DNA of 64,000 bases from Roseiflexaceae bacterium (GTDB lineage: Bacteria; Chloroflexota; Chloroflexia; Chloroflexales; Roseiflexaceae). Of the stretch, positions 1-64,000 are shown in pieces. The notes beneath the pieces are model-generated. The model saw nothing but the letters and a program-made list of their open reading frames with translations. It ran no database searches and was not told the origin of the DNA. The stretch spans positions 1-64,000 of the forward strand of contig CANJHS010000009.1 of assembly GCA_947474225.1 (NCBI GenBank). Direction: 5' to 3'. The position numbers and the translations under genes were made by a program. Numbering within the stretch: the first letter of the stretch is position 1; the number at the start of each line of letters is the position of its first letter.

Positions 1-151
1 AGTTATCAGTTATCAGTTATCAGTTATCAGTTATCAGTTATCAGTTATCAGTTATCAGTTATCAGTTATCAGTTATCAGTTATCAGTTATCAGTTATCAG
101 TTATCAGTTATCAGTTATCAGTTATCGGTTATCAGTTATCGGTTATCGGTT
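1..151. repeat. Heptameric tandem repeat (AGTTATC)n, about 21 copies, last copies degenerate (GGTTATC); may extend left of the window
   Basis: Direct reading: uninterrupted 7-bp periodicity from base 1 to about 151. Confidence 0.97.
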
Positions 152-171
152 GAGAAATTGTAGATAGATAC

Positions 172-1125
172 TTACAATAGCGTTTGGCTTTCGCTACTGC
201 ACAGCAGTGCCAGGATAGCTTTGTGCGCATGGAGTCTGTTTTCGGCCTGATCAAAGACCACAGAGTGTGGACCATCGGCAACAGCGGCCGTTACTTCCTC
301 GCCGCGGTGCATAGGGAGGCAGTGCATGAATTTCGTTTTCGGGCGTGATGCACTCATGAGCTTTTCGTTTACCTGATACCCCTGCAATGCTGCGACGCGT
401 TCTGCGGCATCAGACTGACCCATACTAACCCATACATCGGTATACACCACGTCAGCCTGAGCGACAGCCTCGTAGGGATCAGTGGTCAACATGACTTCGC
501 ACTCGCTCTGCTGGGCAATTGCGCGTGCCTCGGCGACGATTTTTGCGTCTGGAGCATAATGCGCTGGGGTCGCCACAGCAATATGCATACCTGCCAACGG
601 TGCAGCGTGGAGCAATGAATGGACCATATTGTTGCCGTCGCCGACATAGGCAATGCGCACACCGCGGGTCCCGCCGAACACTTCTTTGACGGTAATCAAA
701 TCGGCGAGTGTCTGGGTTGGATGGTGCATGTCGCATAGGCCGTTGATAACGGGGACTCGCGCTGCATCGGCCATTTCGGTCAATGTCGTGTGGTCAAAAA
801 CGCGCGCCATGATGACATCGACGTAACGTTCGAGCACGCGGGCGGTATCGGCATAGGTTTCGCCACGGGTGAGTTGCATATCATTGGCCGACAGAAACAT
901 CGCATGCCCGCCGAGTTGTTGCATGCCAATTTCGAACGCACTACGGGTGCGTGTCGACGGCTTGAAAAACATCATGGCAAGGTTTTTGCCGTGCAGTAAC
1001 TGATGGGGTACGCCACGACGCAAACGCCCTTTGAGCGTCAATCCGGCCGTAATCAAATCTGCAACTTCGGCCTGATTTACATCATTCATCTTGAGCAAAT
1101 CTCGGCCATAGAGCGAATGCGTCAT
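172..1125 (-). CDS. argF: Ornithine carbamoyltransferase (internal start MTHSLYGRDLLKMND), in frame with the upstream Nudix ORF
   Basis: Motifs FFKPSTRTR, MHHPTQTLAD, FMHCLPMHRGEEV; GGAAGGG Shine-Dalgarno-like sequence just upstream of the ATG at 1125. Confidence 0.93.
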   Translation of the reverse strand: MTHSLYGRDLLKMNDVNQAEVADLITAGLTLKGRLRRGVPHQLLHGKNLAMMFFKPSTRTRSAFEIGMQQLGGHAMFLSANDMQLTRGETYADTARVLERYVDVIMARVFDHTTLTEMADAARVPVINGLCDMHHPTQTLADLITVKEVFGGTRGVRIAYVGDGNNMVHSLLHAAPLAGMHIAVATPAHYAPDAKIVAEARAIAQQSECEVMLTTDPYEAVAQADVVYTDVWVSMGQSDAAERVAALQGYQVNEKLMSASRPKTKFMHCLPMHRGEEVTAAVADGPHSVVFDQAENRLHAHKAILALLCSSESQTLL

Positions 1126-1773
1126 CTCTTTCCCTTCCATACACGGATGAAATAAAACAAACCAAACGGGAGCGTGCCGATCGCTCGCCAGAGCTGCAAA
1201 TCGAATCAGCTGTGCTTCAGTTACCCGTTCAAGCGAAAGCGGTGGCAGTGTCGCCAGGGTGTACCACTCCACGGCACTGGTCTCGGCGAGGGTTTGCGGT
1301 TGACCGCCAATGACGCGACACAGAAAGTAAATCGTATACACGTGCCAGCCTATGGGTGGGTGACCTTGCACATCACGATCGAGGACCGCCAAAATCCGGT
1401 CGACCTCAACGTGATACCCAGATTCTTCGTAGACTTCACGGACCGCCATACTCGACGGCGCTTCACCGACATCGGCCCAGCCACCGGGCGGGCACCACAA
1501 TCCGTCGGAGCGCTCTTGCACAAGCAAAAACCGTCCCGCATCGTCAATAACAATTGCACGCACACCAACTTTGGGAGTCGCATAGCCACTCTCCATGGCA
1601 TACCAGCGGGCGATGTCTGCAGCAGAATGTTCGGTCAATGACGCGTGCATCTCGGCTGCGAGATGCTGCAACTCCTGATAGCGCTCAATGTCGTACGTGT
1701 CACGGGTATAGCTCAATCCCGTTTGGGCAAGCGCTGCAATGCGTTGTGCCCAACGAGCTATCGAAGGCGTCAT
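1126..1773 (-). CDS. Nudix hydrolase with Nudix_hydro_N-like N-terminal helix domain; no stop codon before argF, so the full ORF is 172-1773
   Basis: Nudix box GWADVGEAPSSMAVREVYEESGY; start overlaps argH stop as ATGA. Confidence 0.85.
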
Positions 1774-3134
1774 TTCGTCATACATCCATGTGCTGCCGCC
1801 AACTGTTCGGCGACAGCTTGGTGACCGGTCGCACCGGGTACCGTTCGTGCGGCTACAGAGGCGTTCATACTGAAGCACTCAATGACATCAGCCTTGAAGG
1901 TTGCATCGATGCGCTGGAATTCTTCCAACGGCAACGCCACCATTTTGACGCCACGCTCTTCGGCGACGCGCACCAACTGCCCCACCACTTTGTGGGCAGT
2001 ACGGAACGGCACACCACGGTCAACCAGATAGTCAGCAACATCTGTGGCCAACATCGCATCATCCAAACCACGCAGCAACGCAGCGTGGTTGAATGTCGCC
2101 GTTGCCAGCGCTCCTGCTGCCACAGGCAAGGTCAATTCAATGGTACGTACTGCATCGAACAAGGGTTCTTTGTCTTCTTGGAGATCCTTGTTGTAGGCAG
2201 ATGGTAAACCTTTGAGGACGGTCAAAATAGTCATCAGGCTGCCTACCAAGCGGCCAGATTTGCCACGCGCCAATTCGAACGAATCGGGGTTCTTCTTTTG
2301 TGGCATCAGACTCGAACCGGTCGAATATGCATCAGCAAGCGACACAAATCCATACTCGGCACTACTATAAAAGACCATGTCTTCGGCTAAGCGGCTGATG
2401 TGAATGCCAATCATCGCTGCCACAAACAGGTATTCGGCGATGAAGTCACGGTCGCTGATCGCATCGACGCTGTTTCGGCTGATGTCGTGCATCCCCAACT
2501 CTGCAGCCAAAGCGCGTCGGTCAACCTTGAGGGGAGTACCAGCGATGGCACCAGAGCCCAGCGGCAACACCGCAACACGGGTCAGACAATCCGCAAGCCG
2601 CTCACGATCACGCTGCAACGGCCAGAAGTGGGACAACAACCAATGCCGTAACAATATGGGCTGGGCGCGCTGCACATGGGTATAGCCAGGGATGATTAAG
2701 TCTTCTGCAGCATCAGCTTGTACCAGGATGGCTCGTTGTACCTCTTGAATACACTCGTCGGTGCGTGCAATTGCGGCCATAACCCACAGCCGGATATCGG
2801 TGGCGACCTGATCGTTGCGGCTCCGACCGGTGTGGAGTTTGCCGGCTACTGCACCGACAATCTCGCCGAGGCGCCGTTCAACGGCGGAGTGAATGTCTTC
2901 GTCGGCTGTTTTGGTAGGGAACGCACCTGATGCAAATTCATCGAAGACGACCTGCAAGCCACGCAACAATTCATCACGCTCGGAGGCAGTGATAACTCCT
3001 GCAGCACATATTTGTCGTGCCCATGCCATGCTACCCCGAATATCTTCGGCCCACATTGCACGATCAAAAGGGAATGAATTGTTCAGCTCGGCCATCAAAA
3101 CGTCAATACCCTGACTAAATCGTCCACCCCACAT
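1770..3134 (-). CDS. argH: Argininosuccinate lyase
   Basis: MWGGRFSQGID..., GSSLMPQKKNPD signature; AAGGAGG upstream of ATG 3134. Confidence 0.97.
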   Translation of the reverse strand: MWGGRFSQGIDVLMAELNNSFPFDRAMWAEDIRGSMAWARQICAAGVITASERDELLRGLQVVFDEFASGAFPTKTADEDIHSAVERRLGEIVGAVAGKLHTGRSRNDQVATDIRLWVMAAIARTDECIQEVQRAILVQADAAEDLIIPGYTHVQRAQPILLRHWLLSHFWPLQRDRERLADCLTRVAVLPLGSGAIAGTPLKVDRRALAAELGMHDISRNSVDAISDRDFIAEYLFVAAMIGIHISRLAEDMVFYSSAEYGFVSLADAYSTGSSLMPQKKNPDSFELARGKSGRLVGSLMTILTVLKGLPSAYNKDLQEDKEPLFDAVRTIELTLPVAAGALATATFNHAALLRGLDDAMLATDVADYLVDRGVPFRTAHKVVGQLVRVAEERGVKMVALPLEEFQRIDATFKADVIECFSMNASVAARTVPGATGHQAVAEQLAAAHGCMTK

Positions 3135-3152
3135 CGTCAAGCCTCCTTATTG

Positions 3153-5582
3153 TCACCGGCCCACAGTTACTCTCCGGCGGAAATAGACTCCCCCTGCCAT
3201 CAGCACTCCCACGGTTGTCCCCCACAAGGCTAACCCCCAGCTCAAACTCGCCGGCCAATACGTAAATACCACCTCGTATGCTCCAGCAGGCACCCAGACA
3301 CCACGGAAGATACCGTTGACAGGGTATATGGGCACACTGGCACCGTTGAGCGTAGCCTGCCACCCCGGATAATTTGTGTCACTCAAAACAAGGACCCCGG
3401 ACGCCTTTGCCACTCCTGTGACAACCACTCGATTAGCCTGGTAGCTTTGTACCTCGGGGACAGTTACCACACCGGTCACGCGCTCCACGACGGGAATCGC
3501 CACATTGGTGACAACCAGCTGTCCCATAGGGAACTGCGGCTCACGTAATCGCGAAAACACGGCCTCCAGGGTAGCCAAGTGCTCAACTCGATGTACCATG
3601 TATGCTCGCGGCAGCGCGTTCGGGTTGAAATAAATACTTCCCTCATCACTCTGGTGTACCAACTCCAACCCGGGGAACTGTGCAATCAGGGGTGACTTCG
3701 GCTGAAATAACACATATCGTACATTGGTCAAGTCGAGCCAACGTGGTGTAATACGTGCGTTGGTCAAGTACATGCTCACACTGTTGCCACCATCCTGCAG
3801 CTTCCCTTCCCAACGCCTTACAAAACGTGCATACTCGCCCCAAATAAGCGAATCAAAGCCACGCACATCGTAGAGCTGTGCAACCATGTTGGTATTGGCT
3901 TGATAAAATGGGTAGTCGGCAGCAAAAATACGAAATATCCCGGGCTGACGTTGTAAAAAGTACTGCATGCGTGTCATTGGTAATACTGGATCCGATGGCA
4001 CATCGGCTGGCACTTCAGCCCGAAAATCGCTCGTGGCCACAACCGTTCGAGGGTCTACTGGTTGGTTCAACGGACGCCAGTACCACCACAGCTGCGTCGC
4101 CACAATCAATAATGCAACCACCGGCATCAAGGGATGGAGAGCCACACGGCGCCACCAGACCGCTGCTGTAGCAACAACTGCCAAACTCGGCCACAGCCAC
4201 TCAACGCCTTGGTATGATGCTAATATCAGCCATGGCAACCCGGGGGTAACCCGCCACGCATACCCGAGGGCAAGCGCAAATGCAAGTGCCGGCACCATGC
4301 CGATCACATGCAAACGAAGCGGAGTCGAGGATTGCAAACGCATGACCGTGGATGCGACCGTCACACCCATCAACAACGACGCTGGCAACATGGCACGGCT
4401 CAATTCCCGAAACTGCGACAAAAGCGGCACACTTTGCCACCAGAATATCGGCGATATTGCATAGCAAACGCAGAGAAGAGCGACACCAGAAAGCACCCGA
4501 AGTCGTGCATCAGCGAGAAGCCACCACCCGCACAACCAGAGCAATAACGGCAAAAGACCAATGTGCCAGTCAGGCAACGTCCCATCTTTGAAGCCCCAAC
4601 TCCCCGTAGTGTGCAGACTCGTCAATAATTCGGGAGCAATGGTAGTCACAATCGACAATGGGTTGTACCCTCCCTTCCCGCCCGCTCGTGATACCGACAA
4701 GCCGAGCTCTACAGTGGGTAAAATTTGGGGTGCCATCAAACCAAAGACCAACACGCCAATCGCTACCAAGCCGGCAATCATATGTGGTACATAGCGTTTC
4801 TGCAGACTCCACACGATGCCAATGGCCACTATGCATCCGGCAATAACCATATACAACGCTGTGTCGGGCTGTGATAAGCCGGCGAGTACAATACCAGCAC
4901 CAAAGTAGACTGCCGCTCGCCTTGCCCCCGCCCAGTCAGCGCTTGCCATACTCGTTCCCAATGCAATAGCACCATACATTGCCATTGGTGTCCATGCGAT
5001 GACGCCACCCATGGTGGGCAAGGCGAGCCATTTACTTGCAAATCCCGAGCCCAAATAGATGACGGGGACCAATAAGGCAGGCAACGGCGCTATGCGTAGA
5101 GAGCGCGCCAGCAACCAGGCACTCACTCCGCCAATCAGCAGATGAAGCCACGCTACCACGCCAAAAGCGTAGTCAGTTGGAAGGAGTGCAAAGAGGGCAG
5201 TGAGCGGATACCAGACACTACTATTTGCAACCGCAAGAAATGGCGTACCACTCAATATATATGGATTCCACAAGGGCAAATGACCCGACCACAACTCGCG
5301 CGCATAAAAGAGCCGCTGTGGGTAATGTTTCAAAATTAAATCGCTCGGCAAGGTGTTGCCAATAGGCATACGCTCGTATGAAAAATTCCAAGGGGGCAAA
5401 TGCACCATGATGTTGAGTGGGAGCCAGGTATGTTGGCCGATCAACACGGGCGCCATGATTGTCGTAATCACAGCAAAGATGATGACCACAAACCACACAT
5501 CTGCTGGTTTACGAGCCCACAGATGATGCATAGATTGCATCAATGATTTCCATGCACCAATCTTTATTTGCACCAAGCTCAT
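3153..5582 (-). CDS. Large polytopic membrane protein, YfhO-like
   Basis: 809 aa, multiple TM segments; N-terminal DLILKHYPQRLFYARELWSGHLPLWNPYILSGTPFLA and C-terminal soluble domain typical of YfhO-like proteins. Confidence 0.75.
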   Translation of the reverse strand: MSLVQIKIGAWKSLMQSMHHLWARKPADVWFVVIIFAVITTIMAPVLIGQHTWLPLNIMVHLPPWNFSYERMPIGNTLPSDLILKHYPQRLFYARELWSGHLPLWNPYILSGTPFLAVANSSVWYPLTALFALLPTDYAFGVVAWLHLLIGGVSAWLLARSLRIAPLPALLVPVIYLGSGFASKWLALPTMGGVIAWTPMAMYGAIALGTSMASADWAGARRAAVYFGAGIVLAGLSQPDTALYMVIAGCIVAIGIVWSLQKRYVPHMIAGLVAIGVLVFGLMAPQILPTVELGLSVSRAGGKGGYNPLSIVTTIAPELLTSLHTTGSWGFKDGTLPDWHIGLLPLLLWLCGWWLLADARLRVLSGVALLCVCYAISPIFWWQSVPLLSQFRELSRAMLPASLLMGVTVASTVMRLQSSTPLRLHVIGMVPALAFALALGYAWRVTPGLPWLILASYQGVEWLWPSLAVVATAAVWWRRVALHPLMPVVALLIVATQLWWYWRPLNQPVDPRTVVATSDFRAEVPADVPSDPVLPMTRMQYFLQRQPGIFRIFAADYPFYQANTNMVAQLYDVRGFDSLIWGEYARFVRRWEGKLQDGGNSVSMYLTNARITPRWLDLTNVRYVLFQPKSPLIAQFPGLELVHQSDEGSIYFNPNALPRAYMVHRVEHLATLEAVFSRLREPQFPMGQLVVTNVAIPVVERVTGVVTVPEVQSYQANRVVVTGVAKASGVLVLSDTNYPGWQATLNGASVPIYPVNGIFRGVWVPAGAYEVVFTYWPASLSWGLALWGTTVGVLMAGGVYFRRRVTVGR

Positions 5583-5657
5583 CCCTCCCTAACAATCATG
5601 CAAGAGAATTCCCCCCCCAGAGTAATCCGCCTAGCAACAGATCCTGCGTAACATCGG

Positions 5658-6860
5658 TTACGTCGTATAGTGTGCGTTGACTTCGACGTATTCCTTTGAA
5701 AAGTCGCAGGTCCACATGGTCGTCGCTGCGCTCCCCAAACCGAGGTCCAAGGTGATATAGACATGCTCGCGGTTCAGGAGTTGTGATGCGTCGTTCAAAT
5801 CTGCATCCAATGGCATCCCCGCAGCAACAAGGCGAATTTGTTCGCTCCCCAAACCGAAGTCGAGGGTCAGTGTGTTGGGATCTATTTCGGCGCCGCTATA
5901 GCCAGCTGCACAGACAACACGACCCCAATTCGGGTCATTACCGTGGATTGCGGTCTTGACGAGCGGTGAACAGGCAATGCTGTCTGCTACTCGGTGTGCC
6001 ATCACGCCATCTGTCGCACCGGTAATGCGTATTTCAACGAGTTTGGTAGCACCTTCACCATCACGGGCTATTTTCTTGGCGAGGTCCATGCAGACGTCGG
6101 CAAGCAACGCCACAAATTGTTCAAAGCTGTCGTTACCGATAGTAGCACCCGACACGCCAGAGGCAAGCAAGAGCACCGTGTCGTTGGTACTCATATCGCC
6201 GTCTACGCTTATCCGGTTAAAACTCTGATCTGCCACTGCCTTGACGGCGCGTTGTAGCAACTCAGGGGTACAATCGGCATCGGTCGTAATCATCGACAAC
6301 ATCGTTGCCATGCCGGGATGAATCATTCCTGCGCCCTTGGCCATGCCGGCAACGGTTACCGTTTTGCCGTTGATAATCCCGGTTGCGGTGGCCCGTTTGG
6401 GACGCGTGTCTGTGGTCATGATTGCTTGAGACGATCGCAACGCATCACGACCCATCGTTTGACCCGTCAACAATTGGATTCCTGCGCTCACCTTGGTCAT
6501 GTCCAGCTGGCGCCCGATCACGCCGGTCGACAGTACCAGGACTTCATCGGCACGTGCGCCGATGCCCTGCGCAGTAAGTTCCGCCATGTGCTGTGCATTC
6601 TGCGCGCCCTCGGTCCCCGTGCATGCGTTCGCACAGCCTGCATTGGCCACGATTGCGCGCATGCGACCAGCCGAGGTTACCAACACTGCCTGGTCGTACA
6701 ACACCGGCGCCGCTTTGACGCGGTTGGTAGTGAATACCCCAGCTGCACGACACGGGGCGTCGCTGACGATGATGGTCAAATCGAGTGCACCGTCTTTTTT
6801 GAGTCCACAGGCCGTCGCTGCAGTCCGGAATCCGGGGGCGAGCAGAAATGCATCTGTCAT
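5658..6860 (-). CDS. argJ: Bifunctional ornithine acetyltransferase / N-acetylglutamate synthase
   Basis: KGAGMIHPGMATMLSMITTDA, NDPNWGRVVCAAGYSG motifs. Confidence 0.96.
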   Translation of the reverse strand: MTDAFLLAPGFRTAATACGLKKDGALDLTIIVSDAPCRAAGVFTTNRVKAAPVLYDQAVLVTSAGRMRAIVANAGCANACTGTEGAQNAQHMAELTAQGIGARADEVLVLSTGVIGRQLDMTKVSAGIQLLTGQTMGRDALRSSQAIMTTDTRPKRATATGIINGKTVTVAGMAKGAGMIHPGMATMLSMITTDADCTPELLQRAVKAVADQSFNRISVDGDMSTNDTVLLLASGVSGATIGNDSFEQFVALLADVCMDLAKKIARDGEGATKLVEIRITGATDGVMAHRVADSIACSPLVKTAIHGNDPNWGRVVCAAGYSGAEIDPNTLTLDFGLGSEQIRLVAAGMPLDADLNDASQLLNREHVYITLDLGLGSAATTMWTCDFSKEYVEVNAHYTT

Positions 6861-6863
6861 TGT

Positions 6864-8075
6864 TTATTTCCCGTCCACCAATGCCTGCACCTTCATAGGC
6901 AGACCAAAGATCTTGATGAAGCCGGCAGCATCTTGTTGGTTGTACGTGTCGCTCATCGTGAAGCTCGCGATATCTGGGTTGTACAGGGTGCGGTCTGCTT
7001 TGCGGCCGACCAAGATTGCATTACCTTTATAAAGTTTGAGGCGTACCACGCCGGTGTTGTTCTCTTGGGTAATGTCAAAGAAGGCCTGCATCGCCCGGCG
7101 CAACGGCGTGAACCACTGCCCGTAATACACAACCTCGGCGTAGCGCTGGGCGACAACGTCTTTGTAATGCAGTGTGTCACGGTCGAGTGTCAGTTGCTCG
7201 AGGGCCTGGTGTGCAATGCGGATCAACGTCCCGCCGGGAGTTTCGTAGACGCCGTGCGACTTCATGCCGACCAAGCGGTTTTCGACCAAATCGATACGGC
7301 CAATGCCGTGCTTGGCACCCAGGTTGTTCAACGCGGTCAATAATTCGACGGGACCGAGACGCTTGCCATCGACCGAGACGGGAATACCCTTTTCGAAGGC
7401 AATTTCGACGTATTCTGCCTTGTCCGGAGCATTCTCGGGCGATACCGACAAGGTGTGCATGACTTCTTCGGGCTCGTTCCATGGATCTTCGAGCACGCCC
7501 CCTTCGTGGGACATGTGCCAGATGTTGCGGTCGCGGCTGTAGATCGACTTCAGGGTTGCACTGACGGGCACATTGTGCTCGGCGGCATAGTCGAGGGCGT
7601 CTTCACGTGAGCGGATATTCCATTCACGCCAGGGCGCGATCACGGTGAGTTGCGGTGCATAGACCATGTAGGTCAGCTCGAAGCGGACCTGATCGTTGCC
7701 CTTGCCGGTGCATCCATGGGCGAGTGCATCACAACCCTCGAGCAGCGCGAGTTCAGCTTGGCGCTTGGCAATAAGCGGGCGAGCAACTGAGGTACCCAAA
7801 AGGTACAAGCGTTCGTAACTGGCACCGGATTGAATCAATGGGAACAAGTAGTCTTTGACGAACACTTCGCGCAGGTCTTCGACGTAGCACTTCGACGCAC
7901 CTGATGCGATTGCTTTGGCTTCGAGCCCTTCGATTTCGTCGTCTTGACCGAGATGGCTGCAGTAACAAATGACTTCGGGGTTGCCGTAGTTCTGTTTGAG
8001 CCACGGCACAATGATGCTCGTGTCGAGTCCGCCTGAATACGCCAGCATGACCTTCTTTACCTTCGGACGTTCCAT
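6864..8075 (-). CDS. argG: Argininosuccinate synthase
   Basis: KVMLAYSGGLDTSIIVPWL N-terminus; HGCTGKGNDQVRFE. Confidence 0.97.
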   Translation of the reverse strand: MERPKVKKVMLAYSGGLDTSIIVPWLKQNYGNPEVICYCSHLGQDDEIEGLEAKAIASGASKCYVEDLREVFVKDYLFPLIQSGASYERLYLLGTSVARPLIAKRQAELALLEGCDALAHGCTGKGNDQVRFELTYMVYAPQLTVIAPWREWNIRSREDALDYAAEHNVPVSATLKSIYSRDRNIWHMSHEGGVLEDPWNEPEEVMHTLSVSPENAPDKAEYVEIAFEKGIPVSVDGKRLGPVELLTALNNLGAKHGIGRIDLVENRLVGMKSHGVYETPGGTLIRIAHQALEQLTLDRDTLHYKDVVAQRYAEVVYYGQWFTPLRRAMQAFFDITQENNTGVVRLKLYKGNAILVGRKADRTLYNPDIASFTMSDTYNQQDAAGFIKIFGLPMKVQALVDGK

Positions 8076-8086
8076 TGCTCACTCCT

Positions 8087-11000
8087 TTATGTAAATAAAA
8101 GCTCAACATCGGCACGGGTCAGCGTCTTGATACCCCCGCGTTCTGGTGTGATGAGCTGACTTACCAATTCACGTTTGCGCTCTTGGAGCTGCAAAATCTT
8201 CTCTTCGACCGAGTCGCGTACCACCATCTTGTAGACCATCACCGGTCGTGTTTGGCCGATGCGATGCGTACGGTCGGTCGCCTGCATCTCGACTGCAGGA
8301 TTCCACCATGGGTCAATATGTATGACATAGTCCGCAGCGGTCAGATTGAGCCCAACCCCACCGGCACGCAGACTGATGAGAAAAAACGGATAGCGTGTAT
8401 CATTCTGAAAAGCGTCAATGATACTCTGCCGATCACGGGTTCGGCCATCCAAATAGGCATAGGCAATCCCGCGTTCATCCAACGCCGTACGTACCAGCGT
8501 GAGCATTTGCACAAACTGTGAAAACACCAGCACCCTGTGTCCTGCGGCCTTGAGTGATTCGAGGGTCGCCAATAGCGACTCAAACTTACCCGACCCGCCT
8601 GCACTATTGGGGTCGATGAGGCGTGGATGATTACAAATCTGGCGCAGGCGTAACAACCCTTCGAGCATCTTGACACGCGCTTGCTGCGGCCCTGAGTTTT
8701 CGATCATACCCAACAGTAATGCCCGATAGTGATCACGTTGCGTCGTGTACAAGCGGCGTTGTTCAGGTTCCATATCGCTCATCAAAATGTGTTCGGTACG
8801 CGACGGCAAGTCCGGTGCGACCTGGTCTTTGGTGCGCCGCAGGATGAATGGGAAGGTCAACCGGCGCAACAGTTGCAAGGCTCCTTCGCGCCCTTCGCCC
8901 TCACGTGCAAAGGTGTCGCGGAATGCCTCGGCGGTACCCAATAGGCCAGGATTGAGGAAGGCAAATTGCGACCAGAGTTCGACCGCGTTGTTTTCGATGG
9001 GGGTACCAGTCAAAGACAAGCGTCGGTCACCCTGAAGCCGCCGCACTGCCCGGGCGGTCTCGGCAGTGGGGTTTTTGATTGCCTGCGACTCATCCAGAAT
9101 CAGATATTGGAAGCGATATCCTGACAAAAATTCGATGTCTCGGAGCATCGTCCCATACGTTGTCAGTACTACATCATATGCGTCGAATGGACTGGCATCC
9201 TTCGAACGTCCCTGCTCGATATGCGTCAAAAGCTTGAGCCCAGGAGTGAACGTTCCTGCCTCACGAAGCCAGTTGTAGACCAAAGATCGTGGTAACACAA
9301 TCAAAATCGCACGCGCCCCCGGCGTCCGTTCACGCAATGACTGGATAAAAGCCAGCGTCTGGATGGTTTTGCCAACACCCATGTCATCGGCGAGACACCC
9401 ACCAAAGCCATACCGATTGAGAAAGTGTAACCAGTCGTATCCAGCCTTTTGATAGGAGCGTAAAGTCCCAGTGAATCCTTCTGGGAGAGGCTGTTCTTCG
9501 ATGTGCTCAAAAAGCCGCAACTGTTCACGGCGTTGTTCGAAAGCGTTATCTACCTCGGCACGCTGGGCTTCGTGCACCAGTTGGTCGACGATTGCCGTTT
9601 GGGCAGATGCAAAACGCAAGCGGCCGTCCGTTTCGCTACCCATTGCCAACAATGGTGCGAGTCGCTGGGCAAGCTCATTGGGGACAAAACCTATTGATCC
9701 ATCGGGCAAGAGAATATAGCGCTCACGGCGCAACACGGCGCGCCGAACCACCGCAACATCGACAGATAAATCGCCGAAGTTGACCACTGCCGCGACATCG
9801 AACCAATCGATGTGTGACTGGACTGTGACGGAGAGTTCTGGGACGTCGGTACGGAGTTGTACCGACGTGAGTCCGGCTTCACCCCGTATCTGGAACCCAT
9901 GAGACGCCAGTACACCCACAACTCGCATCAGAAAATCACGGACAGACATAGTTTTGCGCAGACGGAACGTCCCATCCTCTGCGATGCGCAACCCCTGCAG
10001 CTCGAGTAACGCAACACACTCGCGTTCACTGTCTGATTGCCGACGGATGCGCACCAGATGCAGCTCTTCGCTCCCATGCAAAATTGCCTCTGACGCATAC
10101 TGCGCATCAAAAGGCAACTCATATGTTGCATAGCCGAATTCGAGTCGGACGAACACCCCAGAATCGTGTTCTGCCACGGTGATATAGCCGATTGGCTCCT
10201 GATGAACCTCATCCCAACGGACCGCAGCACCGCATAGAGGCACACGCTGGGCGAGTTCGAGTAATCGCTGATCGAAGCGCTCACGGTCATCGACACGGAC
10301 CCGTAGCACGGGCGTCTGCAACAGCTGATCCACGAGCGGTGTGCGTTCACCGATGCACACCAGATTCGCCCCCGTCCACAACCAATGTGGACTGAACGGC
10401 AACAACGTCCGATTTGCTTGATCGACAATCACACTCCGCTGTGCGCTATAGACGATACTCTGCAGGACCAAATCTGTGCCGTCTTCGTCACAGGAAAGCT
10501 GAAGCTCCCCCGGTTCACCATAGACATGCACCGGCTGGCCAAACGTCAATGCGCCGCGGGCGACGTAGACGGTCTGGTCACTGAGCAATGCGAGTGCACC
10601 GGCATACAACCACGCCCGTTGTCCGGGTTGCGCCAAAGACAACGATTGCTCACACAACATTGCTGCTGCTTGCAGAACTGCCATCGGAGAGAGTGGATAG
10701 CCTGCTGGCGTCGGTGGAGCGCGGAGCGGTCGGACATCAGCGCCCTCCCAATCAGTGCGTCCCGCACGCGGTGTGACACTCGCCGGGATTATCGCCCACC
10801 CCTCATCGCCGACGCCAAGCGGATGATTGTGCTGCAAAAAGAAGCACACCACCGTCGCAGTAGCCGTCGCCGTTGTATTGCGCGGACGATCGGACAAGCC
10901 AAATAACGTCTCCCAGGGTTGCGGAGGATTACTGGTCATGTGCGTATACAAGGCTCGTACTGCTGCAACGCGGTGGATGCATGGCCCATCATCGCGGTGG

Positions 11001-11230
11001 ATACAGTCACACAGTGTGGTGACACGGCCTGCAATTAACAGCGTCGTGACGCGGCGCACATGGGTACCGTCAACAACAACTACAACCGCACTCGCAGGCT
11101 CAACCTGCTCGAGGGTCACCCCTCCATTGGTAAGCAAGGCGGTGGCACGACGTACCATTGCCGGTTCGACCGCCTGCAAAAACCCTTCGAGGAGTTCTGG
11201 TGTTATCAACTGCACCCGTGCAATCGTCAT
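8087..11230 (-). CDS. SNF2-family helicase with N-terminal SWIM-type zinc finger
   Basis: [36 protein letters not shown] motifs; [14 protein letters not shown] resembles SWIM CxCxnCxH. Confidence 0.92.
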
Positions 11231-14200
11231 GCCTGTCGTCCCTTGGAAATACCGTAGTGGTCTTGCAACGAACGCACCGTCAGGGTGCGCTGCTGTAGCT
11301 CACGAATACCAGCCACCGTCGCCGCAGCGCCAGTCAATGTGGTGACCAGCATGACTCCGTAGCGAATGGCTGCGGCCCGCAAGGCTTGCCCGTCGTTGTA
11401 TGCCATTGACCCCAATGGCGTGCTGATGACAAGCTGTACCTTGCCCGATGCGATGAGATCTGCGGTGTGTGGCGATCCGTCTGAGATTTTGTTGACCGTG
11501 CTACAGGCAATACCCACCCCTTGGAGCATTTCTGCAGTGCCGCTCGTGGCATAGAGCGCAAAGCCCAGGTGCGACAGATCTTTGGCGATTTTCACGATCG
11601 CGTTCTTGTCGTTGTTGTTGACCGTCAGGAGCGCTCCGCCTTTGGTAGGGATCTTCTGATTGGCACCCATCTCTGCCTTGGCAAACGCCAAGCCAAAGTT
11701 GGAGGCGTGGCCCATGACTTCGCCGGTCGAGCGCATTTCGGGGCTGAGCATGATCGTAGCACCAGGGAATTTATCGAACGGCAACACGGCTTCCTTTACA
11801 AAGAATCCGTCGACCTTGGGCTCTTCGGTGAAGTTGAGCTCCTTCAGGGTCTTGCCGGCCGCAACCTGGGCCGCGATGCTGGCCAACGGGTACCCCGTCG
11901 CTTTGGCGATGAACGGCACCGTACGTGACGAGCGCGGGTTCACCTCGATGACATAAACGACATCGTCCTTGATGGCAAACTGGACGTTCATCAAACCTTT
12001 GACATGCAGCGCAATCCCAATCCGACGCGTCACATCACGGATAATCTCGAGATGATACGAGGTGATTTTGTACGGCGGCAACACCATGGCCGAGTCACCG
12101 GAGTGGACGCCGGCCTCTTCGACATGCTCCATGATGCCGGCGATGACCACCTGGGTATCGTCCCCAATGGCATCGACATCGACTTCGAAGGCATCTTCGA
12201 GGTATTTGTCGATCAACACTGGTGCACCGGCACTCACAACCGTTGCTTCGGCGATGTACTTTTCGAATGAGGCATCGTCATAAGCGATTGCCATTGCACG
12301 TCCACCCAATACATAGCTGGGACGAACGAGCACAGGGTAGCCGATGCGGTGTGCGATTGCGCGGGCGTCCGTCAGATTGTTCGCCATGCCATTCGGTGGC
12401 ATTTCGATATCCATGCTGTTCAGCAATGCACCGAAGCGGCCACGCTCCTCAGCCAAGTCAATGGCGTCGGGCGATGTTCCCCAGATCGGCACACCGTTGG
12501 ATTCGAGTCCATGCGCCAGATTCAATGGGGTCTGCCCACCGAACTGCACCAAAGCAGGTACGCTGCGTTTCGCAGGACCAAAGTCTGCTCCCGCTTCGCG
12601 ATCGTAGATGTTGAGGACGTCTTCGAGTGTCAGGGGCTCGAAGTAAAGGCGGTCTGCCGTGTCATAATCCGTCGACACGGTCTCGGGATTACAGTTGATC
12701 ATGATAGTTTCGATACTGAGGTCACGCAGCGCCATACAGGCGTGCACACAGCAATAGTCGAATTCAATCCCTTGGCCAATACGATTTGGTCCACCGCCGA
12801 TAATCATGGCTTTGGGCTTGTCGCTGACATTGGCCTCGTCACTGCCGGGCTGGCGGCTGTAGGTACTGTAGAAGTATGGTGTCGATGCTTCAAACTCGGC
12901 TGCACAGGTATCGATTTTGCGATACACGGGCACGATTTTGGCTGTTTTGCGGTGACTACGCACGGTAGAAATCGTTGGTTTATCTGACAATGTATACGCC
13001 AATTGTGCATCCGAAAAGCCGTATTCTTTCGCAGCAAACAACAATTCGTTTGGCAATGTCGCGAGGCTATAGCCAGCGAGTTCTTTCTCGAGAGCGACGA
13101 TGTCTTGGAACTGTTCGACGAACCACGGATCAAAACCCGTCCGCTCGCAGATCGACTCGAGCGACGCGCCTGCCCGGATTTCGTCGCATATGCGGAAGAT
13201 GCGTCGGGGTGTTGGGATGCGGATGTCGTCGTTGCCGACCATTTTGACCTGATTGCTACCCACAAAGCCACTGGCACCTATTTCGAGGCCGCGCATGGCT
13301 TTCTGGAAGGCTTCGGCGAACGTACCACCGATGGCCATCACTTCACCGACCGACTTCATCTGCGGACCGAGGATTGGGTCGACTCCTGGGAATTTTTCAA
13401 AGGCCCAGCGCGGTAACTTGACCACTACATAGTCGAGACTCGGTTCGAACGACGCAGGAGTCAGCTTGGTAATGTCGTTGGGGATTTCGTCGAGGGTATA
13501 GCCGACCGCCAACATGGCAGCAATTTTTGCAATGGGGAAGCCAGTTGCCTTGGAGGCCAATGCCGATGAACGGCTCACGCGTGGGTTCATTTCGATGACC
13601 AGTGGGGTACCGGTCTTGGGATCGACGGCGAACTGGATGTTTGAGCCACCGGTCTCGACGCCGATGCGGCGAATGACCATTTTGGCCATCTCTCGTAGGC
13701 GCTGGAGCTCGCGGTCTGTCAACGTCATTGCGGGGGCAACAGTCATCGAGTCGCCGGTATGCACACCCATGGCATCGATGTTTTCGATGGTACAAACGAC
13801 CACAAAATTATCGACACGGTCACGCATGACCTCGAGCTCATATTCCTTCCAGCCGATGACCGACTGTTCGATGAGGACTTGGGTGACGGGCGACGCACGC
13901 AAGCCACGTTCAGATATCTCACGTAGTTGCGCTTCGTCATAGCCGATGCCGCCACCACTGCCACCGAGGGTGAAGGACGGTCGGATCAGCACGGGGTAAC
14001 CGATTTTTTCGGCCACGGCCACTGCCTGGTCGACGGTGGTGACGGTTTCGCCCAAAGGAACACCCAAGCCAATTTCGAGCATGGCTTGTTTGAAGAGCTC
14101 GCGATCCTCGGCCAATGCAATCGCTTCGGGCTGCGCGCCCAGCAATTTGACGTTGTACTTGGTGAGAATGCCGAGTTCATGGAGCTTCATCGCCAAGTTA

Positions 14201-14487
14201 AGAGCGGTTTGGCCACCGACGGTGGGCAAAATCGCATCGGGCTTTTCTTTGATGATAATTTGCTCGATTGCCTCGGGCGTCAACGGCTCGATGTAGGTAG
14301 CGTCAGCGAATTGTGGGTCGGTCATAATGGTGGCTGGATTTGAGTTCACCAGGACGACCCGATATCCCTCACGACGGAGCACTTTGCAGGCTTGTGCGCC
14401 GGAGTAGTCGAATTCACAGGCTTGGCCGATGACAATCGGGCCAGAACCAATAATCAGAATGCTGTGTATGTCGGTACGCTTTGGCAT
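11227..14487 (-). CDS. carB: Carbamoyl-phosphate synthase large subunit
   Basis: 1086 aa; [50 protein letters not shown]; duplicated ATP-grasp halves. Confidence 0.97.
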
Positions 14488-14496
14488 CGCGGCGTC

Positions 14497-15624
14497 TTAT
14501 CCTTCCATCAACTGTACAAACCGGTCGAACAAGTAGGCTGCATCATGGGGACCAGGGGCTGCTTCGGGATGGTATTGGACACTGAATGCCTTCAACCCCG
14601 GAGCTTCGAGCCCTTCGACACAGTCGTCATTCAAATTGACGTGCGTCACACCCGATCCCGCAGGCAACGAGTCGGCTTGTACGGCGAACCCATGGTTGTG
14701 CGACGAAATCTCGACCCGACCGTATGCTTTAACGGGCTGATTCGCGCCGTGATGACCGAAGCGCAATTTATACGTCGTGCCACCCAACGCCAAACCGAGA
14801 ATCTGATGCCCCAAACAGATACCAAACAACGGCACTTTCCCGAGCAGAGCCTTGGTGTTGTCAATAGCATAGGTCACCATCGCAGGGTCGCCAGGGCCAT
14901 TGGACAAAAAGACACCGTCGGGATTGAGCGCCAGGACATCGGCTGCAGGCGTCGTTGCTGGCACTACTGTTATCGTGATATTTCGCTCTGCCAATAGGCG
15001 CAAAATGTGTTGCTTGATGCCGAAGTCATAGGCCACGACGTGCAAACGACGGCTGGCCTTGGTCCCACGCGATCCCAAGCCCCACTCGCCGACACCGGTG
15101 TCCCAGGTATACGCGGATGCGCAGGTTACCTGAGGAACCAAATCGAGGCCTTCCATGCTCGGCACACTGCGTGCCATGGCAACTAATACTGCGGGATCGA
15201 GGACCGTCGAGGAGACGACACCACGCATCGCACCGGCAGAACGGATATGACGCACCAGGGCTCGCGTGTCGATGCCGGTGATGCCGACGATGCCCTGGGC
15301 ACGCATTTCGTCATCGAGCGAAGAATCAGCACGGTAATTGCTGACGCGTGGGCTTGCCGCACGTACCACAAACCCAGATAACCAATACTTGCGGCTTTCG
15401 TTGTCGGCATCATTCACACCCGTATTCCCGATGTGCGGTGCCGTCATGACAACAATTTGATTAAAGTACGAAGGATCCGACAATACCTCTTGGTAGCCGG
15501 TCATCGCCGTATTGAATACCACTTCACCGGTCCGTTGGCCGATGGCGCCGAATGCACTGCCGGCCCATATGGTGCCGTCTTCGAGTGCCAGCACTGCTGG
15601 TGTACGTAGGAACCCTGCCTGCAT
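14497..15624 (-). CDS. carA: Carbamoyl-phosphate synthase small subunit
   Basis: GLSNGPGDP-like region (VFLSNGPGDPAMV), LFGICLGHQILGLALGG. Confidence 0.96.
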   Translation of the reverse strand: MQAGFLRTPAVLALEDGTIWAGSAFGAIGQRTGEVVFNTAMTGYQEVLSDPSYFNQIVVMTAPHIGNTGVNDADNESRKYWLSGFVVRAASPRVSNYRADSSLDDEMRAQGIVGITGIDTRALVRHIRSAGAMRGVVSSTVLDPAVLVAMARSVPSMEGLDLVPQVTCASAYTWDTGVGEWGLGSRGTKASRRLHVVAYDFGIKQHILRLLAERNITITVVPATTPAADVLALNPDGVFLSNGPGDPAMVTYAIDNTKALLGKVPLFGICLGHQILGLALGGTTYKLRFGHHGANQPVKAYGRVEISSHNHGFAVQADSLPAGSGVTHVNLNDDCVEGLEAPGLKAFSVQYHPEAAPGPHDAAYLFDRFVQLMEG

Positions 15625-15627
15625 GCC

Positions 15628-16161
15628 TTACTGTCCCTTCCCATCGACGTCAGAACGTCGGGTGGCAAATTCAATCACGACTGCTACTTCATCACACCGC
15701 GCCTGTAACGGGCACAACACACAGTCCCGCCAGACTTTCTCGGGGAAGCGTTCGTGTTCGGTCACGACGAACCCCTGCCGCTCAAAAAAACTCACCGCTC
15801 GTGTCAACGCGAATACCGTCGGGTAACCGCGGCGCTGGGCTTCACGAACGAGTGCAGTGACTACTTCACCGCCGACGCCGTAGCGTCGATATTCGGGTAA
15901 TACGGCCAGTGACCGTACTTCGACGAGGGCAGGTCCCATCTCGAGGAGTGAACCGATGCCCACGACTTTGCCTTCGACTTCGGCGACCATCCAGTTGCCC
16001 ACGGACGAGACGATATTCTCGCGCGTGCGTGGCAACAGATGACCGAGCGCGACATTTTCGTCGACCACGACTTTGATTGCATCGACATCATCGTGGGTAG
16101 CGAGTCGCATATGGACAGCAGACGGCGGCTTGCTGGTGGCGACATCGCGAATAATCGTCAT
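15628..16161 (-). CDS. GNAT N-acetyltransferase, short ArgA-like N-acetylglutamate synthase candidate
   Basis: EVRSLAVLPEYRRYGVGGEVVTALVREAQRRGYPTVFALTRAVSFFERQGF; position beside argB; ATGA overlap with argB. Confidence 0.8.
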   Translation of the reverse strand: MTIIRDVATSKPPSAVHMRLATHDDVDAIKVVVDENVALGHLLPRTRENIVSSVGNWMVAEVEGKVVGIGSLLEMGPALVEVRSLAVLPEYRRYGVGGEVVTALVREAQRRGYPTVFALTRAVSFFERQGFVVTEHERFPEKVWRDCVLCPLQARCDEVAVVIEFATRRSDVDGKGQ

Positions 16162-16949
16162 GCGACACCTCCCATGACTATCACGGTGCCCGCTTCATTG
16201 CCGGCCGCCAATTCTTCGAGGCCCTGCACATCAACGATGCGTGCTCGGGCTACCCCTGCTGCAAGAACAGCCAATGCAGCTTTTACTTTGGGGATCATGC
16301 CGCCGTAGATTGCTCCACTGATAATTGCCGCATCGATTGCCGGTGCATCCAACTGCGCGACCACTGCTCCATCGAGCTTGACGCCGGGCACATTGGTCAC
16401 AAACGTGACCTCAACTGATCCGGTAGGTCTGTCTTGGGCCAATGCTGCGGCGATTGCGCCGGCTGCGTCATCTGCATTGACATTATAACTGCCATCGTCC
16501 CCCAACGAGATGGGGGCTACGACGGGGACGACATCTGCCTCGAGCGCTTGCCAAAGCACTGTAGTACGTACCGCAACCGGGTCGCCTACACGCCCCAAAT
16601 CCCCTTCGGGATGGACGAGCTTGGTGACACGAATGAGGCCGCGGTCGACTCCCGACATTCCGGCAGCATCAACCCCAGCCAGACCCAAGGCGACAACTAA
16701 CCGTGTGTTGACTGCTCCGGCCAATACCATTTCGGCGGCGGCCATTGCGGTGTCGTCGCTGACGCGCAACCCGGCCACAAACCGTGGTTCACCGCCCAGC
16801 GCCTGCTGGATTTGCCCGATTTCTTTGCCACCGCCATGGACGATGACTGGTTTGGGAGTCATGGCGGCGATGGCTTTGACTAGGCGTTGCACAAACGCCG
16901 AGTCATCGATGTCATTCCCGCCAATTTTGATTACACGCAGTGTGGTCAA
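16158..16949 (-). CDS. argB: Acetylglutamate kinase
   Basis: VIKIGGNDID, VIVHGGGKEIGQ, NVNADDAAGAIAAAL. Confidence 0.94.
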   Translation of the reverse strand: MTTLRVIKIGGNDIDDSAFVQRLVKAIAAMTPKPVIVHGGGKEIGQIQQALGGEPRFVAGLRVSDDTAMAAAEMVLAGAVNTRLVVALGLAGVDAAGMSGVDRGLIRVTKLVHPEGDLGRVGDPVAVRTTVLWQALEADVVPVVAPISLGDDGSYNVNADDAAGAIAAALAQDRPTGSVEVTFVTNVPGVKLDGAVVAQLDAPAIDAAIISGAIYGGMIPKVKAALAVLAAGVARARIVDVQGLEELAAGNEAGTVIVMGGVA

Positions 16950-16961
16950 TGCGACGCCTTT

Positions 16962-17432
16962 CTAGCCCTGTTTGGTCAGGTCTGAACCCTGCAATGTATA
17001 GGTGTACCAAGCTTCTCGGCTGGTAGGGAGTGCGTCATAGAGCTTCTGTGCGCTGTGATTATCGAGGGCAGTCTGCCAATACACCCCCGGATAGCCCTCG
17101 CTGAGCGCCCAATTGGTGCAATGCAGGATCAACTGCCGGCCGACCCCCGTTCCGCGGTGCTCCGGCATCACATACAGGTCGTTGAGCAGACAACGCTTGG
17201 CAGCAGATACGGACGACAAGGTTCGATAGGCAGTCACAAAACCAATTGCCTGCCCCGTCTGGGTCGTCGCCATCCACTGTGCCCCCAGTGCAGGAGTTGT
17301 CGCCAACGCACCGAAGTGTGCCCGATTGCGCTCCGTGTCGGGAGTTGCTTGGTAGAACGTCTGGTAGGCGGCAATAAGCGGCAAGGCCATATCGAGGTTC
17401 GCCATCGTTACCGGAATTATCGACACCGTCAT
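16962..17432 (-). CDS. GNAT family acetyltransferase
   Basis: NDLYVMPEHRGTGVGRQLI acetyl-CoA motif; ATGA overlap with argC stop. Confidence 0.85.
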   Translation of the reverse strand: MTVSIIPVTMANLDMALPLIAAYQTFYQATPDTERNRAHFGALATTPALGAQWMATTQTGQAIGFVTAYRTLSSVSAAKRCLLNDLYVMPEHRGTGVGRQLILHCTNWALSEGYPGVYWQTALDNHSAQKLYDALPTSREAWYTYTLQGSDLTKQG

Positions 17433-18439
17433 TGCAATCCCTCCGTCTCGTCGAGTCCACACATCAGGTTCATACATTGAATGGCCTGCGTTGCCGCACC
17501 CTTGGCCAAATTATCAATACTCGACATGATCGTCAGCCAGCCCGGCTGCGTCAGCGTCACTGACAACCCACACATATTGGTGTTGGTCGTATGTGCCATC
17601 GCCGCGAGCGTTCCCGCAGGCAACACGCGAACGAATGGTTCATCCGCATACCGCGCCAGATACAACGCGCGGATATCGTCTTCGCTCAATGTGGGGGCGA
17701 CACGCACATAGATTGCGCTCAACATGCCACGCACGACAGGCACCAAATGGGGATGGAACAACACGGTCGGCGATATCCCGCGGCTGTGTTTGGCAAGCTC
17801 TTGTTCCATTTCGCCGACATGCCGGTGAATGTGCCCGATGTTGTACGGCGTGACCGTGTCGTGCGTCTCGCCAAAAAGGGTATTGATTTTGGCAGCGCGG
17901 CCCGCGCCTGAAATGCCGGATTTTGCATCGACAATGATGGTGCCATCGGTCACCACACCCGCATCAAACAGCGGCATGGTGCCAAGGATGACGGAAGTGG
18001 GATAACAGCCGGGTGCCGCCACCAGACGTGCAGAGCGGATGGCGCTACGATTGCGCTCCGGCATCCCGTATGGCACAGGCAACATCTCGGGGAAGTCGTG
18101 TGCATGGCCATACCAGGTCGCATAGCGATCGGGAGTGTCGAGCCGGAAGTCCGCCGAAAAGTCCACTACCTTTGCGCCCGCTGCCAATGCCCGCACCGCC
18201 ACCTTGGCAGCCGCACCATGTGGCAGTGCAAGCAACACCACATCAACCTGGTCGAACGGCGCGTCTTCGACGGATGTCAGCACAATATCGAGTGGGCCAG
18301 GGTATACCTCTGCCAATGACTTGCCAGCCTGGGCTTCGGACGTTGCAAAGACTACGGAGACCGCACGATGCCGCGTCAGCCAACGCAATGCTTCGTAGCC
18401 GGCATATCCTGTCACTCCACAGATCCCCACTCGCACCAT
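17429..18439 (-). CDS. argC: N-acetyl-gamma-glutamyl-phosphate reductase
   Basis: MVRVGICGVTGYAGYEALRWL; PGCYPTSVILG active site region; GAAAGGA upstream of ATG 18439. Confidence 0.96.
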   Translation of the reverse strand: MVRVGICGVTGYAGYEALRWLTRHRAVSVVFATSEAQAGKSLAEVYPGPLDIVLTSVEDAPFDQVDVVLLALPHGAAAKVAVRALAAGAKVVDFSADFRLDTPDRYATWYGHAHDFPEMLPVPYGMPERNRSAIRSARLVAAPGCYPTSVILGTMPLFDAGVVTDGTIIVDAKSGISGAGRAAKINTLFGETHDTVTPYNIGHIHRHVGEMEQELAKHSRGISPTVLFHPHLVPVVRGMLSAIYVRVAPTLSEDDIRALYLARYADEPFVRVLPAGTLAAMAHTTNTNMCGLSVTLTQPGWLTIMSSIDNLAKGAATQAIQCMNLMCGLDETEGLQ

Positions 18440-18467
18440 CGTGTCGTCCTTTCGCCTATCAGCACAT

Positions 18468-18506
18468 AAAAATCCCCCCGGACGCATATAGCTCCCGAGG
18501 GGTGAT
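18468..18506 (-). terminator. Intrinsic terminator in the argC leader (attenuator)
   Basis: Minus strand ATCACCCCTCGGG-AGCTATATGCG-TCCGGGGGGAT followed by TTTTT, 29 nt upstream of argC ATG. Confidence 0.8.
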
Positions 18507-18531
18507 ATTCTGTATTGGAGACGTTCCCGCC

Positions 18532-18624
18532 CTACCCAATGCGAATCACCGACCCGGGTCCTATTCGGACTCGTCGTCGGTCAGCTCGTCGCAACATAGG
18601 GGTAGTGTGTGTCTGATTGATCAT
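18532..18624 (-). CDS. Candidate arginine-rich leader peptide MINQTHTTPMLRRADRRRVRIGPGSVIRIG*
   Basis: Directly translated; 7 Arg codons of 30 (6 CGA, 1 CGC); lies between promoter and terminator upstream of argC. Confidence 0.72.
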   Translation of the reverse strand: MINQTHTTPMLRRADRRRVRIGPGSVIRIG

Positions 18625-18631
18625 GTTGTAC

Positions 18632-18660
18632 ATAGTAATAGGAAAATCACGCACTGTCAA
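18632..18660 (-). promoter_or_regulatory. Sigma70-type promoter of the arg operon, TTGACA-N17-TACTAT
   Basis: Perfect -35, 17-bp spacer, 4/6 -10; located in the gap after the DinB stop. Confidence 0.75.
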
Positions 18661-18663
18661 TTT

Positions 18664-19284
18664 CTACCAGGTGAAAAACCGCTTGCCAGTAATTTGCCCA
18701 TCGATGGCAGAAATTTCGCCCAAGTGATATTGTGAATGACCGTAGAGATGCTTCATCAGGTAGTCCGCTTTGGTCATACTACCCATGTATTCAATCGTCC
18801 CAGTGCCCTCGTCTGATGCCAGATCTGCATAGGTTTTCAATGCCTTGCGTACTTCAACCTCACTGAACGGAACAGCCAAATCCCACTCCGTCATGTGTGC
18901 ATAGGCTTTGGTTGATTGGGCAGTTACCGCGTTCCCATATGCTGCAAGGGCGGCGATGTCGATTGTCGTACTCAGTGCCAGCACATCGTCGGCTGACATC
19001 CCAAAGCCATCACCGAGGTATGGTATGTTCATGCGTGTGTTGAAGTCTTGCGTCGTCAAAACCTGTTGCTCAGGCACCACAAAGCGCCCAATGCAGGCAT
19101 CTTCGCACCGATATGAATGCCATATACTCCAGACCATCGTGTTCATCTCGGGATGCGGACGCGTGCGCAGTCGGAGCGGATCTGTGTTGGTCAGGATAGC
19201 GTGTAGTTCGTTGTTCGTGCGGGCATGGTTTGCTTTCAGTGCCGCAAAAAAGGTCGAATGTAGTGTCATAGAGTTCTCTTTCAT
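18664..19284 (-). CDS. DinB-like family protein (paralog 1)
   Basis: HLYGHSQYHLGEISAIDGQ; MVWSIWHSYRCED; similar to the two other DinB-like ORFs here. Confidence 0.8.
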   Translation of the reverse strand: MKENSMTLHSTFFAALKANHARTNNELHAILTNTDPLRLRTRPHPEMNTMVWSIWHSYRCEDACIGRFVVPEQQVLTTQDFNTRMNIPYLGDGFGMSADDVLALSTTIDIAALAAYGNAVTAQSTKAYAHMTEWDLAVPFSEVEVRKALKTYADLASDEGTGTIEYMGSMTKADYLMKHLYGHSQYHLGEISAIDGQITGKRFFTW

Positions 19285-19311
19285 GGGGGTTCCCCGGAGA
19301 TACCGATCATC

Positions 19312-19929
19312 CTACCAGGTAAAGTAGCGCTGCCCGCCGATAGCACCGTCGATCGCAGCTATTTCGCCGAGATGGTATTGTGAGTGCCCGACCAAATGCT
19401 TTATGAGCCAGTCACCCTTTTTCATTGTACTGAGAAAACCAACCACGTGTTCGGTGTTCTCGGCATCGCCATATGCATCCGCTTCGACAATTGGCCGGAT
19501 ATGCGCAGGCGTGAACGGTAGCGAAAAATCCCATCCCACAATCTGCGTCAATGCCCAGGCACCTTGCGTGTGTACTGCATTGGCGTAGGCAGCCAATTGG
19601 CCAATGTCGATGCGTTCACTCAATGTCGTTACATCATCACTCTGCATCCCAAAGCCGTCATCTCGATAGTGCACACCAAGCGACGTGCGGAACCCACCCG
19701 TATCAAAGACCTGCTCTACCGGCACGACAAAGCGCGCAATGTTTTCGTCTTCGACGCGCAACATATGCCAGATGCACCAGGCAATGGAGTTCATTGAAGG
19801 CAATGGTCGGATGCGCATCCGTTCCGAGGAGATTCCATTGAATAGTCCCATAATGTCTGCATGGATTAGCGCGTGTGATGTGGCGAGTCCATACACCAAG
19901 GACGTTGGTGAGAGTGTGTCTGTCATCAA
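19312..19929 (-). CDS. DinB-like family protein (paralog 2)
   Basis: HLVGHSQYHLGEIAAIDGAIGGQRYFTW nearly matches paralog 1 C-terminus. Confidence 0.8.
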   Translation of the reverse strand: MMTDTLSPTSLVYGLATSHALIHADIMGLFNGISSERMRIRPLPSMNSIAWCIWHMLRVEDENIARFVVPVEQVFDTGGFRTSLGVHYRDDGFGMQSDDVTTLSERIDIGQLAAYANAVHTQGAWALTQIVGWDFSLPFTPAHIRPIVEADAYGDAENTEHVVGFLSTMKKGDWLIKHLVGHSQYHLGEIAAIDGAIGGQRYFTW

Positions 19930-20057
19930 ATACCACAGTACCTTTCCGTTACCTGCGCAAATCTACCAACCGCTTTCGTACCACTAGCGATTGTAATTAT
20001 GCATGAAAGATGTATACTTTTTAAATAAGTATGTAGCCGCTATGGAACAGAACACAC

Positions 20058-20900
20058 ATGCAACGTAGAACGATGATCCGTGTTGTAGGAACAGGACTGC
20101 TGGGAGGAATTGTGGCGTCCTGTAATGCAGCAACTGGGTCGCAAGCAACACGCAATGCCACTGTTCAGACAGCGACGACTCCCTTAACGAACACAGCCCC
20201 GTTGACGTTGGCAGTTGCATCGTCATTTGAAAAGGTACTGCCTGCATTAGCAGCCCGATATGCGGCAACATCTTCCGTCCCTGCGCCCACCTGGCAATCG
20301 GGCTCTTCGAGTGCACTGGCCAAGCAGATTATCGAAGGAGCGGTGTTTGATATTTTCTTGGCTGCAGATATAGTTGCGATGACTCCACTCATCGACGCAA
20401 AACTCATTGAGGCGCAGAATATCCAGCCACTCGTCGTAACCGATGTGATTCTGGTTGCTCGTGCAAATCGAGGGATCTCAACCCTCAAGGACGTCGCTAA
20501 GCGTGGCACGAAAATAGTTATCGGCGACCCAAAAGTAGCCATTGGTCGGTATACCGTGGAATTACTGCAGACTATTGCAAAAAGCGATGGGGACCAGACA
20601 TTTGTGGATTCCTTCAACGCCAATGTCGTTTCTTTCGAAGAGAAAGCTACCGCCGTCACACAGAAGTTTTTTGCAGGGGATGCCGATGTGGCAGTCTTGT
20701 ATGCGTCAGATTTATACGGACATGACGCATCAGAATACGTTATAGTGCAATTACCGGACGGCGTTTCGATACAATCGACCTATTACTCCGTGGTATTAGC
20801 CAACGCCACAGCTGGTGCGGTTGATTTTGTGAACTTTCTCTCTGATCCTGCGCAGGCCACCGTCTGGAGCGAGTATGGATTCCGAACGCTGGGGAAGTAA
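20058..20900 (+). CDS. modA: Molybdate ABC transporter substrate-binding lipoprotein
   Basis: Lipobox IVASC; LTLAVASSFEKVLPALAARY, GAVFDIFLAAD; followed by modB. Confidence 0.9.
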   Translation: MQRRTMIRVVGTGLLGGIVASCNAATGSQATRNATVQTATTPLTNTAPLTLAVASSFEKVLPALAARYAATSSVPAPTWQSGSSSALAKQIIEGAVFDIFLAADIVAMTPLIDAKLIEAQNIQPLVVTDVILVARANRGISTLKDVAKRGTKIVIGDPKVAIGRYTVELLQTIAKSDGDQTFVDSFNANVVSFEEKATAVTQKFFAGDADVAVLYASDLYGHDASEYVIVQLPDGVSIQSTYYSVVLANATAGAVDFVNFLSDPAQATVWSEYGFRTLGK

Positions 20901-21675
20901 CACGCGGCGAACAATTTTGACGATGCTGGGGCTACCATTGCTCGCATTGATGGTGTTGCCGCTGGTAGGGCTCGTCACACGGAGTTCTGTAGCAGAGGTA
21001 ATCGCCGCTGCACAATCCCCTGCGCTCGTAGAAGCGCTTGCACTCACGCTGCAGACCACGCTGATCGTGATTGGCGTTACTATCGCCACCGGCACGCCGC
21101 TTGCTATTCTGTTCAGCACGAGATACCGCACTCAGCACTGGTTCAAAACAATCATCGACATCCCTGCAGTCCTGCCACCAGCGGTGGCAGGACTGGCGCT
21201 GTTGACCCTGTTTGGGCGGATGGGCTGGTTTGGACAATTCCTGGCAGCCCATGATCTGTTTGTGCCGTTTACCACCGGAGCAGTCATACTAGCGCAGTTG
21301 TTTGTTGCTGCACCGCTGTATATCAAAGCATGCACCATTGCCTTCGAGCAGCTCGATCCCCTCCTTGCCGATGCCGCGCGTATTGACGGCGCAAGTGCCT
21401 GGCAGTATTGGAGATTGATTGTTTTTCCATTAACTGCGAGTGGGGTGCAAGCAGGACTTGCAATGACCACGGCCCGGGCACTCGGTGAGTTTGGTGCAAC
21501 AGCGCTTTTTGCGGGTAATATGCCCGGTCGTACTCGCACCATGGCATTAGCAATTTATGTCTATGCAGACAGTGAGCCGCAGGTTGCCACCGCCATGAGT
21601 ATCATCCTCCTCGCCGTAGCAATTGTCCTTCTCATAGTCACGAATGTCCGCGCGACACCGGCACACGCACAGTAG
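20875..21675 (+). CDS. modB: Molybdate ABC transporter permease
   Basis: LPPAVAGLALLTLFGRMGWFG; ARALGEFGATALFAGNMPGRTRTMALAIY; overlaps modA. Confidence 0.92.
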   Translation: MDSERWGSNTRRTILTMLGLPLLALMVLPLVGLVTRSSVAEVIAAAQSPALVEALALTLQTTLIVIGVTIATGTPLAILFSTRYRTQHWFKTIIDIPAVLPPAVAGLALLTLFGRMGWFGQFLAAHDLFVPFTTGAVILAQLFVAAPLYIKACTIAFEQLDPLLADAARIDGASAWQYWRLIVFPLTASGVQAGLAMTTARALGEFGATALFAGNMPGRTRTMALAIYVYADSEPQVATAMSIILLAVAIVLLIVTNVRATPAHAQ

Positions 21676-21802
21676 AAAATTCGTGATGGGCATGATATCG
21701 ATTATTTACGTTCCAAGCGATACAGTGATGCGATCCGATTCACCCAAAGCAAAAGAGATCAGCTAGAAGATTCAACCCGTTCCCACACAGTCGAGAGAAA
21801 AG

Positions 21803-21830
21803 ACCCCCCACGCAGGAAAGCGAGGGGGGT
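21803..21830 (-). terminator. Hairpin ACCCCCC/GGGGGGT, T-rich on the minus strand, downstream of DinB paralog 3
   Basis: ACCCCCCACGC-AGGAAA-GCGAGGGGGGT; minus strand continues CTTTTCTC. Confidence 0.7.
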
Positions 21831-21856
21831 GTTGGCGTTGGTGGTGCGATTTACGG

Positions 21857-22429
21857 CTATTTCACTCCGAGCAACCCTGCGATAACACCAATCTCACCGA
21901 TATGCATCTGTGGATGCACTTGGGTATAGTCGAGCACAAAGCGGCCAATATTCAGTGCACCCCAGTACGAAATGACTCCCTCGGTAATCGCCGGGATACA
22001 CACGGCTTCACCAGCGACGACAGCGCGCATGTGTGCGGCATCCCATTGGTGCTGCAGGCGTGTGGTATCGAGATTCGCCAAAATTTGTGTGCTTTGTGCG
22101 GCAACTGCTTTTTGATACCCTTGCAAACCGGTAATATCAATGGTCTTCGAGAGCACATCGACATCTCCGTCGGGCATGGCGGTCCCCATGTGTCCATAGG
22201 TGATTCCCATTTTGGCTTGCCAGTCACCGGATGTATGTACCTGCGGGATATTCGCGACGAATCGACTCAACGTGATGTCTTCGATGCGCAGCAGATGCCA
22301 TATGTTCCAGATAATTGAATTCACACCAGGGTTTGGTCGACCCCGTAGTGCGGATTCAGGCATTGCACACATTTTGCTGAGGGTATCGCCATGCAACATC
22401 TGATGGCGAATCTTGATAAATTCAATCAC
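21857..22429 (-). CDS. DinB-like family protein (paralog 3)
   Basis: NSIIWNIWHLLRIEDITLSRFV matches pattern of paralogs 1 and 2; VHPQMHIGEIGVIAGLLG. Confidence 0.78.
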   Translation of the reverse strand: MIEFIKIRHQMLHGDTLSKMCAMPESALRGRPNPGVNSIIWNIWHLLRIEDITLSRFVANIPQVHTSGDWQAKMGITYGHMGTAMPDGDVDVLSKTIDITGLQGYQKAVAAQSTQILANLDTTRLQHQWDAAHMRAVVAGEAVCIPAITEGVISYWGALNIGRFVLDYTQVHPQMHIGEIGVIAGLLGVK

Positions 22430-22576
22430 GGATCTTCCCTTTCATACGGTACGGTGTCTGTAGTGTACCCGAACATGCACCCTCAAACACGCCATGCACC
22501 GTCGACGCACGTATGACCGAATCACCTGCACCGTAGCGTGCGGCGTGTACTGATTGGGAGCAAGAACAGAGCGTTG

Positions 22577-23674
22577 TTAGCGCGCCTTGAGTGGCCAGTG
22601 CTTTGGTGCGCCGCGTTCGTATTGGATTGGATAGACGCATTCTGCCCCAAGTGCTTCGGCGGCACGCCATGGCCAGCGTGGATCATCGAGGAAGGCGCGA
22701 CCGAGCGCGACCATATCTGCTTCACCATCGGCGATGATTGCCTCGGCGACGTGTGGGTCGCGTATCATCCCGACAGTGCGGGTCAGGATACCCACTTCAC
22801 GCTTCACGCGAGCGGCAATCGGTACCTGATATTTGGGGCCGACTGCTACTTTGGCATGTGGCGTCGCACCACCACTCGAGACACAGATGAAGTGCAACCC
22901 GGCGTCCTTGAGGATTTGTGCTTGGGCAACGGCATCGTCGGCGGTCAGGCCTTCTTCGTGCCAATCAGTTCCATTGATCCGAGCCCCAAATGCGATATGA
23001 CGCGGAATGACGGACTGCACCGCCCGGACGACCGCCAACGGGAAGGCCATGCGACCCGCCAAATCCCCACCCCAGCGATCGGTGCGTTTGTTGCTCAACG
23101 GCGATACGAAGGATTGCAGCAAATACCCATGGGCCAAGTGGAGTTCGATACTGTCGACCCCGGCTTTGACGGAGCGCACCGCTGCATCACGGAAGGCAGC
23201 GATAATTCGTTCAATGCCGGCGTCGTCGAGTTCTTGGGGGGTCTGCCAGCCGTTGTCGTAGGGGATGGGACTCGGACCGACGACCTGCCAGCCACCCTGG
23301 TCAGGGCTGATTTGTCCCGAACCCTGACCGGGGAGCGGCGAGGATGCTTTGCGGCCGGCGTGGCCCAGTTGCACCCCGAAGGTCACTGCAGGTGCGACGA
23401 CCTTTGCATAGCGGATGACATCTGCCATGGCACGCATCGATGCGTCGGAATACATGCCCAAACAGCCGTGCGAGATGCGCCCGATGCGCTCGACGCCGGT
23501 CGCCTCAATAACGACCATTCCAGGGCTCGCCGTTGCGACACCGGTTAAATGGACCATGTGCCAGTCCGTCATAACGCCATCGTTGGCACTGTATTGACAC
23601 ATCGGCGCTACAACGATACGGTTTTGTATGGTGAGCGGACCGATGGTGAGCGGACGAAATAACTGTGCAGTCAT
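22577..23674 (-). CDS. Old-yellow-enzyme family NADH:flavin oxidoreductase, NamA/YqjM-like
   Basis: MTAQLFRPLTIGPLTIQNRIVVAPMCQYSANDGVMTDWHMVHL; QLGHAGRKAS; RTDRWGGDLAGRMAFPLAVV. Confidence 0.93.
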   Translation of the reverse strand: MTAQLFRPLTIGPLTIQNRIVVAPMCQYSANDGVMTDWHMVHLTGVATASPGMVVIEATGVERIGRISHGCLGMYSDASMRAMADVIRYAKVVAPAVTFGVQLGHAGRKASSPLPGQGSGQISPDQGGWQVVGPSPIPYDNGWQTPQELDDAGIERIIAAFRDAAVRSVKAGVDSIELHLAHGYLLQSFVSPLSNKRTDRWGGDLAGRMAFPLAVVRAVQSVIPRHIAFGARINGTDWHEEGLTADDAVAQAQILKDAGLHFICVSSGGATPHAKVAVGPKYQVPIAARVKREVGILTRTVGMIRDPHVAEAIIADGEADMVALGRAFLDDPRWPWRAAEALGAECVYPIQYERGAPKHWPLKAR

Positions 23675-23770
23675 GGTGTCTCCTCTTTTGATTCCCGCTT
23701 GGATTATACGCTGTCCACATATGCATGTCCCGCCGTATAATGGAAAAACCTTTTTACACAGGCAACACAA

Positions 23771-24565
23771 ATGACGTCGGCACCACATTTCTTTGACACA
23801 CACGCACACCTCAATAATCAGCAATTCGACACTGACCGCGGCGATGTGCGCGTGCGCATGTCTGCTGCAGGAGTGCATCGGTCCTGCGAAATTGGCTATG
23901 ATCTGCCATCGTCACAGGCTGCGATTCAAAGTGCGCAGGAAAACACAACCTGTTGGGCGGTCGTCGGTGTACAACCCAATCATCCCGAAGTCCTGCAAGA
24001 CCCGACCTGGCTTGATCAGCTTGATGCGATGGCCACACAGCCAAAAGTCGTTGCAATCGGCGAAATCGGCTTCGATCTTCATTATGCCATTGCGCCTGTG
24101 GCGGTACAAGAAGCACTCTTCCGCGCCCAAATCTCGCTCGCGGCTACACATCGCCTGCCGATTGTGATTCACAGCCGCGAGGCGCACGACGACACATTGC
24201 GAGTGCTGCGTGATGTACGACATCCGTACGGGGTTATCATGCATTCCTTCTCTGGTGATGTGGCCTATGCAGAGGCGTGCGTCGCCATTGGCTGCATGCT
24301 TTCGCTGAGCGGTCCGATTACGTTCAAAAACAACAGCCAAATGCACGCGGTCGTCGATGCGATAGGTTTGGAACATCTGTTGATAGAGACTGACAGTCCA
24401 TATTTGTCGCCCCACCCATTACGCGGCAAGCGCAACGAACCGACAAATGTGCCACTTGTCGCTGCCTACATTGCGACACGCAAGGGTCTATTGGTCACCG
24501 AAGTAGCCAAGAAAACCTGGCAGAATGCCAACCGCCTGTTCGGGTTAGCTGATGACAACGTCTGA
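23771..24565 (+). CDS. TatD-family metal-dependent hydrolase
   Basis: FFDTHAHLN; GEIGFDLHYA; ETDSPYLSPHPLRGKRNEP. Confidence 0.94.
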   Translation: MTSAPHFFDTHAHLNNQQFDTDRGDVRVRMSAAGVHRSCEIGYDLPSSQAAIQSAQENTTCWAVVGVQPNHPEVLQDPTWLDQLDAMATQPKVVAIGEIGFDLHYAIAPVAVQEALFRAQISLAATHRLPIVIHSREAHDDTLRVLRDVRHPYGVIMHSFSGDVAYAEACVAIGCMLSLSGPITFKNNSQMHAVVDAIGLEHLLIETDSPYLSPHPLRGKRNEPTNVPLVAAYIATRKGLLVTEVAKKTWQNANRLFGLADDNV

Positions 24566-25682
24566 GCGGGCACAGCCAACCTTGCGCATCCTCGTCGTGG
24601 CACCGGTTGCTCCGACACGCGGCGGCATTGCGCAATTCAGTACGATGCTCGTGAACACCCTACGTCTCAACCACATGGTGACGTGTTGGGCAATTGCGCC
24701 CCTGTACCCACCGCTCTTGTTCCCCGGCAATGCAATGCCGGATGACCAAGCCGCGAAGATAACCTGCACCATCGACAAACGAATCCACGGCTGGAATCCG
24801 CTTGCTTGGGTGCGCTGCTGGCACGGTATCAAACGGAGGGAGTACGACCTCGTCATCTGGCAATGGTGGACGCCGTACTGGGTTCCATTTTTGTTGCTGC
24901 TGATTGCGCAGTCAGCATGGCGCAACATTCCCACCCTTGCGCTCAGCCATCAGCTCGTCGAGCCAGATGCACCTGACTGGCAAGCCGGGATTGCACGTCT
25001 GATGTTGCATTGCGCACATGGGGTAATCCAGTTTGGAACGGAAGAAGCACAGCATTCACGGCACCGTTCTCTTCCTTTACCTCTCAACGGCGAGTTAATC
25101 CGTCAATCACACAAGCATATGGACATCCGCAGGCAATATGGAATTTCACCGATCGACCGGGTTGTTCTTTGCTTTGGATTTGTGCGGAGATACAAAGGAT
25201 TCGATATCATCGTCTCTGCGATGCGCCATACCCCGCCTACCGTGCACCTGTTTATTGTCGGAGAATGGTGGCACGACACAAACGCACTGCGGACGTTGTG
25301 CGTTGATAGCGCAATAGCCGATCGTATACACATTATCGATAGCTACATCCCAGATGCAGCCGTAGCCGATTACTTTGCAGCAGCAGACGTGGTTGCACTC
25401 CCGTACCGGAGTGGTATGGTAAGCAGTGTGGCGACCTTGGCGGCAGTCTCTGGCGTACCCCTGCTGGTCAGCGCCGTCGGTGCGCTGGCAGGCCTTGCGA
25501 CGGTCGTCGATGTGGTACAGCCCAACACCCCAGACGCATGGGCAACTGCACTCACGAGGGTGTGCGACGTACCGCGTGTAGATGTCGTACCGGTCCCTGA
25601 TCAACCCAGCTGGGAAGCACTGCAACGTGCTATCGAAGAAATCGCCAGCGTATGTAATTCCGAGCGCGTAGGTGCCCAATGA
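24552..25682 (+). CDS. Glycosyltransferase, GT4-like
   Basis: APVAPTRGGIAQFSTMLVNTL; VLCFGFVRRYKGFDIIVSAM; overlaps TatD end. Confidence 0.87.
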   Translation: MTTSERAQPTLRILVVAPVAPTRGGIAQFSTMLVNTLRLNHMVTCWAIAPLYPPLLFPGNAMPDDQAAKITCTIDKRIHGWNPLAWVRCWHGIKRREYDLVIWQWWTPYWVPFLLLLIAQSAWRNIPTLALSHQLVEPDAPDWQAGIARLMLHCAHGVIQFGTEEAQHSRHRSLPLPLNGELIRQSHKHMDIRRQYGISPIDRVVLCFGFVRRYKGFDIIVSAMRHTPPTVHLFIVGEWWHDTNALRTLCVDSAIADRIHIIDSYIPDAAVADYFAAADVVALPYRSGMVSSVATLAAVSGVPLLVSAVGALAGLATVVDVVQPNTPDAWATALTRVCDVPRVDVVPVPDQPSWEALQRAIEEIASVCNSERVGAQ

Positions 25683-26371
25683 CAATCCCACTCAGTGTCA
25701 TCATTCCTGTCTATAACGAGGCTCAGACCATTGGGCAAGTGCTGACCCTGCTGACAAATCTGTCCCTCGTGGTAGATATCATTGTTGTCGACGACGCATC
25801 TACCGACGATACCGCGAAGGTGGTTGCAGCGCACGCTGCATCGGCTGCAATCACCATGGTGCGCCATGCGCAGAACCGCGGCAAAGGAGCTGCCATTCGC
25901 ACGGCCCTCCCGCTGGTGCGTAGCGATGTTGTCGTTATTCAAGATGCAGATCTTGAATACAACCCACACGAACTCCTCATCCTGCTCGCGCAGATCGAGG
26001 AAGGTGCAGAAGTGGTCTACGGGACGCGCTTTGGCCGGCATCGACCGCTTGGCATGTTGGGCATGCATTATATTGGCAATCGTCTGTTGACAGCGCTCTT
26101 TAATCTGCTGTACGGCACACAACTCAGCGACCTCGAGACGTGCTACAAAATGTGCCGGGTCAGCTCGTTGCGGAGTATCGGGATCGACAATGATCGATTC
26201 GACATAGACCCTGAAGTCACGGCCAAGTGGGTACGCAGTGGGTACCACATCGCCGAAGTCCCCATCCATTATTTGGGGCGGCCATATCGTGCCGGCAAGA
26301 AAATCCGTCCGCACGATGCTTTTTCTGCAGTACGTACAATGTGGCGATACCGTCGGTATCGTGCACCATGA
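25679..26371 (+). CDS. Glycosyltransferase family 2 (dolichol-phosphate mannosyltransferase-like)
   Basis: LSVIIPVYNEAQTIGQVL; DDASTDDTAKV; IQDADLEYNPHEL. Confidence 0.93.
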   Translation: MTIPLSVIIPVYNEAQTIGQVLTLLTNLSLVVDIIVVDDASTDDTAKVVAAHAASAAITMVRHAQNRGKGAAIRTALPLVRSDVVVIQDADLEYNPHELLILLAQIEEGAEVVYGTRFGRHRPLGMLGMHYIGNRLLTALFNLLYGTQLSDLETCYKMCRVSSLRSIGIDNDRFDIDPEVTAKWVRSGYHIAEVPIHYLGRPYRAGKKIRPHDAFSAVRTMWRYRRYRAP

Positions 26372-27561
26372 CACACACAGACTACCGGATCACTATTGTC
26401 TGCACGAGTGCGCCGTGGCATCCTGGACCACGTGCCCGCATGCTCCCGTTGGCACAGTACGGCGCAGCTCATGGGATGAAGGTCAGTCTGCTCTGCCTCG
26501 ACCCACATGCAGCCACAGAGCCTACGCTGCCTACCCAAAATGGTGGGGTTAAGATTATCCCGGTTGCACAAATGCATGTAGACAACAACGGCAATCCATA
26601 TCATGGGCTGCAACTCCTTTCGATTGTTGTTTCTGCGACAGTAGCATTGACTCGTGCAATCATCCGCACCCGACCAACAGACATTGTCATCGCCAAAGCA
26701 CAACCCATGAACGGGATTGCCGCATTGATTGCAGGTTGGTGGTGCAAAGCGAGAGTCCACTTGGACAGTGATGATAACGAGGCAGAATCGCATCAGTCTG
26801 CAGATTGGTTCGTAATCCGCTTGCTCGGATGGTGTGAGCACCAACTACCTCGATGGGTCATGACGACGACGTGTGCGACGGATTGGCAGACGACCGTGCT
26901 ACAAAGACGTGGGGTCTCAGCCGTCACGACCATTCCCAATGGTCTCACAACGACACAAAGGACCGTCCCCAACGAATCACTGCTGCAAACTCTGCGAAGA
27001 CGTTTACAATTACCAGAACGGTACCTTGTGTACGTCGGGAACCTGTCGACCCGCGCACATGCCGTAGACCTCCTTATCGAAGCGTATGCGGTTGCGCAGG
27101 TAACGGTCCCGTTGGTCATTGCAGGGAGTGGCCATGATTTTGCGACATTACAGCGCAGTGCAGATTCTCTCGGAATCGGTAACAGTCTGCAATGGCTTGG
27201 ACACCTCTCACCATCCGACACCCAAATTTTGTTGGCGGGAGCCTGTGCGAGTGTCGATCCTGTCCGCGACTCCAGTGCCGCTGCAGCCCGTTGCCCACTC
27301 AAAATTCTCGAAAGTATCGCACAACGAACGCCCGTCATCACCAGCGATATAGGCGACCGACGCGTAATCCTTGGTGCTGCCGGAATCTACCCCGCTGCAG
27401 GCGATGTCCAATCATATGCAGATGCAATCATTAGTATCTGTGCTGACGACGCAGCACCGCGAGATCAGTTCCCCTCGCTTGATGCATATGCCTGGGAATA
27501 CGTAGCGGGGCGCTGGTATGCTGCGCACGCAATCCACGTCACAGAGGTGCTGTATGCGTGA
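26368..27561 (+). CDS. Glycosyltransferase, GT4-like
   Basis: RYLVYVGNLSTRAHAVDLLIEAYAVA; PLKILESIAQRTPVITSDIGDRR; ATGA overlap with preceding gene. Confidence 0.85.
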   Translation: MTHTDYRITIVCTSAPWHPGPRARMLPLAQYGAAHGMKVSLLCLDPHAATEPTLPTQNGGVKIIPVAQMHVDNNGNPYHGLQLLSIVVSATVALTRAIIRTRPTDIVIAKAQPMNGIAALIAGWWCKARVHLDSDDNEAESHQSADWFVIRLLGWCEHQLPRWVMTTTCATDWQTTVLQRRGVSAVTTIPNGLTTTQRTVPNESLLQTLRRRLQLPERYLVYVGNLSTRAHAVDLLIEAYAVAQVTVPLVIAGSGHDFATLQRSADSLGIGNSLQWLGHLSPSDTQILLAGACASVDPVRDSSAAAARCPLKILESIAQRTPVITSDIGDRRVILGAAGIYPAAGDVQSYADAIISICADDAAPRDQFPSLDAYAWEYVAGRWYAAHAIHVTEVLYA

Positions 27562-28408
27562 TACTGTTCGCATCATCATCCCGACGCGCGATCCAAAAAA
27601 CTGCGGTCGGATTGTGCATGATTTGCTTGAAGATGGCTGGCACGAAATTGTGGTGGTACATCCGCGGTCGGCAGTCAGCATACCCGGAGTCACTTCTATC
27701 CAAACTGCCGGCTTGTTGAGTCCTGCTGCGGCGCGGAATCGAGCGGCAACCGGTGCAACCACCTCGCTGCTTTGCTTCATCGACGACGATGCAATCTGCA
27801 CATCTGCGACGCTCGACACACTTGTCCATGCATGTATACAAGATACCGTTGTCGCAGTTGGCCCGCTCTTGGGTGATGGCCCACGCGACCCCTATTGGCG
27901 GCGTTGCATGCACCGAATCATGGCCGGCCCTCAGTTTGAGACCGCACCGTCAACACCTACCGAACGACTGATGAGCATGTGTATGGTCGTCAGAACAACG
28001 GTGTTTGAGGAAATGAGGGGATTTGACGAAACATTTTCTCCCGCCGGCGAAGACACGGAACTGAGCATGCGACTTGCTACACGAGGGCGATTGATCATCG
28101 ATGGTAACGCACGCATCATGCATCGACCAGACCCAGATAGCTGGTGGATTGCCACTCGACGTCTCTACCGGTATGGAGTTGCCTGGGCTCAAATAACAGC
28201 GGAACGACCTCGGCCAAGTAGCTGGGTCCGGCGCCTCCCGACTGTGCTGCGCTGGTGTTTGGTGTGTCTCATACCATATATGGCTATTATTGATGCCATC
28301 CGCGCAACATCGATTGCGTATTGGGCGGGATATGCTTGGCTCCGTGTGGCATGGTATATCGGCTGGCTGACAAGCCCGATCACACCTGCGAGATCATCGA
28401 CATGCTGA
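27554..28408 (+). CDS. Glycosyltransferase family 2
   Basis: RIIIPTRDPKNCGRIVHDL; SLLCFIDDDA; FDETFSPAGEDTELSMRL. Confidence 0.87.
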   Translation: MRDTVRIIIPTRDPKNCGRIVHDLLEDGWHEIVVVHPRSAVSIPGVTSIQTAGLLSPAAARNRAATGATTSLLCFIDDDAICTSATLDTLVHACIQDTVVAVGPLLGDGPRDPYWRRCMHRIMAGPQFETAPSTPTERLMSMCMVVRTTVFEEMRGFDETFSPAGEDTELSMRLATRGRLIIDGNARIMHRPDPDSWWIATRRLYRYGVAWAQITAERPRPSSWVRRLPTVLRWCLVCLIPYMAIIDAIRATSIAYWAGYAWLRVAWYIGWLTSPITPARSSTC

Positions 28409-29364
28409 GCGTTGGATTAGCAACACGCAATCGTCCTGAACGGCTGGCGCAATGGCTTGCACATATCAGCTCGATTGAAGGTGGCGGTGTGCTACCCGTT
28501 ATCGTTGTAGATCAATCAACTGAGTCATGGAATCAGCCGTTGGCCGCAAATGTTCGGTACATTCACCGACCGGGTACCGGCTTGGCGATTGCCCGCAACG
28601 TGCTGGTATCTCTCTGCCAGACCGATTATTTGGCAGTATGTGACGATGATTGCTTGCCAGCTCATGACTGGTTGACCGTTGCCGCAGCTGTGGTGGTTTC
28701 ATCACCTACTGTGGCATTGTGGTTCGGCGCAGCATACCCTACCGGCAGTGATGCGCAGATTCATCTTGCAAGTACGCCTGCCGGCACAACTGCCTGGGCG
28801 TCGCGACCCGACGGGAACGTTTGTCTCGCTTTGCGTATTGCACCGCAACCCGCCCAATTCAACGCACCCTGTGCCATCCTTGAATCACTCGGGCAGGGCA
28901 ACAACATGGTATTGCATGTACCTACTACACGCCGCATAGGAGGATTTGAACCGTTGTTGGGAGCAGGAGCCGTTTGCCAATCCGGTGAAGACATCGAATA
29001 TGCTTTGCGTCTCTTGTGCATGAAGCAGCTCTGTGGCTACGAACCACGTCTCATCGTTCTGCACGACGCCTGGCAGTCGCCTTCCATGGCAGCCCGTGCA
29101 GGGTATGGCTATACGGTGGGAATGGTCGCACTGCTGTGTTGGTACGCCTTGACCGGGGTGACGGTCGCTGCTCACGAACTCGCCTATCGAGCACACTTGC
29201 GCTCTAATATCCATCCGAATATCACGCAACTCTCTATTGACTCACCGTCTACTGCACATGATGCACGCTGGATTTTTACTGAAATAACCGCTATCTGTTG
29301 GGGTATCGTCCTCGGTTGTTGGTTAGCACTCCTCCGGGGGGCATCATGGCGCAACCGAAAATAA
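28402..29364 (+). CDS. Glycosyltransferase family 2
   Basis: LSVGLATRNRPERLAQWL; DYLAVCDDDCLPAHDWL; GEDIEYALRLL. Confidence 0.86.
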   Translation: MLSVGLATRNRPERLAQWLAHISSIEGGGVLPVIVVDQSTESWNQPLAANVRYIHRPGTGLAIARNVLVSLCQTDYLAVCDDDCLPAHDWLTVAAAVVVSSPTVALWFGAAYPTGSDAQIHLASTPAGTTAWASRPDGNVCLALRIAPQPAQFNAPCAILESLGQGNNMVLHVPTTRRIGGFEPLLGAGAVCQSGEDIEYALRLLCMKQLCGYEPRLIVLHDAWQSPSMAARAGYGYTVGMVALLCWYALTGVTVAAHELAYRAHLRSNIHPNITQLSIDSPSTAHDARWIFTEITAICWGIVLGCWLALLRGASWRNRK

Positions 29365-31802
29365 GTCGCTGGGGTGCACATATTGTCGCTGCGCTCGGCG
29401 GGACTGCAGTCGGTCAGGTGCTGGCTGGCGTCGCTCAAGTCCTGATTGTGCGTGCGCTTGGCGTCGCAGGGTATGGGCAATATGCACTCCTGTATGCATG
29501 GCTTGCAGTCGCGAGTTCACTCCTCGGAGCGGGTCTCGACACCTGGGTACTCGATTACCAGAGCCGTCACCAGAAGCTCCTCGGCACCACCTTTCTACGC
29601 ATCCTCACCATCAAAACTATCGTGTGGGTAGGATGCGTGCTGATTGCCTACTTCTGGCTGCCGAACGTGCCGCGGAACGTCGTTGCAGTCGGTATGGTTG
29701 TTATTTTGGTCGATTCTCTGTGTGCGACTGGGTATCAGATGTTGCGCGCGCAGAACCGTCATCCGCTGGTCGCAGTGCTCCAACTCATCGGGCCGGGGCT
29801 ATTGCTTGCTGGGGTATTGTGCGGGTTTGCCTCTGATGTGCTCCAAATTATCTTGCTGCAACTCACGGTAGCTGTCACAACGGGCGCGGTGTTGTGGTGG
29901 GTTGTCCGTCGGTCAATGGGTATCGCCACCGATATTCGCTCGGTGTTGTTGCCTGGTGCGCTGCCATTCGTCATCTCAGACATTTGCGCACAGCTCTATA
30001 CGCAGAGCACCACCCTGCTCATGGGGAGCATGATGACAAGCACCGCAGTGGGAATTTATCGCGGTGCATGGAGCTTCGTCGGGTATTCGTTTATTGTCCC
30101 TGCAGTTCTCTTCCAGACCACACTTCCGCATCTCAATGCGCAGCAAAACTCTCATTCACGACGAACAGTCCTGCGCCGCAGCGCAACAGTATTGCTGATC
30201 TACGCAGTACTCATGGGCAGCTTTGTCGTATACGGAGCACCGTGGCTGTTACCTCTCTTGTACGGAACAAATTTCACTCCAAGTGCGGCTTTATTGCCGA
30301 TGTTTGCCTATGTGCCGTTGTTCAAGGCGATGAGTTTTTTCGGTGTGCTGATCCTGCTGATGGAAGGTCGTATCCGGCGCAGAATCGCCCTTCAGTGTGT
30401 CGTCGTGACCATCGTTTGGCTCACTGCACCATGGCTCATCCAACATGGCGGGATCATGGGAGCGGTCGAAGCGCAAATACTCAGCGAAGGAGTACTCGGG
30501 GCAGGCTACCTTCTGATTGCTGCATGGTCACTCCACATCACCGAACCGGCCGTATGGCCGCCACGACGCATTCTGGTTACCAATATGCACGGAAGTACAA
30601 ATGTCGGTGATGCTGCAATCCACCGCGCGCAATACACGCTGTTGCACTCGGTTTTCCCCACTGCAGACATCACACTTTCCTGCGCAAAACCACAAGAAAT
30701 GCAGCATTCCTTCCCTGCGACCAGAATTACCCGCGGCCTACACGGCTGGGTCTTTGCCGATGATGGCACGATTGCCCCGCTGCACAGTCGTGTGCGTGCA
30801 ATCGTCGTCCTATGCATTTCTGCAATTGTAGGTCGTTGGGGGATTATCCCACGCTGGGGATTGAATAGTGCCGAACAAGCCTCCGTTACTGCATTGCTCC
30901 AGGCAGATGTGGTATATGCAAGCGGCGGTGGGTATCTGTATGACGACGCATCTGCGCACCCTTGGCTCCGCCTGTTGAGTTGGGATTGCTGGTTAGTCGC
31001 CGATCTGCTCCTGGCACGAGCGTGGCATCGACCAATCGTTTTGTTGCCGCAGTCGATTGGTCCGCTGGTCAACAGACCATTTCTGCTGCTTTTGCGTTGG
31101 CTGCTGCGCGGCGTCCAAATGGTCTATGCGCGAGATTCGGCGACTGCCGCCGTTTTGACTACTCTTGGTGTGCGCCATCGGATTGCCCCAGATCTCGCAT
31201 GGGGCTTGCAAACCCAGTCTGCAGACCGCACGGACGCCCCGCACGTACCTGTCTTGGGGGTGAGTGCGCTCGACTGGGGTGCGCAATATCCATCATTCAC
31301 CGGCCAACAGTCATATGAAACCGCGCTGGTCACGACCATCAAGCACTATCTGTCCGGTGGTTGGCGCATCCAGTTGTTTAGTCAATGCCGTGACGCACAC
31401 CCAGCCTGGGACGATCGACTGGTCACCAACCGGATTGCCGCCCAAGTGCAAGGAGCAATCGAAGTCATGTCAGATATCACTGATCCTGTCACGCTCGCGC
31501 ATGCTTACGCACAGGTGGATTGTCTCATCGCAACGCGTATGCATGCAGCCATTTTGCGATTGCGCAACGGTGGTTCGTGTGTCGTCATCGGCTATCTTCC
31601 CAAAGCAGCAGCGCTGATGAATGATCTCGGTCTGGCTGCATGGCATATTCCCATTGATTCGGTCAATGCATCACTGCTGTGTACGGCAATAGACACGCGC
31701 TCACAACAAAAACCGTTAATTCGCGATGCATTGAACCACATTGACAGAGAGCAAATTATTTTTCGCGATGCAGTACGCGGCGGCCACATTACTGCGGAAT
31801 AG
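29346..31802 (+). CDS. Fusion protein: N-terminal Wzx-type polysaccharide flippase + C-terminal polysaccharide pyruvyl transferase domain
   Basis: N-terminal multi-TM segment to about residue 415, then RILVTNMHGSTNVGDAAIHRAQ...VVYASGGGYLYDD...RPIVLLPQSIGPL...LIATRMHAAILRLRNG. Confidence 0.85.
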   Translation: MAQPKISRWGAHIVAALGGTAVGQVLAGVAQVLIVRALGVAGYGQYALLYAWLAVASSLLGAGLDTWVLDYQSRHQKLLGTTFLRILTIKTIVWVGCVLIAYFWLPNVPRNVVAVGMVVILVDSLCATGYQMLRAQNRHPLVAVLQLIGPGLLLAGVLCGFASDVLQIILLQLTVAVTTGAVLWWVVRRSMGIATDIRSVLLPGALPFVISDICAQLYTQSTTLLMGSMMTSTAVGIYRGAWSFVGYSFIVPAVLFQTTLPHLNAQQNSHSRRTVLRRSATVLLIYAVLMGSFVVYGAPWLLPLLYGTNFTPSAALLPMFAYVPLFKAMSFFGVLILLMEGRIRRRIALQCVVVTIVWLTAPWLIQHGGIMGAVEAQILSEGVLGAGYLLIAAWSLHITEPAVWPPRRILVTNMHGSTNVGDAAIHRAQYTLLHSVFPTADITLSCAKPQEMQHSFPATRITRGLHGWVFADDGTIAPLHSRVRAIVVLCISAIVGRWGIIPRWGLNSAEQASVTALLQADVVYASGGGYLYDDASAHPWLRLLSWDCWLVADLLLARAWHRPIVLLPQSIGPLVNRPFLLLLRWLLRGVQMVYARDSATAAVLTTLGVRHRIAPDLAWGLQTQSADRTDAPHVPVLGVSALDWGAQYPSFTGQQSYETALVTTIKHYLSGGWRIQLFSQCRDAHPAWDDRLVTNRIAAQVQGAIEVMSDITDPVTLAHAYAQVDCLIATRMHAAILRLRNGGSCVVIGYLPKAAALMNDLGLAAWHIPIDSVNASLLCTAIDTRSQQKPLIRDALNHIDREQIIFRDAVRGGHITAE

Positions 31803-32226
31803 TTATCGACGCAGGACCGAGGTCAAACAGCGCATCCGGCTTGATTTCAATAATGCGTTCTGTGCTGTTCTTCTGCATAAGGGCCATCGACACCCCTTCA
31901 CGGAGGACTACGAGCACGACATATTTTCCCGGTGGGATGTTTGCAATTGCAAAGCTTCCAGAGGCGTCAGTCACTCCACCAATTCCACCCGAATCATCTG
32001 CGATATATGCCTGCGTTGCGCCTTCACCATAGAGCGTCGCCAGACGAACAGTACGATTCGCCAGCGGTTGGTTGGCTTGATCAAATAATTGCCCCCGCAT
32101 CAGTCCCATCCCTTTGACGGTTGCAATGGCGGTCACGTCTGGTGTGGAGGTTCGTGTCTGCGCTGCACACCCACTGAGTCCCAGTACAACTGCAACAATC
32201 ACCAAATACTTCATAAAATGCTTCAT
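31789..32226 (-). CDS. Lipoprotein with carboxypeptidase-regulatory-like (CarboxypepD_reg) domain
   Basis: Lipobox LGLSGCAAQ; GQLFDQANQPLANRTVRL...TDASGSFAIANIPPGKYVVLV. Confidence 0.8.
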   Translation of the reverse strand: MKHFMKYLVIVAVVLGLSGCAAQTRTSTPDVTAIATVKGMGLMRGQLFDQANQPLANRTVRLATLYGEGATQAYIADDSGGIGGVTDASGSFAIANIPPGKYVVLVVLREGVSMALMQKNSTERIIEIKPDALFDLGPASITIPQ

Positions 32227-32308
32227 AACACCCCTCTATAACCCAAACGTATTATTGCATAGTGACACAAATATCGATACGGTGATAAGGTACAAGAAAG
32301 AGGTATTT

Positions 32309-33934
32309 ATGGAATTCATGCGTCGTTCTCTCATCCAACTCGGCCTCGTCGTTTTGCTGGTCATCACAAGCGTTGGTTCTGCGTATGCAGCGACAAATGC
32401 ATACGATGCCAAATATGTGACGTCTGTTACGTATATGAATATAGGTAGCTACCCCGCAAACTTGAACCTAACGTTTTATGTCTCCGGGACTGGTTCTACG
32501 GTAGAATATCAGTTGCTCGATATCGATGGTTCAGCCCGAGTTATTCCAGTTAAGGCAAGTGCAACATTGGCCGTATCGACGGTGTCAGCTTTGAACAGCG
32601 ACAGCAAATACGGCGCAGTGGTCACCTCAAATCAGCAGCTCATCGCAACCATGGCACAGGTCGCAAATGATACGATTATTCGCACTCAACCTATTTCAAA
32701 CGGTTTCGCAGCAAGTGATGCAAGTAGCACAATCGTACTCCCAGCTGTCATGAAGAGCTGCTTTTCGGACGAACTTACTACCCGCTTCAGCGTGCAGAAT
32801 GCAGGATCTGCAGCAATATCAGATCTCACGATTACGTTGAAATGGCCAAATGGTGTTTCTACGACAAGTGGTATCACCGTGCCCTCGGCATTGGCTGCTG
32901 GCGATGTCCTACACTTCGACATGTCTTCGGTATCCGTCGGAGCAGTCCCTTCAAGTGTAACACTGCCCACCGGATGCGCTTTTAGTGGGTCTGCACTGAT
33001 ATCATCGGCGACAGTCGGTAGCAAACTCGTTGCTACTGCTGTTGAGCTCAGCACGGTGAACAAATACGCCAACAGTTACGAAGGAATGCCCGGTAATACT
33101 AGTGATGGCGCTTTAACACTCTATTTTCCCTCTGCGATGTGTCGCGTCAACTATGGCGATGGGGAGCAATCTACTTCTTATGCGGTCCAAAATCTGACAT
33201 CAGCCTCTGCAAACATCGTAGTTGAATATACCTACCGAATTCGTGCCACCGACGGCTCATTAGGCACAGAGCAAAACAAGACACTCAGACTCACCATCCC
33301 TGCGAATGGCAAAGGCAGTATCACTGGATGTGATCTATCCAAGAATACCGTCGGCAATACTAATGATGCCACTGGCAGTGGCATGCCAGCTGCAGCGGTC
33401 GGTTCTGCGATCATCACCTCAAATCGCAACATCGTCGGACTGCAAAAAATCAGCGGAGGCGGGATTTCTGCAGCAACACCCGCGATCATCACCGGTGGGG
33501 ACATTGTCAATACGCCGTTCGTCCGTTACTCTGTCAGCTGCTTCACAGCCACGCCAACCGCAACTGTCTGTCGTAACGAATCACGCCAACGGACGTTTTT
33601 CGCCGTCCAGAACATCGGCAATGCACCTGCCAAAATCAGGATGAATCTGTATAACCACCTGGGGGTTCTAGTCGGCACGTACACGACACCATCTTTGGTA
33701 GCTATTGGCGGCAAGGTCTCACTCGATCCTACCAAAGCTACTTCTGGGACAGCGTTGAACGAATTTGGGTATAATGTCGAAGGTAGCAATCTGATCTACG
33801 CAGGGAGTGCTCAATTCAAATCGCTCAATAATGCTGGGAACGCATCGTTATCCTCCATCGCGGTCGTTGTCCGTGTACTGTCGATGACGCCACTCGGTCA
33901 GACCGGCGATGATTACAATGGCACTCCACAATAA
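32309..33934 (+). CDS. Secreted surface protein with internally similar beta-rich modules
   Basis: Signal peptide MRRSLIQLGLVVLLVITSVGSAYA; recurrent F/Y-x-VQN-x-x motifs (FSVQNAGSAA, YAVQNLTSAS, FFAVQNIGNAP). Confidence 0.75.
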   Translation: MEFMRRSLIQLGLVVLLVITSVGSAYAATNAYDAKYVTSVTYMNIGSYPANLNLTFYVSGTGSTVEYQLLDIDGSARVIPVKASATLAVSTVSALNSDSKYGAVVTSNQQLIATMAQVANDTIIRTQPISNGFAASDASSTIVLPAVMKSCFSDELTTRFSVQNAGSAAISDLTITLKWPNGVSTTSGITVPSALAAGDVLHFDMSSVSVGAVPSSVTLPTGCAFSGSALISSATVGSKLVATAVELSTVNKYANSYEGMPGNTSDGALTLYFPSAMCRVNYGDGEQSTSYAVQNLTSASANIVVEYTYRIRATDGSLGTEQNKTLRLTIPANGKGSITGCDLSKNTVGNTNDATGSGMPAAAVGSAIITSNRNIVGLQKISGGGISAATPAIITGGDIVNTPFVRYSVSCFTATPTATVCRNESRQRTFFAVQNIGNAPAKIRMNLYNHLGVLVGTYTTPSLVAIGGKVSLDPTKATSGTALNEFGYNVEGSNLIYAGSAQFKSLNNAGNASLSSIAVVVRVLSMTPLGQTGDDYNGTPQ

Positions 33935-33941
33935 AAACAGC

Positions 33942-33976
33942 AAATACCCCTCCTGCGATGCAGGAGGGGTATTTTT
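33942..33976 (+). terminator. Intrinsic terminator
   Basis: AAATACCCCTCCTGC-GAT-GCAGGAGGGGTATTTTT. Confidence 0.95.
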
Positions 33977-33984
33977 GTATGATG

Positions 33985-35220
33985 TTACTGCGCAATCGGT
34001 GCGAAATTTTGGAACAACGCTTGGTACATGACTACCGCTGCACCACGACTATCTGCTATCACTAACTGCATTTGCCATGGCACGAGTTGCACGCTGCCGT
34101 GGACAAACATGGGCAATACTTCCCTCCCAATTACACCTTGCCCTGGACTATACACGTTCATTGAACCGGGTGTCCCTGCAGAGAAGACCAACATCGCCCC
34201 GAGGACACTGTATGCAACCGTGTCAGTCCAGGCCTGTCCTAGCTCCCCATCGGGATTCCATGTCTGTTTGTCTGCATCGTATGCGTACACTGCTCCCTCT
34301 TGGCTGATTGCGAGCAGCTGTTCTGCATTCACCACCACAGCAGCAAGCGAAACCCCTGGTGGAAGATTCGCCAGCTGCGTCCACGTACCGTCATAGATCC
34401 AGATCTTCGCTGCATGGGCACCACCTACCAAAACTACACACCGCCCCTGCCACCGCACGAGCTGCCGGACTTCGCCGACCACGGGCTGCGCGGTCATCGT
34501 TACCCATTCCACACCATCCCAGTGACGAATTGTCCCTGCCTTTGGCGCGTCCAGCAGCCACACCCCACTGCCGTCCGACCAGCCAATTCCATGCCCGACA
34601 GCAAAAGGCAAATCTGTCGCAGGCAACCACCTATGTGTGGCGCTGTCATACCGATCGACGCGCCGCTGGAGTGTAGCAGAGTCGCCACCACCCATCGCAT
34701 AGAGCTGCCCATTTGCCACCGCAAAAAGGACATGTGCACGTGGCAACGGTATTGCGGGCAGCGCATGCCATCGCGCATCGTTGCTGGACTGCGTGGTTGT
34801 GACCGGTGGTGCTTTTTGCGTAACCCACACACCATACCCAACGCTCAGCGCAACAACCATCGACACACCAATACCAATCCGCCCCGCCACACCTATATTT
34901 CGTCTCGCAAAGGGAAGAATGCTGCTAACTGCCGGAGGTAGCAGCGTTGCGTCTTGCAGCAGCGGATGATCGCCTTCTGTGAGCAGCGTTTGTGCTGCAG
35001 GTTCTTCGCTGCGTGGTTGCCGATGGGGTACATCGATGAGACCGTGTCGCACTGCATAGAGACTTGCTTCGGTGCGCGAGGCAACGTTGATTTTGGCGAA
35101 AATATTGCGGACATGGACTTTGACGGTGTTTTCACTAATGTCTAACTGGCCAGCAATTTGTCGATTACTCAACCCAGCTGCCACCAACAGCAATATCTGC
35201 AGCTCACGTTCACTCAACAT
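33985..35220 (-). CDS. Membrane-anchored regulator: N-terminal LuxR-type HTH, single TM, C-terminal Kelch-like propeller
   Basis: LSERELQILLLVAAGLSNRQIAGQLDISENTVKVHVRNIFAKI; TM IGIGVSMVVALSVGYGVWV; repeats of the LYAMGGGDS...W type. Confidence 0.85.
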   Translation of the reverse strand: MLSERELQILLLVAAGLSNRQIAGQLDISENTVKVHVRNIFAKINVASRTEASLYAVRHGLIDVPHRQPRSEEPAAQTLLTEGDHPLLQDATLLPPAVSSILPFARRNIGVAGRIGIGVSMVVALSVGYGVWVTQKAPPVTTTQSSNDARWHALPAIPLPRAHVLFAVANGQLYAMGGGDSATLQRRVDRYDSATHRWLPATDLPFAVGHGIGWSDGSGVWLLDAPKAGTIRHWDGVEWVTMTAQPVVGEVRQLVRWQGRCVVLVGGAHAAKIWIYDGTWTQLANLPPGVSLAAVVVNAEQLLAISQEGAVYAYDADKQTWNPDGELGQAWTDTVAYSVLGAMLVFSAGTPGSMNVYSPGQGVIGREVLPMFVHGSVQLVPWQMQLVIADSRGAAVVMYQALFQNFAPIAQ

Positions 35221-35225
35221 GCTGT

Positions 35226-37082
35226 TCACCATATCACTGCATATATTGCGACATCGCCGCTACGGAATCGGACGTCGAATTGACGCGATGTATCGAGCAT
35301 AGACGGCTTGGCCGCCCCTCCCCGTTCGCTGGCATAGATATAGGTGACCTCGCGATGTTCGGCCACAAATCGCTCCACAAAAGCCAAAGATCCATCCGCC
35401 TGGCGGAGCTCGCTGGTGACCTGCGCGAGCCGTGCAACATCAGCGGGCGCTGCGTAGGTATAGAGCACAGGCGGGGTGGTCACCGCAATCCCCGCGACTG
35501 GTAATAACCACCATCCACCATCCGCACCACGGTCGACTGCCCACATCCAGCCTGCTGCATTGGTCATCACCGTTGTGCCGGCAGGCAGATTGTCAACGGC
35601 CCACTGCAAGGCAGCACGATCATCCGCGGTCGCGATAATCGTTGTATCTTTGACTACCGGGACGATTCCCCCAATTGTAGCCGCTGCCAGCGCACCGACA
35701 CACAGCAAGGATAGCCATTCGGGCAACCGTCGGAACAACCCCACAGATGCCAAACCCATTGCCAGACCGATAGGTACATACAAGGCGGTGGTGACCGTTT
35801 CGTTGGTAAAAAATGACAGATACGGTAGACCAACAATCACCGGATTCGCCAGCAAAACCGTCACTGCAATCCAGAACAATACCGCCAAACCGCGCTTTGT
35901 ACGGTGACGAATCATCACTGCCAATGCGACGACAAGTGCCGGTACTAACCAGCGGTTATTGAGCGCCCATACCAATCCCCAGACAACACCATTGTGGCTT
36001 GGGTTGCCAGCCACATGCATCGCCGAGGTCCCCGCGCCACTCTGTGCATGCATACCGACAAAGAGCCACCAGGGGATGGTCATAGCCATGGCCACCACCA
36101 CTGGTCGTATGACAAAGCGGTCGGGCACGCCATGGACGATCAGCAGTCCAATCCCCCACAGCAACGCCAGCACAAATACGACCATGTGCGTCACTGCCAA
36201 CAACGACATCACCGCAGCAAGCCACACCCAGTGCGGACGACGCTCTGTGGGTTGCCACACCGACGCTAGCAACCATACTGCAGCGGGCAATATTGCCATC
36301 CCCGTCAACAGGGTGTAACGCCCCCAACTCAGATAGTACGCTGGCATAATCGACACAATCCCGACGGTCACGACCGTCGCAATGGTCGCCCACCAGGCAC
36401 GGGTCCAGAGCCAGACGAGTGCCGCAACAGATAGTACAGCACAGACATTCCATACCTGACCACTGATGCGCAAATACTCTGCGACATCACGGAGCGGGAT
36501 GGAGCTGAGCTGCATCATCACTGCCATGAAGCTGTGGAATCCACTGTGGTATGTCAATGCCGGCACAGGCAAATACGGTTCCAAGCTCCATGGCGCATGA
36601 CCCACCTCGACCGCAACACGAATCAACAGGGCATGATGGACCGAATCGACCCAGGGCGGCATTGCGACATCGGCAATTTGTGCCACTCGGGTCCAGAACA
36701 ACACCCCGATTGCAGCAACGACTGCAATGCCACCGATGCGCGTAGGGACATCAATCCTGATATCTTCGACCCGACGCCACCACCGTACCACTAACAACGG
36801 ACTACCCGCGCCTACTGCACACTGCCACACCCAGAGCGGGACAGCAATGTGCAACCAGGCAGCCCACGTATACACCAGCGCGATGCATGCAAAGCCAATA
36901 GTTGCGCGCACCAGGAGTGGGACTCGGCTGCCCGTCCACTCCTGTAGCCACCAGCCAGGAACAATCACAAGACAACCGAACACCGCTACCCAGCGCGCCA
37001 TGCCACCAGCAATCCAGAGCGCCAGTCCCATGCAGATGAGCATCAACACAAGATTTTTTTGGGTTGCTGCGCGCAGTCTCAT
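35226..37082 (-). CDS. Polytopic membrane protein (GT-C-like architecture)
   Basis: Many TM segments after MRLRAATQKNLVLMLICMGLALWIAGG; ATGA overlap with upstream ORF. Confidence 0.65.
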   Translation of the reverse strand: MRLRAATQKNLVLMLICMGLALWIAGGMARWVAVFGCLVIVPGWWLQEWTGSRVPLLVRATIGFACIALVYTWAAWLHIAVPLWVWQCAVGAGSPLLVVRWWRRVEDIRIDVPTRIGGIAVVAAIGVLFWTRVAQIADVAMPPWVDSVHHALLIRVAVEVGHAPWSLEPYLPVPALTYHSGFHSFMAVMMQLSSIPLRDVAEYLRISGQVWNVCAVLSVAALVWLWTRAWWATIATVVTVGIVSIMPAYYLSWGRYTLLTGMAILPAAVWLLASVWQPTERRPHWVWLAAVMSLLAVTHMVVFVLALLWGIGLLIVHGVPDRFVIRPVVVAMAMTIPWWLFVGMHAQSGAGTSAMHVAGNPSHNGVVWGLVWALNNRWLVPALVVALAVMIRHRTKRGLAVLFWIAVTVLLANPVIVGLPYLSFFTNETVTTALYVPIGLAMGLASVGLFRRLPEWLSLLCVGALAAATIGGIVPVVKDTTIIATADDRAALQWAVDNLPAGTTVMTNAAGWMWAVDRGADGGWWLLPVAGIAVTTPPVLYTYAAPADVARLAQVTSELRQADGSLAFVERFVAEHREVTYIYASERGGAAKPSMLDTSRQFDVRFRSGDVAIYAVIW

Positions 37083-37753
37083 GTGCCACTCGGATTCGTT
37101 ATAGCGCTGTGCGGAATATGCCGATTGGCTAGTCCTATTTCTTTTCTTGTCAATTGCGTCGTAGCGTTCACACAGCGGATGATGTGCGTCGTCCCATACG
37201 TATCTATGCCGGTGACACTCCCGTTGTCGACGCGCCAACTCCAGGTGTGGGTCAGCGGTATACCGGCAATAGCACTGAGGATTATCTGAATAGGCGCGGC
37301 CTGGGTGACTACAACAATACGTTGCCCCTGATGTCGTTGAATAAGTCCATGCCACGCGGCAATGCATCGCTGCGCGACTCCTGCAAGCGATTCACCACCC
37401 TCAGCACATCCATAGACGGGGTCACGCAGCCGCATCGCCATTGCCAACGGGTATGCGCGCACGGCGGCAGCGCGCGTCAGTCCGGTCAAGACACCAAGTG
37501 CTTGATCGGACCATGCATCTTCTTCGATGGGAGGCGCCATACACACAGACGCAAGGCAGCGTGCAGTCTGCACCGAAGCGGTCTGCGGGGCACAATAGAT
37601 TGCAACGATGCGTTGCCGACGCAATTGTAGGGCAGCCATCTCGCTCTGGGCGATGCCGAGTGGAGTCAGCGGACTGTCTAGCGTTCCTTGGAATTTTCGC
37701 TGCTGATTGGCAACACTTTGTCCTGCCCGGACGAACCAAATCGATGTACGCAT
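37079..37753 (-). CDS. Histidine-phosphatase (phosphoglycerate mutase-like) fold protein with substituted catalytic residues
   Basis: WFVRAGQSVANQQRKFQGTLDSPLTPLGIAQSEMAA; RAGQ in place of RHGE/Q; VTQAAPIQ in place of VSHGGVIR. Confidence 0.8.
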   Translation of the reverse strand: MRTSIWFVRAGQSVANQQRKFQGTLDSPLTPLGIAQSEMAALQLRRQRIVAIYCAPQTASVQTARCLASVCMAPPIEEDAWSDQALGVLTGLTRAAAVRAYPLAMAMRLRDPVYGCAEGGESLAGVAQRCIAAWHGLIQRHQGQRIVVVTQAAPIQIILSAIAGIPLTHTWSWRVDNGSVTGIDTYGTTHIIRCVNATTQLTRKEIGLANRHIPHSAITNPSGT

Positions 37754-37826
37754 GCCACCTCAAAAACACAAATGTCCGTAGCACCTGCTGTTACGGTCAT
37801 TGTACGGGAGGACACCGTGGTTGTCG

Positions 37827-38612
37827 TCAGCGACACACTGCCGTGGTTGTCTCGACCGTGATATCTTGGTAACGGATGAGTGGATTGATGTTGCTCACCA
37901 AATCACGCACAATATATGTCGCTTGCTGCGACGCACGTGTCAAAATTCCCCGCTGACATGCTTTCGTTCGTGCTGTTTGTGCGGTGTCGATGCTGAGTTG
38001 TTTGGTCAAGGCAACATCCAACTCCTGGTCCGTACCAAAGGTATACCGCAGACCATCCTTTTTAACATCGATGTACCGCTGACGTGCATCTTCGGCCACA
38101 CTGTCGATGGTTGCAGCAGGCAGCGTAATCGTAATTTTATTGCCGGGGGCGATGACAATCTGCACGTTCTGCAAATCAATGCCGGCACGAATCTCATAGG
38201 TCGCAAGCGCTTCGACCTGGAGCGTTCCCTTGAGCCACTTGTCCCATACGGATCGGTCCGTGCTCGTATCGATGTGCCAATGGCTCTCAACAATCATCGA
38301 TTGTGTCGTCAATTGCCATTCATTGCGCATACTCCGAACAATCGCATCTTGCGTCACGACATACGGCGTGGCAGTGGGGGTCGGCGTCATAGTGGGTACG
38401 TGCGTGGCAGTCGCTGTGGCGGTCGGTGTTTCTGTGGGCATTGGAGTGATCGTGACTGGCAGTGACGTCGCGGTCGCTTGCCCCGCCAACGTTATGTGCG
38501 GTAAACCGCTGCCCCAACTCGTTGTCGTGACCCACAAATAGACTGCGACCAGCACCACCAGTAGGCTGACCGTACGGATAAGTGAACCCAAGAACTGAAT
38601 GATGTGTTGCAT
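37827..38612 (-). CDS. DUF4230-like membrane-anchored protein with Thr/Pro-rich linker
   Basis: N-terminal TM, linker TPMPTETPTATATATHVPTMTPTPTATP, then domain similar to the neighbouring ORF. Confidence 0.7.
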   Translation of the reverse strand: MQHIIQFLGSLIRTVSLLVVLVAVYLWVTTTSWGSGLPHITLAGQATATSLPVTITPMPTETPTATATATHVPTMTPTPTATPYVVTQDAIVRSMRNEWQLTTQSMIVESHWHIDTSTDRSVWDKWLKGTLQVEALATYEIRAGIDLQNVQIVIAPGNKITITLPAATIDSVAEDARQRYIDVKKDGLRYTFGTDQELDVALTKQLSIDTAQTARTKACQRGILTRASQQATYIVRDLVSNINPLIRYQDITVETTTAVCR

Positions 38613-38637
38613 TTTCACGCTCCTCTTGTGCTGTCCT

Positions 38638-39360
38638 TTATTTGGTCGACAGCGGGGCAATAGCCTTGCAATCGCCCGCATTGATGACAACATTCACGGT
38701 CGTGATTCCTGGATTGACTGCTTTGATCAGCTGCGTCACGACGACGGTGAACTCCTCGGCAGCACGCTGCGTGATCCCCTGCGTACACGCCTCAGTCAAC
38801 AGCGCCTCTTGGACGGCGACTTGCGCTTTTTGATTGAGAAAACCATTTTTGTTCGGCGCAAACCACCCACGGCTTTCACGTTGACGACGCATCTGGGTCT
38901 GGTCGACCGTCAATGAAAAGACTTGGCTGGCGGGGACGGTCACCTGCACCGTGTGGCCATCATTTTCTACGCGGAGCGTGTCGGCAAACTGTGCCATATC
39001 CACACCGGCAATTACTCTACCCGTACCACAGAGCTCGAGGGTTTCGCCGACAAAGTACGAATAAAAGTGGTCCATCTCGTTGTTGTCTACCAATGCGCAA
39101 CCGGTTACGGTGGCGCCTTGCGTCTCCCAGCGATTCAACGCATGCATCGCACTGACGATTGCCTTGGTGGATACCACATTCACCTGTGGGTCTGGATTTG
39201 CTTCGGCAGCCGGGGGAGCTGTCGTTCGATCCCACAGTCCAGTGAATGCATTGGCAAAGGGCAACTCCGGGATGGTTTTGCCAATATAGTTCAGTGCAAA
39301 TACCACCAAGGCGATCAGGAAAATTGTTTTGATTACTATCGCGAGGAGTCGTGCGATCAT
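38638..39360 (-). CDS. DUF4230-like membrane-anchored protein (paralog)
   Basis: N-terminal TM; MAQFADTLRVENDGHTVQVTVPASQVFSLTVDQTQ...EACTQGITQRAAEEFTVVVTQLIKAVNPGITTVNVVI. Confidence 0.72.
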   Translation of the reverse strand: MIARLLAIVIKTIFLIALVVFALNYIGKTIPELPFANAFTGLWDRTTAPPAAEANPDPQVNVVSTKAIVSAMHALNRWETQGATVTGCALVDNNEMDHFYSYFVGETLELCGTGRVIAGVDMAQFADTLRVENDGHTVQVTVPASQVFSLTVDQTQMRRQRESRGWFAPNKNGFLNQKAQVAVQEALLTEACTQGITQRAAEEFTVVVTQLIKAVNPGITTVNVVINAGDCKAIAPLSTK

Positions 39361-39426
39361 GAGTGTAGCCTTTCGACTCTGTTTTCTTCTTTCACCCTGA
39401 CTTTAGCATGCACCGGAATAACATTG

Positions 39427-39447
39427 TGTTAGATATACACTAACATA
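39427..39447. promoter_or_regulatory. Inverted repeat TGTTAG-N7-CTAACA upstream of the DUF4230 operon, candidate operator
   Basis: Direct reading; about 70 bp upstream of the 39360 start. Confidence 0.4.
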
Positions 39448-39593
39448 AACGTCCACAAATGTGACTTTCACGATAGAGTGTGTACAAATCTCGGATGCAC
39501 ATACCAGACGTGTGGGGGTGTGCATGAGTTTCCGTCACGAGGTGATGTTTGGCTGAGGCGTGCGTCAGGGTGACGTCAGGTGACCATGAGAAA

Positions 39594-39625
39594 ACCCCCG
39601 TTCCGGTGTACACCAGAACGGGGGT
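39594..39625 (-). terminator. Terminator of the hsp20 gene
   Basis: ACCCCCGTTC...GAACGGGGGT; minus strand followed by TTTTCTC. Confidence 0.85.
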
Positions 39626-39642
39626 GCGGCCAATCAGATTGC

Positions 39643-40035
39643 CTATTCCTGAATCTGAGGGGTTGCGGTGACGCTGATTTTCTTGGGTTGCGCAGCGGCG
39701 CTCTTGGGTACGCGAATGGTGAGGATACCGTTGGCGCCGTGTGCAGTGACTGCATCTGCCTCGACCGGCAGGGGGAATTCGATACGTCGTGCAATGCGGC
39801 TGACGGCATATTCACGGACATGTTTGCGCAGATCCGGCGTTGTATCTTCTGGGGTGGCTTCGGCTTTTACCTGCAATGTGCGACCGACCAGCGTGAGTTC
39901 GACCTGCTCGGGGGCAATACCCGGGACAACCATCTTGACGGTGTACCCTTGAGAATCTTCGGTCACCTCGATTGCGCCGCTGGCGGGACGAACGGACTGC
40001 TGGAACAACAAATCTGCAACGGAAGAGTGAGTCAT
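39643..40035 (-). CDS. Small heat shock protein (Hsp20/alpha-crystallin)
   Basis: GYTVKMVVPGIAPEQVELTLVGRTLQVKAEA...ANGILTIRVPKS. Confidence 0.93.
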   Translation of the reverse strand: MTHSSVADLLFQQSVRPASGAIEVTEDSQGYTVKMVVPGIAPEQVELTLVGRTLQVKAEATPEDTTPDLRKHVREYAVSRIARRIEFPLPVEADAVTAHGANGILTIRVPKSAAAQPKKISVTATPQIQE

Positions 40036-40142
40036 GATATTTCTCCTAGAATGTCGCGCCGGCTATTCCGGCTCATGTCTGGAGTATATCCCGCCGAATG
40101 TTAGATTCACGTATGTGAAACGCTAGAGAAGTAATAGTTAGG

Positions 40143-40172
40143 AGAAATCAGAAATCAGAAATCAGAAATCAG
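40143..40172. repeat. Heptameric tandem repeat (AAATCAG)x4, with an inverted relative at 40214-40239
   Basis: agaaatcagaaatcagaaatcagaaatcag; then cttctgatttcttatttctgattg. Confidence 0.85.
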
Positions 40173-40225
40173 TTAGTGCTTTACAACGCGAGGACATAGC
40201 ATTCTTTTGCGTAACTTCTGATTTC

Positions 40226-40819
40226 TTATTTCTGATTGCTAAATTCTCTCCCTGGCCAATTGCGCTGCGGGGGAACGACCACCGTGACTGCATCTCCGAC
40301 CCGTACAGTGCCAATGCATTCGACCCAGGCGGTGAATCCGCGCTTTTCGAGGGCTGCTTTAACAAACCGAGAACGAAGTGTTGGATCGCCGTAATGCTCT
40401 GCAATGACCGTTCCGGGACCGGTGCAGGGTTGGTTTTCCCAGTCAACCACAATTGATGCACCGGATGCAAAAATCACGCGTGTCGCAGGTGGGAGCAGTG
40501 TCAACGAGGGAATTCCCGCCAGCACCATATTGGCACCCAGCCATTCGGGGCGAATCTCGGGCAATGACAGTGTCGTTGCAACTTCGGCGAGTTGATCTGC
40601 CGCTACGATGGTGACTTGGCGTTCATTGCGCACCGTCGTCCCACGCGGATAATGCGGAATGCGCACATCTGCACGACGTGTCAAGCCGGCATGGCTATCG
40701 CCCACGACACCCTCCCAGTCGAATTGGAGCGTATCAACAGCCCGTGTCACTAATGTGCGCGGCATGTCACCGACGGCAAGCCAGGTAACGGTAGCGGTCA
40801 GATGTGTGGTACCTGGCAT
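40226..40819 (-). CDS. MOSC-domain protein
   Basis: DSHAGLTRRADVRIPHYPRGTTVRNERQVTIVAADQLAEVATTL...WLGANMVLAGIPSLTLLPPATRVIF. Confidence 0.85.
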   Translation of the reverse strand: MPGTTHLTATVTWLAVGDMPRTLVTRAVDTLQFDWEGVVGDSHAGLTRRADVRIPHYPRGTTVRNERQVTIVAADQLAEVATTLSLPEIRPEWLGANMVLAGIPSLTLLPPATRVIFASGASIVVDWENQPCTGPGTVIAEHYGDPTLRSRFVKAALEKRGFTAWVECIGTVRVGDAVTVVVPPQRNWPGREFSNQK

Positions 40820-40955
40820 GGCATGATTCCTTTTGGATACGACGTGCGCAGAGCGGTTAATAGTATTGCATGAACCAAGCCGGTACAGTGTGGTGGCCCG
40901 GCTTGGTTCTATGTGTTACGGTATTATACGGATAATACCATTCGGACGCGGACAA

Positions 40956-41219
40956 CTATGCCGTACCTGATAGCATATAGACCTCGAGGTCCCACCATTG
41001 TGCCATGGGCAACTCCTGCACGGTCGTCGCTGCACTCGTCGGATTGTCCGCATATACATCGAGAAATACTTTACCCTGGGGCACGGCGAGGCGAATTTGC
41101 CCGAGGCGGCCGGCGGCTTAGAGGACCTTAACCATTGCTTTCTCCGCGTCGACCACGGTCAACACGTCGCGCATGTCGACCCCCGCTTTGAACGTACTCA
41201 CCACCATGTACTGTTGCAT
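40956..41219 (-). pseudogene. Small muconolactone-isomerase-like protein interrupted by an in-frame TAA at 41118-41120
   Basis: MQQYMVVSTFKAGVDMRDVLTVVDAEKAMVKVL*AAGRLGQIRLAVPQGKVFLDVYADNPTSAATTVQELPMAQWWDLEVYMLSGTA*; same frame either side of the stop. Confidence 0.75.
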
Positions 41220-41310
41220 ACATCACCTTTTCATACGCGTGTCACATACTACTCCGACCCGACGCGAAGCGACCAAATCTGCCGGGTAGGTAGTGTAGCG
41301 TAGCAGAAAT

Positions 41311-41322
41311 AGTTTATAAACT
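41311..41322. promoter_or_regulatory. Perfect 12-bp palindrome AGTTTATAAACT between the marR-like gene and the divergent interrupted gene
   Basis: Direct reading; position typical of a MarR operator. Confidence 0.45.
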
Positions 41323-41358
41323 CAACTGTTTATGTTTTGATTGAGAAATGAGGAAGCG

Positions 41359-41796
41359 ATGATATCTAGCGCAACCATCGACGAAGCGCGCAGATTGGCG
41401 CAGCTGCTGCTGGGCGCTGCCCAGCGGGCACAGTCAGAATTTGCTGTCATCGCCGCAGAATTGACGATACCGGTGGCGATTGCGCGGGTAATCTGCCAGT
41501 TATCTGAGCCCATTGCCCTGCATCAACTCGCCGCAACGATGGCGTGTGACAAGTCGTACATCACGCCGCTCGCCGACCAACTCGAAGCACTCGGGTTGGG
41601 CATACGCCTGCCGGGTCCGAATCGGCGCAGCAAAGTGCTACAGCTCACGGCCCAAGGTGAGGCCATGCGCATGCGACTCGAAGCGCACATCGCGGCACGA
41701 AGCCCAGTTATGACTGCGCTCAACGAACACGAGCGTGATATCTTGAGCGATTTATTGGCAAAAATCGTTGGGCACGAGGCGAATCAACCGGCTTAG
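41359..41796 (+). CDS. MarR-family transcriptional regulator
   Basis: ALHQLAATMACDKSYITPLADQLEALGLGIRLPGPNRRSKVLQLTAQGEAM. Confidence 0.88.
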   Translation: MISSATIDEARRLAQLLLGAAQRAQSEFAVIAAELTIPVAIARVICQLSEPIALHQLAATMACDKSYITPLADQLEALGLGIRLPGPNRRSKVLQLTAQGEAMRMRLEAHIAARSPVMTALNEHERDILSDLLAKIVGHEANQPA

Positions 41797-42659
41797 ACAC
41801 GCCGCCAAGCGACCAATGTGCCTGCCACCCAAGTCGGGTCGGCGGCTTTGTAGAGGGCGGCAGCGTCGCTCGCGACGATATCGATAATCTCTGGTTGGAT
41901 GGGACCGAGGATGGCACGCATCACCTGTCCTGCATCACGATGGTCGCTGCGGGCATCGACGCAGTGTTGGTTATAGGCTGCATATTTGCCGGCCGACAGC
42001 ATTTGTGCACCATCAGAGATAACGGCCCGGGCCCGCTCGAGTCCGCCTTCGTGAGGATAAAGCGCCTGCTCAACCGAATCGCCGTAGCCAATGCCGTGAT
42101 GGAACATATCTGCAGTCGACACAACCACGGCATTACGGGCAAGAGCAGCGACATCGTCGTATCCCGGCATAATTTGCGGAAATCCACCGGCAAGCCATGG
42201 ATACACTTCGACAACACGCGGCATTTTTTTGCCATAATAATCCGCTGCGATCTCCCACAGATACCGAAAGGTGAACATCGCATGGTCAAAGGCCCACTCG
42301 TCGCCGCGAGCGAATTCTGGTCCTTGGATACCCCAAATACGCTCCGCAGAAGGATTCCCGCCCGCTGCGACGCGGCGGCGGGCCTGCTCCATTTCGTCAC
42401 TAAACGCATGCAACACACTAATCGCCAATACCGTATCGGCACTAGAATCGATACAGGCGTTTATGACCGCACTGATTTGCTTTGCGCAGTCTTGCACACC
42501 AGCGTGTGGAAAGACCAGTCCACCACGGTCGCGTAAGACCGACGCCAAATCCCACTCACGGGCGGCAGCGAGCATCGCGCGGGCACCACGAATCCCCATG
42601 GATGCATGCTCTTGGGCATATTGATGATTGATATCAATTCGTAATTGGTTGCGATCCAT
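41793..42659 (-). CDS. Conserved hypothetical protein, possible MEMO-like fold
   Basis: 288 aa; LVFPHAGVQDCAKQ and VVVSTADMFHHGIGYGD resemble MEMO motif spacing; convergent overlap with marR-like gene. Confidence 0.45.
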   Translation of the reverse strand: MDRNQLRIDINHQYAQEHASMGIRGARAMLAAAREWDLASVLRDRGGLVFPHAGVQDCAKQISAVINACIDSSADTVLAISVLHAFSDEMEQARRRVAAGGNPSAERIWGIQGPEFARGDEWAFDHAMFTFRYLWEIAADYYGKKMPRVVEVYPWLAGGFPQIMPGYDDVAALARNAVVVSTADMFHHGIGYGDSVEQALYPHEGGLERARAVISDGAQMLSAGKYAAYNQHCVDARSDHRDAGQVMRAILGPIQPEIIDIVASDAAALYKAADPTWVAGTLVAWRRV

Positions 42660-42741
42660 GGTAGATTCCCTTTCGCAGACGGTATGCTTGTAGTATAACG
42701 CAGCTCATTCCATTACCACGGGAGCTTTTTGCATAGAAAAA

Positions 42742-42763
42742 CCGCGGACCATACGGTCCGCGG
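42742..42763 (-). terminator. Terminator of DUF5684-like paralog
   Basis: CCGCGGACC-ATAC-GGTCCGCGG; minus strand followed by TTTTTC. Confidence 0.9.
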
Positions 42764-42778
42764 CTCTGCGAGCATTGA

Positions 42779-43249
42779 CTATTTCGTGAACGGCAGAATG
42801 CGTACATCTGCAGTGGATTGGACGCCCAAGTATGGTTGTGCGCTAAAGCCAATCAACGGCAACATAATCTCGGCCAATACCAGATGCAAAATGACCGAAC
42901 CAATCGAATCTGATTTGCCGAATGAGCGCAACAACTGACGCATCACGATATAGGCAACGTAGAGGCAGACGAGCCCGGTTAACCCAAAAGTGATGGGCGA
43001 TAGCGCTGCACCAATGAGGAAATACCAGAACCAGGCAGCAGGCAAGCCCGTGATGTCGACCAATGTCTTGAAGTTGAGCAATGGGATAATGGCATAGAAT
43101 CCTGGCTTGCCGGCCTTGGTGAACAACTTCCACAGACCAATCACTACAGCGATACCCAACACGAGCCCAATGATTCCACTGACAGCACCACCCATCAGTG
43201 ATGCGCCAAAGTCTCCGTTCAAAGTGTTTTCGTCCACGTGAACCTCCAT
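42779..43249 (-). CDS. DUF5684-like small membrane protein (paralog 1)
   Basis: KLFTKAGKPGFYAIIPLLNFKTLVDITGLPAAWFWYFLIGAALSPITFGLTGL; clear duplicate of 43479-43937. Confidence 0.8.
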   Translation of the reverse strand: MEVHVDENTLNGDFGASLMGGAVSGIIGLVLGIAVVIGLWKLFTKAGKPGFYAIIPLLNFKTLVDITGLPAAWFWYFLIGAALSPITFGLTGLVCLYVAYIVMRQLLRSFGKSDSIGSVILHLVLAEIMLPLIGFSAQPYLGVQSTADVRILPFTK

Positions 43250-43440
43250 ATGAAATTAATGCAGTGTTGCTCTTTAATTTTAACTCATAATTATGTAATT
43301 GCAAATATTTTTTTAACTAATTTTAATTTTGCAATTATACATCATTTCAACCAATGTTTATTTGTCAAAAAACGACAAGATTATGTTGTTTATATATATA
43401 TTTTGTACATTCTTTAAACACATTTTCTATCCACAAAAAA

Positions 43441-43465
43441 CGAGCCGTGTGAAACACACGGCTCG
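43441..43465 (-). terminator. Terminator of DUF5684-like paralog 2
   Basis: CGAGCCGTGTG-AAA-CACACGGCTCG; minus strand followed by TTTTTT. Confidence 0.93.
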
Positions 43466-43478
43466 TCAGAAGTACGGT

Positions 43479-43937
43479 TTACTTAAACCAAGGGAGGGCA
43501 CGCACGTCGCTGGTCGACTGAACACCTTGGTAGGTCGCTCCACTCAGCCCCAGGTAGGGAATCATGAATCCAGCCAAAAAGAGATAGAGGATAACATTAC
43601 CGACGCTGTCAGACTTCCCGAAGCTGCGCAAGAGTTGTCGAAAGACAACGAACGCAACGTAGAGGCTAATGAGGCCCGTGATCCCCAGGGTGACGGACGA
43701 AAGCGCTGAACCGATGATGAAGTACCAGAAATACGTGGCAGGTAGACCGGTGATGTCGACCAGCGTTTTGAAGTTCAGCAATGGAATAATTGCATAAAAG
43801 CCGGGCTTCCCAGCTTTGGTGAACAGCTTCCACATACCGACGACTGCGGCGATGCCGATAGCCAGGCCGATGATACCACCGAGGGCTCCGCCCATTAGGG
43901 ACGCGCCCATGTCTGTGTTCATTGTGGTTTCGTCCAC
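43479..43937 (-). CDS. DUF5684-like small membrane protein (paralog 2)
   Basis: KLFTKAGKPGFYAIIPLLNFKTLVDITGLPATYFWYFIIGSALSSVTLGITGL. Confidence 0.8.
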   Translation of the reverse strand: MDETTMNTDMGASLMGGALGGIIGLAIGIAAVVGMWKLFTKAGKPGFYAIIPLLNFKTLVDITGLPATYFWYFIIGSALSSVTLGITGLISLYVAFVVFRQLLRSFGKSDSVGNVILYLFLAGFMIPYLGLSGATYQGVQSTSDVRALPWFK

Positions 43938-44428
43938 GAGAAGCTCCTTTAATTAATTGCAGTATTGCTACATTAGCGTACCACAATGTATGAGAATTGC
44001 AATAGATTATTATGAGTATTATGAGAAATGCGCGTACCCATATTGGGCAAAAAAGTTCCTCAACGACGACGCAAGTATGGCAATCGAGGACACCAAATGT
44101 ACGTGAGGATCTCTTGCCTGTATGCCGAGATTCATTGCAATGCTCTACACACGTGGATAGGCAAGAGAGAAAGAGTTCACGATTGACAAGCACGTTGATT
44201 TTTTAATTCTGCGCAGAGTGTCACAGCGTTGGCTGCGAGTCGTATTGTCTTGCATTGACGTACCCGTTCTTACGATTATTTAGGCAAAAACTGGTACCAA
44301 AGCGTTGCACCACTCCTGAGCGCACATGGAATTTCTTGCCATCGTGAAAGCTCTGGCTTCTGTTCATTTCATAGTGCGTATGCCGCTATATTGTTACAAT
44401 ATGAGCATTCAATTGATAAGGATCTATC

Positions 44429-44857
44429 ATGCGCCAAGAAATGACTATTGACCATCGCGATGCAGACATTGCCATCCGCGTCATCATCGCCGAATTGACC
44501 AAACGCAACGCCCTCGGCGTCGTCGCGGTTGCAGACCATCACGGCGAACTGATTGCACTGATGCGTATGGGTGGAGCGCAACTCCAATCCGGCACGATTG
44601 CTACCAACAAGGCATTCACCGCAGCGCGGGCGTGCAAACCAACCCGCGACATCGGCCGCAAAATCCGCAGTGCCGATCAGGGTTTTGACATTGCCTACTA
44701 CGGCGACCCACGCTTCATCGGCTGGGGCGGCGGTATGCCGATCATTGTGGGCGGCATGTGTGTGGGCGCAGTCGCGGTCAGTGGCTTGAGCGAGGATGAA
44801 GACATCGAGCTGGCCAGTATGGGAATTACGGCAATCTTGCAGCAGAATGCGGTATAG
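44429..44857 (+). CDS. GlcG/HbpS-like heme-binding family protein
   Basis: TNKAFTAARACKPTRDIG...GWGGGMPIIVGGMCVGAVAVSGLSEDEDIELA. Confidence 0.85.
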   Translation: MRQEMTIDHRDADIAIRVIIAELTKRNALGVVAVADHHGELIALMRMGGAQLQSGTIATNKAFTAARACKPTRDIGRKIRSADQGFDIAYYGDPRFIGWGGGMPIIVGGMCVGAVAVSGLSEDEDIELASMGITAILQQNAV

Positions 44858-44867
44858 AGGGGCGCAG

Positions 44868-45482
44868 ATGTACATTCCACACGCCAATCGCATGGACGAC
44901 CGTGAAATATTGGTACCGTTTATGCAACAGCATGATTTTGCGACCATCATCAGTAATGGTCCCGACGGTATACCAGCGGTCAGTTACGGTCCAGTGATGA
45001 GCAATCTGCGCGATGATGTCCTATGGGTCGAATTTCATCTCGCCCGGGCGAATGGACACACCGCACTGCTATCGGCGGGCGTCACCACGACGTTGTCGTT
45101 CCACGGCCCGCATGCATTCGTACATCCTGGCTGGTACGCAGCAGAGCATGCCGTTCCGACCTGGAATTACGCGGTCGTGCATGCGACCGGTACCCCCGAA
45201 GTCATCGACACACTCCAGGATTCGTTGGCAATGGTCAATGCATTGACGCACTTCTATGATGCCAGTCACCCAGCCTATACCGAAGAAGGGGTTGCTGGCA
45301 TGTTGCGCGGGATTGTCTGTTACCGCATGCGGGTGACAAACCTCGAGGGAAAGTTCAAACTCAGCCAGAATCGATCCATTGCAGATCGCGTGGGCGTGCG
45401 CCAGCAGCTCGAGCAATCACCGCGGGAACGCGAACGTGAGCTTGCCGCCATGATGCGTGCTATGGAACCGGGCGAGGAGTAG
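44868..45482 (+). CDS. PaiB-family FMN-binding negative transcriptional regulator
   Basis: MYIPHANRMDD...HLARANGH...PHAFVHPGWY...VPTWNYAVVHATG...FKLSQNRS. Confidence 0.88.
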   Translation: MYIPHANRMDDREILVPFMQQHDFATIISNGPDGIPAVSYGPVMSNLRDDVLWVEFHLARANGHTALLSAGVTTTLSFHGPHAFVHPGWYAAEHAVPTWNYAVVHATGTPEVIDTLQDSLAMVNALTHFYDASHPAYTEEGVAGMLRGIVCYRMRVTNLEGKFKLSQNRSIADRVGVRQQLEQSPRERERELAAMMRAMEPGEE

Positions 45483-45484
45483 TC

Positions 45485-45970
45485 ATGCAGGTCACTTATC
45501 GCACCGGCTACATCCCCGGTGTGCTGGGGTGGATGATTCAGACCCAGACCGAATACTACGCTGGGCATGTGAACTTTGGGTTGCCGTTCGAATGCACCGT
45601 GGCCTCTGGGCTGGTCGCGTTTGCGCCACGTGCCACAGAGCCGGGGAATCTCCTTTTGACGGCGTGGGATGACACGACGCTGTTGGGCAGTATTGTGATT
45701 GACGGTGGGACGACCCCGCCGGCGCGGCTGCGTTGGTTTGTGGTCGATCCGCGGCAGCACGGCAGAGGAATTGGGACCGCATTATTGCGCCAGGCATTGG
45801 TATTTGCCGACACCTGGCATGCGTCGGTGTGGTTGACGACCATCGTCGAACTCGATGTGGCAATCCACCTCTACCAGACGCATGGTTTTCGCATGATGGC
45901 CGAGCACGAAGATGCAACGTGGGGTCCGGTGATGCACGAACAGACCTGGCAACGGGACCGAACACAATAG
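45485..45970 (+). CDS. GNAT acetyltransferase
   Basis: ARLRWFVVDPRQHGRGIGTALLRQAL; VAIHLYQTHGFRM. Confidence 0.9.
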   Translation: MQVTYRTGYIPGVLGWMIQTQTEYYAGHVNFGLPFECTVASGLVAFAPRATEPGNLLLTAWDDTTLLGSIVIDGGTTPPARLRWFVVDPRQHGRGIGTALLRQALVFADTWHASVWLTTIVELDVAIHLYQTHGFRMMAEHEDATWGPVMHEQTWQRDRTQ

Positions 45971-46004
45971 ATGTAGTGGCGATGACGCCACATAGAGGAA
46001 TCAC

Positions 46005-47186
46005 ATGCAGTCAGCAGCGAGTGGAGCACGGCCCCGGATTGCGTTGTTGGCAGCCCAGACGACCATTGGCCTACGTGAGATAGCCCAGAGTGCCTTTCTC
46101 TTGTTGTACTTACAGGCAACCGGTATGTCCCCGTCGTCGATTGCACAGGTCGTATCGGGGGCACAGGTCGCCGGCATGGCCGTGGCGTTCTTCGGGGGAA
46201 TGTTGACACGCCGATTAGGTAGTAAATGGGTCTACATTCTGGGTTTGGTGCTGAGTAGCGCGAGTAGCCTCGTGTTTGAGGTCGGCAATATCTGGATTAT
46301 TGCAGCAGCCTGGATTATCGGTGGGGCAGGAGCTGCCTTGTACAACATTGGGAGCTCTGGATACCTGACACGCATCGGGCAGGCAGGCGGATTCGGAACG
46401 TTGAGCGCCCTGTATATTTTGAGTAGCACCATCGGTGGTGCACTTGGGCACCCGTTGGCGAGCGGCATTATCACGACCTGGTCGTATGCCGGTTATGGCT
46501 TGGCAATGCTGGCCATGGTGTCGGTGACCATCGGGATTGCGGTAGTCGGGATGCCCAACCTGCGCGATCTGCCAAGTGCGACGGTAGTAGCATCTCGGAG
46601 TATCGCTGCGCTTTTGCGCTCGCGGACAATTGCTGCAATCATCGTGATGCGCGGCTTGGCGACGGTCAACTACGGGGCGATGTTGTTAGTGGTGCCGTTG
46701 CTGTTGAACAGTCTGACACACGATACCGGGCTTGTCGCGTTATACGGCTCGGCGACGATGGTGGTCGCGTCACTGGCGCAATTCGGCGCGGGCAGAGCAG
46801 CGGATCGTTGGGGGGCGCGTTGGCCGACGTTGGTGTCGTTTGTCGTCATGATTGGCTGTGGGGTCTTTTTGGCGGTGTACCACACCACGGTCATCGGTTT
46901 GTTTGTGGGTGGAATTGGCAGCATCGCTGCCGCCTGGGCACTGGCGACGTTAATGTTTGTGTGGGTGGCAGATGGCGTGCCGCAGACCGACCATGCGACG
47001 TTATTTGGACTGTTATATGCAGTCTGGAGTATCAGCATGATTGTCGGGTCGGTCTCGGCGGGCAGCTTAGTCGAGCTGTCGGGTGGATTGCCGTTCCTGG
47101 TCGTCGGCTTGTCGACGATTTTTGCGGCGGTGGTCGGCTGGCGCTACTATGCGGTGAACGGTGGTGGACGGACGCTCAGCACCTAA
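46005..47186 (+). CDS. MFS transporter
   Basis: About 12 TM segments; GGMLTRRLGSKWVY loop; second half GRAADRWGARWP. Confidence 0.88.
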   Translation: MQSAASGARPRIALLAAQTTIGLREIAQSAFLLLYLQATGMSPSSIAQVVSGAQVAGMAVAFFGGMLTRRLGSKWVYILGLVLSSASSLVFEVGNIWIIAAAWIIGGAGAALYNIGSSGYLTRIGQAGGFGTLSALYILSSTIGGALGHPLASGIITTWSYAGYGLAMLAMVSVTIGIAVVGMPNLRDLPSATVVASRSIAALLRSRTIAAIIVMRGLATVNYGAMLLVVPLLLNSLTHDTGLVALYGSATMVVASLAQFGAGRAADRWGARWPTLVSFVVMIGCGVFLAVYHTTVIGLFVGGIGSIAAAWALATLMFVWVADGVPQTDHATLFGLLYAVWSISMIVGSVSAGSLVELSGGLPFLVVGLSTIFAAVVGWRYYAVNGGGRTLST

Positions 47187-47241
47187 ATGAGAACGAACCA
47201 GACAGGATTATCACGCATCAGGGACTCGTGCATCTGCACAC

Positions 47242-47844
47242 TCAGCTGACGAGACCCATCAACCCAAACCCCATAATCACGCAGCCGGCACTCCCACGCA
47301 ACCAGCGCTGGAGTGTCGGTTTTTGTAGGCTGGTAGCAAAATACCCGGCCAAACTACCGATGCTGGCATAGATGGCCAAGGTCAGGAGCGCATAGATTCC
47401 GCCATGGAGGACAAATTGACCCGCCAGCGGCTGCCCCACCGCGAAAAATTGCGGCAAAAAGCTGATAAACAACACCAGTGTTTTGACATTAGAAAGGCTC
47501 GAAAGCACCCCTTGGACGTACGCCGAGTGTGGAACGAGCGCTGCCTTATTGACAGTCTGTGTGTGTGGCCAGAGTTGCTGGACGAGCATGTGGCCACCAA
47601 TCCAGAGGAGCACCACGCCGCCTCCCATTTGAATCACCTGCAGCGCTGCCGGCCAACGCTGGAGCACGAGTGCAACACCTGTGGCAGCGAGGGCGGTATG
47701 GCACAGAACGCCGCTGGTTAATCCCAGTGCAGCCCGCCGTGCGGCAGCACCGCCATGGGCACTGGCGAGTGCGAGTATCATCATCATGTTGGCACCAGGC
47801 GCCAATATGAGCAGCGTGGTCGAAACAATGTAGAGTGGAAGCAT
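47242..47844 (-). CDS. LysE-family translocator
   Basis: LILAPGANMMMILALASAHGGAAARRAALGLTSGVLCHTALAATGVALVL. Confidence 0.87.
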   Translation of the reverse strand: MLPLYIVSTTLLILAPGANMMMILALASAHGGAAARRAALGLTSGVLCHTALAATGVALVLQRWPAALQVIQMGGGVVLLWIGGHMLVQQLWPHTQTVNKAALVPHSAYVQGVLSSLSNVKTLVLFISFLPQFFAVGQPLAGQFVLHGGIYALLTLAIYASIGSLAGYFATSLQKPTLQRWLRGSAGCVIMGFGLMGLVS

Positions 47845-47910
47845 ACAATCCCTGGTAATAGATACCCTATGGTAGCGCAGAATCGGAGCACCTGGTCATG
47901 TACTACAAGC

Positions 47911-48192
47911 GTGCTGACCCAGGACGATTATCCTGCGTTTATGCGCTTGTACGCAACGGCATACCCGATAATTGGTTCAGCAGTGTATGGTGTAGACGGG
48001 CTGCTATGCGGAAATTTGGCAAGGCGATGCGTTCGTAGCAACAGGAATCCACGTCGTATCGGTGTACGAGGGTGTAGCCGCACTGGGCAACGTGACCAGC
48101 CATCCCACGGTCTGCGGGCAGTGCTATGCACGCCAAGTGCGCACGCCTGCTGCGGCATCTGGATGCGATCGAGGTGATGTGGTGGTGAGGGC
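47911..48192 (+). pseudogene. Decayed GNAT acetyltransferase remnant with frame changes
   Basis: Fragments TSVLTQDDYPAFMRLYATAYPIIG, EGVAALGNVTSHPTVCGQCYAR and CARLLRHLDAIEVMWW* lie in different frames in GNAT-like order. Confidence 0.5.
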
Positions 48193-48195
48193 CAT

Positions 48196-48579
48196 TCACC
48201 CATCCCTCCCGCCCATATCCTCGAGCTGCAGCGTGATGCACCCATCACCTGGCACCCCAACGAACCGCAGCTGCCGCAGCCGATGATACACATCCCCCTG
48301 CTGTTGCAACGTGTGCAACACCTGTACCAGTACGGGGTCATAGACGACTTCACCGTTTGGAGTCACCTGCAGGTACCCCGCAGCAATGAGCATCTGCTGA
48401 TAGGGCTGAAGGGGCGCATCGGCCGGCTCCATCCCCACCAACACATCGTGGAACGCCTCAAAAACCACTCCCGCTGTCGTCAGATCTGCCGCCCAGCGCC
48501 GGAGTTGCACAAGGCAGAGCGCGACGTCGAGCGCCGACGCGACGCTGCCATCGGGGAACAGTACCCGCTCATATTCCAT
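48196..48579 (-). CDS. Orphan small protein, cassette paralog C
   Basis: MEYERVLFPDGSVASALDV...; start overlaps previous gene's stop; shared N-terminal template with next two. Confidence 0.7.
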   Translation of the reverse strand: MEYERVLFPDGSVASALDVALCLVQLRRWAADLTTAGVVFEAFHDVLVGMEPADAPLQPYQQMLIAAGYLQVTPNGEVVYDPVLVQVLHTLQQQGDVYHRLRQLRFVGVPGDGCITLQLEDMGGRDG

Positions 48580-49057
48580 ACCAATAATCCTCCTCATCAT
48601 CGTCGTCTTCATCCGCGGCAGGGACATCGCGAGCCAGTTGAACAGCCCCCGTCAGAGTCGACCACGCAGGGGCAGTCAACGTGACCGATGCGCGGTTGAA
48701 CGAACCAGCGCGTAGCCCCATCCGCAGGCTGCGTCGCATATGTTGCTGCTCGTCCATGGCCCGCAGCAGCGCCAACAGGTGCGCATCGTAGTGCCAATCC
48801 CCAGTTGGTCCCGCCACCAGCACTCCATGCACTGCGAGCAATCGACAGCGTTCGCGTCCCGCCTCCGTAAAATCAGCACGTGGGTCTGCCTCACCGCGAT
48901 CGAGCCAATGCAGCACCGTCCACAGTGCCTCGAGTGCCGCGATAGGCGCCGGGTCACCGCTGAGCATCAGGCCCAATCGATCGAGCCAGCGCCATACCTG
49001 CCGGTTCGAAAGCACGGTCCCATCGGGCAGGAACGTCGCGTCATAGATAGTCATCAT
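48569..49057 (-). CDS. Orphan small protein, cassette paralog B
   Basis: MMTIYDATFLPDGTVLSNRQVWRWLDRL...; GAGGAGG upstream; acidic C-terminus DEDDDDEEDYW. Confidence 0.72.
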   Translation of the reverse strand: MMTIYDATFLPDGTVLSNRQVWRWLDRLGLMLSGDPAPIAALEALWTVLHWLDRGEADPRADFTEAGRERCRLLAVHGVLVAGPTGDWHYDAHLLALLRAMDEQQHMRRSLRMGLRAGSFNRASVTLTAPAWSTLTGAVQLARDVPAADEDDDDEEDYWYGI

Positions 49058-49170
49058 GCCTCCTCGATGTATCTGGTGAAAGACCTTGCCCCCAGCGCCT
49101 TGAATTGAGCGCACGAGGCAGCCACACTACCAGATTCGTCACTCAACCCCAAACCGACCCATTATCCGCC

Positions 49171-49195
49171 GCTGCCGGGGCGTTGCCCCGGCAGC
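49171..49195. terminator. Strong hairpin between cassette genes A and B
   Basis: GCTGCCGGGGC-GTT-GCCCCGGCAGC, no U-tract. Confidence 0.5.
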
Positions 49196-49204
49196 GCCCC
49201 CCCG

Positions 49205-49684
49205 TCACAGTGAGCGCAAGAAGGCTTGCACCGCCGGCGGGACGGTCAGCTCCCACAAGAGCTGATCGAGCTCGTCCTCATAAATCCCCGTGCTAGACTG
49301 GAACCCGCTCAGATCCAGTCGCACCGCACCCACGAACGCATCGCCGTTGAACAACGCCGTTTTGAGGCGCCGATAGAGGCGGTTCTGCGCATTGAGCTCA
49401 CGCGCAAAGGCCTCGAACGTGGTATCGACGATGACAGTGCCGTCCTCCCAGATCGACAGCATCTCGTCGCGCTCGAGGCGGTGCAACTCGTGTACCCGAT
49501 TGCGGGCGATGCACGCCGGCGCATGACCATTGCCGAACAACACATCCGTCAGTACCGCCATCAGGTCAAGCATCCCGTCCTCACTGCCCACCACCAAACG
49601 CACCGTCACCAACCACTCGGCCACCTGCCGGTTGGTGATGACCACCCCACCCGGGAATACCGTCGCGTAATACTCCATCCCCAT
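49205..49684 (-). CDS. Orphan small protein, cassette paralog A
   Basis: MGMEYYATVFPGGVVITNRQVAEWLVTV...; GGAGGA upstream of ATG 49684. Confidence 0.72.
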   Translation of the reverse strand: MGMEYYATVFPGGVVITNRQVAEWLVTVRLVVGSEDGMLDLMAVLTDVLFGNGHAPACIARNRVHELHRLERDEMLSIWEDGTVIVDTTFEAFARELNAQNRLYRRLKTALFNGDAFVGAVRLDLSGFQSSTGIYEDELDQLLWELTVPPAVQAFLRSL

Positions 49685-49701
49685 GTGACTCCTCCATCGA
49701 C

Positions 49702-49764
49702 ACAAAAAATCCACACTATCTGCCGCAGGGCACACGAGTCCCGTGTACGGCGATACTGTGGATT
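49702..49764 (-). terminator. Leader hairpin plus U-tract upstream of the three-paralog cassette (candidate attenuator)
   Basis: Minus: AATCCACAGTATC-GCCG-T-ACACG-..-CGTGT-..-CGGC-A-GATAGTGTGGATT followed by TTTT, directly before the RBS. Confidence 0.65.
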
Positions 49765-49799
49765 GGGTTTTCTGATGGCCAGCCCGTGCTGGGAATCAG

Positions 49800-49829
49800 A
49801 TAATAGCACGATGCGACGGCGGATGTCAA
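49800..49829 (-). promoter_or_regulatory. Promoter TTGACA-N18-TATTAT of the three-paralog cassette
   Basis: Perfect -35 and 5/6 -10 on the minus strand. Confidence 0.78.
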
Positions 49830-49831
49830 TG

Positions 49832-49869
49832 CCCCTATAGCACCACGGCATGCCGTGGTGCTATAGGGG
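49832..49869. repeat. 38-bp perfect palindrome CCCCTATAGCACCACGGCATGCCGTGGTGCTATAGGGG (copy 1)
   Basis: Direct reading; related palindrome at about 51031-51066. Confidence 0.93.
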
Positions 49870-49970
49870 CCAATCTATACCCCGTCTTGAACGAATCTTG
49901 AATCTCGGCAGGAACGATAGCAAAAAGCCTGCGTCTTACCCGTGTAGTGATTTTACGAAAGGGGACTGAG

Positions 49971-50894
49971 ATGAACAAGCGCTTTTCAACCATTCTGGTA
50001 GCCGGTGGACTCATCGTGGCAGGTGTTGCAGGAGCAATTGGGTTTACACAGCAAGCATCCGCGAACCAGCCTACTGCACCTGCAGTGGCACATGACCACG
50101 ATGTACGGCGCGGCCCTGGTGGTGGCAACGGTGGCAACGGTGGCAATGGCGGGAGAGGCGGCAACGGTGGCAATGGCGGCGGTGCAGGGAATGCACGGGG
50201 AGCTTCATTCCGCGTTGCATGTGCAACGGACAAAGTCGATGCGGTCGATCCGATTGTGATGCCGGGTATGACGGGCATGAGCCACTTCCACCAATTTTTT
50301 GGGAATCTGGCCCTCGACGAAAACACCACCGCCGAATCCTTGCGGGCCGAACCCGCCACCAGCTGCCGCAACCCCGCTGACTCTTCGGGATACTGGGTAC
50401 CGACGCTCATCAACGACGGCAACTTGGTCAATCCAACGGGAATCGAAGTAACCTATCGCAAATCCGTCAGCGTCCCAGTGGTTGCGCACCCAGCCGGATT
50501 AATGCTCATCGCCGGGAGCTCCAAAGCGACCGAAGCGCAGTCAACCTCGATTGTATCGTGGTCCTGCACGGGCTCGAACGCAGCAGGTACTGCGATACCA
50601 ACGGTCTGCCGCGACCGGCAGCGCTTGGTCGCCACCATCCGATTCCCCGAGTGTTGGGACGGCGTGAATGTCGACTCCGCAGACCACAAGAGCCACGTCA
50701 GCTATTCCGCGAACGGCACCTGCGCTGCCGGCACAGTAGCCCTCCCCCAGATAGAAATGCGCATAAGTTACCCACGGCAGGCGGATGTGAGTACACTCAG
50801 CTTGGCATCCGGTTCGATCTACTCGATGCATGCCGACTTCTTCAATGGGTGGGATCAGCGTCGCTTTGATCGCATGGTCAGCCGCCTCAACTAA
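49971..50894 (+). CDS. Secreted DUF1996-like protein with Gly/Asn-rich linker
   Basis: Signal peptide; GGGNGGNGGNGGRGGNGGNGGGAG; DPIVMPGMTGMSHFHQFFGN; SADHKSHVSY. Confidence 0.83.
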   Translation: MNKRFSTILVAGGLIVAGVAGAIGFTQQASANQPTAPAVAHDHDVRRGPGGGNGGNGGNGGRGGNGGNGGGAGNARGASFRVACATDKVDAVDPIVMPGMTGMSHFHQFFGNLALDENTTAESLRAEPATSCRNPADSSGYWVPTLINDGNLVNPTGIEVTYRKSVSVPVVAHPAGLMLIAGSSKATEAQSTSIVSWSCTGSNAAGTAIPTVCRDRQRLVATIRFPECWDGVNVDSADHKSHVSYSANGTCAAGTVALPQIEMRISYPRQADVSTLSLASGSIYSMHADFFNGWDQRRFDRMVSRLN

Positions 50895-50919
50895 GCGCAC
50901 CACGTCTCAACAGATCACG

Positions 50920-50944
50920 CCCATCGCTTCACCAAAGCGATGGG
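50920..50944 (+). terminator. Terminator hairpin after first DUF1996-like gene
   Basis: CCCATCGCTT-CACCA-AAGCGATGGG. Confidence 0.7.
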
Positions 50945-51030
50945 TGTTCTGCGTTCGGGCTGTACGGGGACACGTCCCTTCTCAGAGGGGCGGGTGTTTT
51001 TTTGTCTCATGTTGTGAAAAAATCGTGCAG

Positions 51031-51066
51031 CCCCATAGCCCCACGGCATGCCGTGGGGCTATGGGG
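51031..51066. repeat. 36-bp perfect palindrome CCCCATAGCCCCACGGCATGCCGTGGGGCTATGGGG (copy 2)
   Basis: Direct reading; compensatory differences from copy 1 preserve the palindrome. Confidence 0.93.
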
Positions 51067-51169
51067 CCAATCTATACCCCATCTTGAACAAATCTTGAAT
51101 CTACGCAGGAACGATACCGTGATGCCTGCGTCTGGTTCATGTACCGCATTTACACGAAGGAAAAACACC

Positions 51170-52036
51170 ATGAACAAGCGCCTCACCACCATCATCCTGG
51201 CCGGCACGTTCATCATCGCAGCTGCCTTGACTACCTTTGGGGCGACCAACACCGCCGTGGCAGACGAACCCACTGCACGCAGTATCGCAATGCCACCACC
51301 GCCACCACCACCGCCAGGCGGTGGGCCAGCAGGGCCGCAGGTAGGATCGTTCCGGATTGACTGTGCCCCTACCAAAGTCGCCGCCGTTGATCCCATCGTG
51401 ATGCCAGGTCATACCGGCATGAGCCACATGCATCAGTTCTTTGGCAATCGTGGCGTGAACGAAAACTCCACCGCAGCGTCGCTCCGGGATGCACCAGCCA
51501 CCAGCTGTAGAAATCTGGCTGATTCCTCGGCATACTGGGTACCATCCCTGATGAGCAATGGCGTTGCGGTCAATCCGGTCAATCTCGAAGTCATCTATCG
51601 CAAATCAGTCACCACCACCATCGTCGCGCATCCCGCCGGCCTGATGCTCATCGCCGGTAGCTCCAAAGCTACCGCAGCACAGTCCACCGCGATAGTGTCA
51701 TGGTCATGCACCGGCGCGAACACCCCGGGAACGGCAGCACCGACAGTCTGCAAAAATCGGCAACAACTGGTTGCCAGCATCCGCTACCCAGAATGTTGGA
51801 ACGGCATCGACCTCGACTCGGCTGACCACAAGAGCCACGTCAGCTATGCATCCAATGGCGTCTGTGCAGCCGGCACCGTGGCACTTCCCCAGATCGAAAT
51901 GCGGGTCATATACCCACGCATCGCCGATGTAAGCACACTGACGTTGGCATCGGGTTCAATCTACTCCATGCATGCAGACTTCTTCAATGGCTGGGATCAG
52001 CGCCGCTTCGTCGGCATGGTCGGTCGCTTGAACTAG
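51170..52036 (+). CDS. Secreted DUF1996-like protein with poly-Pro/Gly linker (paralog)
   Basis: MNKRLTTIILAG signal; PPPPPPPPGGGPAG; DPIVMPGHTGMSHMHQFFGN. Confidence 0.83.
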   Translation: MNKRLTTIILAGTFIIAAALTTFGATNTAVADEPTARSIAMPPPPPPPPGGGPAGPQVGSFRIDCAPTKVAAVDPIVMPGHTGMSHMHQFFGNRGVNENSTAASLRDAPATSCRNLADSSAYWVPSLMSNGVAVNPVNLEVIYRKSVTTTIVAHPAGLMLIAGSSKATAAQSTAIVSWSCTGANTPGTAAPTVCKNRQQLVASIRYPECWNGIDLDSADHKSHVSYASNGVCAAGTVALPQIEMRVIYPRIADVSTLTLASGSIYSMHADFFNGWDQRRFVGMVGRLN

Positions 52037-52136
52037 GCTGGATATGTCATCAATGCCTCGCGTTTTCGCAGACGCACGTGGATGAGGCTGAAGGAGCCAA
52101 AAAAACCTCAACCGCACGCTCCTTGCTGACAACATC

Positions 52137-52174
52137 AAAACGCCGCCTGCTTCTGACAAGCATGGCGGCGTTTT
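52137..52174 (+). terminator. Terminator after second DUF1996-like gene
   Basis: AAAACGCCGCCTGCTT-CTGAC-AAGCATGGCGGCGTTTT. Confidence 0.9.
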
Positions 52175-52197
52175 GCTTTCCCTGAATGAAAAAATCT

Positions 52198-54150
52198 CTA
52201 GTCCATATCGTCGATGTTTGGAACGACGCCATCGAGACTCGCCAGTGTCTTCCAGGCTTCGCGGCGGCGGGTGCTACTCTCGACGATGGTGACCAGTCCG
52301 GCGTTGAGCGTATCGAAGAAGCTATATTGCGCACCCCAACTGGCAATCTGCTCCGGCGAACGCATCACAATCAGCTCGTCACGGGCGCGGGTAAGGGCGA
52401 CGTAGAGGACACGGCGCTCTTCTTCGATCTCGTCTTGGTCGCGGGCGTGACTATGTGGGTATTGCCCGACGTCCGCGCGGGCGAGATACACCACATCTGC
52501 TTCGGTGCCCTTGGCGGCGTGCACGGTCGACACGGTGACTGCATCGTCTTGGGGTGATATTTGGGTGGCATGAAGTGGATCGAGGACAAATTCTTCGACG
52601 AAGGCGGCTAGCGTGCCAAAGCGATTGGCAATGCGGACCAATAAGTCGAGATCTTTTTTGCGCTGTTCCCATTGTTCGTATTGGTATTTGATGGCCAGCA
52701 GCGGATCGAGGGCCTGCACGGCGGCGAGGACCTGGGTGGCAGGAGTGGTGGTGTGTTCGAGCAGATGCAACAGGGGCATGGCCGGCCCTTTGGGGTCGGG
52801 TTTGGCGCGATAGAGGAACTCGGCGGCTTGCTGGAGTGACTCGCAGGCACCGACTTGTTGCACCCAGCGTTCTGCGGTGCGGTCGCCCACGCCCTTCCAG
52901 AGGGTCAGATAGCGCATCCAGGCGACCTCGTCGTTGAGGTTGAGGGCAACGCGCAAGAGTGCCAGAACATCGCGCACGTGTGAGGCTTTGAGGAGGCTGG
53001 TACCGCCCACAAACACATAGGGGATGCCACGCTCGATACAGGCAGTCTCGACGGTACGTGCAGCAAAGGCGGTGCGCACCAGCACGACCATCGACGACCA
53101 GGGGGCACCGCTGGCGTGGCGACGATCCATGTCTGCCGCTACCCACAGGCCCTGGCCGAGGTCGTCATCACATTCGACCAGTAACGGCTTGGAGCTATGC
53201 CCGCGGATCGCGTGGAGCTCTTTGTTGTACCTGAGTGGGGATTCGGCCAGCAACCAATTGCTGACATCGAGGATTTCTTGGGTGGAACGATAATTTTCGG
53301 TCAAATAGTAGATGTCGGCGCCTTTGACGCGCTCGGCAAAGGAATGTACGGTTTTGAAGTCGGCACCGCGAAAGGCGTAGATACTCTGAGCATCGTCCCC
53401 CACGCAAAAGAGGGTTGCTTTTTGGCGCAGGGCGTGCAAGAGCTGCCACTGGAGGGTGGAGGTGTCCTGGATTTCATCGACGAGCACGTGCGCAATCCGA
53501 CCGACGATGCGTTCACGCACTGCACGTTGCGAAATAAGTACGGTGGCGCACCGGCGCAGGATGTCGTCGAAGTCGAGGTAATGGGCAGTGGTTTTGCGCT
53601 CTTCGTAGGCCGCATAGACGGCCAGCACGTTGGCGAGTTGTTGTTCGTCGAAGAGCTTTTGTGTCTCGAGGTATTGTTTGACCGGGATGTTGGCATTGCG
53701 TGCGTACGACAACCAGGTTACCAGTTGGCTCGCCTTGGGGAGCATGCTGCCGCGGTCTCCGTCGTCGTTGGGGAGGACACGGCCGCGGGCCAGGCGCATC
53801 AGTTGCTCACGGTCGTCTTCATCGATGATGGTATACGAGCGCAAATCGAAAGCGTCTGGCTCGAGGCGCATCAAATCGAGGCAGATGCGGTGGAAGGTCC
53901 CTACCCGCAGCCGTTCGGCGACATCACCGACCTCGATCGTCAGACGCTCACGGAGCTCGCGGGTTGCCCGGCGGGTGAAGGTGACCAAAATGATCTGATC
54001 GGGACGGACGCCACGGCGCAACAATTCGACCGCACGGGCGATGAGTGTGGCAGTTTTGCCGGTACCCGCACCAGCCAGCACCAGTGCATGACCACTCTGG
54101 TGGGCGACGGCCTGTTGTTGGGCTTCATTGAGGGGCATGGGGCAACTCAC
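52198..54150 (-). CDS. UvrD/Rep-family ATP-dependent DNA helicase
   Basis: LNEAQQQAVAHQSGHALVLAGAGTGKTATLIARAVEL; VDEIQDTSTLQWQLL; VSTVHAAKGTEADVVYLA; YVALTRARDELIV. Confidence 0.95.
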   Translation of the reverse strand: MSCPMPLNEAQQQAVAHQSGHALVLAGAGTGKTATLIARAVELLRRGVRPDQIILVTFTRRATRELRERLTIEVGDVAERLRVGTFHRICLDLMRLEPDAFDLRSYTIIDEDDREQLMRLARGRVLPNDDGDRGSMLPKASQLVTWLSYARNANIPVKQYLETQKLFDEQQLANVLAVYAAYEERKTTAHYLDFDDILRRCATVLISQRAVRERIVGRIAHVLVDEIQDTSTLQWQLLHALRQKATLFCVGDDAQSIYAFRGADFKTVHSFAERVKGADIYYLTENYRSTQEILDVSNWLLAESPLRYNKELHAIRGHSSKPLLVECDDDLGQGLWVAADMDRRHASGAPWSSMVVLVRTAFAARTVETACIERGIPYVFVGGTSLLKASHVRDVLALLRVALNLNDEVAWMRYLTLWKGVGDRTAERWVQQVGACESLQQAAEFLYRAKPDPKGPAMPLLHLLEHTTTPATQVLAAVQALDPLLAIKYQYEQWEQRKKDLDLLVRIANRFGTLAAFVEEFVLDPLHATQISPQDDAVTVSTVHAAKGTEADVVYLARADVGQYPHSHARDQDEIEEERRVLYVALTRARDELIVMRSPEQIASWGAQYSFFDTLNAGLVTIVESSTRRREAWKTLASLDGVVPNIDDMD

Positions 54151-54177
54151 ATACGAACAAATGTTCCAAACAGTGTA

Positions 54178-55389
54178 CTACGATTGCGTGGGAATGGCAA
54201 AGTATTCCTGTTGGTAGCGTGCCACGACCTCAGCCGGACCGCTTTGTTTGCCTGCGTGGTCACTCAACTTGACGGTAGGATTGCCGTCGGCGTGGGTCGT
54301 CTTCATGACGATATTCAGCGCCGGCACGCCCAGATCGTTCATCAAGGTCGTCCCCCAGCCATAGACACAGCCGATACGTCCATGAAAGCGCTGATGGAGT
54401 TGGATAATGCGTTCGATGGTCAGACTATCGCTAAACACAATGGTCTTGGTGCGCGGGTCGATGCCCTGGGCATCGTAGAAGGCAATCACCCGCTCAGCAA
54501 AGGCAATCGGGTCACCGGAGTCATGGCGCAGCCCGCGCCAGCGCTGGGCGTGATGCTGATCAAAGTCCGCAAAGAACCGCTCAGTGCCGAAGGTGTCGGT
54601 TAATCCGATGGCAAGATCGGTACCGTAGCGGGCATACCAATCCTGCAAAAACTGCTGATGGGCGGCTCGGACCGCTCCGGGTGTGTGCGGTGCCAACGCA
54701 GCATAGACCATGGGCATCTCGTGCGCATAGGTACCGATGGGGCGCAACCCAAAGTCGTGGGCGTATGCCACATTGGAGGTACCGACGAGCTGTGTCGGGC
54801 AGTGAGTCTGGAGCTGGCTCAACACATGGTGCTGCCATGCGGCGCTATAGCGGCGGCGTGTGCCGAAGTCGACGATTGCGATGTCTGGATGCTGTTGGAG
54901 CAGCGCTATTTTGGCAGCCAACCGGGCATCGCCAGCGGCCGTGTGTGTTGTGCCGGTCTGCAGGCGCAGTGCGTCGAAGTAGCATTCGTTGACGATGCTC
55001 ATGACCACTGTCTCCCATAAAGTCACAATCGGCCAATCCCCGGCGCTCCAGATGGCTAGTGCGTCGTCGACCAGCTCGACATGCACATCAGGCAGGCGTG
55101 TCTCGGCCAGATATGTCAGGTAGGCAGAGGTAAACAGCGGCGCATCTGCGCGGGTCCGTAATCCCGCCAGAAAGGCCAGTTCTGCGGGGCAGAACCCGCG
55201 TGCTTGCACAGCCGAAAATCGTTCGCGGAGCGTCGCCAGCGGGACCAGATCTGCAATACGCTCACTGCCCCGATTGGTGAGTGCGAAGCGTACGTGCGTT
55301 GTGCGATTGAGCTCATATTGGAGCTGGCTCATCGTGTACTTGTAAAAATCGATGGCCGTGCTCAGCCATGGCGTTGTAGCAATCGTCAA
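54178..55389 (-). CDS. pncB: Nicotinate phosphoribosyltransferase (likely TTG start overlapping the upstream stop)
   Basis: STAIDFYKYTMSQLQYELNRTTHVRFALTNRG; RHDSGDPIAFAERVIAFY; KLSDHAGKQSGP. Confidence 0.92.
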   Translation of the reverse strand: MTIATTPWLSTAIDFYKYTMSQLQYELNRTTHVRFALTNRGSERIADLVPLATLRERFSAVQARGFCPAELAFLAGLRTRADAPLFTSAYLTYLAETRLPDVHVELVDDALAIWSAGDWPIVTLWETVVMSIVNECYFDALRLQTGTTHTAAGDARLAAKIALLQQHPDIAIVDFGTRRRYSAAWQHHVLSQLQTHCPTQLVGTSNVAYAHDFGLRPIGTYAHEMPMVYAALAPHTPGAVRAAHQQFLQDWYARYGTDLAIGLTDTFGTERFFADFDQHHAQRWRGLRHDSGDPIAFAERVIAFYDAQGIDPRTKTIVFSDSLTIERIIQLHQRFHGRIGCVYGWGTTLMNDLGVPALNIVMKTTHADGNPTVKLSDHAGKQSGPAEVVARYQQEYFAIPTQS

Positions 55390-56084
55390 CGACCACCTCG
55401 CTGCCAGACTGTTATGGCATCTGCAACTCGACAAAACGTCACTCCTGCCTGTGCCAGGCGGGTACGCATCGCCACTCCCGTTGATTGCGCGACCGAGCGC
55501 GTTGCGTCTTCGATAACCACAACACGACAGCCACCTTTTTGGAGGATATCCAACGCCGTGTATGCGACACAATAATCGAGCGCTAAGCCTGCCAGGTAGA
55601 CGGTCTGTGCCTGATGATCAGCCAGATATGTCGCCAGCGTCTGACCATGCTGCGTCGCACCATTCCAGGCACTATAGCTGGTGTCGTCTGCGCCATTCGA
55701 CAATACTTCCATCCCTTTGAGGAACGCAGTGGTGTCAGCAGGCACCACCAGGTCGGGATGCAGGGCGGCACCCGCAGTGCCGGCGATACAGTGGACCGGC
55801 CAGGTGGTGGCGTAATCAGGCTTATCGGCAAAGTGTGCACTCGCCCGTGGGTGCCAATCTTGGGAGGTAAACAGCGGCAGACCGTTCGCGACCGCACTGG
55901 CCAGTAACTGATTTGCGAGTGGAAGAATGACATCCCCCTCCATTACCGGCAACTCGCCGAATCCCGGCTGGCCCAGACGCACGCCCTCTGATGCTGGCAT
56001 GAATCCACTCTGCACATCGATGAGCCCAAATACCGTGTGTGCCACGTCGCCCTCTTCTGGTTTGTGTAATTGTACAAATGACAC
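55386..56084 (-). CDS. pncA: Isochorismatase-fold nicotinamidase
   Basis: GLIDVQSGFMP; FTSQDWHPRASAHFA; YLAGLALDYCVAYTALDI. Confidence 0.92.
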   Translation of the reverse strand: MSFVQLHKPEEGDVAHTVFGLIDVQSGFMPASEGVRLGQPGFGELPVMEGDVILPLANQLLASAVANGLPLFTSQDWHPRASAHFADKPDYATTWPVHCIAGTAGAALHPDLVVPADTTAFLKGMEVLSNGADDTSYSAWNGATQHGQTLATYLADHQAQTVYLAGLALDYCVAYTALDILQKGGCRVVVIEDATRSVAQSTGVAMRTRLAQAGVTFCRVADAITVWQRGGR

Positions 56085-56125
56085 TATCTATCGACATGAT
56101 ACGACTGCGACGATGGCTTGTCAAA

Positions 56126-56803
56126 TCAACGTTCGTCGAAGCTCCGGGGTGACCGTTCGAGACGAGCGGCATTGAAGCAAAAGAGGCGGGCGGGGCGATG
56201 GGCACCGTCACGCTGGTATTCGTTGGTCTCGTGGATGAGGTCGAGGCTGAGGAATTTTTTGCGAAAGTTGCGTTTATCCAACGGGCGGCAGAGGATTGCC
56301 TCGTAGGCGCTTTGGAGTTGCGTCAGGGTGAAGTAGATCGGCAGCAATGCGTGGACGGCGTTGGTGTAATTGACCTTGCTCTTGAGTCGCTCGTGGGCGT
56401 AGGCAATGATTTCGGCATGGTCGTAGGCGAGTTGTGGGAGTGTGTTTATGGCGAAAAATTCGGGGTGCTGGGTCTCGTTGCCCAGGGTAGGAATGATTTC
56501 GAGCCCGAGTCCCATATAGGTTACCGAAACACCGTGGCCGCGCGGATCACCCGCCACCGTGTCGAAGGTATACAGCTGCTCGACGAGGCGCAAGAGTTGC
56601 TTCTCGATACCGGCTTTGCTCCTCAAGATACGTTCGTGCGACGCCATCGTCGTCTCGCCAGCAACAATATAGCCGCCAGGCAATGCATACATCCCTTGAA
56701 ACGGTTCATTGGCGCGCCGAATCAGCAGAACCTGGAGGGCATCGTTGGCGAGTTGCATGACCACGCTGTCGACCATCAGGATGGGGGATTGATATGCACT
56801 CAT
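56126..56803 (-). CDS. NrtR-like Nudix-related transcriptional regulator of NAD metabolism
   Basis: PILMVDSVVMQLANDALQVLLIRRANEPFQGMYALPGGYIVAGET; degenerate Nudix box; C-terminal wHTH-like NFRKKFLSLDLI; within pncA/pncB/nadE cluster. Confidence 0.83.
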   Translation of the reverse strand: MSAYQSPILMVDSVVMQLANDALQVLLIRRANEPFQGMYALPGGYIVAGETTMASHERILRSKAGIEKQLLRLVEQLYTFDTVAGDPRGHGVSVTYMGLGLEIIPTLGNETQHPEFFAINTLPQLAYDHAEIIAYAHERLKSKVNYTNAVHALLPIYFTLTQLQSAYEAILCRPLDKRNFRKKFLSLDLIHETNEYQRDGAHRPARLFCFNAARLERSPRSFDER

Positions 56804-58725
56804 GATTGCTGCTCCGTCCATTGCCAGACCGCAGTATTGAGCAAATCCGAGGGCATCCGCCAATCGCTCCGTGGGCTCAATGCGACGCTGCCGACCTTGG
56901 GACCATCGGGCATGACGGAACGTTTAAATTGACTCCCAGTGAATCGTCGGATGAATACCACCAGCCAGCGCTCGATCGTGGCAGCATCATACACCCCTGC
57001 GAAGGCTATGCAGGCGAGTGCCACTATTTTGGTGGGTGCATCGCCCCAGCGTACCAAATGATAGAGAAAAAAATCATGGAGCTCGTACGGTCCGATGATG
57101 TCTTCGGTTTTTTGACTGACGTCGCCGCTGTGATTGGATGTCAACTCTGGTGAGATAGGCGTTGCGACGATGTCTGCCAAAATTCTTTGAATCTCGGCGC
57201 TATAGCCCGCTGCCATGTGAGTCACGAGATGACGGACGAGTGTTTTGGGGACGCCCGCGTTGACATGATAGTGACTCATGTGGTCTCCATTGAACGTACA
57301 CCAGCCGAGGGCAATCTCGCTCAAATCACCGGTGCCGAGAACCAACCCGCCGTGGAGATTGGCTGAATTGAACAAAATGCTGGTGCGTAGCCGTGCCTGG
57401 ACATTCTCGTAGGTGACATCCTGCGTCGCTCCATCGTGTCCCAATGCACGCAGCTCTGCGCTGACTAACTGCGTGATAGGAATAACCGTGCACGGTACTC
57501 CAAAGGCTTCAGCAAGTGACACTGCATTCGACTGGGTCCGCTCGGACGATGACTCGGCAGGCATGCTATAACAGCGCAACAGATCGGCAACCGCACGACC
57601 GAGAATCACTGCCGTGCGGGTGGCAACGACGAATGCGAGTGTCGAATCGAGTCCACCTGACAAGCCGAGGTGCAACAACGCTGCACGACTGGCACGGATG
57701 CGTTGTGCGAGCCCATGTGCCTGGATGTCGATGATGTGTTGCAGACGTTCACGGCGTTGGGAAGCATCCTCTGCCGTAGGCAAAAACGGATGCGCATTGA
57801 CCAATGGCATAGGGGAACTCAGTGCCGCCCGCGCGCAGGTGGCGAGCAGCGTGTAGGTCGTCAGGTGGCTACGATTGGTGTCGCGGCTACGATCCATCAA
57901 CAGATGTTCGATATCGAGGTCAGCAATGACCAGGCGTTGATCGGCAGCAAATGGGGGACGTTCGGCAACGATAGAACCTTGGCTGGCGATGATGTGGTGG
58001 CCACTCATCACGACGTCCATCGTCGACTCGGTCCAGTCACACCCTGCATAGACATAGCCAACCATGAGTTTTGCACTTTGGATGCGCACCAAATCGCGGC
58101 GGTAGACGGCTTTGCCGACAAGCTCGGGTGAAGCAGAGGGGTTAATGATACACAGCGCACCATTGTCGGCTAGTGCATGACTGGGGGCGTGGTTGACCCA
58201 AAGGTCCTCACAGATTTCAATCCCGACGGGCACACCACCGAGATCAAAAAGCAGCTGGGTCCCAAAGGGAACATCATCGGTGCCGATGCGCACCGTCGTA
58301 TTGGGTTGATTCCAGCGGTGATACCAGCGCTTTTCGTAGAATTCGCCGTAGCTGGGCAAGTGTTGTTTGGGGACGATGCCGATAATCCGACCGTCTGCGA
58401 GGACAGCGCTGACGTTATAGATACAGCCATCAAACGAGAATGGTACGCCCACCACCAGGGCAGTTTTGTGCCCTGTGGTACGCGTGGCGAGGACGAGGAG
58501 TGCGGCGCTGGCCGCATCACGCAAACCTGCGTACAGGACCAGGTCACCGAGCGAATAGCCAGTCAACGAAAGTTCCGGAGAGACGAGAATTGCACATCCA
58601 TGCGAAACAGCCGATGCATAGAGGTCACTAATTGCCGCAACATTTGCATCGACATCGGCCACGGTGACCTGCGGGCAGGCGCTTGCCACACGGAGATAGG
58701 CTTCGTTCCATTGCTTCGTCATCAT
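56800..58725 (-). CDS. nadE: Glutamine-dependent NAD+ synthetase
   Basis: N-terminal nitrilase domain VSPELSLTGYSLGDL, VGIEICEDLW; synthetase LGLSGGLDSTLAFVVA. Confidence 0.95.
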   Translation of the reverse strand: MMTKQWNEAYLRVASACPQVTVADVDANVAAISDLYASAVSHGCAILVSPELSLTGYSLGDLVLYAGLRDAASAALLVLATRTTGHKTALVVGVPFSFDGCIYNVSAVLADGRIIGIVPKQHLPSYGEFYEKRWYHRWNQPNTTVRIGTDDVPFGTQLLFDLGGVPVGIEICEDLWVNHAPSHALADNGALCIINPSASPELVGKAVYRRDLVRIQSAKLMVGYVYAGCDWTESTMDVVMSGHHIIASQGSIVAERPPFAADQRLVIADLDIEHLLMDRSRDTNRSHLTTYTLLATCARAALSSPMPLVNAHPFLPTAEDASQRRERLQHIIDIQAHGLAQRIRASRAALLHLGLSGGLDSTLAFVVATRTAVILGRAVADLLRCYSMPAESSSERTQSNAVSLAEAFGVPCTVIPITQLVSAELRALGHDGATQDVTYENVQARLRTSILFNSANLHGGLVLGTGDLSEIALGWCTFNGDHMSHYHVNAGVPKTLVRHLVTHMAAGYSAEIQRILADIVATPISPELTSNHSGDVSQKTEDIIGPYELHDFFLYHLVRWGDAPTKIVALACIAFAGVYDAATIERWLVVFIRRFTGSQFKRSVMPDGPKVGSVALSPRSDWRMPSDLLNTAVWQWTEQQS

Positions 58726-58800
58726 TCACTCCACGCGCAGGCATCCATCGCTTTATACTACACGAGAACGAGAGCGCTGCCTGCAAGTGAGGAGTCCGCT

Positions 58801-59145
58801 ATGTACGAACATCGACGCACCCGCGTCATCACACAGGCTGCATTCGTGCGACGCATGATCCGTCATATCAGCGTCGCGTTCTTTGCCATACTCATCGCTT
58901 GGTCATTGGGTGCCTGGGGGTATCACTGGTTCGAAGATTTACCGTGGATTGATTCTTTTCTCAATGCAGCGATGATTCTTGGTGGAATGGGTCCGGTGGA
59001 TGTCATGCACTCGTATGCTGGCAAAGTATTTGCGAGCGTGTATGCGCTTTTCTCTGGGATTTTTTTCATCGGCATTACCGGGATAGTGATGGCCCCAATC
59101 GCCCACCGATTACTCCACACGTTGCATGTCGACGAGTCGGAGTGA
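58801..59145 (+). CDS. Small membrane protein (2-3 TM)
   Basis: MYEHRRTRVITQ...SVAFFAILIAWSLGAWGYHWF...VFASVYALFSGIFFIGITGIVMAPIAHRLLHTLHVDE. Confidence 0.7.
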   Translation: MYEHRRTRVITQAAFVRRMIRHISVAFFAILIAWSLGAWGYHWFEDLPWIDSFLNAAMILGGMGPVDVMHSYAGKVFASVYALFSGIFFIGITGIVMAPIAHRLLHTLHVDESE

Positions 59146-59248
59146 ACTGCGAGCAGCGCGTACAACCGGCTGCACCATGCAATCAGCGTACACGCCTCAG
59201 TGTCGTCTGAGAGCCAGGCTGCAGTATCGAGTGCGTGGTGGCAAGAAA

Positions 59249-59785
59249 TCAGCAGCAGCACACTGGCACATACACACACGTGAGCACGACGCAACCAATC
59301 ACGCGGTGTTGCGGATTTGTATAGTACTGCACGCCTAAGCCATCGACTGCATAGGCAGCCATGCTGGCAAGGCGGTCGATAGACGTCCGGGAAGCCAGGT
59401 TCTGCTCCCATAGTGAACCACGATCGTCGCAGAGCTCCGGGCATTCCGTCACACAAAAGACCGGTTGCGCTAATTCGGTTAATCCGGTATCGGCTGCCCA
59501 CGAGGCACATTGGTCACGGGGGATGGAATGCACACGATCTATGGCAGGATTGGCCCAGGCCCACAGCCATGTGCCGTTGTCCGCACAGTACGACCCAATC
59601 ATGCTGAACGTCGCAATTGCGCGAATGATCCCCCCACGACGGTAGGTAACGACCCCTTCGTCTTGTGACAATGACCACTCACACTGCGATAACTGATAGG
59701 TGCCCTCCAACTGTAGTTGGCGCTTGCGTAACCATTGCTGGTACTCAGAAAATGCGTTCGTCATGCTTTCGGTCGTCTGTCGCAT
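59249..59785 (-). CDS. DUF6882-like protein
   Basis: MRQTTESMTNAFSEYQQWLRKRQ...MIGSYCADNGTWLWAWANPAI. Confidence 0.65.
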   Translation of the reverse strand: MRQTTESMTNAFSEYQQWLRKRQLQLEGTYQLSQCEWSLSQDEGVVTYRRGGIIRAIATFSMIGSYCADNGTWLWAWANPAIDRVHSIPRDQCASWAADTGLTELAQPVFCVTECPELCDDRGSLWEQNLASRTSIDRLASMAAYAVDGLGVQYYTNPQHRVIGCVVLTCVYVPVCCC

Positions 59786-60318
59786 AGACCCTCCTCCGTA
59801 GTGCTTGTTTTTGTAGTATACGGATTCATTCGACCACAATTGTGCTTTTGTTTGGTGTTATTTCGGATATACGGTTTTTTTCAGCGCCCTTCCCACATCA
59901 CGGCGGTTCCAACAGGGCTGTATATTCCATGTGAGAGAGAGAAAACGGCATGGAGATCGGGGTCTGTGCCACGGGACGCGAAACAGGAGGGTGACTGCAC
60001 GCATAGAACACTCACTCCGGCAGTACTCCAAAACACCGAATGTTGGTCTTTCGCTATTGGGCACTGGAGAGAATACGCGAAGCAATTGACGGAAACGTCG
60101 ATACCCGATACATGTGCAGAGCTCGTGTGTTGAGAGCGCATGAGAGTAGCGACCACTCGCTTTTTCGCTATTGTATGATGTGATAAGCAAAAAACTACCT
60201 TATCCCTCACCGCATTGGCTTGCGGGCTTCAGGACAATCGAGTGATGCAGTAATTCTGCTTTTTTTATAGTTTCTTTCGCCGAGCAATGATGCAGCGGCG
60301 CAGACAAAGGACGACGAC

Positions 60319-61335
60319 ATGACGACGTTACGAGCACTCTTGGTCGGCGCAGGCGGCATGGGCAAGACCTGGGCAAAAAATATCACCGCCAATACAGACG
60401 TTACTTTGGCCGGCTGGATTGATATCCGTCCCGGTGCTGCAGCCGCAGGCGCCGACGAACTCGGCATCCAGGCAGAATTCTATGGCGCTGATTTGGCCAC
60501 TGCATTGCGCGTCGTCAAGCCCGACTTCGTCGTCGACGTGACCATCCCCGAGGCACACCACGATGTGACCATTGCCTGCCTCGAGGCGGGTATCCCCGTC
60601 ATCGGCGAAAAGCCAATGGCGGTATCGATGGACCAAGCGCGTCGCATGGTCGCAGCCTCAGAGCGCACCGGTGTGCGCTATATGGTAAGTCAGAGTCGGC
60701 GCTATGACGCGCGACTCTGGGCGTACCGCGGACTGATGCAGCACATCGGCGAGGTAGGGATTTTGGATGCGGACTTTTATATTGGTGCGCATTTTGGTGG
60801 ATTCCGTGATGCCATGGCCAATGTACTCCTGCTCGACATGGCCATTCACACCTTTGACGCTGCGCGCTACCTGCTGGGCGACAGCACGCCGGTCTCGGTG
60901 TATTGTGAAGAATACAATCCGCGCTGGAGCTGGTACGCAGGGGCCGCCGGCGCGACGGCGTTGTTCGAAATGTCGAACGGTGCACGTTTTACCTATCGTG
61001 GCTGCTGGGCAGCCGAAGGTTTACATACATCGTGGGAGTCCGAGTGGCGCGCCGTTGGGCCCACTGGCACGGCAAAATGGAACGGTCATGAGCGGATCGA
61101 GGCGGCCGTTGTTGCAGAGGCCGGCGGCTTCCACTCCAAAACCCACCTGCTCAATGCCACTGCCGCTGCCGACATCCCGATGGGTATTGCGGGGTCACTC
61201 AAAGACTACGTTCATTCCCACCGTACCGGTGCAACACCGATGGGCGACTGCCGCGACAACATCAAGAGCCTGGCAATGGTCTTTGGGGCAATCGAATCGG
61301 CCGCGAGCGGGCGCCGCATTCGCCTCGATATCTAG
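60319..61335 (+). CDS. Gfo/Idh/MocA-family oxidoreductase
   Basis: LRALLVGAGGMGKTWAKNI; VTIPEAHHDVTIACLEAGIPVIGEKPMAVSMDQARRMV. Confidence 0.93.
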   Translation: MTTLRALLVGAGGMGKTWAKNITANTDVTLAGWIDIRPGAAAAGADELGIQAEFYGADLATALRVVKPDFVVDVTIPEAHHDVTIACLEAGIPVIGEKPMAVSMDQARRMVAASERTGVRYMVSQSRRYDARLWAYRGLMQHIGEVGILDADFYIGAHFGGFRDAMANVLLLDMAIHTFDAARYLLGDSTPVSVYCEEYNPRWSWYAGAAGATALFEMSNGARFTYRGCWAAEGLHTSWESEWRAVGPTGTAKWNGHERIEAAVVAEAGGFHSKTHLLNATAAADIPMGIAGSLKDYVHSHRTGATPMGDCRDNIKSLAMVFGAIESAASGRRIRLDI

Positions 61336-61535
61336 TCGCCACAGCAGGAATATGCGAAAACATCCTGACCAGCGACCGCTCGCTCGAGGATACTCCCAAC
61401 AACCACCATGGACGGTGCGGTGCTGTCCTAAATACGTGTTTGGCGCAATACGAGCGCATCTCTCCTGGAGCGCAGATCGATGACCAGTCGGCTGCCGTGC
61501 AGCGGTTTTCACCATGTGAATAGAAATGAAAAAAC

Positions 61536-61557
61536 GACCCAGTCAAAAGACTGGGTC
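61536..61557 (-). terminator. Terminator downstream of tRNA-Thr
   Basis: GACCCAGTC-TTTT-GACTGGGTC-GTTTTTT on the minus strand. Confidence 0.95.
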
Positions 61558-61561
61558 GAAC

Positions 61562-61636
61562 TGGAGCCGGCAACGAGGGTTGAACTCGTGACCTGCTGTT
61601 TACAAAACAGCTGCTCTGCCACTGAGCTACGCCGGC
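61562..61636 (-). tRNA. tRNA-Thr (anticodon UGU), CCA encoded
   Basis: GCCGGCGTAGCTCAGTGGCAGAGCAGCTGTTTTGTAAACAGCAGGTCACGAGTTCAACCCTCGTTGCCGGCTCCA folds as a cloverleaf. Confidence 0.96.
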
Positions 61637-61696
61637 GACGGGTATAACTATAGCATGCCGTCTAGGACACGTCAACCATGATATTATGGAATTACT

Positions 61697-62710
61697 ATGT
61701 TAGGTAAGAGGTTCAGCATGAGTGACCGCCCTATCCAACTCGACGCAAGCTTCGACGGTCGCCCGTCCTATACGATACTCGTTTGGTTACGTCCTCGTGA
61801 TGCATCCGTTAATGCAGGTGAGCCGGTTGCTGTCGTCATTGACGGCGAACACCAACGCGTCATTTCTGCACCCTGCAGCGGACGTATCGTGAGTGTCTAT
61901 GCGGACGAAGGCGCGCCGATTATGCCACGCGCCATCATCGGCATGATTCGCCCGAGCATCATTCTGCCTGACCTGATAAGTGGGAGCAAAACGGGCATGG
62001 TCGCCGCGGCAATTATCGTCATCACCATTGCATTGGTGGCAGTTGCAAATGCGACCCCCAAAGCATCTCTCATTCGCCTGCCAGCCTTCCCAACGGGCGG
62101 TGCAAACACAAGCGCTCCGACCGCTACCGGAGGAGAGAGTCAGCCCGTTTTGGAAGACGTAGCCTACCCCACTCCCGATGGCGGTAGCGATGCCACTCCA
62201 AACGCAGAGGAGCCAGCACAAGCGCCAACCACCCTTCCCGATTCGCTCCCGCCAGCGACCATTGACCCGGCGCAAACACCGGGAGATCAGCTGCCACTCG
62301 TACCGACAATCGACCCCGATCCGTACGGAACTGGGGTTAATCTCGATGACGTGCGAACAAAAATCATCGATACATCACGGCAGGCAGCCACACTGGCGCT
62401 TTCCAATCGACAGTATATCGTCCCGGGAATCATCGATGACAAAATATGGCAGTCTGCCATTCAGCCGGTGCTGACGCAACTCCGTACCCTACACGATCAA
62501 TTAACACTGTCAATCGATACTGTCAGCAATGTTGGCGCGAGTCAAGAAGTAATTGCGGAACTTCAAACCTACGAGGATGGTATTGCGAATTGCCTAGATC
62601 CGTATGCATTTGCTGAAACTGCTATGCTGAACGGTTATGCCCTCTCGTCGTATGACACACAGTTCATCCAGTGCCAGAACTTGCTCGAATCCCTCCCCCA
62701 ACAAGGCTAA
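61697..62710 (+). CDS. Membrane protein: N-terminal biotinyl/lipoyl-like beta domain, TM, Thr/Pro/Ala-rich linker, C-terminal external domain
   Basis: VNAGEPVAVVIDGEHQRVISAPCSGRIVSVYADEGAPIMPRAIIGMI; TM GMVAAAIIVITIALVAVANA. Confidence 0.65.
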   Translation: MLGKRFSMSDRPIQLDASFDGRPSYTILVWLRPRDASVNAGEPVAVVIDGEHQRVISAPCSGRIVSVYADEGAPIMPRAIIGMIRPSIILPDLISGSKTGMVAAAIIVITIALVAVANATPKASLIRLPAFPTGGANTSAPTATGGESQPVLEDVAYPTPDGGSDATPNAEEPAQAPTTLPDSLPPATIDPAQTPGDQLPLVPTIDPDPYGTGVNLDDVRTKIIDTSRQAATLALSNRQYIVPGIIDDKIWQSAIQPVLTQLRTLHDQLTLSIDTVSNVGASQEVIAELQTYEDGIANCLDPYAFAETAMLNGYALSSYDTQFIQCQNLLESLPQQG

Positions 62711-62723
62711 TCGTTTGCTGCGA

Positions 62724-62772
62724 CCATACACAGCACCCACGCTGGCAGAGCCAGCGTGGGTGCTGTGTATGG
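62724..62772. terminator. 23-bp perfect hairpin with 3-nt loop between convergent genes
   Basis: CCATACACAGCACCCACGCTGGC-AGA-GCCAGCGTGGGTGCTGTGTATGG, no U-tract. Confidence 0.75.
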
Positions 62773-62812
62773 AGCTTCTCCGCAGTGGCCGCGCGTCAGT
62801 CGTAGGAGCAGA

Positions 62813-64000
62813 TTACTTCTGGAACAGCTGATTCACAATCACAGTTTTGGGCGTCGCGAGGAGCACCATCGGTGCACGATTGGCACCGGCTGCTACGGTC
62901 GAAAGCGCTACGTTGTCGACAGTGACTTCACCAGAGATGCTCGAATCAGTGACAAAGTTAAACCCGATTTTGACACGTTTGGTTGCGTAGGGTGTCATAT
63001 CAATCGACAACTGCCCGGAAGGTTGGCAGCGACTAATATCGACACGGCCGACGATGACTTCGTCCACTTCAATATTGAGGACATCATAATAGAAGCCACA
63101 ATACTCATTGGTGTGAGGAGCTATCGAGAACACCAGCGAGCGAGTGGTCGACGGGAGACTGACATACTGGGACACGCGGCGTGATGTAAGTTTTTTGCTC
63201 TCATCACCGAATGTACCGAGCTTTGCAGTACCGCCAATAATCATCTGGCCGATGCGGTCACCGAGTTCTCGACTATTTTCGGCCCAGCTGCCATCATCAC
63301 TGACGCTGAAGTCGGCATTACGGAGCGACATATTGGTAACGCCTGGCACAAAATGGACGGTGTCGATGTACCACGAACTGCTATTGTTGGCGTCGTTATC
63401 GACTGAGAATCCAAGCGTCACTGACTGACCAGCATATGCACTGAGGTCAAATTCGAGTGTATCGTACTCGGCGACGGTGGTCCAGCGTGCATGGTTACAC
63501 AACGTCCATTCTCGGACTGTCGTTCCATTCACGGTGAAGCGCGCTTTATCTGCACTGGTCGCACACGCCGGCTCATACGAGGCCATTCCCTGATGCACAC
63601 GCAGGGTGGTAGCACCACTCGGGACCGTGATTGTCTGTGAGATGGTTGCTACTTCGTTGATTGTTCCACCAATCCAAGCAAAGATGCTCCCGAACCAACT
63701 TGGGAAACCAGCCCACGCACTGATACTAACCGACCCAACAGCATTGCTCGAAGTTTCAACCCAGCCGGTGGTACCCAACTCAAAGTTCGCATTGACTATG
63801 TCGCCGGCGACTGGGGCAGCGGTTGCCGTCGGCGTCGATGTTGCAGTGCGTGAAGGTGTCTTGGTGATGGTAGGCACCAGAATAGCACCGGTCGGGGCTT
63901 GTTGGTTATACAGGGATGCAATTGCTACTGCATCGATACGACCGGTTGCGATGACGAGTTCGTCGACATCAACCATACTCGAGGCTAGACCGTTTGACCC
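62813..64000 (-). CDS. Large secreted-type protein with beta-sandwich/CBM-like modules, 5' end beyond the window
   Basis: Frame open to window edge (GSNGLASSMVDVDELVIATGRIDAVAIASLYNQ); NANFELGTTGWVE... and WYIDTVHFV modules; linker TKTPSRTATSTPTATAAP. Confidence 0.75.
   Translation of the reverse strand, partial: GSNGLASSMVDVDELVIATGRIDAVAIASLYNQQAPTGAILVPTITKTPSRTATSTPTATAAPVAGDIVNANFELGTTGWVETSSNAVGSVSISAWAGFPSWFGSIFAWIGGTINEVATISQTITVPSGATTLRVHQGMASYEPACATSADKARFTVNGTTVREWTLCNHARWTTVAEYDTLEFDLSAYAGQSVTLGFSVDNDANNSSSWYIDTVHFVPGVTNMSLRNADFSVSDDGSWAENSRELGDRIGQMIIGGTAKLGTFGDESKKLTSRRVSQYVSLPSTTRSLVFSIAPHTNEYCGFYYDVLNIEVDEVIVGRVDISRCQPSGQLSIDMTPYATKRVKIGFNFVTDSSISGEVTVDNVALSTVAAGANRAPMVLLATPKTVIVNQLFQK

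Follow-up and report, generated by a model that had tools for sequence, protein, structure and literature searches.

The argC-to-argF operon and its leader

The window, the whole stretch of 64,000 nucleotides analysed here, carries on its minus strand a tightly packed run of genes extending from 18439 to 172, which begins with argC and ends with argF (Table 1). It comes from a freshwater bacterium, and an ArgC search placed it, by its named relatives, in the Roseiflexaceae (Chloroflexota). The argC-to-argF operon named in a preliminary description of this DNA was verified by protein family searches, which gave the content argC-argB-carA-carB-argG-argJ-argH-argF and revealed no argD within the run. 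That these genes are read as a single transcript is inferred from their spacing. Also embedded in the operon are genes for a SNF2-type helicase and for a protein of 809 aa that matched no NCBIfam model.

Table 1. Coordinates of the leader and operon features within the window.
Feature	Position	Strand	Details
Sigma-70-type promoter TTGACA-N17-TACTAT	18632-18660	minus	TTGACA 18660-18655, 17-nt spacer, TACTAT 18637-18632
Leader ORF MINQTHTTPMLRRADRRRVRIGPGSVIRIG, 30 codons	18532-18624	minus	ATG 18624-18622, TAG 18534-18532
Arg codon cluster, proposed stall site	18565-18591	minus	Codons 12, 13, 16, 17, 18 and 20, all CGA
Segment 1, 5' arm of attenuator hairpin 1:2	18567-18581	minus	Holds CGA16-18 run; -17.5 kcal/mol
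Segment 2	18545-18561	minus	3' arm of 1:2 (18561-18548) and antiterminator 5' partner (18558-18545)
Segment 3, ATCACCCCTCGGG	18494-18506	minus	Antiterminator 3' partner and terminator 5' arm CCCCTCGGG (18502-18494)
Segment 4, TCCGGGGGG	18468-18482	minus	Terminator 3' arm (18482-18474) and T5 tract (18472-18468)
argC, first structural gene	17429-18439	minus	TIGR01850, 351.6 bits; ATG 18439 by homology
GNAT acetyltransferase	16962-17477	minus	Protein family search
argB	16158-16949	minus	TIGR00761
ArgA-like GNAT	15628-16161	minus	Protein family search
carA	14497-15624	minus	Protein family search
carB	11227-14487	minus	Protein family search
SNF2-type helicase	8087-11230	minus	Protein family search; between carB and argG
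argG	6864-8075	minus	Protein family search
argJ	5658-6860	minus	Protein family search
809-aa protein	3153-5582	minus	No NCBIfam match; between argJ and argH
argH	1770-3140	minus	Protein family search
argF	within ORF 172-1878	minus	Protein family search; ornithine carbamoyltransferase domain from residue 257

The preliminary description had read the sequence before argC as an arginine-codon leader-peptide attenuator, and the promoter, start codon, ORF, hairpin arms and terminator all lie on the minus strand where it had located them; its count of seven arginine codons among the 30 also proved correct (six CGA and one CGC). The leader ATG stands 7 nt past the -10 box, so that the RNA is expected to start on or beside this codon and a Shine-Dalgarno sequence is absent, there being no room for one. 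The ORF thus appears to be leaderless, a reading in which the start site itself is inferred from the sequence. A hairpin followed by the T5 tract (18502-18468) was predicted by folding to form upstream of the argC ATG with -21.8 kcal/mol. Complementarity between the 3' arm of the first hairpin and the terminator arm had also been noted and is present, but not at the 6-bp length originally given, as CCCGGGTCGGTGAT (18558-18545) pairs with ATCACCCCTCGGG (18506-18494) through two 6-bp helices and a small internal loop (-18.4 kcal/mol).

At the arginine frequency of the operon, the probability of at least seven arginine codons in 30 is 0.002, and an open frame with at least six within nine codons was obtained in 0.095% of dinucleotide shuffles; judged alone, the arginine richness of this leader is improbable, not extraordinary. 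The use of CGA for six of the seven codons is striking, given that CGA makes up 13% of arginine codons in neighbouring genes (P = 2.6e-5 for at least six of seven). The window's own 2:3 pairing is barely above shuffles (p = 0.12). Loosely defined Arg-rich ORFs arise in roughly 10-40% of shuffled leaders, which makes any single case weak and leaves room for a fixed terminator that merely trims transcription, with constitutive partial read-through, behind an ORF that is Arg-rich by chance. Against this, the terminator has the promoter between itself and the upstream gene and hence acts on the operon's own transcript. The decisive support for attenuation comes from conservation among relatives rather than from the statistics of the window.

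Conservation and co-varying helices in two families

Regions upstream of argC were drawn from 23 Roseiflexaceae for which they could be recovered and from nine Herpetosiphonaceae. The order promoter-ORF-terminator before argC was found in 23/23 and 8/9 respectively, i.e. in all 31 usable leaders; in the ninth Herpetosiphonaceae genome (G048) argC lies directly behind a GNAT gene. For three genomes (G014, G018 and G046) the automatic search settled on a different hairpin; their terminator before argC is evident in the sequence and was located during masked folding. TTGACA with a fitting -10 box was matched by regular expression in every leader of the two families, with a spacer of 17 nt in 25 and a longer one with an alternative -10 in the other six. 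The ORFs have 24-36 codons, 5-7 of them for arginine, with an ATG 4-10 nt after the matched -10; MNQTPDNLRTLRRFRRPGRTGLEG, MNQIYNKPHNLRRRSRRPARTGSVGG and MKKQMLTNLFSPALRLRRPRTNEVRWACAVCAG are examples of the encoded peptides. The arginine run is written with CGA in the window's genus and with CGT, CGC or CGG in other genera, and as the codons differ while arginine stays, it is the amino acid and not the DNA that is conserved. The window's genus prefers the rare codon CGA (six of seven, where other genera use CGT/CGC), whose slow decoding may make for a sharper sensor.

Each leader folds into a hairpin at or directly after the arginine run and a terminator. In representatives, the 3' arm of the hairpin is complementary to the 5' arm of the terminator, with a pairing energy of -21.9 kcal/mol within genomes against -17.8 kcal/mol across genomes; this 2:3 helix lies at the same place and exceeded shuffles in 11 of 19 (p < 0.05), although in the related Roseiflexaceae pair G012/G018 it was no better than shuffles. 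For a 10-bp core helix aligned in 12 leaders, 104 of 120 positions paired within the same leader compared with 97.2 +- 1.9 after permutation (P = 1e-4), and at position 5 of this helix changes from G-C to A-U occurred in two lineages from different families (G017 and G033). Across 14 lineages both the 1:2 helix (-16.5 kcal/mol own, -12.6 +- 0.6 swapped) and the 2:3 helix (-22.3 own, -18.4 +- 0.8 swapped) exceeded all 20,000 permutations. These pairing statistics rest on a hand-made alignment or on related representatives with kinship ignored, and their P values are generous.

The preliminary description had proposed that relatives be compared for a conserved Arg-rich short ORF and for covariation of the alternative stems, and had named a terminator kept without such an ORF as grounds for refutation. 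The ORF was present, with synonymous codon changes, in 31/31 usable leaders, helices 1:2 and 2:3 co-vary between lineages, and none of the 31 relatives retained the terminator alone. A fixed terminator with a chance ORF accounts for neither the synonymous changes nor the fixed order of elements nor the covariation of both helices in 31/31 leaders, and we regard it as highly improbable.

Beyond the arginine codons and the complementarity, primary sequence is not conserved between the families. The nascent chain, carrying Arg-Arg-Pro in most lineages, might itself stall the ribosome on free arginine or a polyamine, in the manner of the fungal arginine attenuator peptide, instead of the ribosome responding to a shortage of Arg-tRNA. 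Arg-Arg-Pro does recur across families; it is, however, missing from the window's own genus (RRADRRRVR), its proline codon falls within an arm of the hairpin, where base pairing may be the reason for its retention, and if high arginine caused the stall, an excess of arginine would switch the operon on, contrary to what a biosynthetic pathway requires. Outside the arginine cluster the peptides diverge strongly between families, a following proline being all that most lineages have in common, and comparison of the leaders across relatives did not reveal the conserved peptide beyond the sensor codons that would be expected of an arrest peptide. We consider such an arrest peptide very unlikely, without dismissing it entirely.

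Predicted switching and the proposed attenuator

The attenuation logic of 1:2, 2:3 and 3:4 pairing put forward in the preliminary description was borne out in silico, in that masked folding reproduced the expected switch in 31/31 leaders. With the RNA masked up to a ribosome stalled with its A site on an arginine codon of the run, and segment 4 not yet made, 9-18 bp of 2:3 formed in all 31; with a ribosome at the stop codon, segment 2 was covered and 3:4 formed; and with no ribosome 3:4 formed everywhere and 1:2 in most. At equilibrium with segment 4 present, 3:4 often beats 2:3 even when the ribosome is stalled, and because this holds in many leaders switching must be kinetic, with 2:3 forming first.

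By these analyses the leader has each defining feature of a leader-peptide attenuator that sequence analysis can test. It has an ORF rich in codons for the end product downstream of the operon promoter and an intrinsic terminator between this ORF and argC, with equivalents in relatives. Its antiterminator is exclusive of both 1:2 and 3:4 and co-varies, if weakly supported in the window (p = 0.12) and in G012/G018. Masked partition functions indicate the required geometry, in which a stall on the arginine codons masks segment 1 only and a ribosome at the stop codon masks segment 2. The arginine response itself is inferred.

We propose, with a probability of roughly 0.9 and in the absence of expression data, that 18468-18660 acts as a ribosome-mediated transcription attenuator, specific for arginine, which controls the argC-to-argF operon. 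Transcription would start at or just before the leader ATG and a ribosome would translate the leader ORF. When Arg-tRNA is ample, the ribosome would reach the stop codon and cover segment 2, allowing the 3:4 terminator to form and transcription to end before argC. When it is scarce, the ribosome would stall on the arginine codons, mostly the rare CGA here, masking segment 1 and freeing segment 2 to pair with segment 3 ahead of the synthesis of segment 4, and the operon would be read. Without translation, 1:2 and 3:4 are predicted to form and to leave the operon off. The start site, translation of the leader, stalling and regulated termination are all inferences in this scheme.

ArgR, related leaders and known systems

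ArgR (TIGR01529) was detected in none of 60 relatives, with control genomes positive and the window's own assembly 87% complete, nor in any of 14 distant genomes, among them 12 with a leader. Of 131 sampled Chloroflexota, 23 have it, and none of these 23 carries the leader. ArgR was thus not detected in any of the 45 leader-carrying genomes; such absence is less certain in draft than in complete genomes. Some families without the leader also lack ArgR. The terminator might still serve a trans-acting ArgR-like protein or a small-molecule riboswitch, the ORF being secondary, as ArgR controls arg genes in other bacteria and RNA elements for other ligands use terminators. This reading has little to sustain it beyond those precedents, and we give it hardly any credence: the 60 relatives lack a detectable ArgR, the leader has no Rfam match, and conservation between families is confined to the arginine codons and the complementarity, unlike that of a ligand pocket. 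No T-box riboswitch or other Rfam leader was matched at gathering score, and a permissive scan gave only chance-level matches. A weak hammerhead-like score at 18583-18546 (15.4 bits against a cut-off of 34) comes from the attenuator hairpin and was discounted.

Arg-rich ORFs that are more diverged, again with a terminator ahead of argC, were found in G135 and G090, in a member of the Thermoflexales (L051) and in metagenome-assembled genomes of Anaerolineae and other Chloroflexota (L052, L054-L062 and L108). An antiterminator segment beginning 8-17 nt after the arginine run was predicted in 11/11 of those tested, and five of the 11 were significant against mononucleotide shuffles (p < 0.05); several of these leaders would use GTG as start codon, and their promoters conform less clearly to the leaderless pattern. 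A loose scan (any start codon, three arginines in six codons) had a shuffle rate of 3-50% and caught protein ends in Proteobacteria, and was not used for counts.

No such argC leader was seen in Chloroflexaceae-type genomes (f4) or in a further family of the order (f2). Upstream of argC the former (L117, L118, L119, L146 and L151) have a conserved block of about 180 nt that appears to be structured, with the motifs GGCGCATC...GATGCGCC, GCCGG...CCGGC and GGCTGCGTGAAGCAGC, followed just before argC by a conserved 28-aa ORF, MFTRILxFLRRLGQIHPAVIAIAPDRTW. The block had no Rfam match at E 0.1 and is possibly an unknown regulatory RNA or leader peptide.

A search of the window's own genome for the promoter-plus-ATG pattern returned 22 places, the arginine leader among them. 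Another, of the same build, is a Thr-rich leaderless ORF, MNTPICATITTTTTTPTRTTTRVRRCI, followed by a terminator (G000:C14:55205-55243, minus strand; L213, minus-strand pattern at 1501). The gene behind the terminator starts MLLADYREYLPITDKTPLLSLSEGHTPLL, from which we take it to be that for threonine synthase (thrC). G010 has a Thr-rich leaderless ORF, MISHSCATTTTTILTHTTTRVSTW, with a terminator at the same thrC-like gene (G010:C1:6259, L232). These are probably threonine attenuators, which favours the idea that the window's genus makes general use of leaderless attenuation. In G010 a leaderless ORF containing lysine and arginine, MQITDAIIAKQQKRAKKPDNVSG, with a -29 kcal/mol terminator (L248, G010:C23:38534-38572, minus strand), precedes a gene that reads like a LysE-family exporter, and an attenuator of basic amino acid export is possible there. 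A second match to the leader in the window's own genome (C74, L002) proved to be an ordinary terminator whose GC-rich stem is similar.

On balance we lean towards the view that leaderless leader-peptide attenuation is old and general in Chloroflexota, with an arginine form at argC in several families and classes and a threonine form at thrC, and that the arginine form replaces the missing ArgR, governing nearly the whole pathway by one RNA switch. The conserved arginine leader offers an explanation of how ArgR-less Chloroflexota could control arginine synthesis, and it predicts many unannotated leaderless genes of 24-36 codons. Cultured relatives with complete genomes among the sets searched (e.g. 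Herpetosiphon aurantiacus) make the attenuator testable.

Bacterial arginine biosynthesis is usually described as the territory of ArgR. ArgR-operator control has the same arg target genes but acts through a DNA-binding repressor, which was undetected in any leader-carrying genome. Leader-peptide transcription attenuators are classical for trp, his, leu, ilv and thr operons in Proteobacteria and Actinobacteria. The window leader resembles these in its ORF with codon runs for the regulated amino acid, its 1:2/2:3/3:4 arrangement and a terminator just before the operon; it differs in sensing arginine, in heading an arginine operon, in belonging to the Chloroflexota and in being apparently leaderless. 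In fungi, the arginine attenuator peptide (the CPA1/arg-2 uORF) is one on whose nascent chain arginine acts to cause translational arrest. It shares with the window leader an upstream peptide ORF, an arginine-pathway gene and an arginine response, but it is eukaryotic, works by arresting translation and has no terminator.

Leaderless attenuator ORFs have precedents in Sinorhizobium meliloti trpL (PMC7298713) and, as discussed, in Corynebacterium glutamicum ilvBNC (PMC11857589), where the RNA 5' end likewise lies at or near the leader ATG, but these sense tryptophan or branched-chain amino acids and belong to other phyla. In Salmonella, consecutive arginine codons of the short ORF orf34 of speF sense arginine by ribosome pausing (PMC6386406). 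Arginine codons in a short ORF are again the sensor, but orf34 acts on ornithine decarboxylase by way of Rho, RNase G and the accessibility of the ribosome-binding site (PMC6386406), without an intrinsic terminator and with a target outside arginine biosynthesis.

We found no report of an arginine attenuator for arginine biosynthesis, or of such attenuation in Chloroflexota, in the open literature searched; subscription papers were largely outside its scope, and a mention is possible in Lopatovskaya et al. (2010), a comparative survey of attenuators, cited in PMC4833913. The proposed mechanism is classical ribosome-mediated transcription attenuation. What looks unreported, within that literature, is the arginine specificity for arginine biosynthesis, the spread in Chloroflexota and the apparent replacement of ArgR, and a conserved Arg-codon attenuator in genomes without detectable ArgR would add both an amino acid and a phylum to the known range of leader-peptide attenuation.
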